A model generated the notes under the pieces. That model saw nothing but the letters and a program-made list of their open reading frames with translations. It had not been told where the DNA came from and made no database searches. Below, piece after piece: positions 1 through 64,000 of a DNA stretch of 64,000 bases. Both the position numbers and the translations under genes were made by a program. The stretch is from Leptodesmis sichuanensis A121 (GTDB taxonomy: Bacteria; Cyanobacteriota; Cyanobacteriia; Leptolyngbyales; Leptolyngbyaceae): assembly GCF_021379005.1 (NCBI RefSeq), contig NZ_CP075171.1:4836001-4900000 (forward strand), in the 5' to 3' direction. How positions within the stretch are numbered: the first letter of the stretch is position 1; each line of letters starts with the position of its first letter.

Positions 1-317
1 GGATCGGTTTGCATACGGGTCAATTGGTCTTCCAGGTAGCTCGTTTTCAAGGTCAGGTTAATGAACCCCGGCCCTGCGATCGCCGGAGGTTCACACATAT
101 CTGCCAGTGCGAGATGTTGCACAATTTGTTCGGCGATCGCTCTGGGAGCCTGCCCCAATGGTTTTGCTAGAGACATCGCCACATTGGACTGAAAATCCCC
201 AAACTTGGGATTACTGGTCGGCACCAAAAGTGGATCGGTGTTGGCAAAGTCCTCCCCAAAGGCGGCGACTAGCGCATTCTGAAACTGGCTTTTTAACTGG
301 GCGATCGTCGAGTTCAT
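1..317 (-). CDS. argS: Arginyl-tRNA synthetase, N-terminal part (runs off the window)
   Basis: This is the first ~105 codons of arginyl-tRNA synthetase, which charges tRNA-Arg with arginine in the cytoplasm. The minus-strand frame opens at the ATG at 317-315. It shows the class hallmark of the ArgS N-terminal (Add-1) domain: a [13 protein letters not shown] segment, then [10 protein letters not shown] and [10 protein letters not shown]. These regions bind the tRNA D-loop in this family. The catalytic HIGH and KMSKS motifs lie outside the window. It is downstream of and co-oriented with nadC, 268 bp away, with a low-complexity gap between them. Confidence 0.9.
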
Positions 318-585
318 TGTTCGCAGTGGACAGTGGACAGTGAATAGCTAGGCAGGGGGCAATGATGAGAGAGTCAGAGGGTACGATCATGCCACTCTGG
401 CACCCCATTATCCCTTCACCTTTTTCATCTTGCTCATCCCCTCCCTCTCCCATCATCTCATCATCCCCTCCCCCCTCCTCCCATCTCCGAAGTAACCTAT
501 TCTGGAAAAATGTGCAGTCCTTCGGCTGCGGCAGCCCTGGCTCTTCTCGCTCATTTAGAAGCGGTGACGGCTCCTGAGTCAGGAT

Positions 586-1452
586 TCAGATGAATCGCAT
601 ACTGAGATCTAACCAGGACGATCGTGTTACAGGGGCACTGCTGGAAATGTAATCCACTCCCGTTTCAGCCACGGCCCGAATTGTATCCAGGGTAATATTG
701 CCGGAAGCTTCAATCTTGATCCGTTCATTGGTTTGCCGAATCCGTTGCACCGCCTGTTGCATCATCTCCAGGGACATATTATCCAGCATGATGATATCGG
801 CCCCATGCTGTAAGGCTTCGTCCACCATCTGCAGAGTTTCGGTTTCCACTTCAATGGTCAGAGGATAGGGAATATGGGCACGCACCTGAGCGATCGCCGC
901 CCCAATTCCTCCCGCCGCTGCAATGTGATTGTCTTTAATCATCACCGCATCATCCAGACCCATCCGATGGTTGACCGCTCCGCCGACCTGCGTGGCATAC
1001 TTCTCCAGCAATCGCAAGCCCGGTGTGGTTTTACGAGTATCCACCAACTGGCATGGTAAATCGTCAATCAAATCCACATACTTACGAGTCAGGGTCGCAA
1101 TTCCACTCAACCGCATGGCCAGATTCAGGGCGACCCGCTCTGCTGTTAATAAGGCATCCATTGGGCCTGTCAGCGTGGCGATCGACTGTCCTTGCTCACA
1201 CCATTGCCCTTCCTTAACCGTGGGTTGGAAGGAAACCTGATGATTGAGCAGATGGAAGACCCGGGCAGCAATCGGCAATCCTGCCACCCAACCAGACTCT
1301 TTGATGATCCATTGAGCCTGACCAGGTTGAGCACTGGCCGGAAAGAGAGCTTGCGTAGTGCGATCGCCCCGCCCAATATCCTCCAGTAACCAGTTTTGCA
1401 ATAGGGAATCCAGCACCAAAAACGGTGGCAAAATGGCCGTTGACTGTTTCAT
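586..1452 (-). CDS. nadC: Nicotinate-nucleotide pyrophosphorylase (quinolinate phosphoribosyltransferase)
   Basis: NadC converts quinolinate and PRPP to nicotinate mononucleotide, CO2 and PPi in de novo NAD synthesis. The 288-residue protein has EDIGRGDRTT near its start, the substrate-binding VDTRKTTPGLR, NHRMGLDD, and the barrel motifs IEVETET, IMLDN and EASGNI. The frame is open to 1599, but the first 49 extra codons run through low-complexity repeat DNA. The ATG at 1452 (MKQSTAILPP) gives the usual family length of about 280-290 residues, so it was chosen. The gene is divergent from the Crp-like regulator. Confidence 0.93.
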   Translation of the reverse strand: MKQSTAILPPFLVLDSLLQNWLLEDIGRGDRTTQALFPASAQPGQAQWIIKESGWVAGLPIAARVFHLLNHQVSFQPTVKEGQWCEQGQSIATLTGPMDALLTAERVALNLAMRLSGIATLTRKYVDLIDDLPCQLVDTRKTTPGLRLLEKYATQVGGAVNHRMGLDDAVMIKDNHIAAAGGIGAAIAQVRAHIPYPLTIEVETETLQMVDEALQHGADIIMLDNMSLEMMQQAVQRIRQTNERIKIEASGNITLDTIRAVAETGVDYISSSAPVTRSSWLDLSMRFI

Positions 1453-1808
1453 GCCCTTTCCTGACTCCCGCAATCTCATACCACTACTCACTATCCACCA
1501 TCCCCTATTCCCTATCCACCCGATCTCAATCCAAAATCGCCAATCCAAAACAATATCAGCATCAGTTGGCACGATCGCTTTGGCAAGGGCGATCGTCATG
1601 GGGCTTGAGCCTTACGACCTGCCCATCAGGGTTGCCATAGTTGCTAGTATTTTGGAGGAAGGAAACTTTTATTGTCTCAAGGGGATTTATCACTCGCGGC
1701 TTTTGGGAATGATTACAGTGGAAATCCTTAAAAGAATCGTTTTGTATGGTATCCTCCTGGGTTCCTGCAATACAGTTCCTTGTTCATCGTCCTACCTTAA
1801 TAATATTC
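1453..1808. other. Divergent intergenic region between nadC and the Crp-like gene
   Basis: This 356-bp gap must hold the promoters of both divergent genes, but no convincing -10/-35 pair or operator was identified. About 1490-1560 contains the low-complexity pyrimidine-rich repeat (ATTCCC, CTATCC and CAATCC units) that recurs in many gaps of this window. No gene was seen. Confidence 0.5.
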
Positions 1809-2501
1809 ATGCAGACCGAAGCCTTTAGTGAACTGTTTCCGCTACTAGCTGCCGCCAATACAGAAACATTATCGTGGCTGCTGGCCGCTGCTGTTGAACA
1901 TGAGTACCCAGCGGGGCGAGCGGTGCTGATGGAAGATGCCTGGGGCAATGCGGTTTATTTTATTGTCTCCGGTTGGGTGAAAGTGCGGCGATTATCGAGT
2001 GCGGGTGAAGATAAAGTCGTCACTCTAGCAATTTTGGGTAAGGGCGACTTCTTTGGCGAGATGGCCATCTTAGATGAATCTCCTCGTTCAACCGATGTGA
2101 TTGCAATGTCTGCCGTTAAGCTACTCAGCATTTCAGCCCAACGATTCATTCAAACTCTATTCAAAGACCCCCAACTGCACCATCGTATGTTGCAGCTTAT
2201 GGTGCGTCGGTTGCGTCAAACCAACTTACGCTTCCAACTCCAACACCAACCGCCTGCTATAAAACTTGCGAATAGTCTAGTGGCCCTGGGCGAAAACTAT
2301 GGTCAGCATACACCCAAGGGCACTGAAATCTTTAATATTCCGGCTCATGATCTGGCGGATGTGAGTGGTATCGGAGTTGAAGAAACCTCCAAGATTATGG
2401 AGAAGTTAGAAAGTAAGGGATGGATTACAATCGATCCGGCCAAACAGGCACTTTATCTCGTGAATATGAAGCAGTTGGTCAATCTGGCGGGTAAGGTGTG
2501 A
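1809..2501 (+). CDS. Crp/Fnr-family transcriptional regulator
   Basis: This is a cytoplasmic DNA-binding regulator of about 230 residues. Residues ~15-125 form a cyclic-nucleotide-binding-type beta roll (GNAVYFIVSGWVKV, then GKGDFFGEMAILDESPRSTDV). Residues ~150-225 form the Crp-type winged helix: IPAHDLADVSGIGVEETSKIMEKLESKGWI matches the HTH followed by the recognition helix. The phosphate-binding cassette reads FFGEMAILDESPRSTDV, close to the cAMP-type RxS/T pattern, so nucleotide binding is plausible but unproven. The ATG at 1809 was preferred over 1746 because the family fold starts just after it. The M61 peptidase gene follows 46 bp downstream in the same direction. Targets cannot be told from the sequence. 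Confidence 0.85.
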   Translation: MQTEAFSELFPLLAAANTETLSWLLAAAVEHEYPAGRAVLMEDAWGNAVYFIVSGWVKVRRLSSAGEDKVVTLAILGKGDFFGEMAILDESPRSTDVIAMSAVKLLSISAQRFIQTLFKDPQLHHRMLQLMVRRLRQTNLRFQLQHQPPAIKLANSLVALGENYGQHTPKGTEIFNIPAHDLADVSGIGVEETSKIMEKLESKGWITIDPAKQALYLVNMKQLVNLAGKV

Positions 2502-2547
2502 GACTGGGGAAAGGGCAGATCCGCATCGTAAAGGAGCAGACATCACT

Positions 2548-4419
2548 ATGAATCGTGAAGTGTTTGGGGGAGAACAAGACGCTCAGTTCGCCCCCCTGGA
2601 AAATCTCAGGCCAGACTCCGAGTTAAAAGATTCACCAGAGCATCCTCTGCCGTCTGCACCTGGCTTGCAACTGCACTATCACGTAGCAATGCCTCACCCC
2701 GAAAATCATCTATTTGAAATCACGTTGACTGTGCAGGGATGGCAAAGCGATCGCCTCAACCTGAAAATGCCCGTCTGGACACCAGGCTCTTACTTGGTTC
2801 GGGAATATGCTCGACATTTGCAAGATTTTACAGTTGTGAATGGACAGACAGACGCTCCGTTAGGCTGGCGGAAGGTGGGAAAAAACCACTGGCAGGTGAA
2901 TTCCCAGGGAGCAAATAAGGTCACCATCCGATACCGCATTTATGCCAACGAGTTGACTGTGCGAACCAACCATTTAGACAGTACTCACGGTTACTTCAAT
3001 GGGGCCGCCCTGTTCTTCTATATTCCGGGCTATGAGCTTTATCCTGTGCAAGTGACGATCGCCCCCCCCAACCCAGAGTGGCAAATTGCGACGGCTCTAC
3101 CCGCAGTGCCAGGAGAGGCAAATACTTTTGTTGCTGAGGATTTTGATACGCTGGTGGACAGCCCCTTTGAGATCGGCCATCATGCTGTGTTTGAGTTTGA
3201 GGCCGTGGGCAAACCCCATCAACTGGTCGTCTGGGGTGAGAGCAACCTTGAGCCAGAGCGTTTGATTGCGGATATGCAAAAAGTGATTCAAACAGAAGCC
3301 GATCTGTTTGGAGGGTTGCCCTACGATCGCTATGTATTTTTGCTTCACCTTGCTAGCCAGGGATTTGGCGGGTTAGAGCATAAAAATAGCTGCTCCCTGA
3401 TCTATCAGCGCTTTGGGTTCCGCAATAAGGACAAATACGATCGCTTCATCCAGTTAGTCGCCCATGAGTTTTTCCATCTGTGGAATGTGAAGCGGATTCG
3501 ACCGCAAGCCTTAGAATCCTTTGATTACGATCAAGAAAACTATACGCCGTCCCTCTGGTTCAGTGAAGGAACCACGAGTTACTATGACCTGCTTATTCCT
3601 TACCGGGCTGGCGTGTATGATGCTCAAACTTACCTGTCTGCACTCAGCAAGGAAATCACTCGATTCCTGACCACTCCCGGACGAAAAGTACAACCGCTGG
3701 CTGAATCCAGCTTTGATGCCTGGATTAAGCTCTACCGCCAGGATGCCAACAGCCCCAACACCCAGATGTCTTACTATCTGAAGGGCGAAATGGTGTCTCT
3801 GCTGCTGGATTTGCTGATCCGGGAGCGGCATAACAATCAGCGATCGCTGGATGATGTGATGCGTCAGATATGGGAACAGTTTGGCAAGCCGGAAATTGGA
3901 TTCACACCAGAGCAATTGCAGCAGGTGATTACCGCGATCGCGGGCTGTGATCTTTCCGATTTCTTCGAACGCGCCCTGCATGGCACGGCAGAATTGCCCT
4001 TTGAGGAGTACTTGCAGCCCTTTGGGTTAAAGCTGGTTGGAGACGGGGATGAGAGCGTTCCCTATCTGGGATTGACGCTCAAGACAGAGAATAACCGGGA
4101 TGTGATCAAGTTTGTGGAAAGCGAGTCTCCTGCCCAACTGGCTGGAATCGACATGGGGGATGAGCTATTAGCGATTAACGGAATTCGGGTCAGCGCCGAC
4201 CAGTTGCATGAACGTCTGCGTGACTTCCGGCCCGGTGATACCATTCAATGCACCTTTTTCCATCAGGATGAATTGCGATCGGCCTCAGTGACCCTCTCCC
4301 AACCCCGCCCCAATCGTTACCAGTTAGTTCCGGTAGAACGGCCTTCCCGCAAGCAAGAACAGTATTTTCAGGGATGGCTAGGAATCCCCCTGGCTAAAAT
4401 AACCAAGCCAGAACGGTAG
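2548..4419 (+). CDS. M61-family zinc metallopeptidase with C-terminal PDZ domain
   Basis: This 623-residue protein resembles glycyl aminopeptidase-type M61 peptidases. The zinc site is visible as HEFFH at residues 306-310 (within VAHEFFHLWNVKR), with the third ligand Glu340 in WFSEGTTSYY. An N-terminal beta-rich domain (about 40-230) precedes the catalytic domain. A PDZ domain occupies about 505-590 (LGLTLK, then ESPAQLAGIDMGDELLAINGIRV), which usually binds peptide C-termini. No signal peptide is evident, so a cytoplasmic location is likely. It sits between the Crp-like gene and panC/cmk, all on the plus strand. The physiological substrate is unknown. Confidence 0.88.
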   Translation: MNREVFGGEQDAQFAPLENLRPDSELKDSPEHPLPSAPGLQLHYHVAMPHPENHLFEITLTVQGWQSDRLNLKMPVWTPGSYLVREYARHLQDFTVVNGQTDAPLGWRKVGKNHWQVNSQGANKVTIRYRIYANELTVRTNHLDSTHGYFNGAALFFYIPGYELYPVQVTIAPPNPEWQIATALPAVPGEANTFVAEDFDTLVDSPFEIGHHAVFEFEAVGKPHQLVVWGESNLEPERLIADMQKVIQTEADLFGGLPYDRYVFLLHLASQGFGGLEHKNSCSLIYQRFGFRNKDKYDRFIQLVAHEFFHLWNVKRIRPQALESFDYDQENYTPSLWFSEGTTSYYDLLIPYRAGVYDAQTYLSALSKEITRFLTTPGRKVQPLAESSFDAWIKLYRQDANSPNTQMSYYLKGEMVSLLLDLLIRERHNNQRSLDDVMRQIWEQFGKPEIGFTPEQLQQVITAIAGCDLSDFFERALHGTAELPFEEYLQPFGLKLVGDGDESVPYLGLTLKTENNRDVIKFVESESPAQLAGIDMGDELLAINGIRVSADQLHERLRDFRPGDTIQCTFFHQDELRSASVTLSQPRPNRYQLVPVERPSRKQEQYFQGWLGIPLAKITKPER

Positions 4420-4577
4420 GATGGATGGCTGCTGGGAACCTTCCTGAGTGAGAATAGGCAGCTTGCCGCCTTTCTCCACAAAGTTTCTCGCGAATTGCCA
4501 TCTTTCTCTGGGATGTGACTGGCAACCAGGGGAAGAATCTCGCTACAGTTTATTAGGATGTTTGCCAGGAAAAGTCA

Positions 4578-6308
4578 GTGCGACTGTTCACCACGATCGC
4601 AGGGTTACGCTCCTACCTGGAGTTAAACCGCTTTAGCCCACCCCGGCTAGAGGGAATTGCTGTCGATGAAAATCCTCCCTTACTCCTGCCGCTGGATGTC
4701 GGTTTAGTGCCGACCATGGGGGCACTCCATAACGGACATTTAAGCTTAATTCGACGAGCGCGACGAGAAAATAAAATTCTGGTCGTCAGCATTTTCGTGA
4801 ACCCGCTGCAATTTGGTCCCAATGAGGACTTTCAACGCTATCCCCGGACTCTGGAGCAGGATAGGGTGTTATGTGAAAGTGCAGGGGTAGACGCTCTATT
4901 TGTGCCAGATGCGGTAGAGATGGGGGTGGCGGAGAGACGGTATGGGGGAAATGGGGGAACTGGAGAAGGTAGGGGAGATGGGGAAAGCCATTCCAACCCC
5001 CCCACTCTACACCCCATTCCCATGACTCAGGTGCTTCCTCCCACGGGAATCATTTCTGGGTTGTGTGGTCGCACGCGAGTGGGGCATTTTCAGGGAGTGG
5101 CGACGATCGTCACCAAATTGTTGCATATTGTGCAGCCGCAACGGGCTTACTTTGGGCAGAAGGATGCTCAACAATTGGCAGTCATCCGGAAAATGGTCGC
5201 AGATCTGAATTTACCTGTGGAAATTGTCGGTTGTCCGATCGTGCGGGAAGCCAGTGGTCTGGCGATGAGTTCACGAAATCGTTATCTGACGGCTGAGGAA
5301 CAGCAGCAAGCCGCTTCGGTTTATCAAGGACTGAAAAATGCAGACAGACTTTTTCAATCTGGAGAGCGTTTGAGTAGTACCCTAATTGAGGCGGTTAAGG
5401 AGGTATTAAAAACGGTGCCTGCGATCGCCCCTGAATATATTGAACTTGTTCACCCCATGACTATGGAGCCTTTAACTCAAGTGCAAAATGCTGGTTTGCT
5501 GGCCGTGGCCGCTCGCCTGGGTTCTACCCGCCTGATTGATAATATTCTGTTAATCAACCGCAAACCAATTGTGGCGATCGATGGGCCAGCCGGAGCCGGT
5601 AAGTCTACCGTGGCTCGGCGGGTTGCGGCAACGCTGGACTTGTTTTACCTGGATACGGGAGCCATGTATCGGGCACTCACCTGGCTTGTCCTGCAGTCCG
5701 GCATCCGCACTGAAGATCAACCAGAGATTGCGGAATTAGTCAGCCGATGTGAGATTGAGTTCAGGGAACAGGGATCGGAGATCGGGGATCGGGAATCGGG
5801 AATCGGAGATCCGGTCAAAATTCAAAATTCAAAATTCAAAATTCAAAATTCTCCTTCTATCTGGATTAATGGGCAAGAGGTGACGCAGGCCATTCGGAGT
5901 TTGGAGGTGACCTCGCAGGTTTCGGCGATCGCCGCTCAACCTGCCGTACGGGAGGCACTGGTGCGGCAGCAACAACGGTATGGCCAGCAGGGAGGCATTG
6001 TGGTTGAGGGACGGGACATTGGTACCTACGTCTTTCCGGATGCGGAGTTGAAAATCTTTTTAACAGCCTCGGTGCAGGAGCGGGCACGCCGTCGTCAGAA
6101 GGACTTGCAGACTCAAGGGATCGCCGATATCAGTCTGGGTGAGTTGGAGCAGGCGATTCAGGAGCGCGATCGCAAAGACAGCACTCGTGCGCTGGCTCCC
6201 TTACGGAAAGCCGATGATGCGATCGAACTGAATACGGATGGTCTGACCGTTGAACAGGTGGTGGATAAAATTGTTGATCTGTATCGATCGGCAATTTGTA
6301 ACATTTAA
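4578..6308 (+). CDS. panC/cmk: Bifunctional pantoate-beta-alanine ligase / cytidylate kinase with two low-complexity insertions
   Basis: This is the cyanobacterial fusion of PanC (pantoate plus beta-alanine to pantothenate) and Cmk (CMP/dCMP phosphorylation). PanC covers about residues 1-310, with PTMGALHNGHLSLIRRA near residue 45, FGQKDAQQ and SSRNRYL. Cmk begins near 330 with the P-loop GPAGAGKST, followed by LDTGAMYRAL, EGRDIGTYVFPDA and RDRKDSTRA. It starts with GTG at 4578, which gives the native N-terminus LFTTIAGLRSYL. It is longer (576 aa) than the roughly 510 residues usual for the fusion. Two in-frame inserts explain this: residues ~116-149 (Gly/Asn/Pro-rich) and ~395-425 (repeated EIGDRESGIGD and QNSKFKIQNS), both encoded by intergenic-type repeat DNA. 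Confidence 0.93.
   Translation: MRLFTTIAGLRSYLELNRFSPPRLEGIAVDENPPLLLPLDVGLVPTMGALHNGHLSLIRRARRENKILVVSIFVNPLQFGPNEDFQRYPRTLEQDRVLCESAGVDALFVPDAVEMGVAERRYGGNGGTGEGRGDGESHSNPPTLHPIPMTQVLPPTGIISGLCGRTRVGHFQGVATIVTKLLHIVQPQRAYFGQKDAQQLAVIRKMVADLNLPVEIVGCPIVREASGLAMSSRNRYLTAEEQQQAASVYQGLKNADRLFQSGERLSSTLIEAVKEVLKTVPAIAPEYIELVHPMTMEPLTQVQNAGLLAVAARLGSTRLIDNILLINRKPIVAIDGPAGAGKSTVARRVAATLDLFYLDTGAMYRALTWLVLQSGIRTEDQPEIAELVSRCEIEFREQGSEIGDRESGIGDPVKIQNSKFKIQNSPSIWINGQEVTQAIRSLEVTSQVSAIAAQPAVREALVRQQQRYGQQGGIVVEGRDIGTYVFPDAELKIFLTASVQERARRRQKDLQTQGIADISLGELEQAIQERDRKDSTRALAPLRKADDAIELNTDGLTVEQVVDKIVDLYRSAICNI
4925..5028 (+). repeat. Low-complexity repeat inserted in frame in the panC domain
   Basis: G-rich units (GGGGGAAATGGGGGAA, GGTAGGGGAGATGGGGAAA) followed by a C-rich stretch (CCAACCCCCCCACTC) resemble the degenerate repeats filling intergenic gaps elsewhere in the window. 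Here they interrupt the conserved PanC sequence between the PDAVEMG segment and the TQVLPPTGII segment without breaking the frame. Confidence 0.7.
5764..5857 (+). repeat. Low-complexity repeat inserted in frame in the cmk domain
   Basis: Tandem GGGATCGGAGATC-like units are followed by four AAAATTCAAAATTC-like units. They lie between the Cmk segments VSRCEIEF and SIWINGQEVTQAIR. The same two unit types dominate the intergenic spacers near 12.8, 40.5 and 43.2 kb. The frame is kept throughout. Confidence 0.75.
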
Positions 6309-6428
6309 TACCTTTTATGGCTGGATGTAGCCGCATCATCGGTCTGGGAAGGTGAGACAATTCATCTTTGTATGCAGGCTACTGGTGGGCAATTGGTACA
6401 GCATTCTATGCAATAGGGCGATCGCGGC

Positions 6429-7496
6429 ATGAAAAGCTCACTGAGACGAATGTTGATGGGAGGAGCTTTTTTATTGCTCACCCTGGTGATTGCTGTAACG
6501 GGGTATCTGCTAGCGGGTTGGAACCTGCTGGATGCGCTTTACATGGTAGTGATTACGGTGTTCGGGGTTGGCTTTGGTGAGATGGGGCCAATGACCCCTC
6601 AGTTAAGAGTTTTCACCATGTTTGTCATCATTGCCGGATGCACCTCTGTAGCCTACATTCTGGGTGGCTTCCTGCAGATGATTACTGAGGGCGAAATCAA
6701 GCGAGCATTGGGGGTAAGACGAATGATGCGGGAAATTGACACCCTGACGGATCATGTCATTATCTGCGGGTATGGACGGATTGGCCAAATTCTGGCTCGC
6801 AAGATGGATGAAGCAGGACAATTGTTTGTCTTAATTGACAATGACAGTCAACGTGCTGCCGCCGCCGAAGCCAAGGGATATCTCGTCCGTCTGGGCAGCG
6901 CCATGGATGAAAATGTCTTGGAGTCCGTTGGTATTCATCGTGCCAAGTATCTAGCCACTGTGCTGCCAGACGATGCCGCTAATGTCTTCATCACCCTTAC
7001 GGCCCGCAGCCTGAATCCCAATCTGTTTATTTTGTCGCGGGGAGAATACCCTTCAACAGAAAGAAAGCTGATCCAGGCCGGAGCCGATCGCGTGGTTTCT
7101 CCAGCCGCGATCGGTGCATTGCGAATGGCTCACATGATTACCCATCCAGCCGCCCTGGAATTTTTAGACAAGGATAGCGGACGCGCTACCCTGAATGAAT
7201 TGCTGTCCCAATTGGATATTCAGGTAGATGAATTGATGATTACCGCCAGTTCCAACCTCTTAGGAGCTACTATTGGAACTGTGGAAATTCAGGGAAAAGG
7301 CACCTTTATCGTAGTTGCACTGCGCAAAGCCGATGGGTCTACTATTATTCGTCCCAAGCCTGACGAACTTTTAGCCGAAGGTGACACTCTCATCCTGATG
7401 GGGCATACAGGTGATATTCCTAAATTTGCCAAACATCACGCCCTCAAGCGACAAATGCAATATCGTGGAGCCAGGTTCTCCAGTCGATTGAAGTAA
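6429..7496 (+). CDS. Two-helix potassium channel with C-terminal RCK (TrkA-N/TrkA-C) domains
   Basis: This 355-residue membrane protein has a first transmembrane helix at ~12-30, a pore loop, and a second helix at ~58-80. The pore reads TVFGVGFGE at residues 43-51, where canonical K+ channels have TVGYGD, so the GYG tyrosine is Phe and the following Asp is Glu. The cytoplasmic RCK domain starts at ~108 with the Rossmann motif HVIICGYGRIGQ, and a TrkA-C domain occupies ~265-335. It probably conducts K+ under control of a bound ligand or nucleotide, as in MthK-like channels. The DUF815 ATPase gene begins 6 bp after its stop, so the two are likely cotranscribed. Confidence 0.87.
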   Translation: MKSSLRRMLMGGAFLLLTLVIAVTGYLLAGWNLLDALYMVVITVFGVGFGEMGPMTPQLRVFTMFVIIAGCTSVAYILGGFLQMITEGEIKRALGVRRMMREIDTLTDHVIICGYGRIGQILARKMDEAGQLFVLIDNDSQRAAAAEAKGYLVRLGSAMDENVLESVGIHRAKYLATVLPDDAANVFITLTARSLNPNLFILSRGEYPSTERKLIQAGADRVVSPAAIGALRMAHMITHPAALEFLDKDSGRATLNELLSQLDIQVDELMITASSNLLGATIGTVEIQGKGTFIVVALRKADGSTIIRPKPDELLAEGDTLILMGHTGDIPKFAKHHALKRQMQYRGARFSSRLK

Positions 7497-7502
7497 ATTG
7501 AT

Positions 7503-8822
7503 ATGGCAACTTCTCCTGCTTTGGCCTATTCTCTGCTTTGTGATGCCACCTCTCTCCTCTTGTATCAATCGGTTTTAGAGAATGAAGTTGGGCAGTCTTT
7601 TTTACACCTACTCCAGGCTATCCATCAGGTTGAGCAGTCCACCACTCCTGATCCTGCGGCCTATCTGGCGTGTTTGCGAGCATACAGCGGCTGGTTTAAC
7701 CATCTAGCCAATTGCAATCAGGACTGGGCAGGGCATTTAGTCACTCGCATTCTGCGGGATGACAATCCATTTAGCCGACAGGCCAGTTACCGGGATTGGT
7801 CTCAGCTACCTGAACCTCTAGTGAATGCGGCTCGCCAGGATTTGCAAGGGTTACAGCATCTGGCGGATTGTAACAGTGCGTCCCTGAGCACCTGGATTGC
7901 CACAACTTGCCTGGTTCCGTCACCATTAGTCTGGCAAACTGACTTTCACCCACCGCCAGGTTCTCCCTGGGAATGGTTCCAACAGTCTCCAGACTGGCAA
8001 ATGCTTGTGGAACCTCTGGCCAGCTATTACCGCGCTCATGGTACAGGCATGGTTTCAGAATATCGAGCCTTTCGCTGGCAGGCGGGACATCTGGTAGGAA
8101 TTCCTCATCCCGATCCGGTGCGACTGTCCCATCTGGTCGGGTACGAGGCGCAGCGAGAAGCATTGTTGAAAAACACAGAATTTTTGCTGGCGGGCTATCC
8201 GGCCTTGCATGTCTTGCTTTATGGCAGTCGAGGATCGGGCAAGTCTTCCCTGGTGAAAGCTTTGTTACATGAATATGGAGAGGCCGGATTACGGTTGATT
8301 GAGGTTGGCAAGTCAGATTTACGCGAGTTACCTGCGATCGCTGACCAACTGCGAGAACTCCCTCAAAAGTTCATCATTTTTGTCGATGATCTGTCCTTTG
8401 AGGAAGACGAGGATACTTTTAAAGCCTTGAAAGTCGTTTTGGAAGGCAACTTGACGGCCCGTCCACAAAATGTTGTGGTCTATGCAACGTCGAATCGGCG
8501 GCATTTAATCCGAGAGTTTTTTGGCGATCGGCCCCGTCCTAAAGATAGTGATGAAGTTCATGCCTGGGATACAGTTCAGGAAAAGCTGTCATTTAGCGAT
8601 CGCTTTGGCCTTACCTTGACCTTTGAACCTCCAAACCAGGCCAGCTATCTACAAATCATCCACCATCTCGCGAAGCAGGCCGGAATTGCTTTACCTGAAT
8701 CGGATCTGGAATTTCAGGCACTCCAGTGGGCAACCCGGCATAATGGTCGCTCTGGACGAACGGCCCGCCAATTTATTGATTTTCTCAAAGCCGATTTGTC
8801 TCTCTTTGGGGAAAGCCAGTAG
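7503..8822 (+). CDS. DUF815-type ATP-binding protein (AAA fold)
   Basis: This 439-residue cytoplasmic protein has an alpha-helical N-terminal half of unclear role. From about residue 205 it has a DUF815 ATPase core: LVGYEAQREALLKNTEFLL, a P-loop GSRGSGKSSLVK near 241-252, a Walker B IIFVDDLSFEE near 293, and sensor-type ATSNRRHLI with DRFGLTLTF. Proteins of this family have no settled function. Spacing of 6 bp to the potassium channel upstream points to cotranscription. Confidence 0.82.
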   Translation: MATSPALAYSLLCDATSLLLYQSVLENEVGQSFLHLLQAIHQVEQSTTPDPAAYLACLRAYSGWFNHLANCNQDWAGHLVTRILRDDNPFSRQASYRDWSQLPEPLVNAARQDLQGLQHLADCNSASLSTWIATTCLVPSPLVWQTDFHPPPGSPWEWFQQSPDWQMLVEPLASYYRAHGTGMVSEYRAFRWQAGHLVGIPHPDPVRLSHLVGYEAQREALLKNTEFLLAGYPALHVLLYGSRGSGKSSLVKALLHEYGEAGLRLIEVGKSDLRELPAIADQLRELPQKFIIFVDDLSFEEDEDTFKALKVVLEGNLTARPQNVVVYATSNRRHLIREFFGDRPRPKDSDEVHAWDTVQEKLSFSDRFGLTLTFEPPNQASYLQIIHHLAKQAGIALPESDLEFQALQWATRHNGRSGRTARQFIDFLKADLSLFGESQ

Positions 8823-8935
8823 GACACTTTCTGAATTCTGTTACTTCGCCCATCAGTACTCTTGACAAGTTGCATCACCTGATACACTATCTGGATGCTT
8901 TAAATGCCTGATCCTGTAGCGTTCTAAAAACCACT

Positions 8936-9586
8936 ATGGAGTTTGGAAATTGGTTTGCTTCAGGCGGGGTGGTGATGTTGCCACTGCTCGGCTTCTCCAT
9001 TCTGGCCGTAGCATTAATTATTGAACGAATTGCCTTTTGGATACGAGTTGCCCGCCGTCAGGATCGACTGGTAGGAGATGTGCTGGCACTCTATAAGCGG
9101 AATCCTCAAACGGCGTTTCTGAGGTTGCAGGAAAACCTCGATTTACCCATGGCACGAATTTTTTTGGCGGCTTTGGAACTCGATCGTCCAAACCCTGAAG
9201 AATTTCGTCTGGCTCTGGAAAGTGCCGCTCAAGCAGAAATCCCCTTGCTAAAACGATTTAACACCGTCTTTGAAACGATTATTAGCCTCTCTCCCCTACT
9301 GGGCTTACTGGGCACTGTTTTGGGTTTGATCCAATCCTTCGCCTCACTAAAAGTGGGAGATATTGGCGGCAGTAATACAGTCGGTGTGAGTGCTGGCGTA
9401 GGTCAGGCTTTGATTTCTACCGCTTGTGGTCTAGCCGTCGCAATTTTCACCCTCCTGTTCGCCAATACCTTCCGGGGGCTGTATCTACGGCAAATCGCCT
9501 TGATTCAAGAATACGGTGGACAACTGGAATTGCTCTACCGTCGTCGCTCGGAACAGCAAGGAGTTACCCCCTATGCGTCTACCTGA
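8936..9586 (+). CDS. exbB: MotA/TolQ/ExbB proton channel family protein
   Basis: This 216-residue inner-membrane protein has a transmembrane helix at ~12-32 and two more near 110-140 and 150-175, flanking a cytoplasmic loop. The signature LSPLLGLLGTVLGLIQSF is followed by ALISTACGLAVAIFTLLFAN, the proton-channel helices of ExbB/TolQ. With ExbD it would use the proton motive force to drive an outer-membrane process such as TonB-dependent uptake. No tonB gene is in the window, so the partner is unknown. The exbD start overlaps its end by 14 bp. Confidence 0.88.
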   Translation: MEFGNWFASGGVVMLPLLGFSILAVALIIERIAFWIRVARRQDRLVGDVLALYKRNPQTAFLRLQENLDLPMARIFLAALELDRPNPEEFRLALESAAQAEIPLLKRFNTVFETIISLSPLLGLLGTVLGLIQSFASLKVGDIGGSNTVGVSAGVGQALISTACGLAVAIFTLLFANTFRGLYLRQIALIQEYGGQLELLYRRRSEQQGVTPYAST

Positions 9587-9965
9587 AGAACCCGATCTAC
9601 CGTTTCAGATCAACATCGTGCCGATGATCGATGTGATCTTTGCCATTCTGACGTTTTTCATTATGTCCTCCCTGTTCCTGACGCGATCGACTGGCTTACC
9701 CGTCAACCTGCCCAAAGCCACAACGGCTCAAGACCAGCGTTCCAGTAAGGTGACAGTTACTGTTGACGCTACGGGCAATCTCCGCCTTAACCAACAGCCC
9801 ATTCAACTGAACGACTTGCAATCCCGCGTTCGCGCTTTATCAGGAAACGGTTCACAATTGGTCATTATTAACGCCGACCAGCAAGTCAGCCACGGTCAAG
9901 TGGTAGCCGTCATGGATCAGTTGCGTCAGATTCCGGGAGTGAAGTTGGCGATCGCGACAAAATAA
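9573..9965 (+). CDS. exbD: ExbD/TolR family biopolymer transport protein
   Basis: This 130-residue protein starts at the ATG at 9573, inside the end of exbB, which is typical of translationally coupled pairs. It has a short cytoplasmic tail and one transmembrane helix at ~15-35 (VPMIDVIFAILTFFIMSS) carrying the conserved Asp of the proton path. The periplasmic domain follows (residues ~45-130, including VIINADQQVSHGQVVAVMDQLRQ). A longer frame opening at 9516 was rejected because the extra residues overlap exbB and are not family-like. Confidence 0.88.
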   Translation: MRLPEEPDLPFQINIVPMIDVIFAILTFFIMSSLFLTRSTGLPVNLPKATTAQDQRSSKVTVTVDATGNLRLNQQPIQLNDLQSRVRALSGNGSQLVIINADQQVSHGQVVAVMDQLRQIPGVKLAIATK

Positions 9966-10185
9966 TTAGCATTCTACGCGCAGTCGCACCTTCAGGGTAG
10001 TAGTAATTACAATCAAGACAGATGAGTATTTATACTTGTCAATCTGTAATTACTTAGTAGCTGGCTTCTTTGGTTGTTTGGGGATGCTTAGAAAGGCTAC
10101 CTGCTGGTATCTGAGTAGACTGGTTCTTGCGCTTCCGGTATAACTGAGGTATAACCAAAGTCTAGAACTTACAGCGAAGGTCACT

Positions 10186-10422
10186 ATGAAAACTGCGATT
10201 TCGCTTCCAGATTCAGTGTTTGAGCAGGCGGAAGCACTCGCTCAGCAGTTAGGGTTATCGCGTAGTGAGCTTTATACAAAAGCGTTACAGGCGTATTTGA
10301 AAAGGTACAACCGCGATCGCATCTTGCTCAAGTTAAACCAGGTTTATTCTAGAGAGTCTTCTGAACTTGATCCAGTAATGGCAAGAATGCAGTTTATGTC
10401 CTTGCCCCGCGAGGATTGGTAA
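10186..10422 (+). CDS. Ribbon-helix-helix antitoxin (MazE/CopG type)
   Basis: This is a 78-residue protein. Residues 1-45 form a ribbon-helix-helix DNA-binding fold (MKTAISLPDSVFEQAEALA, then LGLSRSELYTKALQAYLKRYN). The acidic C-terminal tail would wrap the toxin. It overlaps the downstream toxin gene by one base (TAATG), the usual coupling for antitoxin-toxin pairs. It probably represses its own promoter. Confidence 0.82.
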   Translation: MKTAISLPDSVFEQAEALAQQLGLSRSELYTKALQAYLKRYNRDRILLKLNQVYSRESSELDPVMARMQFMSLPREDW

Positions 10423-10760
10423 TGTATCGAGGAGAAATTTGGTGGGCGAATTTACCCAATCCAGTAGGTTCAGAACCCGGATATCGCCGTCCTGTCTTAG
10501 TGATTCAAGATGATACTTTCACTCAAAGTCGTATTAGAACAATTATTGTTGTCATCATTACCTCAAATGTTCAGTTGGCAGAGGTGCCGGGCAATGTATT
10601 ATTACCTCGTGAGGTATCCGGTTTACCGAAAGATTCCGTTGCAAACGTCTCTCAGATTTTCACAGTTGATAAAACATTTTTAGTTGAGCGCGTTGGTGCG
10701 TTACCTGATTATTTACAGGAGGAGGTAGATGAAGGTTTACAAACAATCTTGTATCTCTAG
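10422..10760 (+). CDS. MazF/PemK-family endoribonuclease toxin
   Basis: This 112-residue protein matches MazF/PemK: RGEIWWANLPNPVGSEPGYRRPVLVIQDD at the start, then IIVVIITSN and SVANVSQIFTVDKTFL. The family cleaves mRNA at short sequences and arrests growth when the antitoxin is lost. All motifs are intact, so the toxin looks functional. The ATG at 10422 overlaps the antitoxin stop; a TTG two codons earlier is less likely. Confidence 0.87.
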   Translation: MYRGEIWWANLPNPVGSEPGYRRPVLVIQDDTFTQSRIRTIIVVIITSNVQLAEVPGNVLLPREVSGLPKDSVANVSQIFTVDKTFLVERVGALPDYLQEEVDEGLQTILYL

Positions 10761-10874
10761 CAACGCCAGCTAACAAGTCGCTGTACTGGAATGCCGAAGC
10801 TTGCCAAATTGGGTGTTCAAGGTGATCTGCGTCCGGTGAGCTTGATCGTTAACCTACAATCACCGGAGATTGAA

Positions 10875-11039
10875 ATGCCAAAACTTGTTCTTGGATCAGC
10901 TTTCTTGGTTTCCTCTGTGCGGTTTGGTTTTGCTTTGCCTGGTGCTGCTCAAATTCCGTCAGCAGCTTGCAATACTGTTATTCGGCAAGGGGCAACCTTG
11001 AACTGGATGACTCTTGGTAATGGGCTACCCATTAATTGA
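10875..11039 (+). CDS. Small putative secreted protein (54 aa)
   Basis: This short frame has a GGAG ribosome-binding site six bases before its ATG. It encodes a hydrophobic N-terminus (LVLGSAFLVSS, then FGFALPGAAQ) that could be a signal peptide, followed by about 30 polar residues with a single Cys. No family was recognised. The same frame is open 28 codons further upstream, without a comparable ribosome-binding site. It lies between the toxin-antitoxin pair and the convergent potC. It could be non-functional. Confidence 0.35.
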   Translation: MPKLVLGSAFLVSSVRFGFALPGAAQIPSAACNTVIRQGATLNWMTLGNGLPIN

Positions 11040-11048
11040 GGCGCAATA

Positions 11049-11879
11049 CTACTCAAACCGCTTTTTCTCGCTGCGATAGCGCAGGTATTCGGCCAGGGCA
11101 AAGAGGAAGCCCGACGAGAGAATTAAAATGACGCTAAGGGCGTTGATGTCGGGTTTAACGCCTGTTCGGATGCGGCTAAAGATTTCCATCGGCAGGGTGG
11201 CGGCTCCTCCTCCAGCGGTAAAGCTGGCAATCAAGAAATCATCCAGACTCAGGACAAAGGCTAACAGGCAACCAGCCACGATCGCAGGCATCAACTCCGG
11301 AAGTAATACTTGCAACAAGGCTTGGGCAGGAGTGGCTCCTAAATCCAGAGCGGCTTCTTCCAGGTGGGGATCCAGGTCGGTGAGGCGGGTGGAAACAACC
11401 AGCGCAATGTAAGCCAGACAAAAGACCACATGGGCGGCAATAATCGTACCCAGGCTCAAATGGATTAAGCCACCGCTCAGGGGAATCGCCACGGCAGCCA
11501 GAAACACCAGGGTGGCTACGGCGATCGCAATATCGGGAATAATCAGCGGTAGGTAGGCCACTCCTTGATACACCCGCTTACCGAAGAAATGGTATTTGGC
11601 TAATCCAACGGCCATTAGAGTACCGATGACGGCTGCGATCGCCACCGCCACCACGGCCACGATCAAACTATTCGTCAGAGCGGTTAAAATGCGGCTATCC
11701 TGCAACAGCGATTGATACCACTTCCAGGTGAATCCCTTCCAAACGGTGCTGTAGCGAGAATCGTTGAAGCTGTAAATGGTCAGTACCAGAATGGGCAGGT
11801 ACATGAACCCAAAAATCAGCAGCGAAAACAAGGCCTGCCAGGAGATCGGAAATGTGGGTCTGAAGCGAAAGCTGTTCAT
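11049..11879 (-). CDS. potC: Spermidine/putrescine ABC transporter permease PotC
   Basis: This inner-membrane permease of 276 residues is one half of the polyamine channel. It has about six transmembrane helices and the EAA loop for contact with the ATPase (LEEAALDLGATPAQALLQVLLPE). The start at 11879 is supported by a GGAGGAG ribosome-binding site six bases upstream. A longer GTG frame begins inside potB. It is the last gene of a minus-strand run potA-potD-potB-potC, and its start codon lies 2 bp after the potB stop. Confidence 0.9.
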   Translation of the reverse strand: MNSFRFRPTFPISWQALFSLLIFGFMYLPILVLTIYSFNDSRYSTVWKGFTWKWYQSLLQDSRILTALTNSLIVAVVAVAIAAVIGTLMAVGLAKYHFFGKRVYQGVAYLPLIIPDIAIAVATLVFLAAVAIPLSGGLIHLSLGTIIAAHVVFCLAYIALVVSTRLTDLDPHLEEAALDLGATPAQALLQVLLPELMPAIVAGCLLAFVLSLDDFLIASFTAGGGAATLPMEIFSRIRTGVKPDINALSVILILSSGFLFALAEYLRYRSEKKRFE

Positions 11880-11880
11880 T

Positions 11881-12777
11881 CTATACTCCTCCGGCTCCAC
11901 TACGATCGCCGTATTTCAACAGCAAGGCGATCGCGATACTGACAATCAAAATCAACAACATACTCAGAGCGGAACCAAACCCCCAGTTTTGAGTGGCTCC
12001 CAAAAATTGGTTGTAGACTAGCCGAGCGATTGTCATGCTAGAAGCTCCTCCTAACACCTCCGGATTGACAAAATCTCCCATGCAGGTAATGAATACCAGT
12101 AAGCCTCCAGCCGCAATTCCGGTCAGGCTTTGGGGTACGGTAATTTTCCAGAAGGCTTGTCGGGGAGTCGCGCCCAAATCTGCTGCGGCCTCTAGTAAGC
12201 GGCGATCGAGCTTTTCTAGGGAGGCATACAAAATCAACACCATGTAGGGCAACAGGCTATAGGTCATACCAATTAACACGGCAGGTTCCCGGTTCAGGAT
12301 ATCCAGCGGTGGCAGCCCCAGGCTGGTCAACGCACTATTCAACAGCCCTGTGGGTCGCAAGATGGTAATCCAGGCGTAGGAACGCAGTAAAGAAGAAGTC
12401 CACAGGGGTAAGACAAAGGCTAATAACACCAGATTCTGCCACCGCTTTGGCACCATCAAAGCAATCCAATAAGCCACGGGAAACCCCAACAATAAACAGA
12501 AGAAGGTAGTTCCCAGCGAGAAAGAGAGCGATCGCAGCAATACTGGCCAGTAATCCGGCTGAAAAATGCGGAAATAATTATCCAACCCGGATGGATTTAC
12601 CACCTGACCAGGCCGAATTCCCGGCACCAGGCTGAGTTGAAAAATCAGCAAAGTCGGAATGACCAGCATCAAAACCAACCATATTCCTGCTGGAGCCAGC
12701 ATTAACAGCGGTTGCAGCCATGCAGGAGACGTTTTTGATTCTGATTCAGGTGCTAAGGAAGGGAAATGAGTTGCCAT
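11881..12777 (-). CDS. potB: Spermidine/putrescine ABC transporter permease PotB
   Basis: This 298-residue inner-membrane permease pairs with PotC. It has a cytoplasmic N-terminal tail of ~25 residues, about six transmembrane helices, and an EAA loop (LLEAAADLGATPRQAFWKITVPQ). It lies downstream of potD across a 145-bp gap filled with G-rich and AATTCC-type repeats, and is immediately followed by potC. Confidence 0.9.
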   Translation of the reverse strand: MATHFPSLAPESESKTSPAWLQPLLMLAPAGIWLVLMLVIPTLLIFQLSLVPGIRPGQVVNPSGLDNYFRIFQPDYWPVLLRSLSFSLGTTFFCLLLGFPVAYWIALMVPKRWQNLVLLAFVLPLWTSSLLRSYAWITILRPTGLLNSALTSLGLPPLDILNREPAVLIGMTYSLLPYMVLILYASLEKLDRRLLEAAADLGATPRQAFWKITVPQSLTGIAAGGLLVFITCMGDFVNPEVLGGASSMTIARLVYNQFLGATQNWGFGSALSMLLILIVSIAIALLLKYGDRSGAGGV

Positions 12778-12922
12778 TGGGGATGGGGGATTGGGGGATA
12801 GGAATTGGGGGATAGGGGGTAGGCAATTAGGGAGTAGGGGGTAGGAATTAGGGGTTTCAAGAGCAGAAGATTGCGGTTTTAATTCCTAATTCCTAATTCC
12901 CAATTCCCAATTCCTAATTCCC
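12778..12922. repeat. Low-complexity intergenic repeat between potD and potB
   Basis: The whole gap is made of GGGGATTGGGGGATAGG-like units followed by TTCCTAATTCCCAATTCC-like units. These are the same unit types found inside panC/cmk and bvdR. The repeat separates two genes of one transporter, so it must either be transcribed through or carry a promoter. Confidence 0.8.
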
Positions 12923-14029
12923 CTACGCGCTGGTGAGTTTTGTCCAGTATTGCTCATACAGTTCAGTAACTTTGGGAGCCAGGGGTTGAATGCGTTCACA
13001 GCGTTGCAGTACCTCATCGGGCGGAAATAAATTTTGATTGTTTCTCAGACTCGTCGGGAGTTGATCCATTGCTCCCTGATTGGGAGTGGCAAAAAAGAGT
13101 CGCTGGGTGATGTCAGCGGCGATCGCGGGTTGCAGCATGAAGTTAATCCAGGCGTAAGCGGCATCGGGATTGGGAGCCGTTCTGGGAATCACCATCGTGT
13201 CGCTCCAAAGGGAGGTGCCGCTTTTAGGGATGACGTAAGCCAGTTTGCTATCGGGATTTTCATGGATTAATCGCACGGCATCGGCAGAGTAAACCATGGC
13301 TAACAACAAATCCCCAGCTAGTAAGCGGTCTTTCCAGGCATCGGTGGTAAACGTGGTGACCGCAGGCTTCAACTTCAGTAGCTTTTCGTAAGCCTGCCTG
13401 ATTGCTCGCGGTTTTGTGGAGTTGTAGGAATGCCCCAGAGATTTCAAGGTGGCTCCCATCACTTCTCGCATATCATCCAAAAGCGTCATTTTCCGGTTGA
13501 GTTGCTGCTGCTGCTTCCAGAGATAGTCCCAATCCTCCGGAGGCGGAAGTGCGTCGGTATTAAAGAGCAGACCTGTGGTTCCCCAACTAATGGGAACACT
13601 ATACCGATTTCCGGGGTCATAGACGGAGTTTTGAAATTGGGGTAACAACTCTGTCAGCCCAGTTAAGCGGGAGTGATCCAGAGGGCTGAGAAAATTGCGT
13701 TTGATCATCTCCGACACCTTGTAGTCGGAGGGATAAATCACGCTGTAAACGCCACCCTTCCCCGCCTGAAATGTGGCCAACATGGTTTCATTGGAATTAA
13801 AGATATCAGCCACCACCTGAATTCCTGTCTGCGTCTTAAAGGTTTCAGTCAACTGCGGATCGACGTAACTATCCCAGGTGTAAATGGATAACTCCTCTTT
13901 ATTTCCCTTTGCCTCTGTTGTCGGACGAACCTCTGCCAGGGTCCAGCCGCACCCTGAAAGAGCCAGCCCTGAGACTGTAACGGTCATCTGCAAAAACTGA
14001 CGACGGGAAAGGGAAGGGAGGGAGGACAT
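12923..14029 (-). CDS. potD: Spermidine/putrescine-binding lipoprotein PotD
   Basis: This 368-residue periplasmic solute-binding protein delivers polyamines to PotBC. The N-terminus has twin Arg (SRRQFLQ) and a lipobox LALSGC with Cys27, so it is probably exported, possibly by Tat, and lipid-anchored. The mature part matches PotD/PotF proteins (LSIYTWDSYVDPQLTETF, then VIYPSDYKVSEMI, SWGTTGLLFN and AYAWINFMLQP). It is flanked by potA upstream and potB downstream. Confidence 0.9.
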   Translation of the reverse strand: MSSLPSLSRRQFLQMTVTVSGLALSGCGWTLAEVRPTTEAKGNKEELSIYTWDSYVDPQLTETFKTQTGIQVVADIFNSNETMLATFQAGKGGVYSVIYPSDYKVSEMIKRNFLSPLDHSRLTGLTELLPQFQNSVYDPGNRYSVPISWGTTGLLFNTDALPPPEDWDYLWKQQQQLNRKMTLLDDMREVMGATLKSLGHSYNSTKPRAIRQAYEKLLKLKPAVTTFTTDAWKDRLLAGDLLLAMVYSADAVRLIHENPDSKLAYVIPKSGTSLWSDTMVIPRTAPNPDAAYAWINFMLQPAIAADITQRLFFATPNQGAMDQLPTSLRNNQNLFPPDEVLQRCERIQPLAPKVTELYEQYWTKLTSA

Positions 14030-14103
14030 AATAATTGAGAATTAGGAATTATGAATTAAAAATTATTAGAAGTTAAGAGTTAAAAGTTAAGAGTTTTGAG
14101 TTT

Positions 14104-14190
14104 TAAACCAAGTCCAGCTAAAGAACTGGAATTTTCCTATCAGAGAAACTACGGTTCTGGACTTGGACAAGGTTACTTGGACAAGGTTTA
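14104..14190 (+). repeat. Palindromic repeat family A, copy 1
   Basis: This copy starts TAAACCAAGTCCAG and ends CTTGGACAAGGTTTA, which are near-complementary ends. Its right end carries an extra tandem ACTTGGACAAGGTT, so it is longer than the 73-74-bp copies. It lies between potA and potD, and AGTTAAGAGTTAAAAG-type low-complexity DNA flanks it. Confidence 0.8.
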
Positions 14191-14238
14191 AGTTAATCTC
14201 CAAACTGAAAACCTAAAACTAAGAACTTAAAACTTCCT

Positions 14239-15369
14239 TTACTCTACAGGTAGGGCCAAACAATCCTGAACCTGCCAGGACAGAAAGATGGGGGTATCGG
14301 TACTGGGGAGGAGGTTGGAGGTGTTGGGTTGCAAGACGGTGACTCGATCGCCAGAGCGCAGTTCAATGGTGCAATGCACATGAGTTCCCAGATACATGAG
14401 ATTCAGGAGGCGGCCTTCAAAACAGTTGGCGACCTCAGCAGGTGGAGAGAGGCTCACCTGAATTTTTTCTGGACGAACGCTCACCATGACTGGGCCGGAG
14501 GTGAGGGATGGGCCAGCCTCCGGAGGTTGGGCCTTCATTGGTAGGCCGTTGTCGGTATTAATCCATAAGGTGCTGGAGGTGAATCCCTCAATTTTTCCGT
14601 GGAATAAATTGGTATCTCCAATGAAGTCAGCCACGAAGGGTGTTTTGGGTTGCTCATAAATCCGGTAAGGAGCATCAATTTGCTCGATTCGGCCCTGGTT
14701 CATCACGGCGATGCGATCGGACAAACTCAGTGCTTCTTCCTGGTCATGAGTTACCATCACAAAGGTCAGTCCTAACTCTCGGTGCAAGTTGGAGATTTCC
14801 ATCTGCATTTCTTTCCGTAACTTCAAGTCCAGTGCTCCCAACGGTTCATCCAAGAGCAGAACAGCAGGACGATTCACCAGTGCTCGTGCCAGGGCCACTC
14901 GTTGTTGCTGCCCGCCAGACAGTTGAGCCGGAAACCGCCTGGCAAAGGCTTCCATTTTCACCAGTTTCAAAGCGTCGTCTACCCGAACTTGCATTTCGGC
15001 CTTGCGGTGTTTTTGCAGCTTTAGTCCAAACGCAACATTTTCCCAAACGGTCAGATGGTTAAACAGTGCATAGCTTTGAAACACGGTATTCACCGGACGA
15101 CGGTAGGGCGGCACGCGGGTCATCGATCGCCCCCGGATCAGCACTTCCCCCATTGAAGGACTCTCAAAGCCACCAATCAGCCGCAGCGTTGTGGTTTTAC
15201 CGCACCCAGATGGCCCCAGGATGCTGAAAAATTCTCCTCGCCGAATCGAGAGGTCAACGCTTCTGACTACGGCCTCTCCGTTGAAGAGCTTAAAGACCTT
15301 GCGGAGTTCCACATCAAATTCGGGGCTGGCAGTAGTCAGGGTCTGATTTTGAGTAGCAGCCTGAGACAT
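14239..15369 (-). CDS. potA: Spermidine/putrescine ABC transporter ATP-binding protein PotA
   Basis: This cytoplasmic ATPase of ~376 residues energises PotBC. It has Walker A GPSGCGKTT at ~52-60, the signature LSGGQQQRVALARAL, Walker B VLLLDEPLGALD, the H-loop VMVTHDQEEALSLSD, and a C-terminal TOBE domain (~275-370). The ATG at 15369 is used; a TTG three codons earlier is an alternative. It is the first gene of the pot run, preceded by repeat family A copy 2. Confidence 0.92.
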   Translation of the reverse strand: MSQAATQNQTLTTASPEFDVELRKVFKLFNGEAVVRSVDLSIRRGEFFSILGPSGCGKTTTLRLIGGFESPSMGEVLIRGRSMTRVPPYRRPVNTVFQSYALFNHLTVWENVAFGLKLQKHRKAEMQVRVDDALKLVKMEAFARRFPAQLSGGQQQRVALARALVNRPAVLLLDEPLGALDLKLRKEMQMEISNLHRELGLTFVMVTHDQEEALSLSDRIAVMNQGRIEQIDAPYRIYEQPKTPFVADFIGDTNLFHGKIEGFTSSTLWINTDNGLPMKAQPPEAGPSLTSGPVMVSVRPEKIQVSLSPPAEVANCFEGRLLNLMYLGTHVHCTIELRSGDRVTVLQPNTSNLLPSTDTPIFLSWQVQDCLALPVE

Positions 15370-15460
15370 AACGGGCAATTTCCCTATCGGTGTTAACCTT
15401 TTCTATGAATTTCCATCAATCTCTACCAATTGCAGACAAGCGTTAGGTTAGACCTGGGAC

Positions 15461-15534
15461 TAAACCAAGTCCAGCGAGAGAACGGTTGTTTTCCGGTTCA
15501 GAGAAACTCCGGTTCTGGATTTGGACAAGGTTTA
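15461..15534 (+). repeat. Palindromic repeat family A, copy 2
   Basis: This 74-bp copy begins TAAACCAAGTCCAGCGAGAG and ends TTGGACAAGGTTTA. The ends pair with each other, and the inside has a second imperfect palindrome. It is in the divergent gap between potA and the PBP2 gene. The rest of that gap (15370-15808) shows no gene. Confidence 0.85.
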
Positions 15535-15808
15535 GAAGCAGGCTTCTGGTTTATTTTATCCAGCCAGGGCAGGTTTAGAACTCCGAGCAACTTGCTTCAT
15601 ACTGAAATCAACTGTTGTTTTAAATACCCAAATTAAACTATTCTGACTACCTGGAGATCGATGAAATGACCATAAAACGTCAAAACAGGTATGGTCATAG
15701 ACTGCCCACTCCTATCCTTTCAATCACCAAAAAATAGGATTTGCTGATTAATCAACATTTTTTATCGCTTTTAACACTGCCGCAATCCGATTCCGTTTCT
15801 TCAACTTC

Positions 15809-17635
15809 ATGGCGCTCCTACACTCCTCCTTACCGTCCGCAAAGCAATCTGAAACCCGTACTGTTGGGCAACGATATCGGTCAATTTTTTTGATGCTGAT
15901 TGTCTCCCTGCTTCTGGTGGCTGGACTGGGGAGTCGATTAGTATATTTGCAATTGATTGAAGGAACGCGAAACCGCCAACTGGCAGAAAATAACCGGATT
16001 CGCCTGATTCCCAAGCAGCCCGAACGGGGCAAGATTCTAGACCGAAATGGCAAGATTCTGGCTGGTAGCCGCTTATCTCATTCCGTCTTTCTCTGGCCTC
16101 TAGCCCGGAAGAAAGGGGAATGGGGAAATACGGTCAGTCGCCTCTCTCAGATTTTGAATATTCCAGAGTCTGTGATTCACCAACGTTTAGAGCAAGCAGG
16201 CTACAATTCTCCGTTCTTAGTCAGAATTGCCCGGGGCATTAGTCCGGCTCAGGTCACTGCGCTATCCGAGTATGGCAGTGAGTTGGAAGGAATCCAGGTG
16301 GATGCAGAAGCGGTGCGTTACTACCCCAACGGAGATTTAGCTGCCCATGTACTGGGCTATACGGGCGAATTGAGTGATGAAGAACTGAAAAAGCGCAAGC
16401 AAGAAGGCTACCGTTTGGGTGATGTGATTGGACAGATGGGCATTGAACGGGCCTTTGAGGCAACGTTACGGGGCGAGTGGGGTGGCCAACAAGTGGAAGT
16501 GGATGGCTCCGGTCAGGTGGTCAGAATTCTCGGTCAGAAACCAACCCAGGCGGGCCAGGATGTTACCCTGACGATCGACATTGAGATACAGAAAGCAGCC
16601 GAAGCGGCTCTGGGTGATCGCAAGGGTGCGATCGTCGCCATGGATCCCCGTAATGGGGCCATTCTGGCGATGGTCAGTCGGCCTACTTTTGACCCCAATT
16701 TGTTTTCTACCCGAATTACCGATGCCCAGTGGAAACAACTCCAGAGTGCCGATCACCCCTTTGTCGATCGAGCCTTACAAGCCTTCCAACCCGCCAGTAC
16801 CTTCAAAATTGTGACAACGGCAGCCGCCTTAGAATCGGGCAAGTTTTCGCCTGATACGGTATTGCCGACTTATCCATCCATCACGGTGGGTGGGATTGTG
16901 TTTAATGATTGGAATCGGGCCGGTTTTGGCCCCCTTGATTTTCCTGGTGCAATGGCTTGGAGTAGCGACACCTTCTTTTATCAAGTGGCTATGACTATTG
17001 GCGATCATACGCTGATTGACTGGACCCGTCGATTTGGGTTTGGACGCAAAACTGGGCTGGAGTTGGGGATTGAGGAATCTCCTGGCTTAGTCCCCGATGA
17101 TGCCTGGAAGAAGAAAGAAATTGGGCAGGGTTGGTTTTTAGGAGACACCATCAATATGTCTATTGGGCAGGGCTTTTTGCTGACCACACCGCTACAGGTT
17201 GCGGTTATGTTTGCAGTTCCTGCCAATGGGGGATTCCGAGTAAAGCCTCACCTGCTAAAAGATAATGAGGAATCCAAAAACTGGCGGGAATCGCTGAATA
17301 TGCAACCCACGACAGTGCAGAAGTTGCAAGAAGGCTTGCGGGAGGTTGTTACCTACGGCACCGGACAGGCTGTGAATGATCCCAATCTACCTGCGATCGC
17401 AGGTAAAAGCGGTACGTCTGAAGATGTGGGCGGTGGTTCTGATACCTGGTTTGGAGCCTATGCCCCAGCCGAGAAACCAGAAATTGTCGTGGTAGCCTTT
17501 GCGGAAAAATCAGGGGGCGGCGGCGGTTCAGTGGGTGCGCCAATGGTGCGGCAGGTGCTATCGGCCTACTTCAATCTGAAAAAGAAGAGAGGGACTCAAC
17601 ACGCTAAATCCCAGAGCCAGAACCAGGGGCAATAG
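15809..17635 (+). CDS. mrdA: Penicillin-binding protein 2 (peptidoglycan transpeptidase)
   Basis: This 608-residue inner-membrane transpeptidase cross-links peptidoglycan in cell elongation. It has one N-terminal transmembrane helix (~29-50), a dimerisation domain (ERGKILDRNGKILA), and a transpeptidase domain. The active-site motifs are visible: STFK near residue 330 (nucleophile Ser), SSD in place of SxN near 388, and KSGT near 533. The C-terminal tail is short and polar. It is monocistronic by layout, with trpF convergent downstream. Confidence 0.9.
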   Translation: MALLHSSLPSAKQSETRTVGQRYRSIFLMLIVSLLLVAGLGSRLVYLQLIEGTRNRQLAENNRIRLIPKQPERGKILDRNGKILAGSRLSHSVFLWPLARKKGEWGNTVSRLSQILNIPESVIHQRLEQAGYNSPFLVRIARGISPAQVTALSEYGSELEGIQVDAEAVRYYPNGDLAAHVLGYTGELSDEELKKRKQEGYRLGDVIGQMGIERAFEATLRGEWGGQQVEVDGSGQVVRILGQKPTQAGQDVTLTIDIEIQKAAEAALGDRKGAIVAMDPRNGAILAMVSRPTFDPNLFSTRITDAQWKQLQSADHPFVDRALQAFQPASTFKIVTTAAALESGKFSPDTVLPTYPSITVGGIVFNDWNRAGFGPLDFPGAMAWSSDTFFYQVAMTIGDHTLIDWTRRFGFGRKTGLELGIEESPGLVPDDAWKKKEIGQGWFLGDTINMSIGQGFLLTTPLQVAVMFAVPANGGFRVKPHLLKDNEESKNWRESLNMQPTTVQKLQEGLREVVTYGTGQAVNDPNLPAIAGKSGTSEDVGGGSDTWFGAYAPAEKPEIVVVAFAEKSGGGGGSVGAPMVRQVLSAYFNLKKKRGTQHAKSQSQNQGQ

Positions 17636-17750
17636 GGGCAGAGAACTGGGTGTCGAGGGTTGAGAAAGAGTTCATACTCAGTAGACTTCTGGCCAATTAG
17701 AAAAAACGTAAGATGGACGGTTGATTGACGCTTCTGTCCACAACTTGGTG

Positions 17751-18422
17751 TTAGCGGGTATATAGGCCACAGTGACCCAACGTAGCAAACAAACGAGCCA
17801 CCTCTTCCAAATTTTTGTTTCCAGGAGAATACTCCACACCACTGGAGAGATCAATCCCATCGGGATGAACTTGTTGCAAAGCCAGTAAGACGTTATCCGG
17901 AGTTAACCCACCGGCCAACAACCAGGAACAAGTGGGTCGAAATTGCTGCAGACTGGCCCAATCCAGAGTTTGCCCCGTACCGCCTGCCAAAGAGGGGTGA
18001 TAGGCATCTAGCAACAGGGTATCGACCCAGTGCTGATAAAGCGTAGCTTGATGCAGCGCACTGGAGGATTTAATGCGCAGGGCTTTAATAATTTCAACCC
18101 CTGAACAACGCTCACGAACCTGCTGGCAAAATTCTGGGGATTCATCACCGTGCAGTTGGATTCCAGTTAACTGGCCGATCGCCACTGTTTGTTCAATCAC
18201 GTCCAGGCTACTATTCACAAATACCCCAATGCAACTACAAATCGGCTGCAGAGTATCGGGGACTAGAGGTAATTCAGTGACGATCGCCCGAATTTGCTCT
18301 GGTGTTACGTAGCGGGGTGATTCAGGGACACAAATAAAGCCCAGGGCGGCAGCTCCCATTATTGCGATCGCCCGTCCTTGCTCTGGCCGGGTGATTCCAC
18401 AAATTTTGACTCTTAAAGCCAT
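17751..18422 (-). CDS. trpF: Phosphoribosylanthranilate isomerase
   Basis: TrpF converts phosphoribosylanthranilate to CdRP in tryptophan synthesis. The ~223-residue TIM barrel has the catalytic Cys in [11 protein letters not shown] at the start, [29 protein letters not shown], the catalytic Asp in LLLDAY, and the phosphate-binding [11 protein letters not shown] and DLSSGVE. The ATG at 18422 puts VKICG at the expected position. A TTG-initiated frame five codons longer is possible. Confidence 0.93.
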
Positions 18423-18506
18423 CCGCTTTTGTTGCAAAATATGAATCTATTCGTTAACTATTAAAACAACTTAAAGCACCTTTGCGGTTCTGTGACAGCA
18501 GATTTT

Positions 18507-18512
18507 TATAAT
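18507..18512 (+). promoter_or_regulatory. Possible psaK -10 element (TATAAT)
   Basis: A perfect TATAAT lies 51 bases upstream of the psaK start. TTGCGG about 19 bp upstream is a weak -35 match. The distance leaves a short leader that includes the strong AGGAGG ribosome-binding site. Confidence 0.4.
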
Positions 18513-18562
18513 CCTTCTATTCTCTCGATCTCGTATGTATTTTCAATACAGGAGGTAAAAGT

Positions 18563-18841
18563 TTGTTTTATACCACTCTATTAGCCGCTGCAACTGTACC
18601 TTACCGGGTTCCCAATTGGTCTTTGGGAGTTGGTATCACCATGTTGGTTTGTAACCTGATTGCGATCGCGATCGGGCGTTATGCCATTCAACGGAAGGGA
18701 GTCGGCCCCCAGTTACCAGTTGAACTCCCCGATCCTTTTGGTGGAGAGTTTGGGCTGCCCGAATTATTGGCGACTGCTAGTTTCGGTCATATCCTGGGAG
18801 CGGGTGCCATTTTAGGACTGACCAATGCCGGAGTTCTGTAA
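18563..18841 (+). CDS. psaK: Photosystem I reaction center subunit PsaK
   Basis: This 92-residue thylakoid protein binds at the periphery of photosystem I. It has two transmembrane helices (~18-38 and ~68-88) joined by a charged loop (IQRKGVGPQLPVELP). It has the typical start TLLAAATVPYRVPNWS and the conserved LPELLATASFGHILGAGAILGL. The start is TTG at 18563, seven bases after AGGAGG, and no ATG fits. A hairpin terminator follows at 18886-18910. Confidence 0.92.
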   Translation: MFYTTLLAAATVPYRVPNWSLGVGITMLVCNLIAIAIGRYAIQRKGVGPQLPVELPDPFGGEFGLPELLATASFGHILGAGAILGLTNAGVL

Positions 18842-18885
18842 GTCTTCGATGTGGAGTTCTTTGAGATAACGTAACTCGCCCTTTG

Positions 18886-18910
18886 GCCCAGCAATGAAAT
18901 ATTGCTGGGC
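18886..18910 (+). terminator. Hairpin terminator between convergent psaK and pilin-like gene
   Basis: A perfect 10-bp stem (GCCCAGCAAT, five-base loop, ATTGCTGGGC) lies 45 bp after the psaK stop. A pyrimidine-rich TATTCTCTCT follows, rather than a pure T run. It could serve both converging transcripts. Confidence 0.65.
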
Positions 18911-18918
18911 TATTCTCT

Positions 18919-19443
18919 CTAATTCAGCGCCTTTGTTCCTGGACTACAAGCAACAGACGAATCATCAGCAGTTGGAGGTGTAGCTGGCCCCAAGGCAGGC
19001 TCTTCAGCTTCGCATAGAACAGTGGCCATGACGGATCCCTGTTTAACTAAAGCCACCATGCCAGCATAAGGCCGCAGCTTTAATACTCTAGAATTTGCAT
19101 AGTGGACAGCACGTAAGCTCCCATTACTTGGGATATCAACCTGATACTCATAATTGCTGGTTGGTTGACTGTATAGCCCTAATTCTTGAGGAGATTTGCC
19201 AAATCTGCCATGTTCAGCATAAAAGGCCTGCTGGGAGCGATTTAGGCTACCAAGGTACATTTTGGCTTCTACCTGCTTTGCGGTATTCGCCCGACTAAGA
19301 AAGGATGGGATGGCGATCGCAGCCAGAATCCCTCCGATTACAACAACTACCAATAATTCCAGTAGTGTAAAGCCCTGTGTCTTGAAGGCGCTATTCTTGA
19401 GCGCACTGTGTTGTAGTAGCCTGACCATCAGCCTGCTTTGCAC
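18919..19443 (-). CDS. Type IV pilin-like protein
   Basis: This ~174-residue protein has a prepilin leader ending in G followed by FTLLELLVVVVIGGILAAIAIP. That is the class III signal cleaved by PilD, whose hydrophobic helix forms the pilus core. It then has the PilA-like segment KMYLGSLNRSQQAFYAEHGRF and a C-terminal domain with two Cys (VLCEAEE and VACSPG) that may form the disulfide loop. The start is probably GTG at 19443, eight bases after AGGAG; TTG at 19449 is too close to that site. It could be a major or minor pilin. No pil assembly genes are nearby. Confidence 0.82.
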   Translation of the reverse strand: MQSRLMVRLLQHSALKNSAFKTQGFTLLELLVVVVIGGILAAIAIPSFLSRANTAKQVEAKMYLGSLNRSQQAFYAEHGRFGKSPQELGLYSQPTSNYEYQVDIPSNGSLRAVHYANSRVLKLRPYAGMVALVKQGSVMATVLCEAEEPALGPATPPTADDSSVACSPGTKALN

Positions 19444-19449
19444 AACCAA

Positions 19450-19913
19450 CTCTCCTGTGGCCGTAAACGTCGAAGCAAATTAACATCGGTAGATCCCTGC
19501 TGCTACTTATTACGTATAGTTTGGGAGGAAACCAGGACAATTTACAACCCGTGTCTGTAAAATTACGGTTAGAATAATCACGTATTTTCTTTAAGGATTC
19601 ATAAAGATTGCTACGCTTTCCAGGACTGACCTCGCAGCCCTATTTACAGGCAAGATAGAAAATTTATTTGCAGACTGGGGTGAAGGCCAGTAGATCCGTA
19701 TGGCAGTAAAATTTATACTTCTTGCACTGACTAGCAGGTGATGGAAGTTTGCCATCGTGGACTGAGCAAATCACTGTACCGCTTGGTTGTATAGAGAGTG
19801 GCGTTTCCAGATTTCTATCTAAGCGATGACTATACTATTTCCCTCCATAGTATGATTTCACTCATGCCTTAAGCTGTCCGTTTAATTGCCCTAACTTCAT
19901 CGGTGAGGATTCT
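19450..19913. other. Intergenic region with no recognised feature
   Basis: This ~460-bp gap separates the divergent pilin-like and isochorismatase-like genes. It is moderately AT-rich. No coding frame with a family match, no clear hairpin and no member of the repeat families was seen. Confidence 0.4.
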
Positions 19914-20513
19914 ATGAAACGTGCTTTGATGGTGATCGATGTCCAAAATGAATACTTTACAGGTGCATTGCCGATTACCTATCCCTCAGGCCATTTGAGC
20001 AACATTGCACGAGTGATGGATGTTGCAACGACCCAAGGCATTCCGGTGATTGTGGCTCAGCATACGTTCACTCAGTCAGACACACCTTTCTTCAAGCGCC
20101 ATACTGCAGAATGGCAGCTTCATCCTGAGGTTGCCGATCGCTCTTATGACTTGCTGATCGAAAAGAACTATCCCGGTTGTTTCACTGGAACGGAGTTGGA
20201 AGCCTGGTTGAAAGAACGCGAAATTGATACGCTTGTGATCGCGGGCTACATGAGCCATATGTGTTGCGACACCACTGCACGTCAAGCCATGCATCTGGGA
20301 TTGAAGGTTGAGTTCCTGTCTGATGCAACCGGAACTCTAGCCGTTAGCAATACGGCGGGAAGTGTCAGTGCTGAAGAGATGCATCGATCGATTCTCGTGG
20401 CCCAGCAAATGATGATCAGTACCGTTCTCAGCACCGAGGAATGGATCGATCGTGTCATGGTGCCGACCAGTCCTAATGCACCTCGCCTGAGCGAAGACAA
20501 AGCATTAGCTTAG
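19914..20513 (+). CDS. Isochorismatase-like cysteine hydrolase
   Basis: This 199-residue cytoplasmic hydrolase belongs to the nicotinamidase/isochorismatase fold. The catalytic triad can be placed: Asp in MVIDVQNEYF (residue 9), Lys in LIEKNYPGCF (~83), and Cys in YMSHMCCDTTARQA (~120). Substrates in this superfamily range from nicotinamide to ureidoacrylate and isochorismate and cannot be read from the sequence. No NAD or siderophore genes adjoin it. Confidence 0.85.
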   Translation: MKRALMVIDVQNEYFTGALPITYPSGHLSNIARVMDVATTQGIPVIVAQHTFTQSDTPFFKRHTAEWQLHPEVADRSYDLLIEKNYPGCFTGTELEAWLKEREIDTLVIAGYMSHMCCDTTARQAMHLGLKVEFLSDATGTLAVSNTAGSVSAEEMHRSILVAQQMMISTVLSTEEWIDRVMVPTSPNAPRLSEDKALA

Positions 20514-20595
20514 CCTGGTTGAAGCTGAAGGGAGGAAGCTTGCGGCTCTTCTTCTCTTCAGGAGAACTCTTGCATATTAGATTTAAACAGCAGAA

Positions 20596-20678
20596 GTAGG
20601 ATGGGCACACTTTGTTTTGCTCATTCAGATGACGCAGAATCATGTGATGGGCACGGCGTTGCTCTTTGCCCATCCTAC
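20596..20678 (+). repeat. Palindromic repeat family B, copy 1
   Basis: GTAGGATGGGCA at the left end and TGCCCATCCTAC at the right end are perfect reverse complements, separated by about 59 bp. A second copy is at 29440-29520. It lies in the 420-bp gap after the isochorismatase-like gene, and nothing else was recognised there. Confidence 0.75.
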
Positions 20679-20935
20679 GGTTTTTCGCTAATTTGCAAGA
20701 GGTCTAGTGCTGATCTGCCAGGGATCTGGGAATGATCTGGGTCAACCTAGTCCGGAGCGGAAAGGGGAATTTTGTATCTGGTTGCGCTTCGATGTTTGCT
20801 TTATATAAAGAAAATACGAAATTCCGTTAAATTACAGAATTCTTCCATAAAGAAATGACCTGGCAAAAAGACTAAATCCGGTTTAACACAGGCATCGCCG
20901 ATTAATGGGGTGTCAGTGTTTATACCAGTAATCTC

Positions 20936-21232
20936 ATGCCCCAACTTTACTTACTCCTTCCTTTGTTGTTGCTGCTGCTAATTTCATTTTCCGGTGGCCG
21001 ATCCCGCCCCAGATCTGCCAGTCCCCCTGCACCTCCCATTACCTCCCAGGCACAACCCTCCATTGAGCCTCTTACCAATACCCCGGTTACAGGAGGATCG
21101 ACTAATCCCAGTTATGCGAATAATTCTGTTCCAGTGGCAGATACCACCGACGAAATTCCCACTCCTGCTCTGCTACCAGGACTACTGGCTTTAGGTACCA
21201 GAATCCTGGTCAAGCAAGGAAAGGAGGAATAG
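20936..21232 (+). CDS. Small protein with N-terminal hydrophobic helix and PTPA-like C-terminal sorting signal
   Basis: This 98-residue protein begins with a strongly hydrophobic helix (YLLLPLLLLLLISF) that can act as signal or anchor. A Pro/Ser/Thr-rich linker follows. The C-terminus reads IPTPALLPGLLALGTRIL with a basic end, which resembles the PTPA-CTERM variant of PEP-CTERM sorting signals: motif, hydrophobic stretch, basic tail. There is almost no other domain. It is convergent with murD. Function is unknown; a small surface-sorted or glycosylated peptide is one reading. Confidence 0.6.
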   Translation: MPQLYLLLPLLLLLLISFSGGRSRPRSASPPAPPITSQAQPSIEPLTNTPVTGGSTNPSYANNSVPVADTTDEIPTPALLPGLLALGTRILVKQGKEE

Positions 21233-21300
21233 GAGAAGTCTTAGTAACTGATTGCAACTTTGCCCAGTTTCGGCACCATAGGTTCTCTTGTAGGAAAGTT

Positions 21301-21329
21301 CCAGTTCTCTCGCTGGACTGAATTTATGT
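21301..21329 (+). repeat. Decayed partial copy of palindromic repeat family A
   Basis: The stretch TTCTCTCGCTGGACT followed by GAATTTA closely matches the end of the inverted full copy at 46704-46776 (TTCTCTCGCTGGACTTGGTTTA). Only about one end is left, next to the 3' end of murD. Confidence 0.55.
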
Positions 21330-22688
21330 CAACTGTTCCAGGCAAAGTTGCCGGAAATGGTCGCCCCGTTGTTCAAAATTTTGATATTGGTCAAAACTGG
21401 CACAGGCTGGGGACAGCAATACGGTTTTCACATCCAGTTGTTGGGATAGTTCTGCCGATCGCCGCACAGCCCGTTCCATCGTTTCCACAATTTCATACTG
21501 GCTATACCCAATTTGCTGCAACCGTTTAGCAAAGGGTTGTGCAGCATCTCCAATCAACAGAACAGCAGCGGCTTTTCGTTGAATGGCAGACATCCAGGCC
21601 GCATCGTCTCCAATTTTGGCATCTCCCCCGGCAATCAAAATGGCCGGACTGTTGACCGCAGACAGACCCACTTCTGCCGCATCGTAATTGGTTGCCTTAC
21701 TGTCGTTGATAAAGTCAATCCCATGCCAATTGCAAATGTGTTCCAGGCGGTGAGGCACGCCGGGAAAGGTGGCAACCGCTTCGGCGATCGCAGTTTTATC
21801 AATCCCTGCTAATCGGGCCGCCGCGATCGCCATTAATAGATTCTGCTGATTGTGATGTCCCGGCATCTTCAACAGATTGGCAGGCAGAATTAACTCGTTT
21901 GCCGTTCTGACCCACCCATCTTCGATGTAAAAGCCCTGATTGGGATCGCCGATCAGGTGTGCTTTACCGTTAACACTCGTCCAGCACGCTTCGGAGCGAA
22001 CGGGAGCCGCCATCGACTCACCTACCTTGCGGAGATAGGGATCATCGCCGTTAAAAATCTGGTACTGAGCCTGGTGCAGCAGATGAGCTTTAATGCTGTA
22101 GTACCGTTCCAGGGTTTTGTGTCGGTTCAAATGATCGGGGGTAAAGGTTGTCCAGATGGCAATCTTAGGCGCGATCGAGGGGGAGGCTTCAATCTGGTAA
22201 CTGCTGAGTTCAGCGATCGCCCAATCGGGTTTTTCTTTGGCCAACACCACTTCGCAGGCCGCTAAACCGATATTGCCAAAGGCAGGAGCACGAAATCCTG
22301 CAGCTTGAAAAATGGCGGCGGTTAAAGCAGTGGTGGTTGTTTTGCCGTTCGTACCTGTAATCCCCACCCAGGGAATATCCTGCAGGTAGCGCCACGCCAG
22401 TTCCATTTCCCCAATGGTGGCAATTCCTAATTCCCGACTCCGTATTAAACCGGGCACATCCCAGGGTACGCCGGGACTGACAACAACCAGATCCGGCTGA
22501 AGTACTTCTGGATCAAATGCCGTTCCTAAATTGACGGTGATGCCTTCCGCGGCCAGGCCTTGTTGCTGCTGCTGGAGCGCTGACGAGGTGCCGCGATCGT
22601 TGATTGTTACTTGCCACCCTTCCCGCTTGAGTAATCGAGCTGCTGCAACCCCCGACTTCCCCAGACCAATGACACAAGCATTCGGCAT
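21324..22688 (-). CDS. murD: UDP-N-acetylmuramoylalanine-D-glutamate ligase
   Basis: MurD adds D-glutamate to UDP-MurNAc-L-Ala in the cytoplasmic phase of peptidoglycan synthesis. The 454-residue protein has the N-terminal UDP-binding Rossmann domain ([16 protein letters not shown]), the ATP-binding [12 protein letters not shown] near 115, the conserved [30 protein letters not shown] and [10 protein letters not shown]. The C-terminal domain contains [10 protein letters not shown]. Start and length fit the family. Confidence 0.95.
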
Positions 22689-22901
22689 GACAGATTAACA
22701 TCCCCTCATTTTGCATTCTTTATAGTACCGCACTGCATCACAGCCAGATTTTACCAAGCAACCTACCCAACTCAACCCTGGGACAGAACGGCAAGCCCTT
22801 CCAGGAGAGGAAGAGTGCAAAGAATGGGGCGATTAACTTACAGCAATTTGAGGATTGACTTCCTGTTGAATTAAGATGGGCTATCAAACTTAGAGACCAC
22901 T

Positions 22902-23855
22902 ATGAAAGCTGCTGTCATTAATCAGTATGGGCCTCCCGGTGTATTGAGGTATGTGGATGTCGATCGCCCTTCGATCAAACCAAATCAAATGTTAGTTAAG
23001 GTACACGCCAGCAGTGTGAATCCGATCGACTGGAAGATTCGTCGGGGTATGTTGCAGTTTTTGACAGGCCGTTCTTTTCCCATCATTCTAGGATTTGATG
23101 TGTCGGGGGAAGTGGTGAAGGTCGGCGATCGCGTCACTCGCTTCAAACCCGGTGATTTGATCTATGCTCGGCTGGATCAGTTGGTCGGGGGAGCCTATGC
23201 CGAATATGCCGCCGTTTCGGAAAAAGTGGCTGCGCTCAAACCCGCGAACATGACCCACGCACAGGCCGCTGCTGTTCCTCTGGCTGGCCTCACTGCCCTG
23301 CAAGCACTCCGAGATGAAGGCAAGCTGGAAGTCGGACATCAGGTGCTGATTAATGGCGCATCTGGAGGAGTGGGCACCTTTGCGGTGCAACTGGCCAAAG
23401 TTCTGGGTGCGGGGGAAGTAACAGGCGTGTGCAGCCGCCCTAATTCGGATTTGGTAGCCAGCCTGGGGGCCGATCGCGTGATCGACTATACCCAGCAGGA
23501 CTTCACCCAGGACTCCGTAAAGTACGATATTATTTTTGATGTGGTCGGCAATCGTTCCTTCCTGGATTGCAAAAAGGTGCTGCAACCCAAGGGCGTATAC
23601 ATTACCACTCAACCCTTCCCCACTGATTTTCTGCAAAGTTTCCTGACTTATTTATTGCCGGGACAGAAGTATCAGGTGATCTTGATGAAATCCAATCACG
23701 ACGACCTGGCTTTCCTGGCGGAACAAATCGAGGAAGGCAAAATCCGCGCCGTCATCGATCGCACCTATCCCCTCTCTGAACTAGCCGCCGCCCACGCCTA
23801 TAGCGAAGAGGGACACGCGATCGGCAAGATTGTGATTACGATGGACAGGGAATAG
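22902..23855 (+). CDS. NAD(P)-dependent medium-chain oxidoreductase (quinone reductase type)
   Basis: This 317-residue cytoplasmic enzyme of the zinc-free MDR branch has a GroES-like N-terminal domain (VHASSVNPIDWKIRRG, then FDVSGEVVKVG). The Rossmann domain has GASGGVGTFAVQLAK, and a SRPNSDLVASLGADRVIDY segment that sets cofactor choice. It lacks the structural and catalytic zinc ligands of alcohol dehydrogenases. It probably reduces quinones or alpha,beta-unsaturated carbonyls. No operon partner is evident. Confidence 0.87.
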   Translation: MKAAVINQYGPPGVLRYVDVDRPSIKPNQMLVKVHASSVNPIDWKIRRGMLQFLTGRSFPIILGFDVSGEVVKVGDRVTRFKPGDLIYARLDQLVGGAYAEYAAVSEKVAALKPANMTHAQAAAVPLAGLTALQALRDEGKLEVGHQVLINGASGGVGTFAVQLAKVLGAGEVTGVCSRPNSDLVASLGADRVIDYTQQDFTQDSVKYDIIFDVVGNRSFLDCKKVLQPKGVYITTQPFPTDFLQSFLTYLLPGQKYQVILMKSNHDDLAFLAEQIEEGKIRAVIDRTYPLSELAAAHAYSEEGHAIGKIVITMDRE

Positions 23856-24053
23856 GGAGCTTTTGTCGCGAAATGTGTCGAATGTCAACATCTGCTCATA
23901 GGAGGGCAAAAGCCATCTAACCCAGTCGGCTGAAGGCTAAGCAGGATGGAGCTTACCCGTCTATTTAAAATCCCCTCGACAGGGATCAAGATCCGCTCTA
24001 GACTTGATTTCAAGCTGTAATGCAACATTCGATACAAAATTTAATGTCAAGTG

Positions 24054-25904
24054 ATGAGGGACTGTTCTGTGCAACTCCAACATGTGGCTGTTCAACGGGC
24101 AACGGGTGCTTATGCACTGATGGATAGTTTGAAACGTCATGGGGTCAAACATATCTTTGGCTATCCTGGCGGAGCAATTCTGCCCATTTATGATGAACTT
24201 TACCGCTTTGAAGCAAGGGGAGAACTGCAACATATTCTAGTACGGCATGAGCAGGGAGCAGCTCACGCCGCAGATGGGTATGCCAGAGCCACAGGACAGG
24301 TGGGAGTCTGCTTTGGGACCTCTGGACCAGGAGCCACCAACTTGGTAACGGGAATTGCCACCGCGCACATGGACTCAATCCCAATGGTGGTAATCACTGG
24401 ACAGGTTCCTCGTCACGCGATCGGCAGTGATGCCTTCCAGGAAACCGACATTTACGGAATCACGTTACCGATCGTCAAACATTCCTACGTCGTGCGCGAT
24501 CCCAAAGACATGGCCCGGACGATCGCGGAAGCCTTTTACATCGCCAGCACCGGACGGCCTGGGCCAGTGCTGGTAGACATTCCCAAAGACGTGGGCGCAG
24601 AAGAGTTTGACTATGTGCCCGTAGAGCCTGGGTCTGTGAAGCTGCCGGGATATCGGCCTACCCTCAAAGGTCACCCCAACCAGATTGCCCATGCCCTGAA
24701 ACTGATCCGGCAGGCGAAGCAACCGTTGCTCTATGTCGGTGGTGGGGCGATCGCGGCCAGTGCCCATGCAGAAGTTAAGCAACTGGCGGAATTGTTCAAT
24801 TTACCGGTAACCACTACTCTGATGGGGATTGGTGCCTTCGACGAGCATCATCCTCTGTCAGTTGGAATGCTGGGAATGCACGGCACCGCCTACGCGAACT
24901 TTGCGGTCATGGAATGTGACCTGCTGATTGCGGTAGGTGCCCGGTTCGACGATCGCGTGACAGGTAAGCTGAACGAATTTGCACCCCACGCCAAGGTGAT
25001 TCACATTGACATCGACCCTGCCGAAGTCGGCAAGAATCGTGCGCCCGATGTGCCGATCGTTGGGGATGTGCGCAATGTGCTAACGGATCTGTTGCGGCGC
25101 AGTCAGGAAGATGGCGATGTGCCAGATAGTGAGCGTAATCGAGCCTGGTTGAAGCGCATTGATCGCTGGCGGGAAGATTATCCGCTGGTCGTGCCTCACT
25201 ATGCCGATAGCCTGTCTCCCCAGGAAGTCATTGTAGAAATCGGCAACCAGGCTCCCCATGCGATTTACACCACCGATGTGGGACAACACCAGATGTGGGC
25301 AGCCCAGTTCCTCAAAAATGGCCCCCGCCGCTGGATTTCCAGTGCCGGACTGGGAACGATGGGTTATGGGATGCCTGCTGCTATGGGGGCTAAGGTAGCT
25401 ATTCCAGATCAAGATGTGATTTGTATCAGCGGAGATGCCAGCTTCCAGATGAACCTTCAGGAGTTGGGTACGCTGGCTCACTACGGCATCAAGGTCAAAG
25501 TCGTGATTATCAACAATGGCTGGCAGGGGATGGTACGCCAGTGGCAGGAAGCGTTTTATGGAGAACGCTATTCGGCTTCTAACATGGCTCCCAGTATGCC
25601 GGACTTTGTGAAGCTCTGTGAGGCGTATGGCCTGAAGGGACTCGTGGTGCGTTCCCGTGACGAGTTGAAAGGCGCGATCGCGGAAATGTTGGCTCACGAT
25701 GGCCCGGTAGTGCTGGATGCCCACGTCAAGCGCGATGAAAACTGCTATCCAATGGTGCCTGCTGGTAAGAACAACTCACAAATGGTTGGCCTCCCAGAAC
25801 ACAAACGGTTAGAAAAGGTGGCCGAACTGATTTATTGCAGTAGCTGCGGTGCGAAGAATATTTCCACTAACCGCTTCTGCCCAGAGTGCGGCACCAAGTT
25901 GTAA
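24054..25904 (+). CDS. ilvB: Acetolactate synthase large subunit with C-terminal zinc ribbon
   Basis: IlvB condenses pyruvate, or pyruvate with 2-ketobutyrate, in branched-chain amino acid synthesis using ThDP, Mg and FAD. The 616-residue protein has the catalytic Glu in [27 protein letters not shown], the FAD region ([24 protein letters not shown]), and the ThDP motif [12 protein letters not shown] with [12 protein letters not shown]. After the usual end, about 25 residues form a zinc-ribbon-like tail with two CxxC pairs (CSSC and CPEC). That tail is unusual for IlvB in general and could be regulatory. A GTG directly before the ATG is an alternative start. The small subunit gene is not in the window. 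Confidence 0.93.
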
Positions 25905-25924
25905 ACCAAAATCCTGGATGGGTG

Positions 25925-25957
25925 AGAAGCCGGGTTTCTCTTAGAAACCCGGCTTCT
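25925..25957 (+). terminator. Hairpin after ilvB (perfect 15-bp stem)
   Basis: AGAAGCCGGGTTTCT and AGAAACCCGGCTTCT are perfect complements with a three-base loop, about 20 bp after the ilvB stop. A T run occurs only ~13 bases further on. It could be a terminator or a dispersed palindrome serving as one. Confidence 0.55.
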
Positions 25958-26016
25958 GCTATGACAGCTTTTTCCCTACGCTAGGATTTAAAGGTTGTCT
26001 AGCGTCGGTTAATGAA

Positions 26017-26520
26017 ATGAATAATCAGCATCTATCGTTGAACTCCAGTAGAGCCTGGATCTCGGCTGCAGCGATCGGGATCAGTGGAATGCTCATAGCC
26101 CTGCCTGCGATCGCTCAATCTACCCAAAATCCCACTTCTCCAACCCTGGAAGGACGCTGGCGGTTGGTTAATTCAGGTGAACGTCCTACTCCTCCGGTTG
26201 ACCCACAAGCCACTCCAATCACGGCAGAATTCTCCGATGGTCGCCTCTTTGGTTCCGGTGGCTGTAACCGATACACCACCTCCTATCAAACCACGGGTCA
26301 GCAATTGCAAGTGGGAACGATCTCCTCTACTCGCATGGCTTGCCCAGAACCGATTATGGAACTGGAGTTTCGCTATTTGACAGCCTTGCAAGGAGCACAA
26401 AGCTACACGATCGATCAGCAGGGACTACAGATTACCTACAAAACGACTGAAGAAACAGGAGTTCTGCGGTTTGTTGCCGAACCCCCCCCAGAACCCTCAT
26501 CTTTTATTATTCATTGGTAA
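26017..26520 (+). CDS. META domain-containing secreted protein
   Basis: This 167-residue protein has a signal peptide (hydrophobic ~15-33, ending ALPAIAQS). It then has one META/HslJ-like domain: LEGRWRLVNSG, FSDGRLFGSGGCNRYTTSYQ, ISSTRMACPEPIMELEFRYL. The MACP...E pattern is the family hallmark. HslJ-type domains are beta-barrel envelope proteins linked to stress and antibiotic tolerance in other bacteria; the role here is unknown. It is convergent with the SDR gene. Confidence 0.85.
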   Translation: MNNQHLSLNSSRAWISAAAIGISGMLIALPAIAQSTQNPTSPTLEGRWRLVNSGERPTPPVDPQATPITAEFSDGRLFGSGGCNRYTTSYQTTGQQLQVGTISSTRMACPEPIMELEFRYLTALQGAQSYTIDQQGLQITYKTTEETGVLRFVAEPPPEPSSFIIHW

Positions 26521-26536
26521 ATTTCTGAACTCTGAG

Positions 26537-27325
26537 CTACCAGGGTAGGCGGCTTCCGTCCCAGGAGAAAAACTGGCCGCTATCTTCCGGTTGCAACCTT
26601 GCAATCACATTCAGCAGTTGGGCAACTGTCTTTTCCACTGAAAATAATTTCTCAGGCAACACATTCCGCTGAAATGGTTTGGATAATCCTGTATCCGTAG
26701 TGCCAGGATGCAGCATCACCACCAACGTTTTTGGACTCTTACGGCTATACTCGATCGCCGTTGTTCGCATCAACATATTCAAAGCCGCTTTCGAGGCTCG
26801 ATATCCATACCAGCCGCCTAACCGATTATCACCAATACTGCCAACCTTCGCGGAAATGCTGGCAAATACGCTGCGATCGCCATGCTTGATCAGGGGCAGC
26901 ACCTGTTTGGCCAGTAATACTGCACCAATACTATTGACCTGAAAATAACGGATTAAGTGCTCGGCCTGAATCTGCTGTAAACTCTTTTCCGGTTGAATGC
27001 CATTCTCATGCAGAAACCCAACGCAATACAGTACGAAATGGAGTCGGCTCACCTGCCTTTGAATCTGCGCAATTCCCTGAGCGATTTGCGCTTCATCTGT
27101 AATATCCATTTGAATGAGGGTCAGGCGATCGGGATAGACGGCTGCGATCGCAGCCAGTTCTGCCGACACCTCAGTTCGATAGGTGACATAAAGGTGAGCG
27201 ACTGAAACCTGAAACGGGTCAGTGAAATCAGGCTGCAATAAATGCCGGACAAACCCCAGCCCAATACCGCGATTTCCCCCAACAATTAGCCCATTAATTG
27301 ATTCAAGTCCTGCAAATACTGACAT
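26537..27325 (-). CDS. Short-chain dehydrogenase/reductase (CsgA-like SDR)
   Basis: This 262-residue NAD(P)-dependent oxidoreductase has the cofactor motif GGNRGIG near residue 17. MDITD follows, then the catalytic Ser in SISAKVGSIGDNR, and the YxxxK pair in YGYRASKAA. An HPGTTDTGLSKPF loop closes the active site. This arrangement matches the C-factor (CsgA)-like SDR group. The substrate is unknown. Confidence 0.88.
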   Translation of the reverse strand: MSVFAGLESINGLIVGGNRGIGLGFVRHLLQPDFTDPFQVSVAHLYVTYRTEVSAELAAIAAVYPDRLTLIQMDITDEAQIAQGIAQIQRQVSRLHFVLYCVGFLHENGIQPEKSLQQIQAEHLIRYFQVNSIGAVLLAKQVLPLIKHGDRSVFASISAKVGSIGDNRLGGWYGYRASKAALNMLMRTTAIEYSRKSPKTLVVMLHPGTTDTGLSKPFQRNVLPEKLFSVEKTVAQLLNVIARLQPEDSGQFFSWDGSRLPW

Positions 27326-27789
27326 GGGATTTTAGATTTTAGATTTTGGATTGCCATTCCATTTCCTCCTGATCCATCATCTCATCCAGAGGATCGGAAA
27401 CCTGCTTGCCAGGAGCCAGGACTCCTGCACCTTATTTTTCTGCCGCTGCGTTCAAAAGAACAGTGGGATTCATCCCGAACTGCGCCAGCATCCACAAGGC
27501 CAATACGATAGTTCTGGCTAGCAACAAGACGGCTTTAAGAATTTGCTTCAATTGGGTCAGTTGCCTGTGCAGAGACTTTTCCCTGGCCAAGGCTTGTAGT
27601 CTTTAAGGTTAGGGCTACCTTGGGGAAAAACCTCTACAGCGGCAAAGAACCCTGTTGGCTAGAAGCCTTTCTAAAGACTGAAAAAGGGCATGAATATAGA
27701 CCCCTCATGCGAGACAGGAAGGCATAACAAGTGACCAATGACCAATGCCGATTACAGTTGTTGTTGTCCTCAATGAATCAGAGTTTCGT
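27326..27789. other. Divergent intergenic region upstream of the FAD oxidoreductase
   Basis: Besides TTTTAGATTTTAGATTTTGG-like low-complexity DNA near 27328-27350, no gene or site was recognised. A 66-codon frame at 27406-27606 has no family resemblance and was not accepted. Confidence 0.4.
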
Positions 27790-29316
27790 ATGCCTCAAGA
27801 ATTAACACCTGCCAAAGTGGTTATCGTTGGTGCTGGATGGGCCGGATTAGGAGCCACTTATCATCTGGCAAAACAGGGATATGAGGTAACGCTGTTGGAA
27901 GCAGGGCCATACCCTGGGGGATTAGTAGCTGGTTGGAAGACGGCTCAGGGACGCTCGATTGAAGCAGGTATTCATGGATTCTGGTATCCCTACCGCAACA
28001 TCTTTGCACTGATTGAGGAATTGGGCTTAAACCCTTTTACCGATTGGACGCGATCGTCCCAGTATTCTCCCGCTGGCCTGGAAGTGGAGTCCCCCATTTT
28101 TCAACGGGAACCCTTTTTACCCACTCCTCTAGGTACCTTTTTATATCCCCGCTTCAGGCGACTGCCCCTGAGCGATCGTTTGTCTGCCCTGCCACTGCTT
28201 TACGCCATGATTGATTTCGACAATTCAGATGACGCATGGCGACGCTATGATCCGGTCACAGCGCGAGAACTGTTTAAGCAATTTGGCGTTTCAGCGCGTC
28301 TGTACAGAGATGCCTTTGAACCGATGCTGCTGGTGGGTCTGTTTGCTCCCGGAGAACAGTGTTCCGCTGCTGCCGCTCTGGGTATGCTCTATTACTTTAT
28401 CCTGGCGCACCAACCCAACTTTGATGTCGTCTGGTGTCGCGGAACCGTTGGGGAACAAATTTTTCGTCCCTGGATCGATCGCATTCAGCAAGTTGGAGGA
28501 CGAGTACTCACCAATCAGCGCGTCACCGATCTGCTGATCGAACCAGATGCATCGGGAGCTAAACCCAAAGTCAGCAAAGTAGTTTGTGGTGAGGAATCTT
28601 TTGCTGCCGATGCTGTCATCTTTGCGGTAGGCGTGACCGGAATGCAGAAAATTGTCAGTACCAGTGCCAGCTTACGTCAGTTTCCAGAATTTTGTAATTT
28701 GATGAATTTGGGTGCGATCGATGTTCTGGCAACTCGACTATGGTTCGATCGCAAAGTCACGGTTCCTTTACCCTCGAATGCCTGCTTTGGATTCGATACT
28801 ACAACAGGATGGACTTTTTTTGATCTCAATACCCTGCACGACGAATGGCGGGATGAACCGGGCAGCGTAATTGAGGCTGATTTCTACCATGCCAATCAAC
28901 TATTACCGATGCCAGATGAGCAACTCATCGCCAAGGTGCATCGTGACTTGACCACTTGCATTCCCGGATTTGGTGCTGCTCAGGTGATCGATCGCAGTGT
29001 GGTACGATTGCCCAAGGCTGTAACCCACTTTTTGCCTGGAAGTTACCCTTCGATGCTACCGGGAACCACCCCCATCCAGAATGTGTTCATGAGTGGAGAC
29101 TGGATTATCAACCGTCATGGTTCTTGGTCTCAGGAGAAAGCTTATGTGACTGGATTAGAGGCCGCTAATCGAGTCATTCAACAGTTCGGCAAGGGAACTT
29201 CAGCCTCAATCATTCCCATAGAATCCGATGAGCCTCACATTCAACTCGCCCGTAGATTGAATCAGGCTGCCCGCGACTGGCTGGGCAATTTTCTCCCTAA
29301 CATCTGGCTCCCTTAA
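27790..29316 (+). CDS. FAD-dependent amine oxidase/desaturase-family oxidoreductase
   Basis: This 508-residue flavoprotein opens with the dinucleotide-binding fold VVIVGAGWAGLGATYHLAKQGYEVTLLEAG, then PGGLVAGWKT, and IEAGIHGFWYPYRN in the substrate region. It closes with the FAD-contacting MSGDWI motif near the C-terminus. The pattern is that of carotenoid desaturase/isomerase and hydroxysqualene dehydroxylase relatives; the exact substrate cannot be told. The ATG at 27790 was chosen because the 15 codons upstream lie before the Rossmann fold and have no ribosome-binding site. Confidence 0.85.
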   Translation: MPQELTPAKVVIVGAGWAGLGATYHLAKQGYEVTLLEAGPYPGGLVAGWKTAQGRSIEAGIHGFWYPYRNIFALIEELGLNPFTDWTRSSQYSPAGLEVESPIFQREPFLPTPLGTFLYPRFRRLPLSDRLSALPLLYAMIDFDNSDDAWRRYDPVTARELFKQFGVSARLYRDAFEPMLLVGLFAPGEQCSAAAALGMLYYFILAHQPNFDVVWCRGTVGEQIFRPWIDRIQQVGGRVLTNQRVTDLLIEPDASGAKPKVSKVVCGEESFAADAVIFAVGVTGMQKIVSTSASLRQFPEFCNLMNLGAIDVLATRLWFDRKVTVPLPSNACFGFDTTTGWTFFDLNTLHDEWRDEPGSVIEADFYHANQLLPMPDEQLIAKVHRDLTTCIPGFGAAQVIDRSVVRLPKAVTHFLPGSYPSMLPGTTPIQNVFMSGDWIINRHGSWSQEKAYVTGLEAANRVIQQFGKGTSASIIPIESDEPHIQLARRLNQAARDWLGNFLPNIWLP

Positions 29317-29374
29317 GATTTTGGCTTTGACGGCATCAGATTCTTATCTGAAACCCGCGTATACGACTACTCTT

Positions 29375-29404
29375 TGTAGGGTCGAATATCTGTTCGCCCC
29401 TACA
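29375..29404. repeat. Short palindrome (TGTAGGG...CCCTACA)
   Basis: TGTAGGG and CCCTACA pair perfectly, with inner CGAA/TTCG. It lies 60 bp after the FAD oxidoreductase stop and could act as a terminator stem. The sequence style matches small dispersed cyanobacterial palindromes. Confidence 0.5.
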
Positions 29405-29439
29405 TGGGATGCAATAGACTGCTTGCAAATTGGAAACAA

Positions 29440-29520
29440 CGTCGGATGGGCAAAGGGAAACGTTCCATCCGGTCATTCTGGCTGATTGGAATGGATACGC
29501 CAAGCTCTGCCCATCCTACG
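29440..29520 (+). repeat. Palindromic repeat family B, copy 2
   Basis: CGTCGGATGGGCA at the left and TGCCCATCCTACG at the right are complementary except for one base. The internal sequence differs from copy 1 at 20596-20678, so the ends are the conserved part. Confidence 0.7.
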
Positions 29521-29555
29521 GATGATGATTGAGTCTAATAGGCAAGAGTTCTAAT

Positions 29556-29757
29556 CCTGATTGACTGACAAAAGTTCCGAAAGGCTCATGTCTCTGTTGT
29601 CCACCCGCCCTAAAATAAATTTTGGGCTAACAGCGCAAGTCCATTCAAATGGACTGAAACTCTTGTCCAGTCATCTTTAGATGACTTTGGCGATGAGCCA
29701 GGAAATTGATTTCCTGGTGATGCAGCGGGTGTTCAGGAGATTTGTCAGTCAACCAGG
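29556..29757. ncRNA. Multi-branched structured element (candidate ncRNA or small mobile element)
   Basis: CCTGATTGACTGACAAA at 29556-29572 pairs with TTTGTCAGTCAACCAGG at 29741-29757, 17 bp with one mismatch. Inside, TCTC-TG pairs with CAGGAGA, and CACCCGC (29603-29609 region) pairs with GCGGGTG (29726-29732 region). Within that lie four hairpins in a row: 29607-29627, 29638-29655, 29669-29686 and 29698-29717, the last three with perfect 8-9-bp stems and tiny loops. This nesting around a branched core is what a folded RNA shows. No protein is encoded. The strand is not established. An orphan HEARO/omega-RNA-like element is one hypothesis. Confidence 0.6.
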
Positions 29758-29795
29758 TTCCAATCACTAATCAAGCGGATTTGATATTACATAGA

Positions 29796-29824
29796 AAGGC
29801 AGGAAGATGAAACCTTCCTGCCTT
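29796..29824 (+). terminator. Hairpin with perfect 11-bp stem
   Basis: AAGGCAGGAAG and CTTCCTGCCTT pair perfectly across a seven-base loop. No long T run follows. It lies 39 bp after the structured element and may terminate a transcript from it or from the opposite strand. Confidence 0.5.
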
Positions 29825-29876
29825 CTACTGCTGGTTGGCGATCTTCAGTTGATTCAGTGGAGAGATTTACCACAGT

Positions 29877-29949
29877 TAAACCAAGTCCAGCGAGAGAACG
29901 ATCATTTTCCGATCAGAGAAACTCCGGCTCTGGACTTGGACAAGGTTTA
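29877..29949 (+). repeat. Palindromic repeat family A, copy 3
   Basis: TAAACCAAGTCCAGCGAGAG starts the copy and CTGGACTTGGACAAGGTTTA ends it. The inside matches copy 2 closely. Its right end touches the stop codon region of the convergent small gene at 29947. Confidence 0.85.
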
Positions 29950-30261
29950 TGCGGAGACGCGATCGCTCTGATGAATCGCCAAGAATTGTTGAGTGTTCAG
30001 CACATTTCCTGGGCAAGAGTCCTTGAGAAAGGCATCTAAACGAATGCTATGTTGCTGATGCAAGTAGTGCTCGATTGTCGCCTCATCTACCCATCCTCTA
30101 GCCACAAGAACGTCGCCAAACAGCATTCCCGTCGCCTGCTGATCCCAAAGAGCCACCCGAATCTGATCATCGGTAAGCAAATTGGCCTCCCGTAAATAGA
30201 CTCCCAGAGGTTTTGAGAGAAATTCGACGTAGGTTTGGTTTTCTGTATACATTTCGTTCAT
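29947..30261 (-). CDS. Conserved hypothetical protein with T2SSE/MshE N-terminal-like domain
   Basis: This 104-residue cytoplasmic protein has LGVYLREANLLTDDQIRVALWDQQATGMLFGDVLVARGWVDEATIEHYL, a helical pattern like the N-terminal domain of GspE/MshE ATPases (reported in sequence-split form: LREANLLTDDQI, then FGDVLVARGWVDE). In MshE-like proteins this domain binds c-di-GMP; whether this stand-alone copy does is unknown. The last codons overlap repeat family A copy 3, so the repeat supplies the stop region. Confidence 0.7.
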   Translation of the reverse strand: MNEMYTENQTYVEFLSKPLGVYLREANLLTDDQIRVALWDQQATGMLFGDVLVARGWVDEATIEHYLHQQHSIRLDAFLKDSCPGNVLNTQQFLAIHQSDRVSA

Positions 30262-30430
30262 GGTGACTCAGTTCCCTGATTGCAAACATGATGAATTAAC
30301 CCCATACGCCAAGAATTCCATAAATTCTCGGATAGAGTTCTCGGTTTTCAGGCGGAACCTTTTCCTCCATTAAGCTGAATGCATTTTAAGATGATCATGT
30401 TAGAACCCTATATTCCTAAGTGACCTGTAA

Positions 30431-31096
30431 ATGTCTAATCAAACTCTGGGATTGAGCGATCGCCTCGCTGAGTATCTGAAATCAGTTTCGTTGCGGGAAC
30501 CGGAAGTTCTGACCGAACTGCGGCAGGAAACATCCCACCACCCGATGAGCACAATGCAGATCGCTCCTGAACAGGGGCAGTTCATGGCCTTGCTGGTGCA
30601 GTTGATGGGTGCGAGAAAGACGCTAGAGATCGGTGTTTTTACGGGTTACAGTGCGTTGGTGGTCGCTCTGGCTCTGCCTGCCGATGGTAAGGTAGTGGCC
30701 TGTGATGTGAATGAGGAATTTACAGCGATCGCCCGCCGCTACTGGGAAAAAGCAGGAGTAACCAATAAAATTGACTTGCATCTGGCACCTGCCCTTGAAA
30801 CATTGGATCAGCTTCTGGCGAGTGGTCAAGCCAATACCTTCGATTTTGCCTTTATTGACGCAGACAAAAGTAATTACGACAACTACTATGAACGGTCCTT
30901 GCAACTGGTTCGACCAGGAGGCTTAATTGCCATTGATAACGTTCTCTGGTCAGGAGCCGTCGCTGATCCTCAGATACAAGATACTCGGACAAATGCCATC
31001 CGCGCTCTCAACCAGAAATTGCATCAAGATGAACGAGTTACATTGAGCTTGATTCCAATTGCAGATGGGTTAACCCTGGCACTCAAACGTAGCTGA
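30431..31096 (+). CDS. Class I SAM-dependent O-methyltransferase (caffeoyl-CoA OMT type)
   Basis: This 221-residue cytoplasmic enzyme has the motifs of cation-dependent O-methyltransferases: TLEIGVFTGYSALVVALALP for SAM binding, VVACDVNEEF, and the metal/catalytic FDFAFIDADKSNYDNYYE followed by GGLIAIDNVLWSG. It probably methylates catechol-type or phenolic hydroxyls. It stands alone between unrelated genes. Confidence 0.9.
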   Translation: MSNQTLGLSDRLAEYLKSVSLREPEVLTELRQETSHHPMSTMQIAPEQGQFMALLVQLMGARKTLEIGVFTGYSALVVALALPADGKVVACDVNEEFTAIARRYWEKAGVTNKIDLHLAPALETLDQLLASGQANTFDFAFIDADKSNYDNYYERSLQLVRPGGLIAIDNVLWSGAVADPQIQDTRTNAIRALNQKLHQDERVTLSLIPIADGLTLALKRS

Positions 31097-31363
31097 CAAA
31101 GCAGAAGGAGAGCGGCAGAAGACAACGGGAAAAGACTACAGCATTAGCTACTGGCTTTTCTATTCCGCCTTCTGTTAGACCAGCCTAAACTTGTAGATCA
31201 CTAAATCCTCATTTCTGGTTTTTAGCCAGTGTTGGTTTCGTCAAATCATGGCCACAGTGAATGTAAATTAAAAAAAACATCGCGATCGCTACTCAAAGTT
31301 GTATCCATTTTGGAAATGAGGAAATAGAATAAAATCAATACACTCTATTTCTGGGCAATCAAC

Positions 31364-31900
31364 ATGGCAGCCACCCCTGGAAAACGTTCAAAGGCAACGT
31401 TAGTCAAGAAAGAAATGGTTGAAGAAGCTAATTCTTTCCTGCAAGACTTACCGGAAAAGCAAAAAGAGGATCTATCCCTCAAAGAAGCCGTTAACAAGTT
31501 ACGTGAACCGATTCAAGAAGCACTGGCAAAAGGTTACAGCTATCCCGATCTGGCAAAAATGTTGTCAGAAAAGGGGATTAAGATCAGTGCTCTGACGCTA
31601 AAAAACTACGCCCCCTCTGGCAGAAAGCAAAGTTCCAAAGCTAAAGCTAAACCCCGGAGAGCTAAAAAAGTTCAATCCGGTTCAGTCGCCTCGATCGAGT
31701 CTGTGTCTGACGAATCAGACTCTTCAGAGGCGGCAGAGACTCCTACTCCCAGATCCCGTCGAGGAGGAGGTAGAACTGCTGGCTCCAGAACAACATCAAC
31801 AAAATCAACAGGTGCAAAAAACACTCGTCGTGCAACTTCAACGGCAAAAACAGGAGCTAAATCGACCAGCAGACGGCGTAAATCAACCGCTGCAGAATAG
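31364..31900 (+). CDS. DNA-binding-like protein with histone H1-like basic tail
   Basis: This 178-residue protein has a helical N-terminal half with LREPIQEALAKGYSYPDLAKML, then KGIKISALTLKNY. The pattern resembles the helix-turn-helix of plasmid mobilisation and partition proteins. The C-terminal half (from ~85) is low-complexity and rich in Lys, Arg, Ser and Thr (RRGGGRTAGSRTT, TSRRRKSTAAE), like histone H1 tails. An acidic patch (SVSDESDSSEAAE) separates them. A nucleoid or plasmid-type DNA-binding role is inferred. It is not in an operon. Confidence 0.72.
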   Translation: MAATPGKRSKATLVKKEMVEEANSFLQDLPEKQKEDLSLKEAVNKLREPIQEALAKGYSYPDLAKMLSEKGIKISALTLKNYAPSGRKQSSKAKAKPRRAKKVQSGSVASIESVSDESDSSEAAETPTPRSRRGGGRTAGSRTTSTKSTGAKNTRRATSTAKTGAKSTSRRRKSTAAE

Positions 31901-31980
31901 TTGTTGTTAACGGGTGCGTTTCTGATTGGAGCGTTGGTAACCTGGGTGAGTCAGTTACTGATCGCTCCTATTCTCTATCA

Positions 31981-32244
31981 CTACACCAATTCGCCGAGCA
32001 CTTCGGCGGCGAGTTCTCCCTGGGTCACTTTCTCAGTCACCAGGACGCGATACAACTCCATGCGACGGTAGAGTTGCTCCACGGTATCGCCTTCCCGTCG
32101 CCAGATTTGTGCTCTAATTACAGTAATTTCGTCTTGTGTCAGAATACCGTCTGCTGTGGCGCGTTTGATGACGGTTTTCAGCATTTCAAGTTGGTATACC
32201 TCTTTTACAGTTGGTTCCTTCGCATTTATCCATTCGATATGCAT
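31981..32244 (-). CDS. Conserved hypothetical protein (87 aa)
   Basis: This small, mostly helical cytoplasmic protein (MLKTVIKRATADGILTQDE, then EQLYRRMELYRVLVTEKV) looks like a genuine gene by composition, but no family was recognised. The ADGILTQDE segment recalls TerB-like repeats. It converges with the basic-tailed gene. Confidence 0.6.
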   Translation of the reverse strand: MHIEWINAKEPTVKEVYQLEMLKTVIKRATADGILTQDEITVIRAQIWRREGDTVEQLYRRMELYRVLVTEKVTQGELAAEVLGELV

Positions 32245-32335
32245 GATTTCTGCTTACTGACATACACATAACAGGGGTGATTATAGAAGAGCAACGGATG
32301 TGCGAAAGATGCATAGATTACGAAGAAGATTAAAT

Positions 32336-32371
32336 TAAACCTTGTCCCAGTCCAGAACCGTAGTTTTTCTA
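32336..32371. repeat. Partial copy of palindromic repeat family A
   Basis: TAAACCTTGTCCCAGTCCAG followed by AACCGTAGTTTTTCT matches the left end of the inverted copies. The right half is missing. The gap 32245-32613 otherwise shows nothing recognisable. Confidence 0.6.
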
Positions 32372-32613
32372 CAGGTATTTCAGGTTCGCTATCAGTCGTG
32401 GAAAATGGATTTTGTCGATCACACGCGATCGCCAATACAGCAGCCAGGAGGATACAACTACACAATCTGCCGAATGAGGCAGAGAATGGAAGTGGCAACC
32501 GGGATAGGGGGATATCTCGTCCCTTAGCCTGAGTTACGGATTTTGACTGGAAATTGATGAAGGTTTGAAATAGAACGAGTTCCAGGCTGATCAGTTACAT
32601 GGACAGAATGTAG

Positions 32614-34110
32614 ATGCAGGTAAACCGCCATTCCTTTCCCAGAGATTCTATCCAGTGGACGATCGCCCGTCTGCAAGCTAGCCTGGTCAGGTTGATTAAC
32701 CGACGCACCATCTTGCTATTGTCTATCCTGCTGCTCACCGGGATTGCAGGGACATTGTGGAGTACGTTTCAGTTATCATCCAACCTGATTCAATCTCAAG
32801 CGCTGCAAAACGCTGAGTTATACGCCCAGGCCATTAACGAGGCCCGAACTCTCTATAGCTCTAAAGCCGTAGATCGCGTGAAAACAGTAGCCGGAGTCAC
32901 GATTACCGATAACTATACTCAGCAAGCTCATGCGATTCCAATACCTGCCACCTACTTAATTGAATTGGGCGAAACCCTCAGTCAGCAAAATCCTGGGATG
33001 TCTGTGCGGCTTTTCAGCAACTATCCTTTTGCCAAACGCAAGCAGCAGGGCGGCCCCAGAGATGAATTTGAACGGGAGGCATTACACTTTCTGGAACAAA
33101 ATCCCAAACAGATGTATGTGCGGGTGGAACCTTACCAGGGGCGGTTGGCTCTACGATTTGCCCAGGCGGATATCATGAAGCCCAGTTGCGTCAGTTGTCA
33201 CAATACTCACCCCGATAGCCCGAAACGAGATTGGAAAGTGGGAGATGTCCGGGGTGCCCTGGAAATCACTCGTCCTCTGGATAGTTTCATGGCGAAAACT
33301 AATACTGGCCTGGGTGGTATTTTTGCGGCTCTGGCCACACTCTCCTTGTTGGCCTTAGTCGGGGTGGGTCTGGTCATTAGTCGGTTACGGCAAACGTCCA
33401 AGGAACTGGAATTGAGAGTCATTGAACGCACTGCAGAATTGCGCCGCACCAATCAGAAACTGGCAGAGGAACAAGAAAAGTCGGAACGGTTATTGTTGAA
33501 TATCCTGCCACCGCCGATCGCCCAAAAATTGAAGGATGGCGAAACGAATATTGCCGATGGCTTTGCTTCTGTAACCATCCTGTTTGCCGATCTGGTCAAC
33601 TTTACCGAGTTATCGGAACAGGTCTCACCAACGGAATTAGTCGCCTTGCTCAATGAAATCTTTAGCCGCTTCGATCGCTTAACAGAACGCTATGGTCTGG
33701 AAAAGATCAAAACCATTGGCGATGCCTATATGGTTGTTGGTGGTCTACCCGTTCCCCGTGCTGATCATGCTCAGGCGATCGCGGATTTTGCCCTGGATAT
33801 GCAGCGTGAAATTCAGCAGTTCAACCGGGAGTATCGGCAGGAATGCAGTATCCGTATCGGCATCAACACCGGACCAGTAGTGGCTGGAGTGATTGGTACC
33901 CGCAAGTTCATCTATGACCTGTGGGGCGATGCGGTGAATATGGCCAGCCGCATGGAAGCTCACGGGATTGCCAACGCGATTCAAGTTTCCCAGGCAACCT
34001 ATGAACAACTCAAGGATCAATACACCTTCGAACCGCGCGGACTGATTACGGTCAAAGGAAAAGGCTCCATTTCGGCCTATCTATTGACTGGAAGAAAGCA
34101 ATCGTATTAG
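32614..34110 (+). CDS. Class III adenylate cyclase with periplasmic heme-c DUF3365 sensor domain
   Basis: This 498-residue membrane protein has TM1 at ~33-53, a periplasmic domain of the DUF3365/Tll0287 type, TM2 at ~228-252, a coiled linker, and a class III cyclase domain at ~315-490. The sensor has a c-type heme motif CVSCH at residues 192-196. The cyclase has the metal Asp in FADLVNF, the specificity Lys in EKIKTIGDAYM, and the Asp in YDLWGDAVNMASRME. The Lys/Asp pair predicts ATP, so the product should be cAMP. Redox or gas sensing through the heme is inferred. It may feed Crp-type regulators such as the one at 1809. Confidence 0.9.
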   Translation: MQVNRHSFPRDSIQWTIARLQASLVRLINRRTILLLSILLLTGIAGTLWSTFQLSSNLIQSQALQNAELYAQAINEARTLYSSKAVDRVKTVAGVTITDNYTQQAHAIPIPATYLIELGETLSQQNPGMSVRLFSNYPFAKRKQQGGPRDEFEREALHFLEQNPKQMYVRVEPYQGRLALRFAQADIMKPSCVSCHNTHPDSPKRDWKVGDVRGALEITRPLDSFMAKTNTGLGGIFAALATLSLLALVGVGLVISRLRQTSKELELRVIERTAELRRTNQKLAEEQEKSERLLLNILPPPIAQKLKDGETNIADGFASVTILFADLVNFTELSEQVSPTELVALLNEIFSRFDRLTERYGLEKIKTIGDAYMVVGGLPVPRADHAQAIADFALDMQREIQQFNREYRQECSIRIGINTGPVVAGVIGTRKFIYDLWGDAVNMASRMEAHGIANAIQVSQATYEQLKDQYTFEPRGLITVKGKGSISAYLLTGRKQSY

Positions 34111-34239
34111 AACATTTTTCCTGGGCCACCGTGCGGACTATATTCTTTCTGCCCATCTTTGCCCCCATACCGTAAACTCATCTATTTACTATTGCTTGCG
34201 ATCGTCACTATTGCTTGCGATCGCCCAATTCCCGGTTAG

Positions 34240-35328
34240 CTACAACAAGTGTTTCAAATTGGGGTCAGCTTGAAGTTCTTTCAGGACGTTTTTGATTTCC
34301 TGGGTGCGGTCTTTTTTCACAATTAGAGTGACTTTGCCATCGCGGACGATCACAGTATCTTCCAGGCCGATCGTCACAATCACATCATCATTATCTGTGG
34401 CGTAAAAGAGTGCCCCTTGGGTGTCCAATCCCACATGACGAGCCAGTTCCACATTCGGATTGTCGCCTTTCAGTAACCGCTCGATCGCATTCCAATCGCC
34501 CAGATCATCCCAGCCAAAGGCCACAGGTAACACATAGGCTTGCTGGGTTTTTTCCATCAGGGCATAGTCAATACTCTTCTTCGGCAGATCGGCATAGGCG
34601 GCGACTCCCTTCTCTTCGATCGGGCCGAGGATTTCGGGCGCATAGGTCAACAATTCATCCAGCGTCACACCTGCCCGGAACACGAACATCCCACTGTTCC
34701 AGCTAAATTTACCAGTGGCCAGGAACTGTTCTGCCGTTTCACGATCGGGCTTCTCCGTAAAGCGATCGACGCGATAGGCTGGAAAACTGGCTCCATTGGC
34801 GGCTGGATTTGCGCCGTAGTAACCCGCCTCGGTACCCTGTTGAATGTATCCATATCCTGTCGCAGGGTAGGTGGGAGTAATGCCCAGGGTAACGATCGCT
34901 GCTTCTTTGGCCGCCAGTTCTGCTGCTGCGGTCAACGTTGCCTGAAAAGTTGCCTGATCCGCAATCCAGTGATCGGCGGGAAAGAATCCCACTACCGCAT
35001 CGTTGCCATAGCGTCGGGCAATTTCCAGCGTACTCCAGGCCACTGCCGGAGCCGTATCCCGCCCTTCCGGTTCTACCAGTAAGTTGGCTTCTGGCAAGTC
35101 AGGCAGTTGTTCCCGTACCCCATCCGCCAGGTGAGCCGCCGTCACTACCCACAGGTTCTCCCAACCTTCTGCGACCTCCAGTAACCGTTCTGCTGTCGCC
35201 TGTAACAAGCTTTTGCCACTGCCATCCAGGCTGAGAAACTGCTTGGGACGATGTTTGCGGCTGAGGGGCCAGAAGCGCTCACCCTTACCACCAGCAAGGA
35301 TGACGGGAATGAGGGAGGGGTTACTCAT
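34240..35328 (-). CDS. manC: Mannose-1-phosphate guanylyltransferase
   Basis: This 362-residue cytoplasmic enzyme makes GDP-mannose from mannose-1-phosphate and GTP. It has the nucleotide-binding PVILAGGKGERFWPLSRKHRPKQFL, FFPADHWI, TGYGYIQ and RFTEKPDRETA. The phosphomannose isomerase half present in bifunctional ManC/AlgA proteins is absent. GDP-mannose feeds glycan and polysaccharide synthesis, which fits the sugar cluster at 49.5-55 kb. Confidence 0.92.
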   Translation of the reverse strand: MSNPSLIPVILAGGKGERFWPLSRKHRPKQFLSLDGSGKSLLQATAERLLEVAEGWENLWVVTAAHLADGVREQLPDLPEANLLVEPEGRDTAPAVAWSTLEIARRYGNDAVVGFFPADHWIADQATFQATLTAAAELAAKEAAIVTLGITPTYPATGYGYIQQGTEAGYYGANPAANGASFPAYRVDRFTEKPDRETAEQFLATGKFSWNSGMFVFRAGVTLDELLTYAPEILGPIEEKGVAAYADLPKKSIDYALMEKTQQAYVLPVAFGWDDLGDWNAIERLLKGDNPNVELARHVGLDTQGALFYATDNDDVIVTIGLEDTVIVRDGKVTLIVKKDRTQEIKNVLKELQADPNLKHLL

Positions 35329-35534
35329 AAAATTTGTTGCTCCAATGGGGGACGATCAACCGCAGATATCCAACACGGTAGATCCACTTTAGTTTTGACT
35401 AAATCGCTGAGGATTGCACAGTCCAGGTCGAGGGATCTTTATGAGATCTTTATCGGAAGCGCCATTTGTCATTCGTCATCAGTTAAGGGTTAGTCTGAAG
35501 CTAAAACTTTCCCATCCTTTCCCTACCTTCCCAC

Positions 35535-37295
35535 TCATCCACCCCCTGCCTCTCCCTTGCCCTCACTCCCCTCTCCATCCAAATCAAACTCCTGACTCCA
35601 ATCTGGAATCTCCTCACCCGATCGCCGCCCGTACAGTTGCAATTGGATGAAAGCACGTAGAGGCAGACGTTTGAGTTGACTGAGGGTGAGGGAAGCCATC
35701 TCAGCGGGATGAGGAACCGGGTTAGCTTCAAACAGAATTTGCAGGCGATTGGATTTCAGATTGGTTCTGGCGATCGTGCCCAGTGGTTGTAGCGATTGAT
35801 TCAGCAAAGTTGTTAACTGGGCTAACCAATCTGAGGAAGACATCTGTGCTGAGTCTGCATTGGGAATAGCCTGCCCTGGACTGGACTGAGTCATGGGGGT
35901 TTGCGGCAGGACTTCGCTGGCGTTGGGAATGTCTTCCGGCAGAATGGTGGTGAGAATTTCATCGGTGAGGGTGTTGATCACGGCTAACCGATTGGCCTGT
36001 CGCTCGATCGCCTTCTCAAACAAGTTTCTTACCAGACGGGCATTGCCAAAGGTGCGATCGCGGGTGTTATAAAGCTCGGTCAGCAAGGTTTTCAGTTTCT
36101 CATTGGTCGCTTCTGTGGGACTGAAATGGTTGTCTTTGCACATCTTGTTGAAGATGGCGACCAGTTCATCCGGCGTGTAGTCCTGAAAATAGAAATATCG
36201 ATTGAAGCGGGATTTCAGACCAGGATTGGATTCGACGAAGCGATGCATTTCATTCGTATATCCCGCCGCAATCACGACTAACCGTTTGCGGTAATCTTCC
36301 ATGCGCTTCAGCAACACATCCACTGCTTCCTGGCCAAAATCGCGGGAACTGTCTTCGGGAATCAGAGCATAGGCTTCATCGATGAACAGTAAACCATCCA
36401 GGGCTTCGTTCACCTTTTCATCCACTTTTTTGGCTGTGCCACCGATGTAGTCTGCAACCAATCCGGCTCGATCAGTTTCTACTAACTGGCCTTTCTCCAG
36501 AAACCCAAGGCTCCGAAAAATGCGGCCCATCAACCGGGCAACAGTGGTCTTGCCGGTTCCAGGGGGGCCACTGAAGACGGAATGCAGCGAGACGGAGGCA
36601 TTCGCCAATCCCCGCTCGGTTCGCACTTTTTGCACTTTCAAAAAGTTGGTGAGGGTTTTCACTTCTTCTTTAATATTGTTCATCCCCACCAGTTGATTCA
36701 GTTCATCCAGCACCTGCTCTAGAGTTTCTTGGGTTGGGGGGGCTGGAGCCGCAGTCGGGGACTGGGAAGCCTGTTGCAGGTAGGGGGTTGGATCTTCGTA
36801 GGTGTGGAGCGATCGCCAGACTACTGATAAGGCTGCCATCTCCTCCATAGAAATGTCCCCATCTGCTTTCACAATCACCTGGGCAAAGCGGTAGATGGCA
36901 TTCATCGTGGTTTCCAATAACCGGGTTCCCTGTTGCTCATCCAACTGGTTCAAAACCGATGGCAAAATCAGGTGATCTTCTGGGCCAAAGTTATTCTTTA
37001 ACTCCACCAATAGTTTCACCGTCTGTTTCTGATACTTCAGCCGTACATCCCTGGAGGTATCCCATTCATTCAGCACTACCTTGAGCGTCTCCCTGTCCTG
37101 CTTAATCAAGGCATGAACCACCAGAAAGCCGAGCAGTTCATTAGGAGAAATGTCATTGTTACTCCGTCCACAGATCAAAACTATCTTGGCCAGATCTGTC
37201 AGCAAAAACTGTTCAAACTCCTGGCCCCGTTCCAGTAAGGGCTGCACAGTTTTGTAAAGATCGTTGGCTTCGCGTTTGATTTCTTGGGTATCCAC
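35535..37295 (-). CDS. CbxX/CfqX-type AAA ATPase with TerB-like N-terminal domain
   Basis: This 586-residue cytoplasmic ATPase has a helical N-terminal region with a TerB-like stretch (VKADGDISMEEMAALSVVW near 140). An AAA core of the CbxX/SpoVK kind follows from ~205: Walker A GPPGTGKTTVARL, Walker B LLFIDEAYAL, a PGLKSRFNRYFYF arginine finger region, and a helical lid. CbxX relatives remodel rubisco or other complexes; the target here is unknown. A C-terminal domain (~480-575) has no recognised family. The last residues are Glu/Gly-rich and are encoded by the low-complexity repeat type of the adjacent gap. Confidence 0.85.
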   Translation of the reverse strand: MDTQEIKREANDLYKTVQPLLERGQEFEQFLLTDLAKIVLICGRSNNDISPNELLGFLVVHALIKQDRETLKVVLNEWDTSRDVRLKYQKQTVKLLVELKNNFGPEDHLILPSVLNQLDEQQGTRLLETTMNAIYRFAQVIVKADGDISMEEMAALSVVWRSLHTYEDPTPYLQQASQSPTAAPAPPTQETLEQVLDELNQLVGMNNIKEEVKTLTNFLKVQKVRTERGLANASVSLHSVFSGPPGTGKTTVARLMGRIFRSLGFLEKGQLVETDRAGLVADYIGGTAKKVDEKVNEALDGLLFIDEAYALIPEDSSRDFGQEAVDVLLKRMEDYRKRLVVIAAGYTNEMHRFVESNPGLKSRFNRYFYFQDYTPDELVAIFNKMCKDNHFSPTEATNEKLKTLLTELYNTRDRTFGNARLVRNLFEKAIERQANRLAVINTLTDEILTTILPEDIPNASEVLPQTPMTQSSPGQAIPNADSAQMSSSDWLAQLTTLLNQSLQPLGTIARTNLKSNRLQILFEANPVPHPAEMASLTLSQLKRLPLRAFIQLQLYGRRSGEEIPDWSQEFDLDGEGSEGKGEAGGG

Positions 37296-37419
37296 GGGTG
37301 GCTCCTTGGGAGAGGAAATTGGGATAGGGATGGGGGAGTAAGGAAATAGGGACTATACAGATCCAATCCCGATCGCTCATCGTACTGCCTAATGAACCTT
37401 TCAATAGAGTAGCGAAGCA

Positions 37420-37812
37420 ATGACAACCGTAACTCTTTCGACAGAAGCAATTCAGGCGGTAGTGCAAGATTATTTTGCAGCCACGCGATCGATGGATGGG
37501 GAGGCATGGGTTGCGACGTTTGCGCCCGATGGGGTATGTTATGACCCGGCGAGTCCACCGTTACATGGGCATACAGCATTACGCGGCTTCTTTCAACAAA
37601 TTACCGGACTGTTCGACCGGGTAGGACTGCAGGAAGAATTTATGTCTATCCAGGGAAACGAGGTAGCGGTGAAGTGGATAGGTCGGGGCGTGAGCAAAAA
37701 TGGTCGAGAGGTCACGTTTGCAGGCATTGACATCTTTGAGATTAATGACCAGGGCAAGATTCAGGTTGTCAAAGGCTATTGGGATCCGGTGGCAATGATG
37801 GCAGCGCTATGA
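37420..37812 (+). CDS. SnoaL/NTF2-like family protein
   Basis: This 130-residue cytoplasmic protein has the cone-shaped NTF2 fold pattern: an N-terminal helix ending in YFAATRSMDGEAWVATFAPDG, a GHTALRGFFQQ helix, and strands ending GIDIFEINDQGKIQVVKGYWDP. Relatives include SnoaL-like cyclases and steroid isomerases, but many have no known activity. It is divergent from the AAA ATPase and convergent with the kinase gene. Confidence 0.82.
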   Translation: MTTVTLSTEAIQAVVQDYFAATRSMDGEAWVATFAPDGVCYDPASPPLHGHTALRGFFQQITGLFDRVGLQEEFMSIQGNEVAVKWIGRGVSKNGREVTFAGIDIFEINDQGKIQVVKGYWDPVAMMAAL

Positions 37813-37855
37813 AAGCGGGGAGGGGATGATGAGATGGAGCAATCCCATCCCCCCG

Positions 37856-40231
37856 TCACCTCAGTGGTACAAAGGTGTAACCCTGTTCCCCCTTCTGCCC
37901 CAAGGGAGCCACGGTGATGTAGGCTGGCTGATTCTGGCGATTACCTTTGGCCTGAAAACTAATGGAACCTTCTGCTCCGGGAGTCGAGAAATTGGGTTGG
38001 GAAAGAATCCGCTGGATACCGATCCGGGAGGGATCCTGAGCGATCGCGGCCAGCAACACTTTAGTGGCATCATAGGCCAGCACTGTCCGCCAGGTTACCA
38101 GATTTTCGTGTTTCCAGAGGGCAGAAGCCTGCTGCAAGAAGGGTAATCCAGTGGGATCAACGGGTACGGCCACGACCATGCCGACGGCTTTTTCCTTGGC
38201 GATTCTAGGAACCTTGAAGTTATACATGATGTCGCCTGCCAGCACAGGGAGTCTGCGATTATTGTTTTCAATCACCCGAATCGCCCGATCCATAACATCG
38301 GCATTGGGCACCAGCATCAGTACCTCCGCCCGGTTAGCGATCGCCCGATTCACACTTTCTTCTGCATCAAAATCTGGTCGAGAGAGATCCATTTCATCCA
38401 CGACGGTTACGTCCTGCACCCCGCTATAGTCCAGTGCGTTTCTAAATTCCCTGGTCAGGGATTTACTGTAGCTGTCATTAGGGTTATAAAAAATTGCCAC
38501 CTTGCGCTTGTTCAGGCGGGTCAGCATATAATCTTTCAACGCTTTGGCCGTCTGATTATCCGTGACCATCGTGCGAAAGATGAAATTTCCTACATCGGAG
38601 AGCGGTACGGCTGAACTGACCGGAGCCACCATCACGAGTTGCTGATCCTGATACACTTTGGCCGCTTCGATACTGGTATTGCTGCTGCCATGCCCGACTA
38701 CGCCTAATACCTGCGGATCCCTGGCCAGCAATTCCGCCATCTGTTTGGCAGTTTCCGGTTGGCCATTGTCATCGGCGATCGCCACCCTTAAAGGAACATT
38801 ATTGATCCCGCCTGCCCGATTAATTTCATCCTGGGCTTGAGCCACCCCCCGCAAAATTTCCATGCCTTGAGCCAGAGACGGGCTGTTAACCGGGATCACG
38901 ACGGCAATTTCGTAGGATTTAGCTGTACCGATGCGAGCGTTATTTAAATAAATCAGAGTTTCCGGATCAGTTGGATCTTGTTGACGCGCTTTTTCCAATG
39001 CGGCGATCGCCTGACTGTAATTTCCAGCGGCAATTGCATCAATTCCAGCCTGTTTTTCCGGACTGGACTGCCACTGATTCAGCAAATTTTCTCCCACGCT
39101 GATGCGATCGCTGGCAGTCGCCGCTGTCGTGGAATCCGTCGGTGAAGTTCCCAGCGGTGGAAAAATTCGAGGAGTTGACAACTCTTTGACCAGGGCTGCG
39201 ATCGCCAGAGTCCCCAGCAGGGCCAATCCAATACGAGTCAGAGATTTCCGGCTTCGCGTGGCAGGAGTTACCTGGGTGGAAACGGGCCTGGATTGCAAGG
39301 ACTGGCTTCCTTCCAGGGATTGGGCTGCAGTTTTGTCGGCCAGAACAGTGGGAGAGCTACTGGAAAATTCCCCTGAAAAGTCAATCCTACTCACCAGGGT
39401 TGGAGCTTTGCTAATTACGTCTCGCAGAGCTTCCAGGACTTCACTGGCTGATTGATAGCGGTCTGCGAAGTGATACCGGGTCATCTTGTCAAGCACATCG
39501 GCCAGTTCATCACTGACCTGAGCCTGATCCCGCCAGATCAGTTCAGAGGTTTGGTAGTCTGTCGGCAACTGGGATGGATGCAACCCCGTGAGGGCTTGAA
39601 TCCCCACGATTCCCAGCGAATACAGATCGCTGCTAAACCGGGGACGACCCATACACTGCTCGCTGGCTGCATACCCAGAGGTGTAGACCGGCATACTGAG
39701 ACTGGTATCTCCGGTGGCTTCCACGATCGTGTTGCCCAGAGTCTTAACCGCTCCGAAATCAATCAAGACCAACTTGCTGTCCTGACGGCGACGGATCAGG
39801 TTAGCGGGTTTAATATCCCGATGCACCACACCCTGAGCATGAACAAATTCCAGAATGCCCAACACATCTTCCAGTAAGGGGATCACTTCATCCTCAGAGA
39901 GGCGCACCCCTTTAACCAGTTCCTCGCTGAGCGGATGGCCTTCAATAAACTCCTGTACTAGATAAAACTGATGATTCTCTTCAAAGTAAGCCAGTAGGCG
40001 AGGAATGCGATCGTGCCTGCCCAATCGCTCTAAGGTTTCCGCCTCGGCCTGAAATAGCCGCCGTACCTGCTGCAATACCGCCGGATCATTGCTACTGAAG
40101 GTGAGATGTTTCAACACACAGCGGGGATTGCCGGGACGTTGGGTATCTTCCGCAATATAGGTATGGCCAAAGCCCCCAGAGGCCAGTACATTAACGACCT
40201 TATAGCGTGAGCCGATCAGTTCGCCTATCAT
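37856..40231 (-). CDS. Ser/Thr protein kinase fused to a branched-chain amino acid-type periplasmic binding domain
   Basis: This 791-residue protein joins a cytoplasmic kinase to an extracytoplasmic receptor. The kinase (~7-275) has the Gly loop LASGGFGHTYIA, catalytic HRDIKPANLI and IDFGAV. A transmembrane helix near 330-350 (IGLALLGTLAIAAL) is followed by a TPR-like linker (AIAAGNYSQAIAALEKARQQDPTDPETL). A type I periplasmic binding domain (~440-785) contains GVVGHGSSNTSIEAAKVYQDQ and LVMVAPVSSAVPLS. It should sense a small ligand outside the membrane and phosphorylate inside. The ATG at 40231 replaces an upstream frame that enters a repeat copy. Confidence 0.9.
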   Translation of the reverse strand: MIGELIGSRYKVVNVLASGGFGHTYIAEDTQRPGNPRCVLKHLTFSSNDPAVLQQVRRLFQAEAETLERLGRHDRIPRLLAYFEENHQFYLVQEFIEGHPLSEELVKGVRLSEDEVIPLLEDVLGILEFVHAQGVVHRDIKPANLIRRRQDSKLVLIDFGAVKTLGNTIVEATGDTSLSMPVYTSGYAASEQCMGRPRFSSDLYSLGIVGIQALTGLHPSQLPTDYQTSELIWRDQAQVSDELADVLDKMTRYHFADRYQSASEVLEALRDVISKAPTLVSRIDFSGEFSSSSPTVLADKTAAQSLEGSQSLQSRPVSTQVTPATRSRKSLTRIGLALLGTLAIAALVKELSTPRIFPPLGTSPTDSTTAATASDRISVGENLLNQWQSSPEKQAGIDAIAAGNYSQAIAALEKARQQDPTDPETLIYLNNARIGTAKSYEIAVVIPVNSPSLAQGMEILRGVAQAQDEINRAGGINNVPLRVAIADDNGQPETAKQMAELLARDPQVLGVVGHGSSNTSIEAAKVYQDQQLVMVAPVSSAVPLSDVGNFIFRTMVTDNQTAKALKDYMLTRLNKRKVAIFYNPNDSYSKSLTREFRNALDYSGVQDVTVVDEMDLSRPDFDAEESVNRAIANRAEVLMLVPNADVMDRAIRVIENNNRRLPVLAGDIMYNFKVPRIAKEKAVGMVVAVPVDPTGLPFLQQASALWKHENLVTWRTVLAYDATKVLLAAIAQDPSRIGIQRILSQPNFSTPGAEGSISFQAKGNRQNQPAYITVAPLGQKGEQGYTFVPLR

Positions 40232-40265
40232 CACATTCCTAATGGCGGCAGGTTTTCTCTCTAAG

Positions 40266-40320
40266 CAAACCTTGTCCCAGTCCAGAATCATTTGTTCTTG
40301 GGAAACCCCAGTTTTGTGGC
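40266..40320. repeat. Partial copy of palindromic repeat family A
   Basis: AAACCTTGTCCCAGTCCAGAA matches the inverted left end in short segments (CTTGTCCCAG, TCCAGAA). The right half has decayed (TTCTTGGGAAACCCC). It lies just upstream of the kinase fusion start. Confidence 0.5.
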
Positions 40321-40429
40321 TGAACCTGGTTCAGTTGACAGAGAAACACTTTCTATTGACTCTACCGCGACGGCACTTATCTCGCCAGAGTTAGACAGCT
40401 ACATTCACAGTTAAAGGCATAATTTGGAA

Positions 40430-40560
40430 TTATGGATTTTGAATTTGGAATTAAAAATTCGGAATTTGGAATTGTCCTGTGTCATTGGTTATCTACTCAT
40501 CCACCCCCCTCTTCCCTAATCCCCACCCCCCAATTCTCAATCCCCAGTTTCCAATTCTCC
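40430..40560. repeat. Low-complexity repeat upstream of endonuclease V
   Basis: GGAATTATGGATTTTGAATTTGG-like units in short form (ATTTTGAATT, GGAATTAAAAATT) are followed by C-rich units (CCCCACCCCCCAATTCTC). It extends the endonuclease V reading frame upstream by 44 codons without being part of the protein. Confidence 0.7.
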
Positions 40561-40563
40561 ACC

Positions 40564-41292
40564 ATGCAACTTCATGTTCTCCATGACTGGAACCTGACTC
40601 CGGAGGCCGCGATCGCCCTGCAACAAAAATTACGCGATCGAGTCGTCCTGACAGATCAATTCGGGGAGGTGCGATATGTGGCTGGGGTTGATGTGGGGTT
40701 TGAAGCGGGGGGTACGGTGACTCGTGCGGCAGTAGCGGTGTTGAGTCTGGAGGATTTGCAGTTGCAGGATCGGGCGATCGCCCGTCGTCCGACTGAATTT
40801 CCTTATATTCCTGGTCTACTCTCATTTCGGGAAGTGCCTGCTGTTCTAGATGCGTTGGAAAACCTTCAGATCGAACCGGATTTGATCCTGTGCGATGGTC
40901 AGGGGATCGCTCATCCTCGCCGGTTTGGGATCGCCTGTCATTTGGGAGTATTAATCGATCGGCCAACTATTGGAGTCGCGAAATCACTGCTGGTCGGTCG
41001 TCATGCCGAGTTACCGGAGCAACGAGGAAGCTGGCAACCACTGATCCACAAAGGCGAAACCATTGGAGTGGCCCTGAGAACCCGCCCTGGCACTAAACCT
41101 GTCTATATTTCTCCCGGCCATCGGATTTCTCTTGAAACGGCGATCGCCTACGTGATGCGCTGCACCACTAAATATCGGCTCCCGGAAACAACTCGCTATG
41201 CTCACAAACTGGCTTCTGGCCCTGCGATCGATGCAGAGGAGGTGGTTCAGGTAGGGAAGACGGCAGAGCAGTTACCGTTGTTTGGGGAATAG
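40564..41292 (+). CDS. nfi: Endonuclease V (deoxyinosine-specific nuclease)
   Basis: Endonuclease V nicks DNA near deoxyinosine and starts repair of deaminated adenine. The 242-residue protein has the catalytic Asp in [11 protein letters not shown], the DNA-wedge [11 protein letters not shown], the metal Asp in [16 protein letters not shown], and [10 protein letters not shown]. Start at 40564 (MQLHVLHDW) matches family length. The longer frame from 40432 runs through repeat DNA and is not credible. Confidence 0.92.
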
Positions 41293-41400
41293 GGAATAGG
41301 GATTGGGGATGAGGGGGAGGCATTATTCCCTATTCAACGCTCACCATGCACTATCCACTCTATTTCTCTCCTGCCCTTCGTCTTCTTTCCTTCTGACCAT

Positions 41401-41435
41401 AAAAAATACACTCCAGGCTGGAAAATCCTGAAGTG
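41401..41435 (-). terminator. Rho-independent terminator of petF
   Basis: On the minus strand a nine-base stem (CACTTCAGG with CCTGGAGTG, one G-U pair) is followed by TATTTTTTA. It lies about 90 bases after the petF stop, on the matching strand. Confidence 0.75.
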
Positions 41436-41521
41436 CATCTTGTGAACCGAAACCATTGGGCAGGGCGATCGCAACAGGCAATTGCTCTGCCAAAGGTTGA
41501 AGCTGTTCTTTGCCGGTAACT

Positions 41522-41821
41522 TTAGTACAAGGCTTCTTCTTGGTGGGTTTGAATGGTGCAATCAGAAGTTGGATAGGCCACGCAGGTCAGCACATATCCA
41601 GCTTGAATTTGATCATCATCCAGGAAGGATTGGTCAGACTGGTCGATAGTACCAGAAATCAGTTTGCCTGCACAGGTTGAACAAGCACCTGCACGGCAGG
41701 AATAGGGCAAATCAATCCCTTGCTCTTCAGCAGCATCCAGGATGTACTCATCATCGGGAACTTCGATGGTGGTGTTTAATCCTTGCTCTTCGTTGATTAG
41801 AGTAACCTTATAAGTTGCCAT
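41522..41821 (-). CDS. petF: Plant-type [2Fe-2S] ferredoxin I
   Basis: This 99-residue soluble electron carrier accepts electrons from photosystem I and gives them to FNR and other enzymes. The cluster ligands are in [15 protein letters not shown] (three Cys) and the fourth in [12 protein letters not shown]. The C-terminus HQEEALY is typical of cyanobacterial PetF. A rho-independent terminator follows, and an inverted repeat lies 70 bp upstream. Confidence 0.95.
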
Positions 41822-41890
41822 TGAGTGATCCTCTCAATAATGGATACAGCACATTAAGCCTCTGATGGTTGATTCAGCAGTCTATAGTTT

Positions 41891-41906
41891 GTTAAGACTA
41901 CTTAAC
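41891..41906 (-). promoter_or_regulatory. Inverted repeat upstream of petF
   Basis: GTTAAGACTACTTAAC is a perfect 6-4-6 inverted repeat, 70 bases upstream of the petF start. On the minus strand a TATAGA lies just downstream of it, so it may be an operator next to the -10 region. The 340-bp gap between petF and bvdR shows nothing else clear. Confidence 0.35.
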
Positions 41907-42161
41907 ACTCAACTTCATCACTTTCGATACTACGGGATAAAGCCCCCTTTAAAGCTGTTGTACTCCCCCTGGGATGAACGGGATTCGTAATGGAAATAAG
42001 CAATTTAATCTGCTTATCTTATAGGACGATGGGAAACGGCTAGATCCGGTTGCTCAAAAACTCCCTAAAGCCTGGAGGGTACTGTCTGTTCCCTGGTTTC
42101 ATTGATTTTCAGGTCACTAAAAAATGTTTAATATTAACCTTTAAGTCTATGATTTTTTCTT

Positions 42162-43202
42162 ATGAGTCAATCACACCCCTTTCATTTGGGAATTGGTTTG
42201 GCAGGAACAGGCTACGCAGCGAAATTAAGAGCTGAAGCCCTGATGACAGACGCACGTGCCAAACTGGTTGCGATCGCTGGACACGATTTTGAGCGAACTC
42301 AACTTTTCAGTCAGACCTATCAGGCGATCGCCTACCCCTCCTGGCAAGACTTATTAAATAGACCTGATATTGATCTGGTCATCATTGCTACCATCAACCA
42401 GGATCACGGCAAGATTGCCAGAGCCGCCTTGCAAGCCGGGAAGCACGTCGTTATAGAGTATCCGCTGGCACTGGATCCAGCCGAGGCGCAAGAGGCGATC
42501 GCTCTAGCCAGGGCACAAAACAAACTCCTGCATGTCGAACACATTGAGTTATTGGGAGGCGTACATCAAGCTCTCAAAGCATCCCTACCCCTCATTGGTA
42601 AAGTCTTCTACGCCCGCTACGCCACGATCAAACCCGAACGCCCCGCCCCTCAGCGTTGGAGCTATCACTACGACCAGTTTGGCTTTCCCCTCGTTGGTGC
42701 CCTTTCCCGTCTGCATCGCCTGATCGACCTGTTCGGCCACGTTACCCACGTCACCTGCCAAGCCCAGTTCTGGCCCCCCGATTCCCGATCCCCGATCTCC
42801 GATCCCCAATTTCCCATTCCCGATTTCCGATCCCCAATCTCCTACTACACCTCCTGTCTCTGTACGGCCCACCTCTACTTTCAAACGGGACTCCTGGCTG
42901 AAGTCACCTACGGTAAAGGAGCCGCTCTCTGGGAAGCCGAACGCAAATTTACCGTGCATGGCGATCAGGGAGCACTCGTGATGGATGGCGATCAGGGCCG
43001 GTTGATCACCGCTGCTGGCAGTCAAGCGATCGCAGTCGGCGGACGACGGGGCTTATTTGCCAGAGATACCGCAATGGTGATCGATCATCTCCTGGCGGGT
43101 GTCCCTCTCTACATCACCCCGGAAGCCAGCCTGTACACTTTGAAAGTGGCTGATGCCACTCGTCGGGCGGCTGAAACGGGGCAGACGATCGCGCTTGAAT
43201 AA
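42162..43202 (+). CDS. bvdR: Biliverdin reductase with a low-complexity insertion
   Basis: BvdR reduces biliverdin to bilirubin with NAD(P)H and supports phycobilin-linked tetrapyrrole metabolism. The 346-residue protein resembles Synechocystis BvdR: Rossmann IGLAGTGYAAKLRAEAL, IIATINQDHGKIARAALQAGKHVV, then LLHVEHIELLGGVHQ, APQRWSYHYDQFGFPLVGALSR, and a C-terminal RRGLFARDT. About 18-24 residues at ~205-228 (SRSPISDPQFPIPDFRSPIS) are Pro/Ser-rich, absent from the family, and encoded by intergenic-type repeat DNA. The frame stays open across it. Confidence 0.88.
   Translation: MSQSHPFHLGIGLAGTGYAAKLRAEALMTDARAKLVAIAGHDFERTQLFSQTYQAIAYPSWQDLLNRPDIDLVIIATINQDHGKIARAALQAGKHVVIEYPLALDPAEAQEAIALARAQNKLLHVEHIELLGGVHQALKASLPLIGKVFYARYATIKPERPAPQRWSYHYDQFGFPLVGALSRLHRLIDLFGHVTHVTCQAQFWPPDSRSPISDPQFPIPDFRSPISYYTSCLCTAHLYFQTGLLAEVTYGKGAALWEAERKFTVHGDQGALVMDGDQGRLITAAGSQAIAVGGRRGLFARDTAMVIDHLLAGVPLYITPEASLYTLKVADATRRAAETGQTIALE
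42776..42842 (+). repeat. Low-complexity repeat inserted in frame in bvdR
   Basis: Units such as GATTCCCGATCCCCGATC, CCGATCCCCAATTTCCC and CCGATTTCCGATCCCC are the reverse-strand form of the GGGGATCGGGAATCGG-type units in cmk. They interrupt BvdR between QAQFW and YYTSCLCTAHLYFQTG. Confidence 0.75.
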
Positions 43203-43204
43203 GG

Positions 43205-43318
43205 GGATTGGATTTTGGATTTGCGATTTTGAATTGAGTCCCGAACTATCAAGGGCCAAAAATTCCCAATTCCTAATTCCTAATTGAAAATCTTTAATTC
43301 AAAATTTTTAATTCACCC
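43205..43318. repeat. Low-complexity intergenic repeat between bvdR and the amidase gene
   Basis: The gap is largely GATTTTGGATTTGCGATTTT, AATTCCCAATTCCTAATTCC and TTTAATTCAAAATTTTTAATTC-type units. It separates convergent genes. No clear terminator was seen. Confidence 0.75.
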
Positions 43319-44422
43319 CTACCCTCCTTGACCCAGATATCGCAAAATTCCCCGTGCGATCGCGGCGGCCATCCGGCTGCGGTAGGCTGGAGTACTGAGT
43401 TGGGCGGCATCCTCTACCCCTGTAACAAAGCCCACTTCTAATAATACGGCTGGCATGGATGTGCGCCGGATGACATAGAAGCGGGCCTGCCGGACGCGGC
43501 GATCGCGGGCACCCGTATCTTCCAGGATCGTTTGGTGGATTACTTGTGCCAGTTGCTTGCCAGTGTTGTAATAGTAGGTTTCAATGCCACTGATGTCGCT
43601 GCGATTGGCAGGCATGGCGTTGGCATGAATACTGACAAAAATGGTGGCATTTGCCCGTTCGGCCATTTGCACCCGCGGTTCTAACCCCAGGTCATATTCT
43701 CCATTGCGGGTCAGGACAACCGTGATGCCCTGCTGCTCCAATAAACTTGTAACCTGCTGGCTAATATCCAATACAATATCCGTCTCCCGCAGCCCACCAA
43801 TACCCACAGCACCCGGATCCGGCCCCCCATGTCCAGGATCGATGACCACCACTCTGCGGCCATTTGGCACCGTAGACGGCCCAGTAGACAAAGAACGGGG
43901 CAATCTCAGCCCTGGGTTTACTGGAGTGGGCTGAACTCCGGTAGCCGTTACTGGAGGGTTAGCAGCTACCGGGGCTTGGGGAACTTCAATATCCTGACTA
44001 GGGAGAATTTCAGAGGTGGCAAGCAGAGGAGAAAACTTGGCTGGTGGAAGCTCTACGATCCATTGACGCGCAGAGTTATAGCGCACCCGAATTTGCTTCG
44101 GATCGAGGGTATAGCCCCGATCAAGTTCCAGGACAATGCGGGTCGTTTCCCGATCGAACTGGGCCACTCGTAAGGTAGCAAACTTACCGCTGACTGCCTC
44201 CGTTTGCTTGGGACGACCCAGTTTCGTTCCGGGCAAGTCAATCACCAGCCGGGTGGGGTTATACAGCAATCGAGCACGGGGTTGTACCCCTTCATCGGTG
44301 CTCAGTTCCAGTTGGTTTTGTCGGGAGTCAAAGCGCCAGGATTGGAGAGTTGTGGCACTCGCGATCGACGTGAGTAGCAACCAGGCTCCCACCAACCCAG
44401 GAAACAACCAGCGTAATTTCAC
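43319..44422 (-). CDS. amiC: N-acetylmuramoyl-L-alanine amidase with AMIN domain
   Basis: This 367-residue periplasmic enzyme cuts the peptide from peptidoglycan glycan chains, as in septum splitting. It has a signal peptide (~1-23), an AMIN domain at ~25-125, a Pro-rich linker, and an Amidase_3 domain at ~188-365. Zinc ligands are visible in IDPGHGG, LRETD and SIHANAM, and the catalytic Glu in LEVGFVTG. The gene symbol is by analogy with filamentous cyanobacterial AmiC proteins. Confidence 0.9.
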   Translation of the reverse strand: MKLRWLFPGLVGAWLLLTSIASATTLQSWRFDSRQNQLELSTDEGVQPRARLLYNPTRLVIDLPGTKLGRPKQTEAVSGKFATLRVAQFDRETTRIVLELDRGYTLDPKQIRVRYNSARQWIVELPPAKFSPLLATSEILPSQDIEVPQAPVAANPPVTATGVQPTPVNPGLRLPRSLSTGPSTVPNGRRVVVIDPGHGGPDPGAVGIGGLRETDIVLDISQQVTSLLEQQGITVVLTRNGEYDLGLEPRVQMAERANATIFVSIHANAMPANRSDISGIETYYYNTGKQLAQVIHQTILEDTGARDRRVRQARFYVIRRTSMPAVLLEVGFVTGVEDAAQLSTPAYRSRMAAAIARGILRYLGQGG

Positions 44423-44576
44423 AGTCTCGTACCTCGTACAATCTTTCGCAGTGTGAGTGCGGCAATTTGCCCACTGTAGCGCTTTGACGGCGTTGTCAGC
44501 TTATCATGTTCCCGTGTGGATTGAAGGAGATTCAGTTGGTGGCCACCATTCACTACAGTGTATTGCTGCCAACTGC

Positions 44577-45020
44577 TTATTCGGGGAGGCGGTCTTTGGC
44601 CAGGGTGGCGATCGCGTCCCCTAAAGCTGTGGTCAGATTTTTGCGGGTTTGGGCATGGTCAGCCTGCTCCGTTTGTAAGGCTTGAGTCAGGCGATCGCAT
44701 TCCTGGAGGGCTTGAACGAGGCGCGATCGCAGTTCTGCTTCCGTAGTTAAGCTATCGACCAGAGCCTGGGCTGGAGACTCGACGGTTTCTCCAGAGGTGC
44801 TGGGAAACTGTCCCTTTAACTGGTTGATTTCCTGCTGCAAGGCCGCGATCGTTTGACGAGCAGTTCTGGCTTCACTTCGTCGTTGCTGAGCTTCTGTTTC
44901 ATACAGCCGCTGCCAGTTAATCGCACTGGCGTAGGCGGCTTCCCGTTCTTGTTGAGCCTCGGCCAACCGCTGCTTGAGGGCTTTAATCTCATCCAACCAT
45001 TGTGTTACATCCTGGGTCAT
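44577..45020 (-). CDS. Coiled-coil hypothetical protein
   Basis: This ~147-residue soluble protein is nearly all helical and charged, with heptad-like segments (LDEIKALKQRLAEAQQEREAAY, then TARQTIAALQQEINQLKGQ, and LVQALQECDRLTQALQTEQADHAQ). No family was recognised. The ATG at 45020 was preferred over 45065, since the first 15 codons are not helical. It is downstream of the site-2 protease gene and co-oriented, 90 bp apart. Confidence 0.65.
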   Translation of the reverse strand: MTQDVTQWLDEIKALKQRLAEAQQEREAAYASAINWQRLYETEAQQRRSEARTARQTIAALQQEINQLKGQFPSTSGETVESPAQALVDSLTTEAELRSRLVQALQECDRLTQALQTEQADHAQTRKNLTTALGDAIATLAKDRLPE

Positions 45021-45110
45021 GGGTCTGGCTCCTTCGTCTGGCGGCTGAACGCCTCCCGTTACCAAAAATCTGTTGTAAGGAAGTCTAATGGAGTTTCTCT
45101 GCTAATGTCA

Positions 45111-46613
45111 TTACATATTTAAGAGACTGCTGACGAAAGCCGGAACAGGCAAAATAATCAGCAGTAACAGGGCCAGGGAGAGAATGCCCAGGAGATCTCG
45201 GCGATTGTCCAACTCCGTAACATCGTTGAGGGCAGGTTCGTCGTTGGTGGGGATGAGAAACAGGACGATCGCCCACAACATGAGATACCGCTGGGCAAAG
45301 GAGAGCAGGAGTAACAGCAACCGGGCAAACTGGCCAATCATGGCTCCTGTTCGCTGTCCAAACATGGCATGAACAATGTGGCCGCCATCCAGTTGACCAA
45401 CGGGCATCAGGTTAAAGGCTGTGACGACCAGACCCAAACTACTGGCAACGGCAACAGGATGCATTTTGACCGCCATTCCACTGGTGAGTGCTCCTCCCAA
45501 CATCAGCTTGGCCACCAGCGCAAAGAGCAATGAAAATCGGGGATCAAACGCCTGTACGTTAAATAGATTCGGTTGCTGGGGCAGAGACACAACTTCTGAG
45601 TGAGCTAATCCCCACATCAGGAGTGGCAGCGCCAGGATAAACCCCATAATGGGGCCAGAAAATCCCACGTCAAATAAAGCTTTGCGGTTGGGAATCGGCG
45701 ATCGAATTTGAATGAAAGCGCCAAAGGTCCCAAAGGGAAACCAGGGCAGGGGCAACACCGGAATGAAGTATGGCAGGGTGGCCCGAATGCGATGACGACG
45801 AGCCGTGAGGTAATGGGCTAACTCATGAACCCCCAGAATCAGCAGCAGCACCAGTGCATAGGGCAATCCTTGAGCCAGCACATCGGGAGAGAGTTGAATT
45901 GATTTACCTCCATCTAACTGGCCAGAAATCTGTAACCAGGCCAAACAGGTCGTGCAAAAAGTAGCCAGCAACAACCCTCCTGCCAGCAGAGGGCGGGTGA
46001 GCACCTCCTGCTCGCCCCGATCGGTGTACTTCTTGGAGCGAGGATTAGTCACCAGGGCGAAGAAAGGTTTGCCGTTTGCCCCCTCCTGTAAGACAACCAG
46101 GAAGCGATCGCCAAATTGACGTTCCACGTTCTCTCGAATGGTGCGATAGGCCACCTCTGGATGACTTCTCAGGTGTCCTTTGCAAATGACTGCCTGGGGC
46201 CGGTATTCCACATGCTGCAGATAATAAATTGACCAGGGGAAACAGGTCTGCAGATGCTGTTCCTCCACTTTATCAATGGGACGGACGGCGACAGGTTCCA
46301 TCTGTGGTTCCACAGGGTTGCCAGGTGCGATCGCAGGTTCCTCGGCATTGGTTGGGTCAGACTGCTGCGGCGTAATCCGGCCCCATTGAATCAAAAACCA
46401 GTACAAGACCAGGCAGGCCAGCAGCGGCACCAGTACAAGATAGGAAGGAGGTGGTTTGCGATTGTTCGCTAAAGCCCAACCACTCCAAATGAAGGCAGGC
46501 ATCATGGCAACTAGCCACAATAACCAGATCGGCGTTCGGGTTACGGTGGCAACCCGCTGCACGATAAAGTAAGTGATTAGTCCCAATAGAAATAGTAGAA
46601 ATAAGGGATGCAT
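45111..46613 (-). CDS. Site-2 protease family (M50) membrane metalloprotease
   Basis: This 500-residue inner-membrane protease has about eight transmembrane helices. The zinc site is HELAHYLTARRHRI near residue 260, and the third ligand lies in NLMPVGQLDGGHIVHAM near 420. A cytoplasmic segment at ~100-205 precedes the catalytic core. The layout matches EGY/S2P-like cyanobacterial proteins that cut within the membrane; the substrate is unknown. Confidence 0.87.
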   Translation of the reverse strand: MHPLFLLFLLGLITYFIVQRVATVTRTPIWLLWLVAMMPAFIWSGWALANNRKPPPSYLVLVPLLACLVLYWFLIQWGRITPQQSDPTNAEEPAIAPGNPVEPQMEPVAVRPIDKVEEQHLQTCFPWSIYYLQHVEYRPQAVICKGHLRSHPEVAYRTIRENVERQFGDRFLVVLQEGANGKPFFALVTNPRSKKYTDRGEQEVLTRPLLAGGLLLATFCTTCLAWLQISGQLDGGKSIQLSPDVLAQGLPYALVLLLILGVHELAHYLTARRHRIRATLPYFIPVLPLPWFPFGTFGAFIQIRSPIPNRKALFDVGFSGPIMGFILALPLLMWGLAHSEVVSLPQQPNLFNVQAFDPRFSLLFALVAKLMLGGALTSGMAVKMHPVAVASSLGLVVTAFNLMPVGQLDGGHIVHAMFGQRTGAMIGQFARLLLLLLSFAQRYLMLWAIVLFLIPTNDEPALNDVTELDNRRDLLGILSLALLLLIILPVPAFVSSLLNM

Positions 46614-46703
46614 GTGCCTTTTCTAAACTCTGTTAAGAAAGGTTTCCTGAGACGACTTGCGATCGCACAGTCACGGGGAGATATTATCCAGGGAATTGGG
46701 TTT

Positions 46704-46776
46704 TAAACCTTGTTCCAGCCCAGAACCGGAGTTTCTCCGATCGGAAAACGACCGTTCTCTCGCTGGACTTGGTTTA
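46704..46776 (-). repeat. Palindromic repeat family A, copy 4 (inverted)
   Basis: In the inverted orientation it reads TAAACCTTGTTCCAGCCCAG at the start and TTCTCTCGCTGGACTTGGTT at the end. The middle (CCGGAGTTTCTCCGATCGG) is complementary to copies 2 and 3. It lies in the 325-bp gap 46614-46938 between divergent genes; nothing else is recognised there. Confidence 0.85.
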
Positions 46777-46938
46777 GATGTCCTGACACCTCACCCATAA
46801 CGACTCACCTAGTTTAATTTCCAATGGACGGAAAGGTACAAAAACTTAGGATTTCCCCAAAATCTTCCCTCCCCTCGTATAGACCTTTCGCTAGAACGTC
46901 TCTACCGCTCCTCAACTTCCACTCTCTTACCGTAGCCT

Positions 46939-47652
46939 GTGATCAACCCACCAATCTCCCCATCCTCCGTCTCCCATGCCCCGCTGGAGAAACCCCCTAA
47001 ACTCATCTTGCCCGGGAACGAAACCAACCCCTCTACTCGGATTTATGCCTTTCCGCCTAATCGGGAGACATTGGGGGCAACGGCTTATTTCATTGTAGAA
47101 GAGGTAAACATTCTGGTCGATTGTCCAGCCTGGAACAGCACAAATCAATATTTTTTGCAACAACAGGGAGGGGTGCAATGGCTGGTACTCACCCATCGGG
47201 GCGGCATTGGTCAAGCACGGGAGCTACAACAGACTTTCAATTGCCAGATTCTGATTCAGGAGCAAGAAGCCTACTTGCTACCCGGATTAAGGGTGATTTC
47301 CTTTTCCCAGACCTTTACCCTCACATCCCGCAGCCGCGCTTTATGGACTCCCGGCCACTCCCCTGGCTCTTCCTGCCTTTATTTCAATGAGTTTGGGGGA
47401 GTGTTATTTACCGGACGGCATATTCTGCCCAATCCGCAACGCCAACTCGTGCCGATTAAAACCGCCAAAACCTTTCATTGGCCGAGACAAATCAAGAGTG
47501 TGCAGAAACTACTGGCAGAGTTTAGCCCGGAAACCCTGGAAGTCATTTGTCCAGGGGCGAATGTTGGTTTTCTGCGCGGTCAACTCCCCGTCTATCAGGG
47601 CTATCAGCAGTTACAGCAAGGACGAGATTTGAGCCAGTCAGAAAAACCGTAG
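46939..47652 (+). CDS. MBL-fold protein with incomplete metal-binding motif
   Basis: This 237-residue protein follows the metallo-beta-lactamase fold: NPSTRIYAFPPNRETLGATAYFIVEEVNILVDCP, WLVLTHRGGIGQA, LWTPGHSPGSSCLYF and LFTGRHIL. The normal HxHxDH metal ligands read HRGGIG here, so most of the first metal site is absent, although TPGHSPGS is kept. It may bind one metal, or none and act non-catalytically. It is divergent from the site-2 protease. Confidence 0.78.
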   Translation: MINPPISPSSVSHAPLEKPPKLILPGNETNPSTRIYAFPPNRETLGATAYFIVEEVNILVDCPAWNSTNQYFLQQQGGVQWLVLTHRGGIGQARELQQTFNCQILIQEQEAYLLPGLRVISFSQTFTLTSRSRALWTPGHSPGSSCLYFNEFGGVLFTGRHILPNPQRQLVPIKTAKTFHWPRQIKSVQKLLAEFSPETLEVICPGANVGFLRGQLPVYQGYQQLQQGRDLSQSEKP

Positions 47653-47667
47653 AATGACTCTCTGTTC

Positions 47668-48723
47668 TTAAGTCCAACCTGCTCGATCCATAATTTTCAG
47701 TGCTTCAGCATTTTTCTGGCCATAGATAGCTGCATCCAGGGGATCCGCTTTAAACTCTCCCAGGCTGGCTAACATAGGATCGATCGCCACCTGAGCCACG
47801 ACCGGATATTCGTTATTGCCTTTCGCAAACATGGCCTGCGCTTCTGGAGTGGCAAGAAACTCTAAAAACTGCATTGCGGCTTCCGGATTTTTGGCAGTTT
47901 TCACCACTCCACCACCGCTGATATTGGTATGGGTACCGCGATCGCCCTGATTCGGGAAAAACACGCCCACTTTAGAGGCTATCTCCCGTTCCTCGGCTTT
48001 CTCGGATTTCATCAACCGCACCACATAGTAGGAATTCACCACTGTCAAATCGGCAGATCCAGCAGCAACTTCTTGAATTTGGGCCGTGTCATTCCCCTTG
48101 GGAGGATGGGCAAAATTAGCGACCAATCCCCGTGCCCAGGCTTCTGTTTGTTCAGATCCATTGGCGGCCAGTAATGAAGCCGTCAGCGATTGGTTATAGA
48201 CATTGCTGGAGGAGCGCACAATAAATCGTCCTTTCCAGCGAGGATCTGCTAGATCTTCATAGGTGGATAAATCGGCAGGCTGAACACGGTTTTTGTTATA
48301 CACAATCACCCTGGCTCGTTTGGAGAAGCCAAACCAATTCCCTGCTGGCTCCCGCAAGTTGGCAGGAATGGCACTCTGCAGCGCCTGGGATGAGGTGGGC
48401 AAAAATAATCCCGCTTGTTGAGCACGCCAGAGATTTCCCGCATCAACGGTCAGCAACACATCGGCAGGACTGTTGGTGCCCTCACTTTTAATCCGCTCAA
48501 TCAGCTCATCAGCCTTTGCTTCAACCAGGTTAATGGCAATGCCACTTTGCTTAGTAAATGCTTCATAGAGCGCATTATCACTATCGTAGTGACGGGCAGA
48601 ATACAAATTAATAGCTTGCTTGGCCTGCGAGCTTCCTGACTCCTGTCTTTGGCCACAACCACCCATCGCCACAACGGCGATCGCGCTGCTAGAGGCAAGA
48701 AAAGCCCGTCTCGTCATTTTCAT
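47668..48723 (-). CDS. futA: Iron(III)-binding periplasmic protein of an ABC transporter
   Basis: This 351-residue solute-binding protein has twin Arg (TRRAFLA) and a lipobox (AMGGC) at its N-terminus. The mature part matches FutA/IdiA: INLYSARHYDSDNALYEAF, VLLTVDAGNLWRAQQAGLF, and the Tyr-rich iron ligands in VVNSYYVVRL. FutA proteins bind ferric iron for the FutBC transporter and protect photosystem II when iron is short. futB and futC are not in the window. A palindrome lies 35 bp upstream. Confidence 0.93.
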   Translation of the reverse strand: MKMTRRAFLASSSAIAVVAMGGCGQRQESGSSQAKQAINLYSARHYDSDNALYEAFTKQSGIAINLVEAKADELIERIKSEGTNSPADVLLTVDAGNLWRAQQAGLFLPTSSQALQSAIPANLREPAGNWFGFSKRARVIVYNKNRVQPADLSTYEDLADPRWKGRFIVRSSSNVYNQSLTASLLAANGSEQTEAWARGLVANFAHPPKGNDTAQIQEVAAGSADLTVVNSYYVVRLMKSEKAEEREIASKVGVFFPNQGDRGTHTNISGGGVVKTAKNPEAAMQFLEFLATPEAQAMFAKGNNEYPVVAQVAIDPMLASLGEFKADPLDAAIYGQKNAEALKIMDRAGWT

Positions 48724-48757
48724 AAGATAATGTCACTCCCACAGGTGTTCTACGTTA

Positions 48758-48774
48758 TTGAAAGTATCTTTCAA
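48758..48774 (-). promoter_or_regulatory. Palindrome upstream of futA (possible operator)
   Basis: TTGAAAGTATCTTTCAA is a perfect 7-3-7 inverted repeat whose near end is 35 bp before the futA start. It is not a close match to the Fur box GATAATGATTATC. An iron-linked repressor site is inferred from the gene it precedes. Confidence 0.45.
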
Positions 48775-49518
48775 AAAGCAGCATAAAATATGAGGGACAA
48801 AAGAGCAAGCTTAATGAGATTTATTCTCAGCTTGATCGGACTCTAGAACTCTCAGTGCTTAAAGGACTCCGAGTTTTCAATGTTCACTAGGGTCAGAACT
48901 AACGCTAATAGTTCTCAGAGAAGATGGATGTTTTTGCCTGTGTTCCATTCCCATTGAAGAGTAATTACATGAGATTTGCACTGCCGGAATTCAAGGAGAT
49001 AAACCTTGAGTGTCACATAACGCATCAATGTTTGCTCTCATAGCATTTAACAAGTTTTTATCTTTATATGGCTGAAGTTAATCCACACTCACTACAACTG
49101 CTTTGCAACAGAAAATTATTTGAAATCGATAGATAAATCTTATGAATTCTTTTAGAAAGATAGTTGAGAGATTCAAGCAAATAGAGATTACAAGGGAAAT
49201 GACACTGAATGATATATCAATTGAGCGGTCTGGTTATGTCACCCACTCATAGAAGATTATCTGTCACGATCGCGGCTCCCCCACAATCCTGAAAAAAGAC
49301 CTTCTCTGCTGTCTTGTGAAGTTTTTATGAATGAGTTGTTTGTTCCATAAGTTTTTGGGGAAAACTGAAAGCGTTCAGTCAAAAAGCCGAATTACCATTT
49401 CTGATTTTTTACATACCAGGCTACCCCGCTCATCATTGCTTTATAGACATACTTAGGTACTGCTATTAGGATTGGGGATAGCACAAGGGTTGCCATAAAG
49501 TTTCTAAGGTTGTCACGT
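48775..49518. other. Long intergenic region before the sugar cluster
   Basis: This ~745-bp AT-rich gap has no family-like coding frame, no member of repeat families A or B and no obvious large hairpin. It holds the rfbF promoter, which was not resolved. A base composition lower in G+C than the neighbours is apparent by eye. Confidence 0.4.
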
Positions 49519-50292
49519 ATGAAAGCAGTCATTTTGGCCGGGGGATTGGGAACTCGTTTGAGTGAAGAAACCACTATTAAACCCAAACCAATGGTTGAAA
49601 TTGGTAACCAGCCAATTCTCTGGCATATTATGAAAACCTATTCAGCCCATGGAATTAACGAATTTATTATCTGTTGTGGATACAAAGGGTATGTGATTAA
49701 GGAATACTTCGCAAACTACTTTTTGCGAATGTCAGATGTCACGTTTGATATGCGATCGAACCAGATGGATGTGCATAATGGCAATGCGGAACCCTGGCGG
49801 GTAACACTGGTCGATACGGGTGAAAGTACCATGACGGGGGGACGTTTACGACGGGTACGAGAGCATATTGGCAATGACACCTTTTGTTTTACCTACGGGG
49901 ATGGGGTGAGTGATGTCAACATCACAGACGTGATTCGCTTTCATAAAGAGCAGGGCACGCTGGCCACCTTAACCGCCGTTCAACCACCGGGACGATTTGG
50001 GGCGATCGCGCTGGGACAGGGGCAAACCAAGATTCAGTCCTTTCACGAAAAGCCAGAAGGAGATGGAGCCTGGGTCAATGGTGGTTACTTCGTGCTGGAA
50101 CCAGAAGTGATCGATTACATCGCTGCCGATTCCACCACCTGGGAACGGGAACCACTGCAAAAATTGGCGCAGTCTAATCAGCTTTCTGCCTATCGTCATG
50201 CTGGTTTCTGGCAACCAATGGATACCTTAAGGGACAAGAATTACTTAGAAGATTTATGGAAAAACGGTAAAGCTCCCTGGAAAATCTGGTAA
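49519..50292 (+). CDS. rfbF: Glucose-1-phosphate cytidylyltransferase
   Basis: RfbF makes CDP-glucose from glucose-1-phosphate and CTP. The 257-residue enzyme has the nucleotidyltransferase motif [58 protein letters not shown] and [16 protein letters not shown]. The ATG at 49519 fits the family start; a TTG three codons earlier is less likely. It opens a plus-strand run of six genes. rfbG, the next enzyme for CDP-deoxysugars, is not present here. Confidence 0.94.
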
Positions 50293-50343
50293 GTTGCTCC
50301 CACTTCCCTTAAAATCCCTTTGCTAGGGAATTTAGGGCGTGGT

Positions 50344-51558
50344 ATGTACGACTTTGCGATTATCGGTGGTGGGATTGTTGGCCTGTCTACAGGCATGGCT
50401 ATTGGTACGCGCTATCCTACGGCGCGTATTTTGTTATTAGAAAAAGAGAGTACCTGGGCGTTTCATCAAACCGGTCATAACAGCGGTGTGATCCATTCCG
50501 GGATCTACTACAAACCGGGAAGCCTGAAGGCGCAGTTGTGCCGGAATGGTTGTCAGTCGATGGTGGAGTTTTGTCGGCAGCACCAGATTCCCCATGAGGT
50601 GTGCGGCAAGGTAATTGTGGCGACTCAGGAAAAGGAACTGCCGTTGCTGGAAAATCTGTACCAGCGAGGGCTACAGAATGGGATTCCTGTGGCTCGGATG
50701 ACGGCAGAAGAGGTGCGAACCATTGAACCGCACGTCAGTTGTCTGGCGGGAATTCGGGTCTTTTCAACGGGGATTGTGGATTACCAGCAAGTTGCTGCCA
50801 AGTATGCTGAACTGATGGCATTGCAGGGGGCGGATCTGCGCCTGAATACGAAGGTCATTCACATTCGCGATACGGCTGATGGTCAAGTGATTGAAACCAA
50901 TCAGGGCAGTTTTGCAGCCCGATTTTTAATTAATTGTGCGGGATTGTACAGCGATCGTATCGCCAGGTTGGGAGGAGCCAATTCTCCAGCCAAAATTGTG
51001 CCATTTCGGGGCGAATACTATGAATTGGTGCCGGAAAAACGCTATCTGGTCAATACTCTGATTTATCCTGTTCCCAATCCAGCCTTTCCCTTTTTGGGGG
51101 TGCATTTCACCAAAATGATTGACGGCAGTGTTCATGCGGGGCCAAATGCCGTGCTCAGTCTGAAACGGGAGGGCTATCACAAGACCGATTTTGACCTGCG
51201 AGACACGTTGGAAGTGATGACCTTCCCCGGTTTCTGGAAGCTGGCCGCTCAACATGCCGATGAAGGGATTCAGGAAATTATCCGATCGTTCAGTAAGGTC
51301 GCATTTGTTCGCAGTCTGCAACGGTTGATTCCAGAAGTTCAGATGCCAGACGTTGTGCCGACTCATGCAGGGGTGAGAGCGCAAGCGTTGATGAACGACG
51401 GTAAGCTAGTAGATGACTTTTTGATTGTGAACGGTACTCACTCAATTCACGTCTGCAATGCTCCGTCTCCAGCAGCGACCGCTTCTCTGGAGATTGGCAA
51501 GGCGATCGCAGCCCAAGTTCCGGCACCTCCCACTTTAACCCTCGCATTCACCTCTTAA
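50344..51558 (+). CDS. lhgO: L-2-hydroxyglutarate oxidase-like FAD enzyme
   Basis: This 404-residue flavoprotein has the dinucleotide fold YDFAIIGGGIVGLSTGMAI, then FHQTGHNSGVIHSGIYYKPGS, typical of LhgO and related DAO-fold oxidases. YCAGL-type NCAGLYSD and the C-terminal NAPSPAATASLEIGK complete the FAD site. LhgO oxidises L-2-hydroxyglutarate to 2-oxoglutarate. It lies in a sugar gene run, 51 bp after rfbF and 7 bp before the epimerase, so it may act on a related hydroxy acid or sugar acid instead. Confidence 0.82.
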   Translation: MYDFAIIGGGIVGLSTGMAIGTRYPTARILLLEKESTWAFHQTGHNSGVIHSGIYYKPGSLKAQLCRNGCQSMVEFCRQHQIPHEVCGKVIVATQEKELPLLENLYQRGLQNGIPVARMTAEEVRTIEPHVSCLAGIRVFSTGIVDYQQVAAKYAELMALQGADLRLNTKVIHIRDTADGQVIETNQGSFAARFLINCAGLYSDRIARLGGANSPAKIVPFRGEYYELVPEKRYLVNTLIYPVPNPAFPFLGVHFTKMIDGSVHAGPNAVLSLKREGYHKTDFDLRDTLEVMTFPGFWKLAAQHADEGIQEIIRSFSKVAFVRSLQRLIPEVQMPDVVPTHAGVRAQALMNDGKLVDDFLIVNGTHSIHVCNAPSPAATASLEIGKAIAAQVPAPPTLTLAFTS

Positions 51559-51565
51559 CCCCCAC

Positions 51566-52615
51566 ATGAAAGTACTGATTACTGGTACAGAAGGCTATCT
51601 TGGATGTCTCCTGGCAGCTCTCCTGCTGCGGCAGGGACACGATGTCACCGGGATTGATACGGGCTTTTACAAAGCGGGCTGGCTGTATAACGGCGTTGAC
51701 CTGGTTCCCAAAACCATCAATAAGGATATTCGCCACATCACCCTGGAAGACTTACAGGGCATGGATGCCGTGGTACACATGGCGGAGTTGTCCAATGACC
51801 CGACCGGGCAACTGGCTCCCCACATCACCCATGAAATTAATTTCAAAGGCTCTGTGCGGCTGGCGGAACTGGCGAAACAGGCTGGAGTGACCCGCTTTGT
51901 CTACATGTCGTCCTGCAGTGTGTATGGCTTTTCCACAGAGCCAGAAGGCGCGTCGGAAGCATCCCCAGTAGATCCCCAAACTGCTTATGCCAAGTGCAAA
52001 GTGATGGTGGAACGGGCGATCGCACCCATGGCTGATGACGACTTCTCCCCCACGTTTATGCGCAATGCTACTGCCTTTGGAGCTTCTCCCCGAATGCGGT
52101 TTGACATTGTGATTAATAATCTGGCGGGATTAGCCTGGACAACAAAAGAAATCAAAATGAACAGTGATGGCACTCCCTGGCGACCAATGGCCCACGGCTT
52201 GGACATTGCCAAAGCCACGCTCTGTGCCCTGGAAGCCCCTCGCGATATAATTCACAACCAAATCTTTAATGTTGGCGATACATCGAATAATTATCGAGTC
52301 AAAGACATGGCGGAAATCATTGCCGATGTCTTCACAGGTTGCAAATTGAGTTTTGGCAGTATCAGTGCCGATCGACGCAATTACCGTGTCTGCTTTGACA
52401 AAATCAATACTCAACTGCCCGGATTCAAGTGCGAGTGGGATGCGCGTCGAGGAGTACAACAATTGCATGATCTCTTCACTCGCATTGAACTCACTGAAGA
52501 GATGTTTCACTTCCGGGGCTACACCCGCCTGAAGCAGTTGGAATACCTGATTCGCACTCAACAAATTGACCAGGATTTCTTTTGGAAACCCCTATCAAAC
52601 GGCAATATTTCGTAG
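51566..52615 (+). CDS. NAD-dependent epimerase/dehydratase (extended SDR)
   Basis: This 349-residue sugar-nucleotide enzyme has the Rossmann motif TGTEGYLG, the acidic cofactor residue in GIDTGFYK, and the catalytic YAKCK (YxxxK) with SSCSVYG upstream. A substrate region FMRNATAFGASPRMRFD and FNVGDTSNNYRV follow. It most likely modifies a nucleotide-sugar in the same pathway as rfbF and rfbC. The exact reaction (4-epimerase, 4,6-dehydratase or reductase) cannot be assigned. Confidence 0.87.
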   Translation: MKVLITGTEGYLGCLLAALLLRQGHDVTGIDTGFYKAGWLYNGVDLVPKTINKDIRHITLEDLQGMDAVVHMAELSNDPTGQLAPHITHEINFKGSVRLAELAKQAGVTRFVYMSSCSVYGFSTEPEGASEASPVDPQTAYAKCKVMVERAIAPMADDDFSPTFMRNATAFGASPRMRFDIVINNLAGLAWTTKEIKMNSDGTPWRPMAHGLDIAKATLCALEAPRDIIHNQIFNVGDTSNNYRVKDMAEIIADVFTGCKLSFGSISADRRNYRVCFDKINTQLPGFKCEWDARRGVQQLHDLFTRIELTEEMFHFRGYTRLKQLEYLIRTQQIDQDFFWKPLSNGNIS

Positions 52616-52709
52616 AAACGTTCCGGCGGAACGGCTCTACAAACAAAACAACAGATTGAAACATCTCCTGCACCAGCATTTTGCCGACTCAGCCTGAAGA
52701 AAAAAGCTT

Positions 52710-53249
52710 ATGATTTTTACCGAAACTAAACTCAAAGGTGCGTTCATCGTTGATGTAGAACTCTTAGCCGATCAACGGGGAGCCTTTGCCCGTACCTTTT
52801 GTGCCCAAGAGTTTGAGCAGCATGGCCTGAAACCTACCGTCGCCCAATGCAATCTCTCCTTTAACCACAAAGCAGGCACGATCCGGGGAATGCATTACCA
52901 GATTCCTCCCGCTGCCGAAACCAAGCTGGTGCGCTGTACCAAAGGAGCCATTTACGATGTGATCGTTGATCTGCGTCCAGCATCTCCTACCTATCGGCAG
53001 CATATTGGCGTGGAACTCAGTGCAGACAACCGGCGAGCGTTATACGTTCCCGAACTGTTTGCCCACGGCTATCAAGCACTCACGGATGGAGCCGAAGTGG
53101 TGTATCAAGTTGGCGAGTTTTACACTCCGGGCTATGAACGGGGGCTGCGCTATGATGATCCGGCCTTTGGCATTTCCTGGCCCTTACCCGTCACCGTGAT
53201 TTCTGAGAAAGATGCCTCCTGGCCCCTGTTTGAGGCTGTGTCCGCCTAA
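52710..53249 (+). CDS. rfbC: dTDP-4-dehydrorhamnose 3,5-epimerase family protein
   Basis: This 179-residue cupin enzyme has the RfbC motifs: ADQRGAFARTFCAQEF, the catalytic His in GTIRGMHYQIPPAAETKLVRC, AIYDVIVDLRPASPTY, YVPELFAHGYQAL and YDDPAFGISWP. It epimerises 4-keto-6-deoxyhexose nucleotides; given rfbF upstream, the natural substrate may be a CDP-linked sugar. Confidence 0.9.
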   Translation: MIFTETKLKGAFIVDVELLADQRGAFARTFCAQEFEQHGLKPTVAQCNLSFNHKAGTIRGMHYQIPPAAETKLVRCTKGAIYDVIVDLRPASPTYRQHIGVELSADNRRALYVPELFAHGYQALTDGAEVVYQVGEFYTPGYERGLRYDDPAFGISWPLPVTVISEKDASWPLFEAVSA

Positions 53250-53272
53250 TTGCCGCTCAATTTCAAGTATGT

Positions 53273-54172
53273 ATGAATCAGGTGCGTATGAAGCTGAGTG
53301 TGATTCTCCCGTGTTATAACGGTGCCGCCACGATCGCTGTTCAGCTAGAAGCCCTCACTCGCCAGCAATGGGAAGGCGAATGGGAAGTGGTGGTTGTCAA
53401 TAACGGCTCTACCGACAATTCCATGCAGATTGTGGAAACCTACCGCGATCGCCTGCCCCAGTTGCGAATTGTCGAAGCATATCATCCTCCCGGCCCCCGT
53501 CAGGGAGTTACCCATTCCTACACTGTGGGGTTTCAGGCCGCAACGGGAGATGCCTTTGTGCTGTGTGAAGCCGATGATCAAGTGGGAGATGGTTGGCTAA
53601 CCGCAATGGGTAAAGCGCTGCAAACTCATGCCTTTGTGGCCGCTGCCCTGGAATATCACCGATTAAATCCAGCCTGGTTAGTGGGAGATGGCTGGCAACA
53701 ACAATCTGTCGAAGCAGGTCTGACAACCATTTCCCCGCCCTTGTTTCTACCCTATGCGAGTGGGTGTAGTTTCGGTTTGCAGCGATCGGTTTACGAAACC
53801 ATTGGCCTGCCAGACCAATCCTGCGGAGCCAGTTGGGATACCGATTACTGCTGGCGTGCCCATCTCGCAGGCATCTCTATTCACTTTGTCCCAGAAGCCA
53901 CCGTTCACTACCGTCTGCGCGACCAATTGGGCGATCGCTACCGTCAGGGAAAATCCTGGGGCAAAGCTCACCTGGCCTTATACCGCAAATATGGCCCTCC
54001 CCCGACCCGCTTGAAGGCACTCAAGCATTATCTCCGCAGCACCCTGCAACTCTCCCGCCATTTGTTCCAGTTACCTATCAGCATGAGCGATCGTCAGAAA
54101 CGAGCCAATTGGGTTTGGGGTCTGGGCTGGTGCATCGGCGATTGGCAGGGAGGGGAGCATTTGTGGACGTAA
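53273..54172 (+). CDS. Glycosyltransferase family 2
   Basis: This ~299-residue GT-A enzyme begins [24 protein letters not shown], then [10 protein letters not shown], and the metal-binding [12 protein letters not shown] near residue 100. A substrate domain follows, with [15 protein letters not shown] and a His/Tyr-rich patch. It lacks clear transmembrane helices, so it is likely peripheral. It would transfer a sugar made by the upstream genes. It follows rfbC by 23 bp. Confidence 0.87.
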
Positions 54173-54257
54173 CTCAAGCCAACCCTTGTCGGATGTCCCC
54201 CCTCATTTGAAAATAGCTGTAACTCTGACACTTTTAACTCTTAACTTTTCCTGTTTC

Positions 54258-55232
54258 ATGCCCACCTACTCTTTGATTGTTCCGATTTACAACGAGGAGG
54301 AAACAATCCCCGAACTGTATCGGCGGCTGGTAGCAGTTGTAGATGAGTTAGATGGAGAGGTGGAGTTCATTCTGGTTAATGATGGCAGCCGCGATCGTTC
54401 CCTCATGCTGTTACGCGATTTGCACGAGAAGGATGCGCGAGTCTGTTACCTCAGCTTGGCCCGTAACTTTGGTCATCAAGTGGCAGTCACGGCTGGCTTG
54501 AACTTTGCTCGTGGCAGGGCAGTAGTGATTCTGGATGCGGACTTGCAAGATCCCCCTGAATTAATTCCTCAACTAATTGAAAAATGGCATCAGGGCTATC
54601 GCGTGGTGTATGCCCAGCGCACGCAACGCCGTCAGGAAAACTGGTTTAAGCGGGTCACTGCCTTTGCCTTTTACCGTCTGTTAAAGCAACTGGCGGATGT
54701 AGACATTCCTTTGGATAGCGGCGATTTTTGCTTACTGGATCGGCAGGTCGTGGATGTGTTGAATGCCATGCCAGAACGAAATCGCTACATTCGGGGGCTG
54801 CGATCGTGGGTGGGATTTCCTCAGACCGCAGTTTTGTTCGATCGTGATCCCCGCTTTGCTGGCAGCGTCAAATATACGTTTCGGAAATCCCTGGGGTTGG
54901 CGATTAATGGGTTGGTCTCTTTTTCCACCGTCCCCTTGCGCTTGTCTACGTATTTGGGGTTGTTTTCTGCCGCGATCGCCTTACTCATGGCGTTTTTGGT
55001 CATCTACTGGCGCATCTTCTTCCCCCTTTCCCCACTGACAGGGTACGCCATTATTGCCTCCAGTGTCTTCTTCTTAGGATCTGTGCAACTGTTCAGCATT
55101 GGCATTTTGGGAGAATATATTGGACGCATCTACGACGAAGTGAAAAATCGCCCTCTCTATACCCTCTCAGAAGTCGCTGGCTTTACCTCCCCTGGCCAAC
55201 TCGACATAAGTAGTTATAGTTCTACGAAGTAG
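54258..55232 (+). CDS. Polyprenyl-phosphate glycosyltransferase (GT2, DPM1/GtrB type)
   Basis: This ~324-residue protein has a GT2 domain ([48 protein letters not shown], and [15 protein letters not shown]) followed by two C-terminal transmembrane helices (~235-258 and ~270-290). This is the layout of GtrB/ArnC enzymes, which load a sugar on undecaprenyl phosphate at the membrane. The ATG at 54258 was chosen; 24 extra codons upstream are from AACTCTTAACTTTT-type repeat DNA. It ends the sugar cluster. Confidence 0.88.
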
Positions 55233-55279
55233 GGTTAGGACGCTATTCTAGACATAGACATAGCGTTAGGAGTAACCCC

Positions 55280-55618
55280 ATGCCCTCCCCCTACAGTTAC
55301 GACCTTCGCTGCAAAGCGATCGAGGCCGTTGGTCGTGGCGCACGCAAAAGTGAGGTCTGCCGGATGTTACACATCAGCCGCAATACCCTGGACTTGTGGT
55401 TGAAACGCCTGGAACAAAGGGGGGATTGCCAGGCCATAACGGGATTTCAAACCGGCAGTCGGCAAAAAATTACGGATTGGGATCGCTTTCGCGCCTTTGT
55501 TCAACAGCATGGTGGCAAGATGCAAGCACAGATGGCTCAACTATGGGGTGACAATCTCAGCCAACAGAACATCAGTGATGCGTTGAAAAAGATTGGGGTG
55601 AGTCGGAAAAAAAACTGA
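55280..55618 (+). pseudogene. IS630-family transposase fragment (N-terminal half, ISY100-like)
   Basis: Only the helix-turn-helix half is left: PSPYSYDLRCKAIEAV, SEVCRMLHISRNTLDLWLKRLEQ, KITDWDRFRAF and ISDALKKIGVSRKK. It stops in an A8 run (GGAAAAAAAACTG) that in intact relatives is the -1 frameshift site joining orfA to the catalytic orfB. The DDE half is missing, so the element cannot move by itself. The DNA after it is the truncated gene on the other strand. Confidence 0.85.
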
Positions 55619-55882
55619 TGGCCCCCATTCGCAGCGATCGCGTAATTCCTCCAACCGACCTTGATTCTCCTGGGGCAACCGACGCTGGATGATTTGCAAC
55701 AACCCAAGCTCTGCTGGAGTCTGAGGAGCGTCCTGGACGGATTGAGCCAAAAACTCCAATAATTGGACAATGGCTTGCAACTGGTCTGGAGATAAGTGCT
55801 CGATCAGGGAAATGGCTCGCTGGCGAATATCGGTTGGGGTCGTTATCTGAGGGGTGAGGCGGCTGGATATGGTTTGATTGTA
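55619..55882 (-). pseudogene. Truncated gene of unknown family, cut by the IS630 relic
   Basis: A minus-strand frame runs from after a stop at 55883-55885 to the IS630 junction and encodes a continuous helical protein (ITTPTDIRQRAISLIEHL, then LSPDQLQAIVQLLEFLAQ, and QIIQRRLPQENQGRLEELRDRCEWG). No ATG or GTG start was found in frame. Its 3' end stops exactly where the transposase remnant begins. Segments resemble small cyanobacterial antitoxin-like proteins next to PIN or HNH toxins, but this is uncertain. Confidence 0.5.
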
Positions 55883-55990
55883 TCAAGACAGGCTGGTGAG
55901 AAGAGCGATCGCTCCTCTTGGAGGCTTTACCCCCTGACCTAAGGTTTGGGGGCGAGGAAGGGATGATTTGCTGAAAATTGATCACAGGGC

Positions 55991-56410
55991 ATGGTCTCAG
56001 TACTGATAGGAAGCAGCACCAAACTAAGCGAGGAACCGGTTGGCAAGTTTGCGTATTTTGATGTGAATCCCCGCAATCGTTCGGCGGAGTTTGGCTATCG
56101 AGTTCATCCGGCGATGCGGGGGCGGGGGTTGGGAACCCAAATGCTGCAAACCTGCATCAATCGAGTCTTTCAATCGACAACGCTGAACAAGCTGTATGGC
56201 CAGACAGCAGCCTTTAATTTGCCTTCGATCCGGTTGCTGGAAAAGCTGGGCTTTCACCGGGATGGGGTGTTGCGGGAGCACCATGAACTGGACAGGCAGT
56301 TGCACGATGATTATGGGTATAGCCTGCTGCGCCGGGATTGGCAGAGGCAACCCTGGGCTAGGTGGGAACTTGTTACCCGAAGTGAATCTCACCCCCTTGG
56401 AGACACCTGA
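55991..56410 (+). pseudogene. GNAT acetyltransferase lacking its N-terminus
   Basis: The 139-residue frame has the acetyl-CoA core of RimJ/RimL-type acetyltransferases: VGKFAYFDVNPRNRSAEFGYRVHPAMRGRGLGTQML, then NLPSIRLLEKLGFHRDGVLREHHEL (given in parts). About 60 N-terminal residues normal for the family are missing, and an in-frame stop at 55979-55981 closes the upstream region. It overlaps the 3' end of the phosphatase gene on the other strand by 38 bp. It could be inactive. Confidence 0.65.
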
Positions 56411-56910
56411 ACCCATCGGGTTGAAGTTCGGCAATGATGTAATCGGTATGGTTGATGCCCTGTGTGCTGGTGAAGGAAGTATCGATATTGCTCAGGATCA
56501 GGGGCAGCATCAGCTTGAAGAGTCCGCCATGACTAACCAGTAGGATATGAGCATTGGCGAGGGAGGCATCCTGGGTCAGGGTGGCAATGAAGGGCAGAAA
56601 TCGATTTCTGATATCTAGAAAGCTCTCGCCCTGATCAGGTCGGCGGTGCCAGTTCTGGTTGAGCAGCCAATCGTTAGCGATCGCCTGGTGGAGTTGCCAG
56701 CTTTCCGGGTCAGATTTTCCTTCTAGGATGCCGCAGTCGTATTCCCGCGGGGCGTCAGTGATCTGGTAGGGGAGTCCCAGGACTTGCGAAAGGATTGTGG
56801 CAGTTTCTACAGCTCGACACAAAGGACTGGTGAAGATGGCGGAGATGGGAACCGACTTGAGTTTTTCGGCCATGATTTGGGCTTGCTGTTGTTCGCCCCG
56901 GTTGGAAATG
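56373..56910 (-). pseudogene. Histidine-phosphatase (phosphoglycerate mutase-like) lacking its N-terminus
   Basis: The frame reads IISNRGEQQQAQIMAEKL, AIFTSPLCRAVETATIL, REYDCGILEG, and the second catalytic His in LLVSHGGLFKLML. The essential N-terminal LVRHGET motif is missing. The frame breaks at ~56911, right where the terminal repeat of the IS630-like element begins. The missing 5' part was not found on the other side of that element. Confidence 0.75.
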
Positions 56911-56918
56911 ATACCAAT

Positions 56919-57532
56919 TTAAATAAGGTTTAGGGCAGATAGGGCATCAAGGATGAAGGAATATCCTGTAACAGAAGCAATTACTTCTGGGGTTAATTGA
57001 GTCAGGAGTTGATCAACTTTGGATTGAAGTTGCTCTAGAGTCTTGAACGAAGCCCACTTCAAATCTGCCTTGAGATGTTCCTACAATCGCTCAATCGGAT
57101 TTAACTCTGGACAGCACGGCGGTTGAAATAACAAAATTACAGTCTCTGGCACCACTAAATCGTTGCTGGTGTGAAAGCGCCCGTTATCGACTTGAAGAAA
57201 TTGAGACTATCTGAGTATGCTGTGGAGAACTCGTCAAGAAACGCTTGATAGCAGACCGTATCAACATGGGAGAATTGCCAGAAAAAAGATTCTCCGGTTG
57301 CCAGTTCGACTGCTCCATAAAGCCAAAACGCGTTGAACAACCCTTGCCATTGCCCGATTGGTTTGATGCCAGAGGCCGTGATCCAGCGTCCAATCAGAGT
57401 TCTGAGTCCAAAGCGGCTTTCATCCTGAGCCAAATAGCGAAGGGGACGCTGCTCCTGAAGCACCTGTTGAGCATAGTGATTCACTCACTCCAGGTCATCT
57501 ACGAGGTTTTTTAAACAACTCGCGTTGCTCTG
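56919..57532 (-). pseudogene. IS630-like transposase, DDE half (broken)
   Basis: This reads on from the HTH half after removal of ISKra4. It contains LFKK at a slippery A6 run, NLVDDLE, the first catalytic Asp in LAQDESRFGLRTLIGRW, FQPPCCPELNPIERL, and a C-terminal helix. Two in-frame stops interrupt it: TGA after NLVDDLE and TAG after NPIERL, both where Trp is expected. A further frameshift lies near 57180. Confidence 0.8.
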
Positions 57533-57541
57533 AGTTCTGCT
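57533..57541. repeat. Target-site duplication of ISKra4, left copy
   Basis: AGTTCTGCT here is repeated at 59203-59211 on the other side of the element. Removing the element and one copy rejoins the transposase frame exactly. Confidence 0.75.
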
Positions 57542-59202
57542 GGGTGCCAAGCGGAAAAAATGGGTAGGTTAGGCCACCGCTAAGTCACTCGCATTGGGCT
57601 CGACAATTTCTAGCCGCTTGGCATCGAGTTTGGCAGTCAAAATTTCAGCACAGAAGGTGTCCCATCGTCCTGCCGCCCAATAACAGCGACCTTGAAGCAG
57701 AATTTCTGCATGTTCAGGCAACCAAAACTTGCCATTTCCCTTGAGCCGCAGGTTGACCACCTGGCGGATTAGACTCTCAATGGCTCCACTGCCAATCGGT
57801 AGATTCATTGCCTGTACCTGCCCATAGGCAAAGCGCTGGGGTTGGTCATTAAAGTAGTTGAATGGGGTTGTCATTGCCTTGCGTTGTTGGCGCGTGTGTT
57901 TCTGAGCCAGAATCTGCTGCATCTGTGTCAGGAGTTGCGCCAACTTACCCCGTTTGAGGCTAGAACGAGCCGCCTCGAACCATTTCCGTGCCACTTGAGC
58001 TTTGCTAAAAGCCGCCTCAGCAAAATCCTTCAAATGCTGACTGGCATGGTAAAAGTCAATCAACTCAATCAGTCGGTCTTTGGGCAGGCCCAAGCGTTCC
58101 AGAAGGGCGGGAATCCGGTGCCAAATCCAAGGAGCACCATCGGCTAGCAGCAACACTTGCTGGGCACGCACAACCCCAATTTGACCAGATACATCTCCAG
58201 CAGGCTCATGAATCCTTCGATACCGGTAAAGGTGCCGTCATTAATGACCGGTAATTTGACTGTATTGATGCGCTGGCCCTGCTCATCGATGGCATAGAGG
58301 GTGAATAGTTTGGGTTCTCGCCAATGCCCCCGATACCCCCGCCGCTTGGTCGCCCGTCGTCTACCCCGTTTGTTGTATCGCAACCGGGTGCGCCCGCCAT
58401 CGACACTCAACCCCACTCTCTGTCCCTCAAAGGTCTGGCCAGTGGGCAGTTGGCCTTGCTGCAACTGAGCCAGCCACTGGTCGGTTAACGCCAGGCCGAT
58501 TTGACCAAAACCATAGGTCAGTCGCACCACCCGTTTCTCACTCAACTCAATGCCCCATTGCTGCAACTGCTCAGTCGCTTGCGCAAAGGACCTCGACAGC
58601 ATCCCTGCCGCTGCAACCACGCTCCAAACCAGGGGACTGACTTGCTCTTCCAGTCCCAACCAACGCAGCAGGGGATAGAATCCCTGTCCCTGGGATGGCC
58701 CCCGTTGACCGGCTTTCCGCTTGCCTTTCCGCTTCTGCTGAGAGACCCCATTGAGAATGTAGCCCACCTTGAACTCAACGACGACATTGCCTACGGTTAA
58801 TACCTTGACCCGGCGTTTGCCTTGACTGCGAGCCATGAAGCCTCGTGATGAGCGGGTCCGTTGGTTGGCTTCTCGTTGGCTATCTGGATGCTCACTGAGT
58901 TCGTGCAGCAGCAGGGCAATCACCTGGCCGGCTAGCACCAGAGCCGCGGCGCGGATTGCCTCCTCCCGTGCTTTCAACGCCACTCCATCCCAACTGGAAA
59001 TTTCCCCCACGGCCAGCAGTGGGGCAATGGTTTGCTTAAATGTTTCAATGGCTTGGTTGAGATCCAGGGTTGCAGGTATATTCATATTCACTAGAGACAG
59101 GATGTTTTTTCACTCTGCACCGATCATTGTGCATATCCTGTCTTTTCTCAGCTTTTGCTGCCTCTCCTCAAAGCCATCTTTTTCGCATCGCACCCCGATC
59201 GC
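57542..59202 (-). mobile_element. ISKra4-family insertion sequence
   Basis: This 1661-bp element is bounded by imperfect terminal repeats (GGGTGCCAAGCGGAAAAAAT at the left; the right end inverted reads GGGTGCGATGCGAAAAAGAT) with about six extra bases at the right end. It is flanked by the 9-bp duplication AGTTCTGCT. It carries one transposase gene on the minus strand, split by a frameshift. Confidence 0.8.
57569..59091 (-). pseudogene. ISKra4-family transposase, frameshifted
   Basis: The N-terminal part (58144-59091) has a helical region, VKVLTVGNVVVEFKVGY and LSVDGGRTRLRY with the first catalytic Asp. The C-terminal part (57569-58171) continues one frame over with LLLADGAPWIWHRIPALLE, IDFYHASQHLKDFAEAAF, and MNLPIGSGAIESLIRQVVNLRLKG. 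The shift lies near 58165, in GGGGTTGTGCG, after KLG. It is either a mutation or a programmed frameshift. All catalytic segments are otherwise intact. Confidence 0.85.
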
Positions 59203-59211
59203 AGTTCTGCT
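59203..59211. repeat. Target-site duplication of ISKra4, right copy
   Basis: AGTTCTGCT matches 57533-57541. It codes for the KQN portion of the interrupted transposase on the minus strand. Confidence 0.75.
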
Positions 59212-59647
59212 TGACATGTTGCGGACGGGCAGCTTTTAATTTCGCTTGGAGTCGATACCGAGTCATGTGGTCCACCGCATGGTACTGAGCTTCAATGCCC
59301 AGTTCTTCGGCTAACCACTGCTGGATCGCTCCATAACTGGCAAATCCATGTTCCGGGTCTTGTAGGCGCTTAGCCAGGGCCGCTTCCGCCCATTGTAGAA
59401 TCTGTCGCACACCCCCCGCAGGCGTTTTGCGTTCCAGCATCCCATTCACCCCGCCCTCTCGAGACTGCAATGGCTATCTCCCTACCGGATTCCGATGTTT
59501 CCTGATCGCTGTTGCAATCGCACCAATGCTAGGAGACTTGTCCTGCTTGAGCCAGTACAGCACTTGCAACCGTTCCTTGTCCTTTGGCAACTGTTGGACT
59601 AGCTCATCGAGGCTTTCCTTGACTTCAATCGAACTAACACCAGCCAT
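59212..59647 (-). pseudogene. IS630-like transposase, HTH half with in-frame stop
   Basis: From the ATG at 59647 it reads MAGVSSIEVKESLDELV, QVLYWLKQDKSPSIGAIATAI, RKHRNPVGR, then a TAG at 59471-59473, then SREGGVNGMLERKTPAGG and YGAIQQWLAEELGI and RPQHVKQ. Relatives have Trp at the TAG position. It joins the DDE half at 57532 once ISKra4 is removed. Confidence 0.8.
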
Positions 59648-59795
59648 AACAGCGAGATTTTTCACAACGGTCTTAGCTTACTCCTATTTGCACCACTGCC
59701 CATTTAAATGGGTATCAGTATTGATGCAAAGGTTATCTGCCGCCGCTCAGCTAAGCCGATAACAAATGCACCGCTCCTGCAATATTGATGACGAT

Positions 59796-60929
59796 TCATG
59801 AGTGATTGAAAATAATCAGATCGGCAATCTGAGCAGGATCAGATCGCTTTTGAGGTTGGGGTTTGGTTCCTTGAGCTACCATTTTTTGAGGCTGAGGTTG
59901 GGGAGCAGGAGGAGTCTGAGCGATCGCCCCATGCTGTTGTTGATACACATTCAGCGCCCGGTCAATCATGCCCATGCGGCGTTTCTGATCGTGCCGAATA
60001 CTGGCTTCCTTACCCAGGTCATCATAAGCTCTCAATCCAGGAGCATCCCAGCCATTTCGTTGGGGATCCCAAAAGGACCACACCCGCGCCTCCAGAATGG
60101 CCTCCTCCCCGGATAACCCCTTCTTCTGCTTTGCCTCCGCCAGTCGTTCGATGTACCCCCCCGATTCAGTGACCGCCCGAGGAGCCTGATTAATCAAATC
60201 AATGCCATTCAGTTCTTCGAGCAGGGTTAAGGGATCCAGGTCATGCTGCTGTGCTTGAGGGCGCAACACGGATTCATAAATGCGCTTAATCTTAGCGATC
60301 TGCCGCTGATCTGCTTCTTCTGGCGAGAGGTTTTCCGCATTGCCAAATTGATAGGAGAAGGTACCCCGGTTCCAGACTCCATTGCCAGGATCCCGATGCC
60401 CTTCATACAGACTGGTGGGAGAACCGTCAGGATTACGAGTCCCTTCTGCTGCTCCCACAACACGGGCAACCAGAGAATCAGAACCATTGGCGAAAAGGTC
60501 TTTGGTGGAGGAAGGAGAAGGGGAGGGTGAGCGCGGCGAAGGAGAGGGTGGGGCAGATGAGGAAGGAGTGATGATTGAGGTGGCGGTATCTGAGGCACTG
60601 GAAGTTGAGGCAATGGCAGTGGCGCCAGGGGGATTGAAGTTAAGTGCCCCAGTGTTGGGGTCTGCTGAAATTGGTGAGGAAGCCGGGGGAGTATCCTGGG
60701 TAACAGGGTCGTCCTGAGCAACGGGATTGTCACTCTGGGCAATGATACTGGGATCTGCACGATCGCCCGTACTGGTATTAGTAGCAATCCGGGCAGAGAG
60801 ACTTGAATGAATCGAACCGTCTCGGTCAACGGTTGGAGTGGAGTCAACAGAAGTGGCAGCCAGAGCAGGTTGGGTAGCAGCCAGCACTAGAAATCCCAAC
60901 ACCGTTGGGAACAACACTTGCTTCATCAC
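59796..60929 (-). CDS. Secreted hypothetical protein with conserved C-terminal domain
   Basis: This 377-residue protein has a signal peptide (~1-24, ending PALAA) and a long Ser/Pro/Thr/Asp-rich linker (~25-150). A compact domain follows at ~150-335: VARVVGAAEGTRNPDGSPTSLYEGHRDPGNG, TFSYQFGNAENLSPEEADQRQ, and VWSFWDPQRNGWDAPGLRAYD. The domain has many Trp, Glu and Asp residues, as glycan-acting enzymes often do, but no family was recognised. A Gln/Pro-rich tail ends it. It may be an envelope protein. Confidence 0.7.
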   Translation of the reverse strand: MMKQVLFPTVLGFLVLAATQPALAATSVDSTPTVDRDGSIHSSLSARIATNTSTGDRADPSIIAQSDNPVAQDDPVTQDTPPASSPISADPNTGALNFNPPGATAIASTSSASDTATSIITPSSSAPPSPSPRSPSPSPSSTKDLFANGSDSLVARVVGAAEGTRNPDGSPTSLYEGHRDPGNGVWNRGTFSYQFGNAENLSPEEADQRQIAKIKRIYESVLRPQAQQHDLDPLTLLEELNGIDLINQAPRAVTESGGYIERLAEAKQKKGLSGEEAILEARVWSFWDPQRNGWDAPGLRAYDDLGKEASIRHDQKRRMGMIDRALNVYQQQHGAIAQTPPAPQPQPQKMVAQGTKPQPQKRSDPAQIADLIIFNHS

Positions 60930-60937
60930 AGTTATCC

Positions 60938-61477
60938 TTAAGACTTGGAGACAATACGCTCAAGAATGGGCTTACTGGGTTCCACGATCGCCCAGGTTCC
61001 ATCGGGTTGTTTTCGCAGAGTGGCAATGTAAATGGTGGAGGCAGAACCAATACGATCGCCCTGATTGTGAGAACCCAATTGAACATCCTGAACACCGCAC
61101 AGGCGAAACAGATAAGCCGGAACATCGGGGCTGGAGAAGATCAAGCAATTGCGACGATCTTTTTGCACTCGGCCAGCAAAGGGTGCATATACCGACTGAC
61201 CGTTGAGAGCAATGGCGATGTCCCCCAGGCTACCCACCACCGAGAACCCTTTAATGGCATCGCCGGGTTGTAGTTGCCACTGTTGATATAGTTTCAGGTC
61301 GATCGTGTCGGTGGAATTTGGGCTGGTACTGCAACCCGTCAAGAGAAGGAGGGAAACTACCAGACTACCTAATATCGCTCTCAACCATAAAAACCCTAAG
61401 ATAACTGGCCCAAAGATGATCCCTTGCACGTTCTGCAGCCAGTTAAATCGTCCTGTTCCCTCCATTTCAATGTTCAT
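60938..61477 (-). CDS. Putative lipoprotein with a beta-barrel-like domain
   Basis: This 179-residue protein has a hydrophobic segment and a lipobox (LLLLTGC, Cys ~47), then a beta-rich domain with VGSLGDIAIALNGQSVYAPFAGRVQKD. That stretch resembles the M23/lipoyl-like core (YAPFxGRV) without the zinc-binding HxH, so it is probably not a peptidase. The start may lie at an internal Met nearer the lipobox. It is 8 bp upstream of the secreted gene on the same strand, so an operon is likely. Confidence 0.62.
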   Translation of the reverse strand: MNIEMEGTGRFNWLQNVQGIIFGPVILGFLWLRAILGSLVVSLLLLTGCSTSPNSTDTIDLKLYQQWQLQPGDAIKGFSVVGSLGDIAIALNGQSVYAPFAGRVQKDRRNCLIFSSPDVPAYLFRLCGVQDVQLGSHNQGDRIGSASTIYIATLRKQPDGTWAIVEPSKPILERIVSKS

Positions 61478-61515
61478 CCGTTATGGCCTACCTCATCACT
61501 CCATATCCCGGTCGT

Positions 61516-61905
61516 TTAACGTCGAAAGCTAAACGAATAGCCGATGTATTGATCCCCTTCGTATAACACAACAAACCAGGTCTGCGGATCGAAGGCCAGG
61601 GGATACGCTTCCCGTTGAGCAGTCACCCCAGCTCTGACTTCCAGATTAGATAAACGGCAATAAGGAGCATTCATAATCTGGCGGAGTTGGTTCCTGTTCG
61701 ATCCTTCAGGCACGCTCAGCAACTGGGAAAGTTGTTCACGGGAAAGGACAGATTTGGCCTGTACAATTTCTTGACACCGCTCAGGGGTAGTCGAAAAGTT
61801 GGGGATTAAGCCCCGAAGATCCATTAGCAATCCCAGAGCAGCAATGACCGACCCACCTGCCAGCATATATTTCACACCTGCGTTGCGAGGATAACGATGT
61901 TCCAT
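61516..61905 (-). CDS. Hypothetical membrane-anchored protein (129 aa)
   Basis: It has one N-terminal hydrophobic helix (YMLAGGSVIAALGLLMDL, ~12-30), then a soluble domain with two Cys (CQEIVQAKSVLSREQLSQLLSV and YCRLSNLEVRAGV) and a beta-rich end (WFVVLYEGDQYIGYSFSF). The ATG at 61905 was preferred over 61953. No family was recognised. It sits next to the lipoprotein-secreted pair, co-oriented. Confidence 0.65.
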   Translation of the reverse strand: MEHRYPRNAGVKYMLAGGSVIAALGLLMDLRGLIPNFSTTPERCQEIVQAKSVLSREQLSQLLSVPEGSNRNQLRQIMNAPYCRLSNLEVRAGVTAQREAYPLAFDPQTWFVVLYEGDQYIGYSFSFRR

Positions 61906-62024
61906 ACTTAGCCTCCTGTCCATTCTTCCAGGACACAACAGTAGTACTCCCAAGATGAGTACAATTGTACTATATAAAACCTGGAGCGCAAGAGGAAATT
62001 TTGCAGATACGAAGGATTGCAGCG

Positions 62025-62471
62025 TTAAGCCAGACGTTTTTCCTGAATTAGAGTGCGTTGAAAAATTTGATTATTTTTGAACCAGTGCCAGGTACGAGCA
62101 CGGTAATGGTTGCAGGGACTAATTTGAATCATTTCATAGAGATAAAAGTCTGGCTGACTTTTGTACGCGAAATAAAGCAGCAGAGTGGACGAGTCTGCTT
62201 CCCAGGCATGGCCCTGAATTCGATCGCTATCAAACCAGATCTTGCGATCGTGGTACGTTGCCGGAAAATGGTGTTCCTCCTGTTTCCCATCATCCCAGGA
62301 GTAGCGATTAGTTTGAAAATAATCGTAGGCACCGTCTTCGGGGAATTGACAGGTCAGGTGAGAGCGATGCCGATCCAGGATATTTCCCTGCAAGTCTATT
62401 AAGGTATAGGTGCCCGTCCACTCTCCTTCATGGCGAGCAAGCACAGGCATAGAATCACGAAGGTTAGACAT
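62025..62471 (-). CDS. Conserved cyanobacterial protein, DUF3598/lipocalin-like
   Basis: This 148-residue protein has alternating beta-strand patterns: VLARHEGEWTGTYTLIDLQGN, SHLTCQFPEDGAYDYFQTNRY, KIWFDSDRIQGHAWEAD, and RTWHWFKNNQIFQRTLIQE. This resembles lipocalin-like DUF3598 proteins, distantly akin to CpcS/CpcT phycobilin lyases. Any chromophore link is speculation. Confidence 0.7.
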   Translation of the reverse strand: MSNLRDSMPVLARHEGEWTGTYTLIDLQGNILDRHRSHLTCQFPEDGAYDYFQTNRYSWDDGKQEEHHFPATYHDRKIWFDSDRIQGHAWEADSSTLLLYFAYKSQPDFYLYEMIQISPCNHYRARTWHWFKNNQIFQRTLIQEKRLA

Positions 62472-62536
62472 GACTGTTTGATGAATTAACCGGGACTGTG
62501 TAGGCCATTATCGTGGTGATGACACAGTTTGGGAAC

Positions 62537-62736
62537 ATGGCAGCAGAACCCAAAATTTTAATCCCGGACATCGTCAAGCGTTTGCAGCCCATTGAGGGAG
62601 TTGCAGCCCTGAGCTTGTGGGAGGCTCAAAAACAAGGGGCATAGGCACTGCCCCATTTGATATCGCAACAGCCATCCGCCCATTACAGGAATTTGTACAA
62701 GAAATGGCATTGCTGATCCAGAAATACTGCTCCTGA
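62537..62736 (+). pseudogene. Degraded small gene of unknown family
   Basis: A 35-codon frame from ATG at 62537 (PKILIPDIVKRLQPIEGVAALSLWEAQK) ends at a TAG at 62642. Shifting frame continues a protein-like segment (APFDIATAIRPLQEF and VQEMALLIQKY) to a TGA at 62734-62736. This suggests one gene broken by a frameshift, but there is no recognised family. Confidence 0.3.
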
Positions 62737-62884
62737 GACTCTATCTAGAGAAGTAAAGTTCCAATTCATCAGAACATTTGATGAATTACTTACACAACGT
62801 TAATTTTATTAAACCTGAAATGAAGTTAGGAACCCCCCTAGCCTTTGTCCATCATTACAGGTAGTTGTGTTGAGAGAACCTTCC

Positions 62885-64000
62885 ATGTCCGTGATTAATC
62901 TCAAGTCTTCACCTGCTTTACTGGTTGCCGTGTCATTAGTTACAAGTTCGCTGGCACCTCTTGCGATCGCCCCCCCAAGTCAGGCACAGTCTTCTTTCTC
63001 TGATGTTCAGGGAAGTTGGGCACAACCCTGTATTTCTGAATTGTCCCAACGAGGCATCATCAGTGGTTATCCCGATGGCACCTTCCGCCCCAACAATCCT
63101 GTCACCCGCGCTGAATATGCGGCAATGGTAGGTAAAGCCTTTCCCAATGCCGCCCGTGTTCGAGCAGCAGCCCGGTTTGTGGATGTTCCGTCTACGTTCT
63201 GGGCTTATAGCGCTATTTCCTTTGCCTCTCAAACAGGCTTCCTCTCTGGTTATCCCGGTGGTGTATTTAATCCGAGTCAGAATATTCCCCGCGCTCAGGT
63301 TCTGGTTTCTCTGACCAGTGGTTTGAACTATACTCCCACTCAGCCTGTCGCGACTGTTTTGGGTATTTATGCTGATGCTTCTGCAATTCCTGGTTATGCT
63401 CAGACGGGAATTGCAGCGGCGACTGAAAGACGTATGGTGGTTAATTATCCTGATGTGCGTTATTTGAATCCCAATCAACTGGCCAGTCGAGCTGATGTCT
63501 CAGCTTTTCTCTGTCAGGCATTGGCGAGTACGGGGCAGGTGGCTTCTGTGATTCCAGCCCAATATATCGCTGGGGGTGGAGCCGTAGCTGAGCAGAAAGC
63601 CCAGATTGTGGCTGGCACCAGCATTCCTGTCAGCTATACGGCGGCGCAGGGCATTGTGATTCGCCCTGACGAAACCGTTGATTTAACCGTAACAGTGGCT
63701 GCGGATGTACGGGATTCATCGGGTGCTGTGGCCATTCCTGCGGGAAGTCAGGTTGTGGGGCAATTGGTTCCGGTTCAAGGAGGCTCCCAATTTGTGGCTC
63801 GCTCTGTTGTGATCAACGGTCGTTCCTATGCAATTAATGCCTCTTCTTCCGTAATCCAAACCACAAAGAACCTGCGTGACCCCAGCCTGACTAAGATTCT
63901 GGGTGGTGCGGCCCTCAGCACGGGAGTTGCAGCGATTATTGGTGGTACTTCTGGCGATCGCCTGCACAATGCCGGAAACCTGATCCTGGCTGGAACTGTA
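62885..64000 (+). CDS. SLH-domain surface protein, N-terminal part (runs off the window)
   Basis: From ATG at 62885 this frame stays open to the window end (372 codons). It has a signal peptide (~1-36, VAVSLVTSSLAPLAIA). Three SLH repeats follow at ~37-210: FSDVQGSWAQPCISELSQRGIISGYPDGTFRP, FVDVPSTFWAYSAISFASQTGFLSGYPGG, and IPGYAQTGIAAATERRMVVNYPDVR (key residues). SLH repeats bind peptidoglycan-linked polymers and anchor surface proteins. After ~230 a beta-rich region begins (IPVSYTAAQGIVIRPDETVDLTV). Its C-terminus is beyond the window. Confidence 0.85.
   Translation, partial: MSVINLKSSPALLVAVSLVTSSLAPLAIAPPSQAQSSFSDVQGSWAQPCISELSQRGIISGYPDGTFRPNNPVTRAEYAAMVGKAFPNAARVRAAARFVDVPSTFWAYSAISFASQTGFLSGYPGGVFNPSQNIPRAQVLVSLTSGLNYTPTQPVATVLGIYADASAIPGYAQTGIAAATERRMVVNYPDVRYLNPNQLASRADVSAFLCQALASTGQVASVIPAQYIAGGGAVAEQKAQIVAGTSIPVSYTAAQGIVIRPDETVDLTVTVAADVRDSSGAVAIPAGSQVVGQLVPVQGGSQFVARSVVINGRSYAINASSSVIQTTKNLRDPSLTKILGGAALSTGVAAIIGGTSGDRLHNAGNLILAGTV

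Follow-up and report, generated by a model that had tools for sequence, protein, structure and literature searches.

In the 64,000-nucleotide stretch of Leptodesmis sichuanensis A121 DNA analysed here (the window), one minus-strand gene joins a Ser/Thr kinase domain to a type I periplasmic binding domain. Judging from its sequence, we give a probability of about two in three that the product, a single chain, acts as a receptor kinase gated by an amino-acid-like ligand. The periplasmic domain would close on its ligand, probably an alpha-amino acid or a close analogue, and the closure movement would be transmitted through a one-repeat TPR-like stalk and a single membrane helix. On the cytoplasmic side, the Hanks-type kinase would respond by altered association or altered activity, in whichever direction, and would then phosphorylate its putative targets. 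A preliminary description of this DNA had proposed a single-chain receptor kinase, and that reading is well supported by the anatomy of the protein and by comparative evidence.

Gene structure, kinase domain and genetic context

The minus-strand frame is uninterrupted over 811 codons (37856-40291), its longest start being the ATG at 40291. Initiation at the ATG at 40231 gives a protein of 791 residues, and a GTG at 40234 is in frame too. We favour ATG 40231 over ATG 40291 because AGGA can be read 5 nt upstream of it and because the alignments of homologues begin at about residues 18-21 of the 811-residue frame. The features are located in Table 1.

Table 1. Location of the gene, its domains, predicted contact residues and neighbour (window coordinates; residues of the 791-residue protein)
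Feature	Position	Strand	Evidence
Whole gene, kinase-TM-TPR-PBP fusion, 791 aa	37856..40231	-	frame, start evidence, motifs
Likely ribosome-binding site AGGA	40237..40240	-	read from sequence
Ser/Thr kinase domain, residues 10-266	39434..40204	-	PF00069 E 2.4e-30; motifs; fold
Predicted single membrane helix, residues 330-348, RSRK just before	39188..39244	-	hydropathy 1.88
Periplasmic TPR-like helices, residues 391-434; conserved cassette begins here	38930..39061	-	TPR_14 25.0 bits; model
Type I periplasmic binding domain, residues 440-791	37859..38914	-	Peripla_BP_6 E 8e-31; Z 39.7
S517, aligns with Ser79 of Leu/Ile/Val-type binders	38681..38683	-	alignment
S540, aligns with Thr102	38612..38614	-	alignment
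Y588, aligns with Tyr150	38468..38470	-	alignment
D667, aligns with Asp/Glu226, amino-group contact	38231..38233	-	alignment
Endonuclease V gene, divergent neighbour	40432..41292	+	Pfam; homologue in 10 fusion-family loci

From N- to C-terminus, Pfam recognises in the 811-residue frame a Pkinase domain (30-286, E 2.4e-30), a TPR_14 repeat (420-449, 25.0 bits, cut-off 23.5) and a Peripla_BP_6 domain (461-794, E 8e-31); ANF_receptor is matched too (1.9e-10). The Hanks-type catalytic motifs are intact (VLK with K41, HRDIKPAN with D139 and DFG with D158). The kinase and the type I binding domain first described in one chain are both found there. The glycine loop reads ASGGFG, without the first Gly, whereas the relatives mostly have GSGGFG or GAGGFG. 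The genome contains 30 Pkinase matches. An AlphaFold2 model built with 37 aligned sequences has a mean pLDDT of 83.8, mostly above 90 in the kinase and binding domains and below 50 at 282-315 and 324-370; a disordered linker separates the kinase from the membrane helix. A two-component system was rejected since Pfam identified no histidine kinase part. PADLOC gave strong matches to several models of the phage-defence kinase PD-T4-6 in the kinase half, the best covering residues 4-278 of 791. The kinase of the two-gene operon described below scores likewise, so the matches may reflect generic kinase similarity and do not decide for a phage-defence kinase.

The endonuclease V gene is the sole recurrent neighbour of the fusion gene (10 loci), and we read this context as a mark of synteny and orthology, not of function. 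Elsewhere in the window, 32614-34110 (+) encodes a class III nucleotide cyclase fused to a Tll0287-like domain that contains the heme-type motif CVSCH, possibly a heme- or redox-sensing cyclase. Most Peripla_BP_6 proteins serve as subunits of ABC importers, and the binding domain could hand its substrate to an importer while the kinase tunes uptake. We regard this as highly improbable: the domain is tethered to the membrane together with a kinase, and a single LivH/UrtB-type permease query revealed no such gene near the fused or stand-alone cassettes examined. This query, run against the frames of loci L001-L179, recovered no homologue besides itself, which argues for a sensor rather than a transporter; Pfam likewise found no permeases among the window neighbours. 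A plain substrate-binding subunit of an ABC importer was rejected on the same two observations.

Predicted membrane topology and binding pocket

The most hydrophobic 19-residue segment, SLTRIGLALLGTLAIAALV (residues 330-348 of 791), has a moderate hydropathy of 1.88, and at the same place a helix of hydropathy 1.2 or more is present in 43 of the 44 distinct kinase fusions. AlphaFold2 gave no helix here, its pLDDT being below 50, so the assignment of the single membrane helix, in line with the one initially proposed, rests on hydropathy and conservation. Lys and Arg residues are more numerous before the helix than after it in 38 of the 43 kinase fusions that have it (equal in four, fewer in one). 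This charge pattern suggests that the kinase lies inside and the binding domain outside the inner membrane. Among stand-alone cassettes, whose N-terminal stub is very short, the signal is weak (30 more, 51 equal and 17 less; n=98).

Beyond the helix, the model places TPR-like helices at 391-401, 405-418 and 423-434, which are conserved in solo and fused relatives. The "TPR-like linker" of the preliminary description stands as regards the TPR_14 match, while its extent is reduced to one repeat plus one helix, on the predicted periplasmic side, between the membrane helix and the binding domain.

By sequence, the binding domain is nearest to Ala/GABA- and Leu-binding proteins. Its modelled structure matches best the Leu binder 4n0q_B (Z 39.7 over 336 residues, rmsd 2.8), and further top matches are 3td9, 3ip5 (Ala) and an Anabaena amino-acid binder; the closest solved chains bind Leu, Ala/GABA, Ile and Val. 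The ligand domains of mGluR8 score about 34. Comparison with amino acid and urea binders, suggested at the outset as a check, gave 33.5 for UrtA-urea against the 39.7 of the Leu binder, and the model thus points to an amino acid as a more likely ligand than urea. Ligand contacts are expected at positions 79 (Ser), 102 (Thr), 150 (Tyr), 226 (Asp/Glu) and 202 (Tyr/Trp), in the numbering of Liv-type binders. The Ser79, Tyr150 and Asp226 positions are kept as S, Y and D in 41, 36 and 31 of the 41 kinase-linked modules, in 41, 38 and 35 of the 42 stand-alone modules and in 10, 9 and 9 of the 10 STAND modules. Caspase/CHAT modules retain Ser79 in 11/12 cases, with Y at 150 in 2/12 and D or E at 226 in 3/12. 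Two observations had been named beforehand as contrary to a receptor, a binding domain that is not outside the membrane and one without pocket residues; the charge pattern favours the outside, and S, S, Y and D occupy contact positions.

The same receptor-kinase mechanism could operate with a peptide, an amide, an aromatic acid or a partner protein in place of a free amino acid. Benzoate, amide and urea binders also match the fold, at Z 33-38. Leu replaces the aromatic residue of position 202 in the window protein and across almost every group, which is evidence against a pocket identical to that of Liv binders, and the loss of Tyr150 and Asp226 from most caspase/CHAT-linked cassettes indicates that the ligand of the cassette has changed before. 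We consider such a ligand unlikely here, as the Ser79, Tyr150 and Asp226 positions are kept in kinase, STAND and stand-alone cassettes and the top sequence and structure matches are amino-acid binders. In other receptors the two-lobed fold also serves to form dimers. The domain could be a docking or dimerisation stalk that has lost ligand binding, leaving control of the kinase to crowding or partner proteins. We find this very improbable, since the joint conservation of the contact positions exceeds the needs of a scaffold.

Conservation of the fusion and a putative sensor cassette shared among outputs

The ligand-gated receptor kinase proposed here belongs to a conserved family. A homologue search covered 58 genomes, the host's own and relatives, of which 35 (own included) are of its family. 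An intact fusion is present in 27 of these 35, as one alignment in 23 and as two pieces within one frame of 753-770 aa in four, and it is therefore not a chance or assembly fusion. Three others have a partial or broken form (G005, G008, G010) and five are without it (G007, G014, G024, G031, G034). Outside the family, one genome among the 58 searched (G051) has the full-length fusion. At phylum level, the C-terminal half is found at E <= 1e-20 in at least 84 of 291 genomes (at most six candidates per genome scored) and the full fusion in at least 5 of 386 (two candidates per genome scored), the latter value being a floor and not a frequency. The window genome yielded no second close copy of the cassette, the next match being 24% identical. 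The same genome also has, besides this binding-domain kinase, a binding-domain phosphatase: a 924-aa frame with Peripla_BP_5, PAS and a SpoIIE-type phosphatase (L211:1317-4088, C1 about 4961316-4964087).

Frames exceeding the stand-alone form in length were retrieved, and Pfam was run on 22. The homologous TM-TPR-PBP half follows a kinase, CHAT (L066, L068, L080, L096), caspase (L074, L083), caspase plus nSTAND (L060, L061), AAA_35 (L065) and STAND with TPRs (L091, L092, L097, L089); in L060 there is no helix directly before it. By similarity to these scanned examples, 168 distinct cassettes were classed by their N-terminal part as kinase (44), STAND (10), CHAT (8), caspase (5), AAA_35-like (3) and short (98). 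This set is not random, for it combines best hits, 40 regions picked for long frames and the best 80 of 558 loci, leaving out distant binding proteins of the own genome (L021-L030) and cassettes with fewer than 300 aligned residues. Judged by sequence homology, kinase-, caspase-, CHAT- and STAND-linked and stand-alone forms carry one cassette. Several unusual arrangements were also seen. The 3065-aa frame L061:811-10005 (-) has two caspase matches, an alpha/beta-hydrolase-like region, nSTAND1 and the TPR-PBP cassette; L090, L091 and L094, each in one of three genomes, show paired adjacent STAND-TPR-PBP genes; and L072:911-3814 (+) encodes one chain with two TPR-PBP units and no enzyme domain.

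In a tree of 108 cassettes, output labels change at least 15 times, versus 52.6 in shuffles. The kinase label needs six changes, four of them forced by starred branches, and the AU test rejects a tree that unites all cassettes linked to kinases in one clade (p-AU 0.00012). The phylogeny advised at the outset places the window protein in a clade of 26 cassettes (100*), 25 of which are kinase fusions. The 26th is L112, where kinase and PBP are encoded by separate frames with a 29-nt overlap (L112:3944-6245); this split fusion gene comes from a low-coverage assembly and may be a recent split or a sequencing error.

Stand-alone cassettes are usually located a short way downstream of a separate kinase gene. 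Of 558 relatives the best 80 were kept, and 60 loci had at least 1.8 kb upstream, seven too-short loci having been dropped. Among these 60, a kinase gene lies within 1.6 kb upstream on the same strand at 40, including L112; 28 of the kinases are at most 500 nt away and the other 12 have a PstS-like gene between. There is no nearby kinase at 18 of the 60; at L145 it is 3 kb off, and L142 was scored as a miss because of start choice only. Unfused kinase frames elsewhere in the same 814 kb number two. In a separate set of 20 stand-alone loci with only 1.3 kb upstream, nine have a kinase. The cassette is usually preceded by an rbcR-like LysR gene, a kinase gene (product about 460 aa) and, in many cases, one for a PstS-like protein (PBP_like_2), and the operon rbcR - kinase - PstS-like - TPR-PBP - PstS-like is conserved across L110-L178 (for example L171:2289-7692). 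The window genome's own operon (L210:3802-7391) keeps the rbcR, kinase and PstS-like genes without a TPR-PBP gene. Kinase trees, from which short own-genome fragments and then seven long or short rows were excluded, were quick and long-branched, so starred forks alone were used. In them, 21 of the 40 operon kinases were placed; 20 of these 21 (all but L112) and one kinase of the window genome form a clade (100*), apart from the clade of the window fusion kinase (99*). Kinase and cassette have thus been paired more than once, in agreement with the AU test. C-terminal hydrophobic helices were present in all but L112 of the 12 operon kinases whose hydropathy was examined. Stand-alone cassettes and PstS-like proteins have unrelated binding folds and a near-identical MSQKNET membrane anchor: the motif scan found it in 53/95 of the former, 32/43 of the latter and 1/632 other frames, and near variants account for many of the misses listed.

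Tentatively, and with somewhat less than even confidence, we suggest that the helix, one-repeat TPR stalk and amino-acid-type binding domain might constitute a cyanobacterial plug-in sensor, repeatedly joined to kinases, by fusion or as operon partners, and to caspases, CHAT proteases and STAND NTPases. Through one sensor design, phosphorylation signalling as well as cell-death-type effectors could then respond to amino acids or related signals in the periplasm, and MSQKNET-anchored partners would probably dock on the same operon kinase. The homology of the cassette predicts that the ligands of one member should guide the search for those of its kinase, caspase, CHAT and STAND relatives.

Relation to known systems

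The fusion of a kinase to a periplasmic binding domain is a known kind, in print since 2005, 2007 and 2018. Krupa and Srinivasan (2005) listed "Kinase + ANF Receptor" for Nostoc, together with a Streptomyces kinase that bears a Gln-type binding domain (PMC1262709). Zhang (2007) tabulated the ANF kinases alr0344 of Nostoc PCC 7120, Ava_2791 and CwatDRAFT_0902 (PMC2176072); in their published architecture, which is what the two papers list, these proteins resemble the window protein in joining a Ser/Thr kinase and a type I binding domain in one chain (PMC1262709, PMC2176072). Beyond the 2007 survey, alr0344 or Ava_2791 was named in no open-licence paper found. Bhattacharyya (2018) noted single-chain kinase-SBP proteins and listed 260 "SBP kinases" (PMC6069109). 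Cyanobacterial caspases with ANF or Peripla_BP_6 domains were reported by Asplund-Samuelsson (2012; PMC3501461) and in PMC8283722; the caspase fusions of the present set share the cassette of the window protein, with a caspase output instead of a kinase and with changed pocket positions. Within the open-licence literature (subscription papers lay outside the scope), we found neither a TM-TPR-PBP cassette shared across kinase, caspase, CHAT and STAND proteins nor the rbcR-kinase-PBP operon with its common anchor. As far as searched, then, the shared cassette, the two-gene form with repeated pairing and the common MSQKNET anchor are new.

The preliminary description had likened the layout to eukaryotic receptor kinases, and this comparison needs correcting, as there is no special likeness to them. 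These have an N-terminal ectodomain and a C-terminal kinase, whereas here the kinase is N-terminal and, from the charge pattern, inside, and the sensor C-terminal and outside; membership was rejected because of the inverted domain order. The close parallels are bacterial: PASTA kinases, actinobacterial SBP kinases and GlnH-GlnX-PknG. The PASTA kinases PknB/Stk1 have an N-terminal kinase inside, one helix and a C-terminal sensor outside, the arrangement predicted for the window protein. Their extracellular PASTA repeats are, however, not matched by Pfam here, and NF033483 scores 111 bits against a cut-off of 450. The Leu/Ile/Val- and Ala/GABA-binding proteins (1usg, 3ip5, 4n0q) have the fold and contact positions in common with the window domain at about 20-24% identity, but are free or lipid-anchored transport subunits. 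The actinobacterial SBP kinases of the MSMEG_1200 type (PMC6069109) carry kinase and solute-binding domain in one chain, as in the window. The marks of SBP kinases and of cbSTKII-ANF proteins are present in it, namely Hanks-type kinase motifs with Peripla_BP_6 (8e-31) and ANF_receptor (1.9e-10) in the same chain. The actinobacterial proteins nevertheless belong to another phylum, and NCBIfam NF052427 matches the kinase part only, with 69 bits against a full-length cut-off of 900.

The activators of bacterial Ser/Thr kinases are called an outstanding question in the abstract of PMC6069109. With a likely sensor that is covalently attached and of a class whose ligands are directly screenable, ligand, kinase control and targets become testable in one protein. 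In GlnH-GlnX-PknG (PMC6069109, PMC9769921), a system of three proteins with a four-helix membrane relay, a periplasmic protein that binds Asp/Glu governs a Ser/Thr kinase. By analogy, this system is the best working precedent for the proposed mechanism: the window protein would work like it and is not a member, because it is one chain with one predicted helix. GlnH itself is a different kind of binding protein.
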